Part shown: positions 1 through 8,186 of the stretch, piece after piece
Numbering within the stretch: the stretch's first letter is position 1
How the letters are laid out: each line of letters opens with the position of its first letter
Source of the DNA: Bacteroidota bacterium
GTDB taxonomy: Bacteria > Bacteroidota > Ignavibacteria > Ignavibacteriales > Ignavibacteriaceae
Assembly (NCBI GenBank): GCA_021793635.1
Contig: JAJYSI010000129.1
Coordinates: 1 to 8,186 of the forward strand
Direction of reading: 5' to 3'
DNA length: 8,186 nt
Notes under the pieces: generated by a model
Databases searched by the model: none
What the model saw: the letters and a program-made list of their open reading frames with translations, nothing else
Told to the model about the DNA's origin: nothing
Position numbers and translations under genes: made by a program

Positions 1-1455
1 GAAAGGCTGAAGGGAAGAAACTGCGATTGGATTCATCTGAATAATGCAGATATAATTTCAATGCCTGATAAATGGGAATATCCGTGGTATGCTTCGTGGG
101 ATCTTGCATTCCATTGTATCCCTTTCACTTTAATTGATTCGGAATTTGCAAAGCGGCAGTTGAAGCTTCTTACAAAAGAATGGTACATGCATCCCAACGG
201 ACAGTTTCCGGCTTACGAATGGAACTTTAATGATGTTAATCCGCCGGTGCATGCCTGGGCTGCCTGGCGCATTTACAAGATTGATAAAAAAAATAACGAT
301 GGCAAAGGCGATGTCGAGTTTCTTGAGTCGATGTTTCATAAGCTGCTCTTGAATTTTACCTGGTGGGTAAACAGAAAAGACAAAGACAATAGGAATATTT
401 TCCAGGGCGGATTTCTCGGACTGGATAACATCGGAGTTTTTGATAGAAGTGCAAAGCTGCCATCCGGAGGATTAATTGAACAATCGGATGCAACAAGCTG
501 GATGGCGATGTACTGCCTGAATATGATGCGCATATCGCTGGAGCTTTCTACTCATAATCCGGTTTACCAGGACACCGCAACAAAATTCTTCGAGCATTTT
601 CTCTACATTGCCGGTGCGATGGAAAATATCGGCAATCAGGATGTTGAGCTTTGGGATGAAACCGATCAATTTTATTATGATGTTTTGAATATTCCGGGAA
701 AGAAAATTGAAAGAATAAAAATCCATTCAATAGTCGGATTGATCCCATTATTTGCAGTTGAAGTACTTGAACCGGACTTAATGGAAGCTGCGCCAAAGTT
801 CTGGAAACGGCTTGAGTGGTTTTTAAATTACCGGGAAGACCTTGCCGGATTAGTTTCCAGATGGTATGAGCCGGGACATGGCGAGCGAAGGCTTTTATCG
901 CTTCTGCGCGGTCATCGAATGAAAAAGCTTTTAAAGAGAATGCTTGATGAAAGCGAATTCCTTTCTGATTACGGCATAAGATCATTATCAAAATATCATA
1001 AAGATAATCCATACAAATTTTATTCTGATGATCAGACATCGATGATCAATTACGAACCGGCAGAATCCGAGTCGAGTATGTTCGGCGGAAATTCAAATTG
1101 GCGCGGACCGGTCTGGTTCCCGCTTAATTATCTTATTATTGAATCGCTGCAGAAGTTTCATCATTATTACGGTGATGATTTTAAAATTGAATACCCGACC
1201 GGTTCTGAAAATTATCTTACCATAAAGGAAATCTCCGAGGAATTATCAAGAAGACTTGTCAAAATATTTCTTATAAACGCTGACGGCAATAGACCGGTGT
1301 TCGGCGATATTAAAAAATTCCAAACAGATCCGAACTTCAAGAACTACATTCTTTTCCATGAATATTTTCATGGTGATACCGGGAAAGGTCTCGGCGCTTC
1401 GCATCAAACCGGCTGGACGGGATTGATTGCAAAGCTGATTCAGCCGAGAGAATAA
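1..1455 (+). CDS. GH63-like glycoside hydrolase, C-terminal part (5' truncated by window)
   Basis: The frame is open from base 1, so the first ATG at 61 is internal; 484 residues are visible and the N-terminal part lies outside. The fragment looks like the (alpha/alpha)6-barrel catalytic domain of GH63 and related MGH1-type hydrolases, which cleave alpha-glucosidic or related bonds by inversion. Visible landmarks, numbered from base 1, are the aromatic stretch [16 protein letters not shown] near 23-38, NPPVHAWA near 80, [13 protein letters not shown] at 138-150, WRGPVW at 367-372 and [14 protein letters not shown] from 453, ending in WTGLIAKLI. By analogy with GH63/GH37 enzymes, Asp142 (424-426) is the likely general acid and Glu454 (1360-1362) the likely base. 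Full-length relatives, as I recall them, run to about 880 residues and are often annotated simply as glucosidase. The substrate cannot be read from the sequence. No signal peptide can be assessed. Confidence 0.85.
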
Positions 1456-1530
1456 AATAAATAAGGAGCGGGAAAATTGAGATGAACTGGTTATGATGGG
1501 TTAATTATTTTTAAAAGTAACAGTTCGCTA

Positions 1531-1554
1531 ATTATCCTTCGTAGATAATCTTTT
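1531..1554 (+). terminator. Weak candidate terminator after the glycosidase gene
   Basis: ATTATC at 1531-1536 and GATAAT at 1544-1549 form a perfect 6-bp stem around the 7-base loop CTTCGTA, followed by CTTTT. The stem is almost pure A/T and lies about 75 bases past the glycosidase stop, so it may be chance in AT-rich DNA. No better hairpin is seen between 1456 and 1634. Confidence 0.2.
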
Positions 1555-1634
1555 AATCATTAGTTTCTTTTTGATTACTTTCTAATTAAATTTCTTCTAA
1601 AATTAATTTCAATACTTATTTTTGATGGAATATT

Positions 1635-1856
1635 ATGGAATCGGTAATAATAAATCGCGAAGAATTGAAAAGAATAATTCGTGAGACATTTGAAGATGTT
1701 CTGAATGAACGAAAAGATTTAATCAGTGATGCAGTGGTTGAGGCAATAGAAGATATAGGACTTGCAAAGGCAATTGAGAAAGGGCGAAAAGGAGAATATG
1801 TTGATAATAGATTGTTCAAGAAAAAACTTGAAGACAAAATTAAGCGTGCTAAATGA
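1635..1856 (+). CDS. Antitoxin-like protein of a RelE/ParE-type toxin-antitoxin pair
   Basis: A 73-residue, highly charged protein beginning MESVIINREELKRIIRETFE. It is predicted to be almost entirely helical, and the segment around residues 36-58, with EDIGLAKAIEKGRKGEYVD, resembles the toxin-wrapping tail of RelB/ParD-like antitoxins. In such pairs the antitoxin binds the toxin and represses its own promoter. The assignment rests mainly on context: the stop codon overlaps by 4 bases (ATGA, 1853-1856) the start of a remnant with clear RelE/ParE toxin features. The frame is intact, so the antitoxin may still be made although its toxin is broken. ATG 1635 is the only methionine start in frame; no good ribosome-binding site precedes it. 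No DNA-binding domain can be named with confidence, and the exact antitoxin family is unknown to me. Confidence 0.7.
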   Translation: MESVIINREELKRIIRETFEDVLNERKDLISDAVVEAIEDIGLAKAIEKGRKGEYVDNRLFKKKLEDKIKRAK

Positions 1857-2111
1857 AAATCAACATTGAGAAATCTTTTAGTAAAGATGTTGATAAGATT
1901 AAAGATAAAAAATTGCTTCTGAGTCTACAAGATATTATCTCAACATTGGAGAAGGCAAAATCATTAAAAGAAAATCCAGGGGCACAAATTTTTTTATAGA
2001 ATAAAAATTGGCGATTATTGATTAGGTATGGAAGTCATTCCAAACAAAAGTGTTAGTTTAGTCCGGTTCTTGCATCGAAAAGATATATATCGTTTTTTCC
2101 CAATCAAATAA
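1853..2111 (+). pseudogene. Broken RelE/ParE-family toxin gene
   Basis: The start ATG overlaps the antitoxin stop. The first frame encodes a 48-residue ORF (1853-1999) starting MKINIEKSFSKDVDKIKDKK and reaching SLKENP, typical of the N-terminal helices of RelE/ParE-type mRNA interferases or gyrase poisons. From 1980 the homologous continuation is in another frame: GHKFFYRIKIGDY, then TGA at 2019-2021, then LGMEVIPNKSVSLVRF and LHRKDIYRFFPIK ending at TAA 2109-2111. Family members usually read ...IKKLKG-x-x-x-YRIRIGDYRLG..., so about six residues are missing at 1978-1980 with a frame change, and the TGA sits where Arg is expected (CGA to TGA is one transition). Two independent lesions make sequencing error unlikely. 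The C-terminal strand residues RFLHRKDIYRFFP remain well preserved, so inactivation looks recent. Confidence 0.85.
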
Positions 2112-2137
2112 AAACAATATTTCTTCCCCTTATTTTT

Positions 2138-2587
2138 ATGAAAATTAATAACAGTATTATCAAACGAACCATTCTTTTAATCTGGGCGTTTTGGGCTTTA
2201 TTTGTTACGTTGAGTAATATCTGCGACGGATTAAAGACAATGGGTCTGCTGCCGGACAATTTCAGATTTGTCTCCGGAAATTTCGGCTACATTCAGGCGG
2301 CAACTCAAATTTATTATTTCCCGCTCTGGCTTAATGCAATTCTTTTTATCCTTGTTATTCTTTGGGAAGGTATGATGTGTTTTCTTTTCTTCAAATCTTT
2401 TTTGAAATTTAAGGAAAGCGGCAGCCAAATGACGCTGCTTCCATTTTTAGCCGGAATAATTTTATTCGGCGGATTTTTAGTGATGGATGAATTGCTGATT
2501 ACCTACGATAGGCTCGGTGCAATCGAGCAAAGCCACCTTGGATTCTTAGTAGCATTTATTGTTTCACTTTTACTTGTGCGTGATTAA
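2138..2587 (+). CDS. Small four-helix integral membrane protein, function unknown
   Basis: This 149-residue protein is mostly hydrophobic, with four probable membrane helices at about residues 9-28, 62-86, 98-120 and 131-148. The loop between helices 1 and 2 is long (about 33 residues) and the others are short. Acidic residues lie in or at the edge of helices: Glu77 in the WEG of helix 2, and Asp117-Glu118 at the end of helix 3. The layout and the motif LSNICDGL after helix 1 loosely recall the DUF2165 group of small membrane proteins, but I hold that only as a possibility. ATG 2138 has no clear ribosome-binding site. The gene starts 26 bases after the toxin remnant and has a 144-base gap before the synthetase, so it looks like a single transcription unit. 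No function is proposed. Confidence 0.75.
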   Translation: MKINNSIIKRTILLIWAFWALFVTLSNICDGLKTMGLLPDNFRFVSGNFGYIQAATQIYYFPLWLNAILFILVILWEGMMCFLFFKSFLKFKESGSQMTLLPFLAGIILFGGFLVMDELLITYDRLGAIEQSHLGFLVAFIVSLLLVRD

Positions 2588-2631
2588 GATACCGGGAATT
2601 GAGGTTTATAGTATAATTCTGAACGGTATAC

Positions 2632-2660
2632 TTTACCCATATACCTTTGTAACTTATAAT
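2632..2660 (+). promoter_or_regulatory. Candidate promoter for the acyl-CoA synthetase gene
   Basis: TATAAT at 2655-2660 is a perfect -10 hexamer, and TTTACC at 2632-2637 is a partial -35 match at exactly 17 bases spacing. A Bacteroidota-type -7 element, TACCTTTG (TAnnTTTG) at 2642-2649, overlaps it but has no TTTG at the expected upstream spacing. Either would leave a 5' leader of roughly 65-75 bases before ATG 2732. In AT-rich DNA such matches occur by chance. Confidence 0.3.
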
Positions 2661-2731
2661 TTACTTCTTAGCAAGTTTGTTTTTTCCGAAAGTATAACTA
2701 AGTTTGACAGGAATAATTAACCGGGGCTATT

Positions 2732-4465
2732 ATGAAGAAAAAAATTACATTTTATAATACACATAAAGTTACTTCCATTCAGGATATGCTGGTCCAATCA
2801 GCATCGAAGCATCAAAATAAAATTGCGCTTGAGGACCTGGCAGATACTCTTATTAAAAAAGTAACATATGGTCAGCTTCAAGAAAATGTTTTAAGGTTCG
2901 GCAATGCTTTGAAGAAGCTCGGTATAAAAGAGCGGACTCATATTGCAGTTATAGGCGAGAATAGAGTCCAATGGGCAATTACTTACCTTACGGCAATGGC
3001 ATTCAATTTTGTTATTGTTCCGATTGATAAAAATCTAAACATCAACGAAATTCTAAATATCATTCATGAATCCGATTCCGAGGCAATAGTCTTTTCTGAG
3101 TCATTTGAATCAACATTCAGAGAAAGAATGGGGTCTCTCAAGAAGATGAAGCATTATATCAGCATGGATCTGCAGGCAGAAAAAGACGGCATACTTTCTA
3201 TGGCTGGGTTAATAAATTCATCCGCCCCCGGTGAGGTTAGCGAGCTTCCGAAAATAAATCCCGATGACCTTGCTGAAATTATTTTTACATCCGGCTCGCT
3301 TGGAAGGGCTAAAGGAGTAATGCTGAGCCAGAAGAATTTAGCTTCTAACCTGATGGCAATGACGAGTCTGATTGAAATAGGTCCGACAGATAAATTTCTG
3401 TCGGTTCTGCCGATACATCATACATATGAGTGCACATGCGGATTGCTTTGTCCGTTGTATTCAGGCAGTTCTGCGCACTATGCAAGGTCATTAAAAACAG
3501 TTGTAGATGATTTGCAAATTGTAAAGGCAACTATTCTGCTCGGTGTTCCGCTGTTGTTTGATAAAATGTTTAAGAGGATTTATAAAACTATTCAAGAAGA
3601 TAAAATAAAATCGAAAGTAGTTCCGCCTCTTATCAAGATTACAAACATTATTTCGGCAGTCGGATGGAAAAGTTTTAAGAAAAAAGTTTTTAAAGAGCTT
3701 CACGAAAAGTTCGGCGGTTCTATCAGGATTTTTATTGCCGGAGGTGCAGCACCGGATCCGAAGGTTGCAAAAGGACTGCGCGAATTCGGGTTTAATTTTG
3801 TGCAGGGTTACGGCTTGACTGAAACAGCGCCAATCCTTGCATTAAATCAATTAGAAAATTTTAAAGATAATGCCGCCGGTATTACTCTTCCGAATGTTGA
3901 AATAAAAATTAACAATCCATCTTCTGACGGAGTCGGGGAAATTTATGCTAAAGGTCCTAATGTAATGCTCGGCTATTATAAAAATGAAAAACTAACTGCA
4001 GAAGCTTTTGAGAACGGCTGGTTTAAAACCGGCGACTTGGGCTTTTATGATGAAGAAGGATTTCTTCACATAAGCGGCAGACAGAAGAACATGATACTTT
4101 CTAAGAACGGTGAAAATGTTTTTCCCGAAGAGATTGAAGATTTATTGAACCGCAGTACTTACGTGCTCGAATCGCTTGTTTACGGTGAGAGGCATGAGAA
4201 GCATGATGAAATAATTGCGGCACAGATTGTTGTTGATGCCGAATCGCTGATAGAATATTCTGAAGTAAATAATGTGAAAATTACGGATGAGCTGATTAAT
4301 AAAATTATTGGAAACGTGATAAAAGAAGTTAATAAGGAACTCCCTCTTTATAAGCAGATTAAAAAATATTATGTACGCGATAAAGAATTTGAAAAAACTA
4401 CGACTCAAAAAATTAAGAGGTACCTCGTCAATTCTCCGGTTAATAATTCCGGGATTGAAGCGTAG
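2732..4465 (+). CDS. AMP-forming acyl-CoA synthetase (long-chain fatty acid-CoA ligase type)
   Basis: A full-length 577-residue member of the ANL adenylating superfamily. These enzymes activate a carboxylic acid with ATP to an acyl-adenylate and then transfer it to CoA. The motifs occur in order: the phosphate-binding loop FTSGSLGRAKGVMLS at 185-199, the aromatic/acyl-site region LPIHHTYE at 226-233, QGYGLTETAP at 358-367, the ribose-binding GWFKTGDLGF at 429-438, the hinge ISGRQKNMIL with Arg450, NGENVFPEEIE at 459-469, and the C-terminal adenylation lysine in TTTQKIKRY (probably Lys560). The phosphate loop carries Ala193 where proline is usual (TTGxPKG), a mild variation. There is no signal peptide or membrane helix, so it is a cytoplasmic or peripheral protein. 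Length and motif set fit fatty acyl-CoA ligases, but chain-length preference cannot be told. ATG 2732 is preceded by CCGGGGC, a poor ribosome site. A strong terminator follows. Confidence 0.93.
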   Translation: MKKKITFYNTHKVTSIQDMLVQSASKHQNKIALEDLADTLIKKVTYGQLQENVLRFGNALKKLGIKERTHIAVIGENRVQWAITYLTAMAFNFVIVPIDKNLNINEILNIIHESDSEAIVFSESFESTFRERMGSLKKMKHYISMDLQAEKDGILSMAGLINSSAPGEVSELPKINPDDLAEIIFTSGSLGRAKGVMLSQKNLASNLMAMTSLIEIGPTDKFLSVLPIHHTYECTCGLLCPLYSGSSAHYARSLKTVVDDLQIVKATILLGVPLLFDKMFKRIYKTIQEDKIKSKVVPPLIKITNIISAVGWKSFKKKVFKELHEKFGGSIRIFIAGGAAPDPKVAKGLREFGFNFVQGYGLTETAPILALNQLENFKDNAAGITLPNVEIKINNPSSDGVGEIYAKGPNVMLGYYKNEKLTAEAFENGWFKTGDLGFYDEEGFLHISGRQKNMILSKNGENVFPEEIEDLLNRSTYVLESLVYGERHEKHDEIIAAQIVVDAESLIEYSEVNNVKITDELINKIIGNVIKEVNKELPLYKQIKKYYVRDKEFEKTTTQKIKRYLVNSPVNNSGIEA

Positions 4466-4511
4466 TTTTTAATCAGGGACCTTGTCCTCAACTTTTAGCA
4501 AAATGGAAAAG

Positions 4512-4553
4512 AAAATTGCAAAGCGCAGAGCGTTATTTATGCTTTGCAATTTT
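4512..4553 (+). terminator. Strong hairpin terminator after the acyl-CoA synthetase gene
   Basis: AAAATTGCAAAGC (4512-4524) and GCTTTGCAATTTT (4541-4553) are perfect reverse complements, giving a 13-bp stem with a 16-base loop. An A-run on the left and a T-run on the right mean it can work in both directions as an intrinsic terminator. It lies 47 bases after the synthetase stop. A 66-codon open stretch from a TTG at 4482 runs straight through it and is not credible as a gene. Confidence 0.8.
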
Positions 4554-4644
4554 AGTTATGAAGATGTTTTGAATGATCATCTCCCTAAGAATTCTATAGA
4601 CTTTAGCACAGCGTTGGAAATAATTAATTTATTAAGAATAATAA

Positions 4645-5213
4645 TAAACACACTACTAAAAATCTTTATCATGATTGAGTAAGACTCTAAAATTAGTTTT
4701 TAAGTACTTAGCATGATTGTTCAAGTCACTCGCATGTGGTTATTAAGCTCTAACATGATGGCGTAAATGCTTAACACGGGAGCGAAAAACCATTAACACG
4801 TGGTCATTAATCACTAACAGGATAGCGTAAATCCATAACAGGGAGGCGCAAATGGTTAACACGAGAGCGTAAATCATCAACACATGGTCATTAATCACTA
4901 ACAGGGTGGCGAAAACCCTTAACATGGAAGCGTAAATCGTTAACATGTGCGCATTAATCACCAACACGCCAGCGTAAATGATCAACAGGATGGCGTAAAT
5001 GGATAACACGTGGTCGTAAATCACTAACAGGGAAGCGAAAATCATCAACACGACGGCGTAAATGATCAACAGGGAGGCGTAAATGGATAACTCGTGGTCG
5101 TAAATCACTAACAGGGAAGCGAAAACCCTTAACACGACGGCGTAAATCGTCAACACGTGGTTATTAATCACTAACACGGAAGCGTAAATTGATAAAATGG
5201 TTGCGGAATGGCA
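4645..5213. repeat. Minisatellite: about 25 tandem copies of a diverged 21-bp unit
   Basis: Consensus unit on the plus strand is TAACAsG-NNR-GCG-TAAAT-NNN (s = C or G), exactly 21 bases. Twenty-one clear copies run from 4751 to 5192; all are 21 bases except the second (4772-4793), which has one extra A in an A-run. Degenerate copies continue outward in register at 4730-4750, 4709-4729, 4688-4708 and 4667-4687, perhaps one more at about 4645, and one at 5193-5213. There are no gaps and no unique spacers. The last three bases of each unit are the most variable, and copies share variants at regular spacings. The core is visibly more G+C-rich (near half) than the AT-rich flanks. Edge decay with a more uniform core is the usual picture of a tandem array that turns over by slippage or unequal exchange. 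Function is unknown. Confidence 0.95.
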
Positions 5214-5255
5214 AAGAATGTCCTTATTATACGCGAAAAGGAAGGAGTATGTCAA
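4743..5255 (-). other. Open reading frame inside the repeat array; heptad-repeat peptide, doubtful gene
   Basis: Because 21 bases are seven codons, the minus strand of the array stays open for 170 codons. It translates as hydrophobic heptads such as SLLVIYD, HVLSIYA and SLLIIYA, codon pattern NNN ATT TAC GCY NNC sTG TTA. Against coding: the start would be a TTG at 5255 with no ribosome site, the pattern is lost at the extra A of the second unit, and the two fully variable bases of each unit fall at first and second codon positions, while third positions are nearly fixed. In favour: TTA/TTG differences are silent, and GTG/CTG/ATG and TAC/TTC changes are conservative. I regard it as a by-product of the repeat length rather than a demonstrated gene. 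Confidence 0.25.
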
Positions 5256-5284
5256 TCGTCATTATTCAATCGTCAATCGTCATT
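5252..5284. repeat. Short direct repeat, 12 bases at 21-base spacing
   Basis: TCAATCGTCATT occurs exactly at 5252-5263 and again at 5273-5284, with a further TCAATCG at 5266-5272. The start-to-start distance is 21 bases, the same as the neighbouring array, although the sequence is unrelated to that unit and is not in register with it. Confidence 0.7.
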
Positions 5285-5602
5285 GGTAATTGGGTGGTGT
5301 TGATTTGAGGGAGAGGGTTGTTTTGGACTCACACTAAATCCTTCTAGAGTAATTTCATTATGTTTGTAAATTTTGAAAAGCCCATAATATGTCACTTCTA
5401 CGAAGTTTTGTTTTTGAGGATTCTTAGAGTGTTAATAATATTTCACGCTGCTGTCGTTTCTGAAAAATCATCTTGAAAATAATTATTGAATTATAATGAA
5501 ATGAAAGAAATATTTAAGGAATAAAAAAGCATAGAGGTGAAATATTATTAAAGTCAAAAATCAAAACAGATGAAAGAACATTGTAGATGTAAAATAATTT
5601 TT

Positions 5603-5633
5603 TCGATAATCGAATAAAGATTTTAAATCTTTA
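5603..5633. repeat. Two adjacent perfect palindromes
   Basis: TCGAT-A-ATCGA (5603-5613) is followed one base later by TAAAGATTT-T-AAATCTTTA (5615-5633), arms of 5 and 9 bases each around a single central base. They could be operator-like sites or AT-rich hairpins; no gene start lies nearby to support an operator role. Confidence 0.5.
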
Positions 5634-5774
5634 CTTAATGACATTACTTAAGAAGAACAGGACTTTGTATTGCAAAGTTTTCCTTTAAGGATTATTTTTT
5701 TTGAAGAATCAGTTAAGAAGACTATCTGTAAATTAGAAAACCAAGGTATTACAGGCGAAAATATTTTACTGTAA

Positions 5775-6392
5775 CTACAAGCTGCTGGAATCTTTAGTTG
5801 CGCGTTTATTGTCGATTTTCTTTTTTACATAATAAAGCAATATAAGGACTACCAATGCTGCAATTGAAATTAGAATTATATTATGGTCAACAGTGTAAAG
5901 GATAGAGTTCCAATGATTGCCGAAAAAATATCCAAGTGAGATGAAGGTAGCAGTCCAAATAAATCCGCCGGTATAAGAGAAAAGAGCAAACTCCCACATT
6001 TGAAGTTCTGAAGCTCCGGCAAATATAGCAACGATATGTCTAACCCCGGGAATAAAATATCCGATCAATAAAGTCCATCTGCCGATTTTCTCAAACCAGT
6101 CGTGTGCTTTTTGAAGTCTCGCTTCTGTAATATGAATAAAGTGTCCGTACCTAATCAGAATATGATGACCGAAGGTACTTCCGATAGCATAACTGATTGA
6201 GATGCCTGTAATACTTCCAAGGAATGCGGCGATAAAAGTCGGGATAATATGCAGCTCGCCTTTGGAGACAAGAAAGCCGGATAATGCGAGCAAAGTCTCG
6301 TCGGGTACGGGAATGCCAACAATACCAAACATCAATAAAACAAAAATTCCCAAATAGCCGTAATGAGCTATCAGGTGATGGAGAGTTTCCAT
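5775..6392 (-). CDS. DedA-family integral membrane protein
   Basis: A 205-residue DedA (SNARE-associated/VTT-type) protein of the inner membrane. Family members take part in membrane-potential homeostasis and in turnover of lipid carriers such as undecaprenyl phosphate; which role applies here is unknown. Hallmarks are GIPVPDE at 26-32, the second hydrophobic block around 50-72, the amphipathic RYGHF...ARLQKAHDWFEKIGRW region at 81-106, GYFIPGVRHIVAIFAGAS at 111-128, and C-terminal helices to about 189 followed by a basic, polar tail. The usual GRFIPxxR has Tyr112 in place of its first arginine, while Arg118 is kept. Length is normal. ATG at 6390-6392 overlaps by one base the stop of the upstream kinase gene (TAATG), indicating translational coupling and one operon. 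Stop is TAG. Confidence 0.92.
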   Translation of the reverse strand: METLHHLIAHYGYLGIFVLLMFGIVGIPVPDETLLALSGFLVSKGELHIIPTFIAAFLGSITGISISYAIGSTFGHHILIRYGHFIHITEARLQKAHDWFEKIGRWTLLIGYFIPGVRHIVAIFAGASELQMWEFALFSYTGGFIWTATFISLGYFFGNHWNSILYTVDHNIILISIAALVVLILLYYVKKKIDNKRATKDSSSL

Positions 6393-8186
6393 TAAGAATT
6401 AAAAATAGAATTAAATAAATTTAGCAATTCTTCTTTTGTAAACGGTTTGGAAAGATAATAATCAAATCCGTTGGAAAGAAATTTTTCTTTATCGCCTACC
6501 ATAGCATACGCAGTGAACGCAACTATTGGAACCTCTTTGTAATTGTTTAAGGTTTTAATTCTTTTAGCAGCTTCAACGCCTCCAATCCCCTTCATATTTA
6601 TATCCATAAAAATTGCGTCGTAACTTTTTTCAGAAGCTTTTAGAATGGCTTTTTCGCCGGAATCTACATTATCTATTTCGCAAAGATTTTTTAGGAATAA
6701 TTTAGTAATTACCGCAGAGGCTTCATCATCTTCAACTAATAATATTGTAGGCATTGAACCATTCTGAATTTTTGCTGCTGGTATATCATCAGAAGTTGAA
6801 GTGTCTAAATTTTTATCTTCAATCTTTTTAATAGAAGGAAATTTAATTGAAAAGGTTGAACCGACGCCAAGCTTACTTTTCAATTTAATTTTGCCGTCCA
6901 TAAGTTCAACAAATTTTTTAGTAAGAGTTAAACCAAGCCCTGTACCTTCGAATTTTCTTGCCCAGCCCTCGCTGGCTTGCCTGAATTCTTCAAAAATAGT
7001 ATCGACATACTCTTCAGGTATTCCAATGCCGGTATCAATAACATTTATATTAACTTTTTCGATTCCGTCTTCAATAAACTTTCTTAACTGAACAGTGACA
7101 CTTCCCCTCTCGGTAAATTTGATTGCATTATGAACAAGATTGTTTAACACTTGAGTAATCAGGCTGTCGTCCAATAATGCAAAAATATTTTGTTCTTCAA
7201 AGTCAGTTTCGAGCAATAAGTTTTTATTTTTTGCATCAAGCCGGAAAAGCTCAACTGTTTCAAGAATTTTATCAGCGACGTTTGTAATCAGCAAATCAAT
7301 TTCTTGTTTATTTGATTCAACGCGGGCAAGATCTAAAATCTGGTTTAGCGTACTCATCAGTCTATTGCTGCTTCTGAAAATTGACTGAGCCATGTAACGA
7401 TATTCCTCATTTTCAAGTTCACCGGCAAGTATAGCTGCAAAGCCAAGTATGCCGTTCATCGGTGTTCTAAGCTCGTGGCTCATACTTGCAAGGAAGCTGG
7501 ACTTTATGCGGTTCATTTCGTCGGCTTTTTCCTTAGCCTTAATAAGCTCATTTTCTATCTGCTTAATTCTGGTTATATCAACTGCGGTTCCTAAGAAGGT
7601 GTTCTTACTTTCATATCGTATCGGTACAGCGGAATAATAGATCCATTTAATCCTATTAGACTTGGTTTGAATTTGAACTTCCTGCATGGCAACTGAGCTT
7701 TTCCCATTTTGCTTTTGATCATCCTCATGATTATGAGGAAACATATAAGAAGGCAATTTCATCTTCTTCAACTCATCAACAGTATAACCCATAATTGATG
7801 CGGTAACCGGGTTGGCGTAAAGAAGTCCGGCTTCATTATAAATCATAATCGCAGATGAAGTAGTTTCAGCAAGCATTCTAAACTTTTCTTCAGATTCCTT
7901 GAGCGAATTGCTTTTCCTTTTTACCTGAAGCTGTAATAAAACAATCCAGAGGACAATTAGAAGTAAGACGATGGATGCAACCAAAATATTATTTGCGGTA
8001 AAGATGGACCCGCGGGAAATAATTTTTATATCGGATTTATCACGAGGATAGATTTCATAGCCTGCGCCTTTAACATTATCAAAATCGTATCTTCCGAGAG
8101 CACCGGTAACACTTATAACATCTCCTACTTTTATACCAGCCAGGATATTTTTAGTCTGTGCATATCTGGAATAAAAAATTGTAAAG
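6392..8186 (-). CDS. Hybrid sensor histidine kinase with PAS domain and C-terminal receiver (5' truncated by window)
   Basis: The frame stays open to the window edge, so the TTG at 7984 is internal; 597 residues are visible. Numbered from 8185, residues 1-58 contain an OB-fold-like piece (IKVGDVISVTGALGRYD) expected outside the membrane. A membrane helix follows at about 66-87, then PAS at 97-207 ending LGTAVDITRI, then a helical linker. The HisKA domain has SFLASMSHELRTPMNGILGF with phospho-acceptor His237 (codon 7475-7477). The ATPase domain has N box NNLVHNAIKFT with Asn353, G1 DTGIGIP with Asp384, F box FEEFRQ and G2 GTGLGLTL. The receiver starts ILLVEDDEAS at about 481 and has acceptor Asp528 (6602-6604), Thr558 and Lys580. 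All catalytic residues are present. It should autophosphorylate and pass phosphate to its own receiver; no DNA-binding output is attached, so a downstream Hpt or regulator is expected elsewhere. The dedA-family gene follows with a one-base overlap. Confidence 0.93.
   Translation of the reverse strand, partial: FTIFYSRYAQTKNILAGIKVGDVISVTGALGRYDFDNVKGAGYEIYPRDKSDIKIISRGSIFTANNILVASIVLLLIVLWIVLLQLQVKRKSNSLKESEEKFRMLAETTSSAIMIYNEAGLLYANPVTASIMGYTVDELKKMKLPSYMFPHNHEDDQKQNGKSSVAMQEVQIQTKSNRIKWIYYSAVPIRYESKNTFLGTAVDITRIKQIENELIKAKEKADEMNRIKSSFLASMSHELRTPMNGILGFAAILAGELENEEYRYMAQSIFRSSNRLMSTLNQILDLARVESNKQEIDLLITNVADKILETVELFRLDAKNKNLLLETDFEEQNIFALLDDSLITQVLNNLVHNAIKFTERGSVTVQLRKFIEDGIEKVNINVIDTGIGIPEEYVDTIFEEFRQASEGWARKFEGTGLGLTLTKKFVELMDGKIKLKSKLGVGSTFSIKFPSIKKIEDKNLDTSTSDDIPAAKIQNGSMPTILLVEDDEASAVITKLFLKNLCEIDNVDSGEKAILKASEKSYDAIFMDINMKGIGGVEAAKRIKTLNNYKEVPIVAFTAYAMVGDKEKFLSNGFDYYLSKPFTKEELLNLFNSIFNS

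Follow-up and report, generated by a model that had tools for sequence, protein, structure and literature searches.

What is a long run of 21-bp repeats doing between two convergent genes of an Ignavibacteriaceae bacterium, and what keeps its period so exact while its bases diverge? The window, by which we mean the whole stretch of DNA that was analysed (8,186 nucleotides), carries the run in a gap of 1309 bp between an AMP-ligase gene and a VTT-domain gene. The ligase is 89-91% identical to those of two metagenome-assembled genomes (MAGs), DBS2-1.bin11 and WY2.bin67, which are called G001 and G002 below. The features of the gap and its borders are as follows.

2732 to 4465, plus strand: AMP-binding gene (long-chain acyl-CoA ligase-like), the left convergent neighbour
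4512 to 4553, no strand: terminator-like inverted repeat (13 bp, perfect), situated between ligase gene and array
4604 to 4750, plus strand: left decayed units, in register (array start by HMM, 4660)
4743 to 5255, minus strand: open frame of 170 aa spanning the array, taken to be spurious (no Pfam match, no relatives, non-coding stop and codon pattern)
4751 to 4792, plus strand: two more good units, left of a single 1-base insertion
4794 to 5192, plus strand: array core of 19 gapless 21-bp units, YAACAsGnnRGCGTAAATnnn, with a subtype every 63 or 84 bp (by TRF, HMM and lag identity)
5193 to 5255, plus strand: right decayed units, with a gapless alignment to the G001 sister array that reaches about 5249
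5226 to 5255, minus strand: promoter-like site directed leftward into the array, 12/12 to the sigma-70 consensus (TTGACA, 18, TATAAT), which may not be the consensus of this lineage
5775 to 6392, minus strand: VTT-domain (DedA-like) gene, the right convergent neighbour

A short 7-bp array adjoins the 21-bp one at 5251-5282 (TRF), and the AT-rich gap to the right holds a perfect 15-bp inverted repeat (5432-5446 / 5537-5551, 90 nt apart). Elsewhere in the window (1635-2110), a RelB-like antitoxin gene is followed by an early-stopping frame that, by eye, resembles a broken toxin partner.

The array is both long and regular. A cyclic profile-HMM scored it at 487 bits above background and counted 26.1 units of 21 bp in 4660-5208, with one insertion, no deletions and 150 mismatches in 548 positions (27% against the consensus); the sole inserted base lies at about 4792/4793. 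Identity at lag 21 reached 0.577 over 4640-5225, compared with a maximum of 0.356 among 1000 first-order resamples (lags 9-63), and no other stretch of the whole window was periodic at z of at least 5 over the same lags. TRF reported period 21 with 19.2 copies and 6% indels in its own alignment, together with further rows at periods 63 and 84 (indels 2, 0 and 0%). The unit consensus, YAACAsG-nnR-GCG-TAAAT-nnn, agrees with the TAACAsG-NNR-GCG-TAAAT-NNN of the first-pass annotation, which had described a large 21-bp minisatellite between convergent genes with about 25 copies, one indel and decay toward both edges. The HMM, the lag-21 identity and the gene calls confirm that description; the decay is gradual on the left, where the register can be traced over 4604-4750, and more abrupt on the right, past 5192. 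Within the array, the unit subtype TGG-TCr-TTAATCAC returns every 63 or 84 bp, as would follow if three or four units at a time had been duplicated.

With head-to-tail units in the range of about 10-60 bp that recur above chance, the array belongs among the minisatellites. Its units abut with no spacers between them as a CRISPR would have, and the seven frames that were Pfam-scanned within the 8.2-kb window included no cas genes and, as regards iterons, no Rep gene; the array had no plasmid or phage match either. No palindromic stem of the REP or BIME type was detected in the window unit (dyad p 0.51 for arm 4 and 0.16 for arm 6), nor was a 7-bp subperiod such as a heptamer array would leave (cyclic lag-7 z 0.6). 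Only two inverted repeats of at least 11 nt occur in 4460-5780, and neither brackets the array in the manner of MITE or IS ends. Rfam gave no match to the window at the gathering score. The earlier view that the repeat matches no known type thus holds for Rfam, for the phage and plasmid collections and for the literature searched, in which, with few subscription papers covered, no description of such arrays was found.

The window array is lineage-specific. The same convergent gene pair was recovered in 8 of 39 Ignavibacteriota-type loci, and all eight lack the array, their gaps measuring 18-757 bp. When the whole genomes of eight relatives were searched with BLAST, the only clear sister array was that of G001, which has 15.6 units, aligns to the window array at 74.5% identity over 263 bp without a gap, repeats its subtype pattern and matches its right edge in register. 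It is located on another contig, downstream of a 143-aa ORF that appears cytochrome c-like by its CxxCH motif (by eye). To the right of this sister array (L081:1870-1990) lies an imperfect inverted pair, GTCAACTGCCGGC / GCCGGCAGCTAATGAC, perhaps attC- or MITE-like by eye, and in another relative a 14-bp-based tandem array directly follows the homologous ligase gene (L038:8745-8938). No further close members of the window family were found in searches of 146 and 295 genomes, viral contigs (0 matches), plasmids and phages.

Broader definitions of the family by sequence were tried and rejected. A profile built on sequence alone from the arrays of the window and G001 matched 19 of 295 genomes at E<=0.01, with only G001 strong; two of the weak matches (G002:C9 and G251:C116) lie inside other 21-bp arrays, and the remainder are unconfirmed. 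A two-unit pattern with at most one mismatch was found in 12 of 146 genomes, three of its matches being in the G001 array, and the single match in G020 also falls in a 21-bp array. The group-wide motif CGTAAA-N5-AACA-N6, taken twice with at most three mismatches, occurred in 166 of 295 genomes with a reversed control that was equally full by eye; its matches at G002:C18 and G020:C87 do fall in 21-bp arrays.

Following up the weak matches to the window family brought to light arrays in G002, G020 and G251 that share the period but are built of other units. A scan of G002 (WY2.bin67; 1,513,836 bases), a close and well-assembled relative, was made irrespective of unit sequence and gave 20 candidates with a lag-21 peak, 16 of which were kept. 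The four that were dropped are C23:306876 (within a long ORF), C23:627646 (in an open frame and called genic, 6 deletions), C23:615127 (a heptamer array, 1 insertion) and C23:51993 (weak and AT-rich, 3 deletions). Indel-tolerant TRF, limited to periods of 13-31 and at least three copies outside long ORFs, made 131 calls in this genome, among them 32 at period 21, two at period 20 and seven at period 22; at a score of at least 100, 15 of 16 calls had period 21 and corresponded to 13 kept arrays (one with two calls) and the rejected heptamer array. G002 also has intergenic arrays whose unit is 11 bp, close to one helical turn (C23:187979, C23:236156, C11:7378 and C14:17369).

The period-21 arrays are unevenly spread even within the group. 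Neither G014 nor G038 had an intergenic one in 400 kb each, the few periodic calls there lying in ORFs of 156-1129 aa, and among ten intergenic periodic calls in 400 kb of G193 both lag-21 calls were heptamer-like. The 470 kb of loci around the ligase contained one 21-bp array (L008, in G008), and 509 kb of clostridial loci contained two intergenic arrays, with periods of 31 and 33.

An all-against-all comparison of the 20 G002 candidates and six other arrays revealed units that are mostly unrelated in sequence from one array to the next. Besides the window and G001, the family pairs are C14:113517 with C23:129513 (gapless over 279 bp, 73%), C1:78093 with C23:73306 (gapless over 387 bp, 61%), C11:97488 with the L008 array of G008, and C18:34250 with the G020 array; there are weaker links too. 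Likeness between array profiles was below p 0.05 in 16 of 78 pairs, several of the arrays having been found by their likeness to the window, and four finds made blind to sequence (73k, 129k, 472k and 485k) showed no likeness to the window array. In array C14:113517 there is an internal duplication of eight units. An origin of the 21-bp units from 7-mers was rejected as a general explanation, the 7-bp substructure being clear only in C23:472k. Dyads were enriched over 22 arrays jointly (Fisher 4e-6, arm 4), an effect carried by C9:79835, C11:97488 and L008 and absent in the window. In G251, two 21-bp arrays of related units stand head to head, in opposite orientation, within one convergent gap (L194:2246-2744).

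Whether other such arrays sit between convergent genes was a check proposed at the outset, and they do, mostly with different unit sequences. In G002, convergent gaps hold 8 of the 16 arrays, compared with 125 of 1192 gaps overall (p 9e-5) and 35 of the 326 gaps of at least 200 bp (p 1e-4); five of the remaining arrays are in divergent gaps and three in tandem ones. Omitting the two arrays that were first met by similarity or pattern leaves 7 of 14 (p 2e-4), and all 20 candidates give 8 of 20 (p 6e-4), counts that carry some error of orientation, since genes in the relatives were called simply as ORFs with a minimum of about 90-100 aa rather than by a gene finder. The same genome contains a MITE-like family (e.g., L295:15891-16053 and C14:113376-113503) with the ends TAACTYACGTTACGCACA / TGTGCGTAACGTRAGTTA and lengths of mostly 128 or 161-163 bp; 33 end pairs occur in 1.51 Mb, and some adjoin 21-bp arrays. 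Seven of 31 MITEs lie in convergent gaps, a proportion that does not differ significantly from that of the arrays (p 0.10), while tandem gaps hold 3 of 16 arrays and 19 of 31 MITEs (p 0.007). As the MITEs also lean toward convergent gaps, tolerance alone may explain the location of the arrays.

Two further arrays can be compared with their empty sites. Both flanks of C23:73306 were matched in all 12 of the other genomes, where they overlap by 8 bp (G001), stand 14-116 bp apart (ten genomes) or are separated by about 3 kb (G005). Those of C14:113517 were both present, 14-88 bp apart, in 7 of 12 genomes, with only parts of the left flank in three (289-369 bp away) and only the right flank in two; for C11:97488, the right flank had no match. 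Since the first two junctions are short in the relatives, these arrays look like later arrivals, as does that of the window. The segment C14:113230-113378 of G002 corresponds to a dispersed repeat, about 150 bp long and matched more than 20 times in G005, which in G002 shares its gap with a 21-bp array.

Indels are scarce in these arrays. The 16 G002 arrays contain 1785 mismatches and 12 indels at about 32% mismatch, and 13 of them have no indel at all; the 20 candidates together contain 2131 mismatches and 22 indels, with none in 14. We used the MITEs of the same genome as a yardstick, in which 25 indels accompany 336 substitutions over 27 copies of the 128-bp class. The ratio of indels to substitutions in the 16 arrays is thus lower than in the MITEs by a factor of about 11 (Fisher p 5e-12), or of about 7 when all 20 candidates are taken (p 3e-10), i.e., one indel per 149 or per 97 substitutions, respectively, compared with one per 13 in the MITEs; in arrays and MITEs alike, mismatches against a consensus are inherited as well as new and are not independent mutation events. 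Indels do occur in C23:472k (7), L008 (6), C11:97488 (3) and C23:129513 (2).

Detection may account for some of this scarcity. Among 40 simulated arrays of 16 units at the MITE ratio, TRF kept 37 and the lag detector 21, compared with 40 of 40 by the lag detector when no indels were introduced, and our scan hence favours indel-poor arrays. With lax gap costs, TRF placed 0-11% indels in its alignments of G002 arrays that scored at least 100. The method is not blind to indels, because the HMM picked up about two thirds of the true indels, about 4 of 6 per array, in the arrays that were simulated at the MITE ratio.

Substitutions are also unevenly distributed over the unit: in 20 of 22 arrays, the mismatches differed between columns at chi-square p<0.01. 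The window array hardly varies in columns 2-5, 7 and 16 and varies freely in columns 6, 8-10 and 20-21, and in the sister array of G001, columns 2, 3 and 16 are invariant. The window unit accordingly reads as two conserved blocks (AACA-s-G and GCGtAAAt) about one helical turn apart with freely varying triplets between them. Over the 22 arrays, the 10.5-bp harmonic of conservation (k=2) was the strongest (Fisher p 2.8e-7; 1.4e-4 with one array per family), even though it was below 0.05 in only six arrays individually (window p 0.008). The harmonics at 21 bp (k=1, p 0.0085) and 7 bp (k=3, p 6.7e-5) were raised too, and part of the 10.5-bp signal is therefore a mere clustering of conserved columns. 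The AT content of the units had no 10.5-bp harmonic. Column variability was correlated between sister arrays in four of six pairs (r 0.68-0.88) and uncorrelated in two more distant ones (-0.15 and -0.11); what the sisters share may be inherited subtypes. Constant helical spacing combined with conserved blocks is what characterises a protein-binding phased array; the scarcity of indels in the G002 arrays, the single insertion in 26 units of the window array and the 10.5-bp harmonic fit this pattern, which is consistent with protein binding rather than proof of it.

Taken together, the account that we prefer, at slightly less than an even chance, is that of a lineage-specific, non-coding, satellite-like array that grows by whole units and whose 21-bp unit is probably held by a bound protein. 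Such arrays would originate in, or be brought to, intergenic gaps that tolerate them, chiefly convergent ones, and unequal exchange or slippage would add or remove whole units, as the internal multi-unit duplications and the higher-order periods suggest. Array DNA would also be copied or moved between sites, to which the sister arrays at different loci point. The unit is held at 21 bp, i.e., two helical turns, while its bases drift by about 30%, the likeliest reason being a putative protein that lines one face of the helix throughout the array; a substitution in a varying column would be tolerated, and an indel would dephase all units beyond it. Two proposals of the first-pass annotation gain support here: selection on spacing from the depletion of indels (12:1785 against 25:336), and conversion-like turnover from the eight-unit duplication in C14:113517 and the 63/84-bp higher-order repeats. 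The unit sequences differ between families, so that one sequence-specific protein is unlikely to serve all of them. A bolder extension, which we regard as rather unlikely, is that the arrays would number dozens per genome in some bacteria of the Ignavibacteriales clade and would be phased platforms for a loosely sequence-specific nucleoid-type protein, absorbing or insulating torsion and colliding transcription at convergent junctions, with the period rather than the sequence as the heritable functional trait.

A serious rival, which is a real possibility although we hold it to be on the doubtful side, is that the arrays are functionless minisatellites in which copying with a fixed 21-bp step both sets and keeps the period; they would persist by tolerance alone, at places where they strike no promoter or ribosome site. 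The mostly unrelated units speak for such a process, as does the whole-unit internal duplication; the location of the arrays is like that of the MITEs, 4 of 31 MITE copies even lying in one gap with an array, and the bias of detection toward indel-poor arrays acts in the same direction. On the other hand, the gap between the indel rates of the MITEs and the arrays persists with all 20 candidates, and the uneven mismatches over the columns in 20 of 22 arrays likewise count against it. We know of no slippage process that strips indels and yet keeps 30% substitutions.

For the window array alone, transcription has to be considered. Starting from the minus-strand promoter (5255-5226), an RNA of about 700 nt with tandem 21-nt units could be made, ending at the inverted repeat 4553-4512. 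The 12/12 match directed into the array, of a class found once in the 1.51 Mb of G002, and the perfect inverted repeat on the far side of the array both favour this. The edges of the other 21 arrays have no sigma-70-like site with at least 11 matches, however, and an edge promoter was rejected as a general trait of the arrays; the fold of the window array was not exceptional (z -1.0 and -1.25), and the sigma-70 consensus may not apply in this lineage. Thus, the promoter may make this one array a transcribed RNA, outside the general pattern, but as an explanation of the array we consider an RNA element unlikely.

That the array is cargo of a mobile element with insertion at gene ends, or a product of such an element, is, in our estimation, more doubtful still. 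It would explain arrays of the same family at different loci, arrays in junctions that are short in the relatives and the MITEs that adjoin some of them. The absence of any inverted repeat pair of at least 11 nt that brackets the window array speaks against it, as does the one empty site read at base level, which displayed no clear target duplication; moreover, the right flank common to the window and G001 proved to be decayed units itself.

A decayed or active gene for 7-residue repeats is very improbable. It is true that 21 is a multiple of three and that long open frames occur, such as the 170-aa frame on the minus strand, and some G002 arrays have a stop-free frame. The 170-aa frame nevertheless had no Pfam match, and none of 745 candidates was a protein relative of it at E<=10. 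Not one of 13 arrays had significantly fewer stops in its best frame than its column-permuted versions (lowest P 0.18), and the best frame of the window array had two, compared with a mean of 3.1 after column shuffling (P 0.37). Differences between sister arrays were spread evenly over the codon positions in three gapless pairs (25/19/23, 27/24/25 and 61/47/41; a fourth pair, misaligned through an indel, was left out), and the conservation profile had no 3-bp harmonic. Neither the kept frame nor the codon periodicity of a repeat-protein gene was found, and the coding reading, whether as the minus-strand frame or as plus-frame heptads, was rejected. Lastly, an assembly artefact, which might be suspected because the window is one whole metagenome contig, is hardly conceivable given that the diverged units are unlike the product of a collapsed or looped assembly and that similar arrays occur in separately assembled relatives.

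Bacterial tandem repeats are usually judged by their sequence or copy number. The population described here keeps its unit length nearly to the base as its bases drift, in non-coding and often convergent gaps; if the spacing is indeed selected, this would suggest either a new protein that organises DNA or a copying mechanism that measures off 21 bp. The arrays resemble bacterial intergenic minisatellites and VNTRs in their head-to-tail, non-coding units of tens of bases and their apparent growth by whole units, but differ in the many mostly unrelated arrays per genome, in the one exact period that they share, with indels scarce despite about 30% divergence, and in their lean toward convergent junctions. 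REPs are palindromic units, and BIMEs and REP elements sit between convergent genes; our arrays are likewise repeat DNA at gene ends, whereas the window unit has no significant dyad, though a few other arrays have dyads. Heptamers are described as the most abundant repeats in prokaryotic intergenic DNA, with an unclear function, in a tandem-repeat survey in which periods in multiples of three are also abundant (PMC6344855). As described there, the heptanucleotide repeats are similarly intergenic, fixed in period and widespread; the 21-bp units have no general 7-bp substructure, although some 7-bp harmonic is present in their conservation. In marine Beggiatoaceae, many sets of intergenic TAACTGA direct repeats have been reported, for which a regulatory role was proposed (PMC4679880). 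They too amount to many short intergenic tandem repeat sets per genome, but, on that report's description, it is one heptamer sequence that is fixed there, while here the period is fixed and the sequence varies. Finally, the helically phased periodicity of 10-11 bp in DNA, as characterised in PMC3372288, consists of phased A/T runs and shares with our arrays a period near one or two helical turns; in the arrays, the 10.5-bp signal resides in the conservation profile and not in the AT content.
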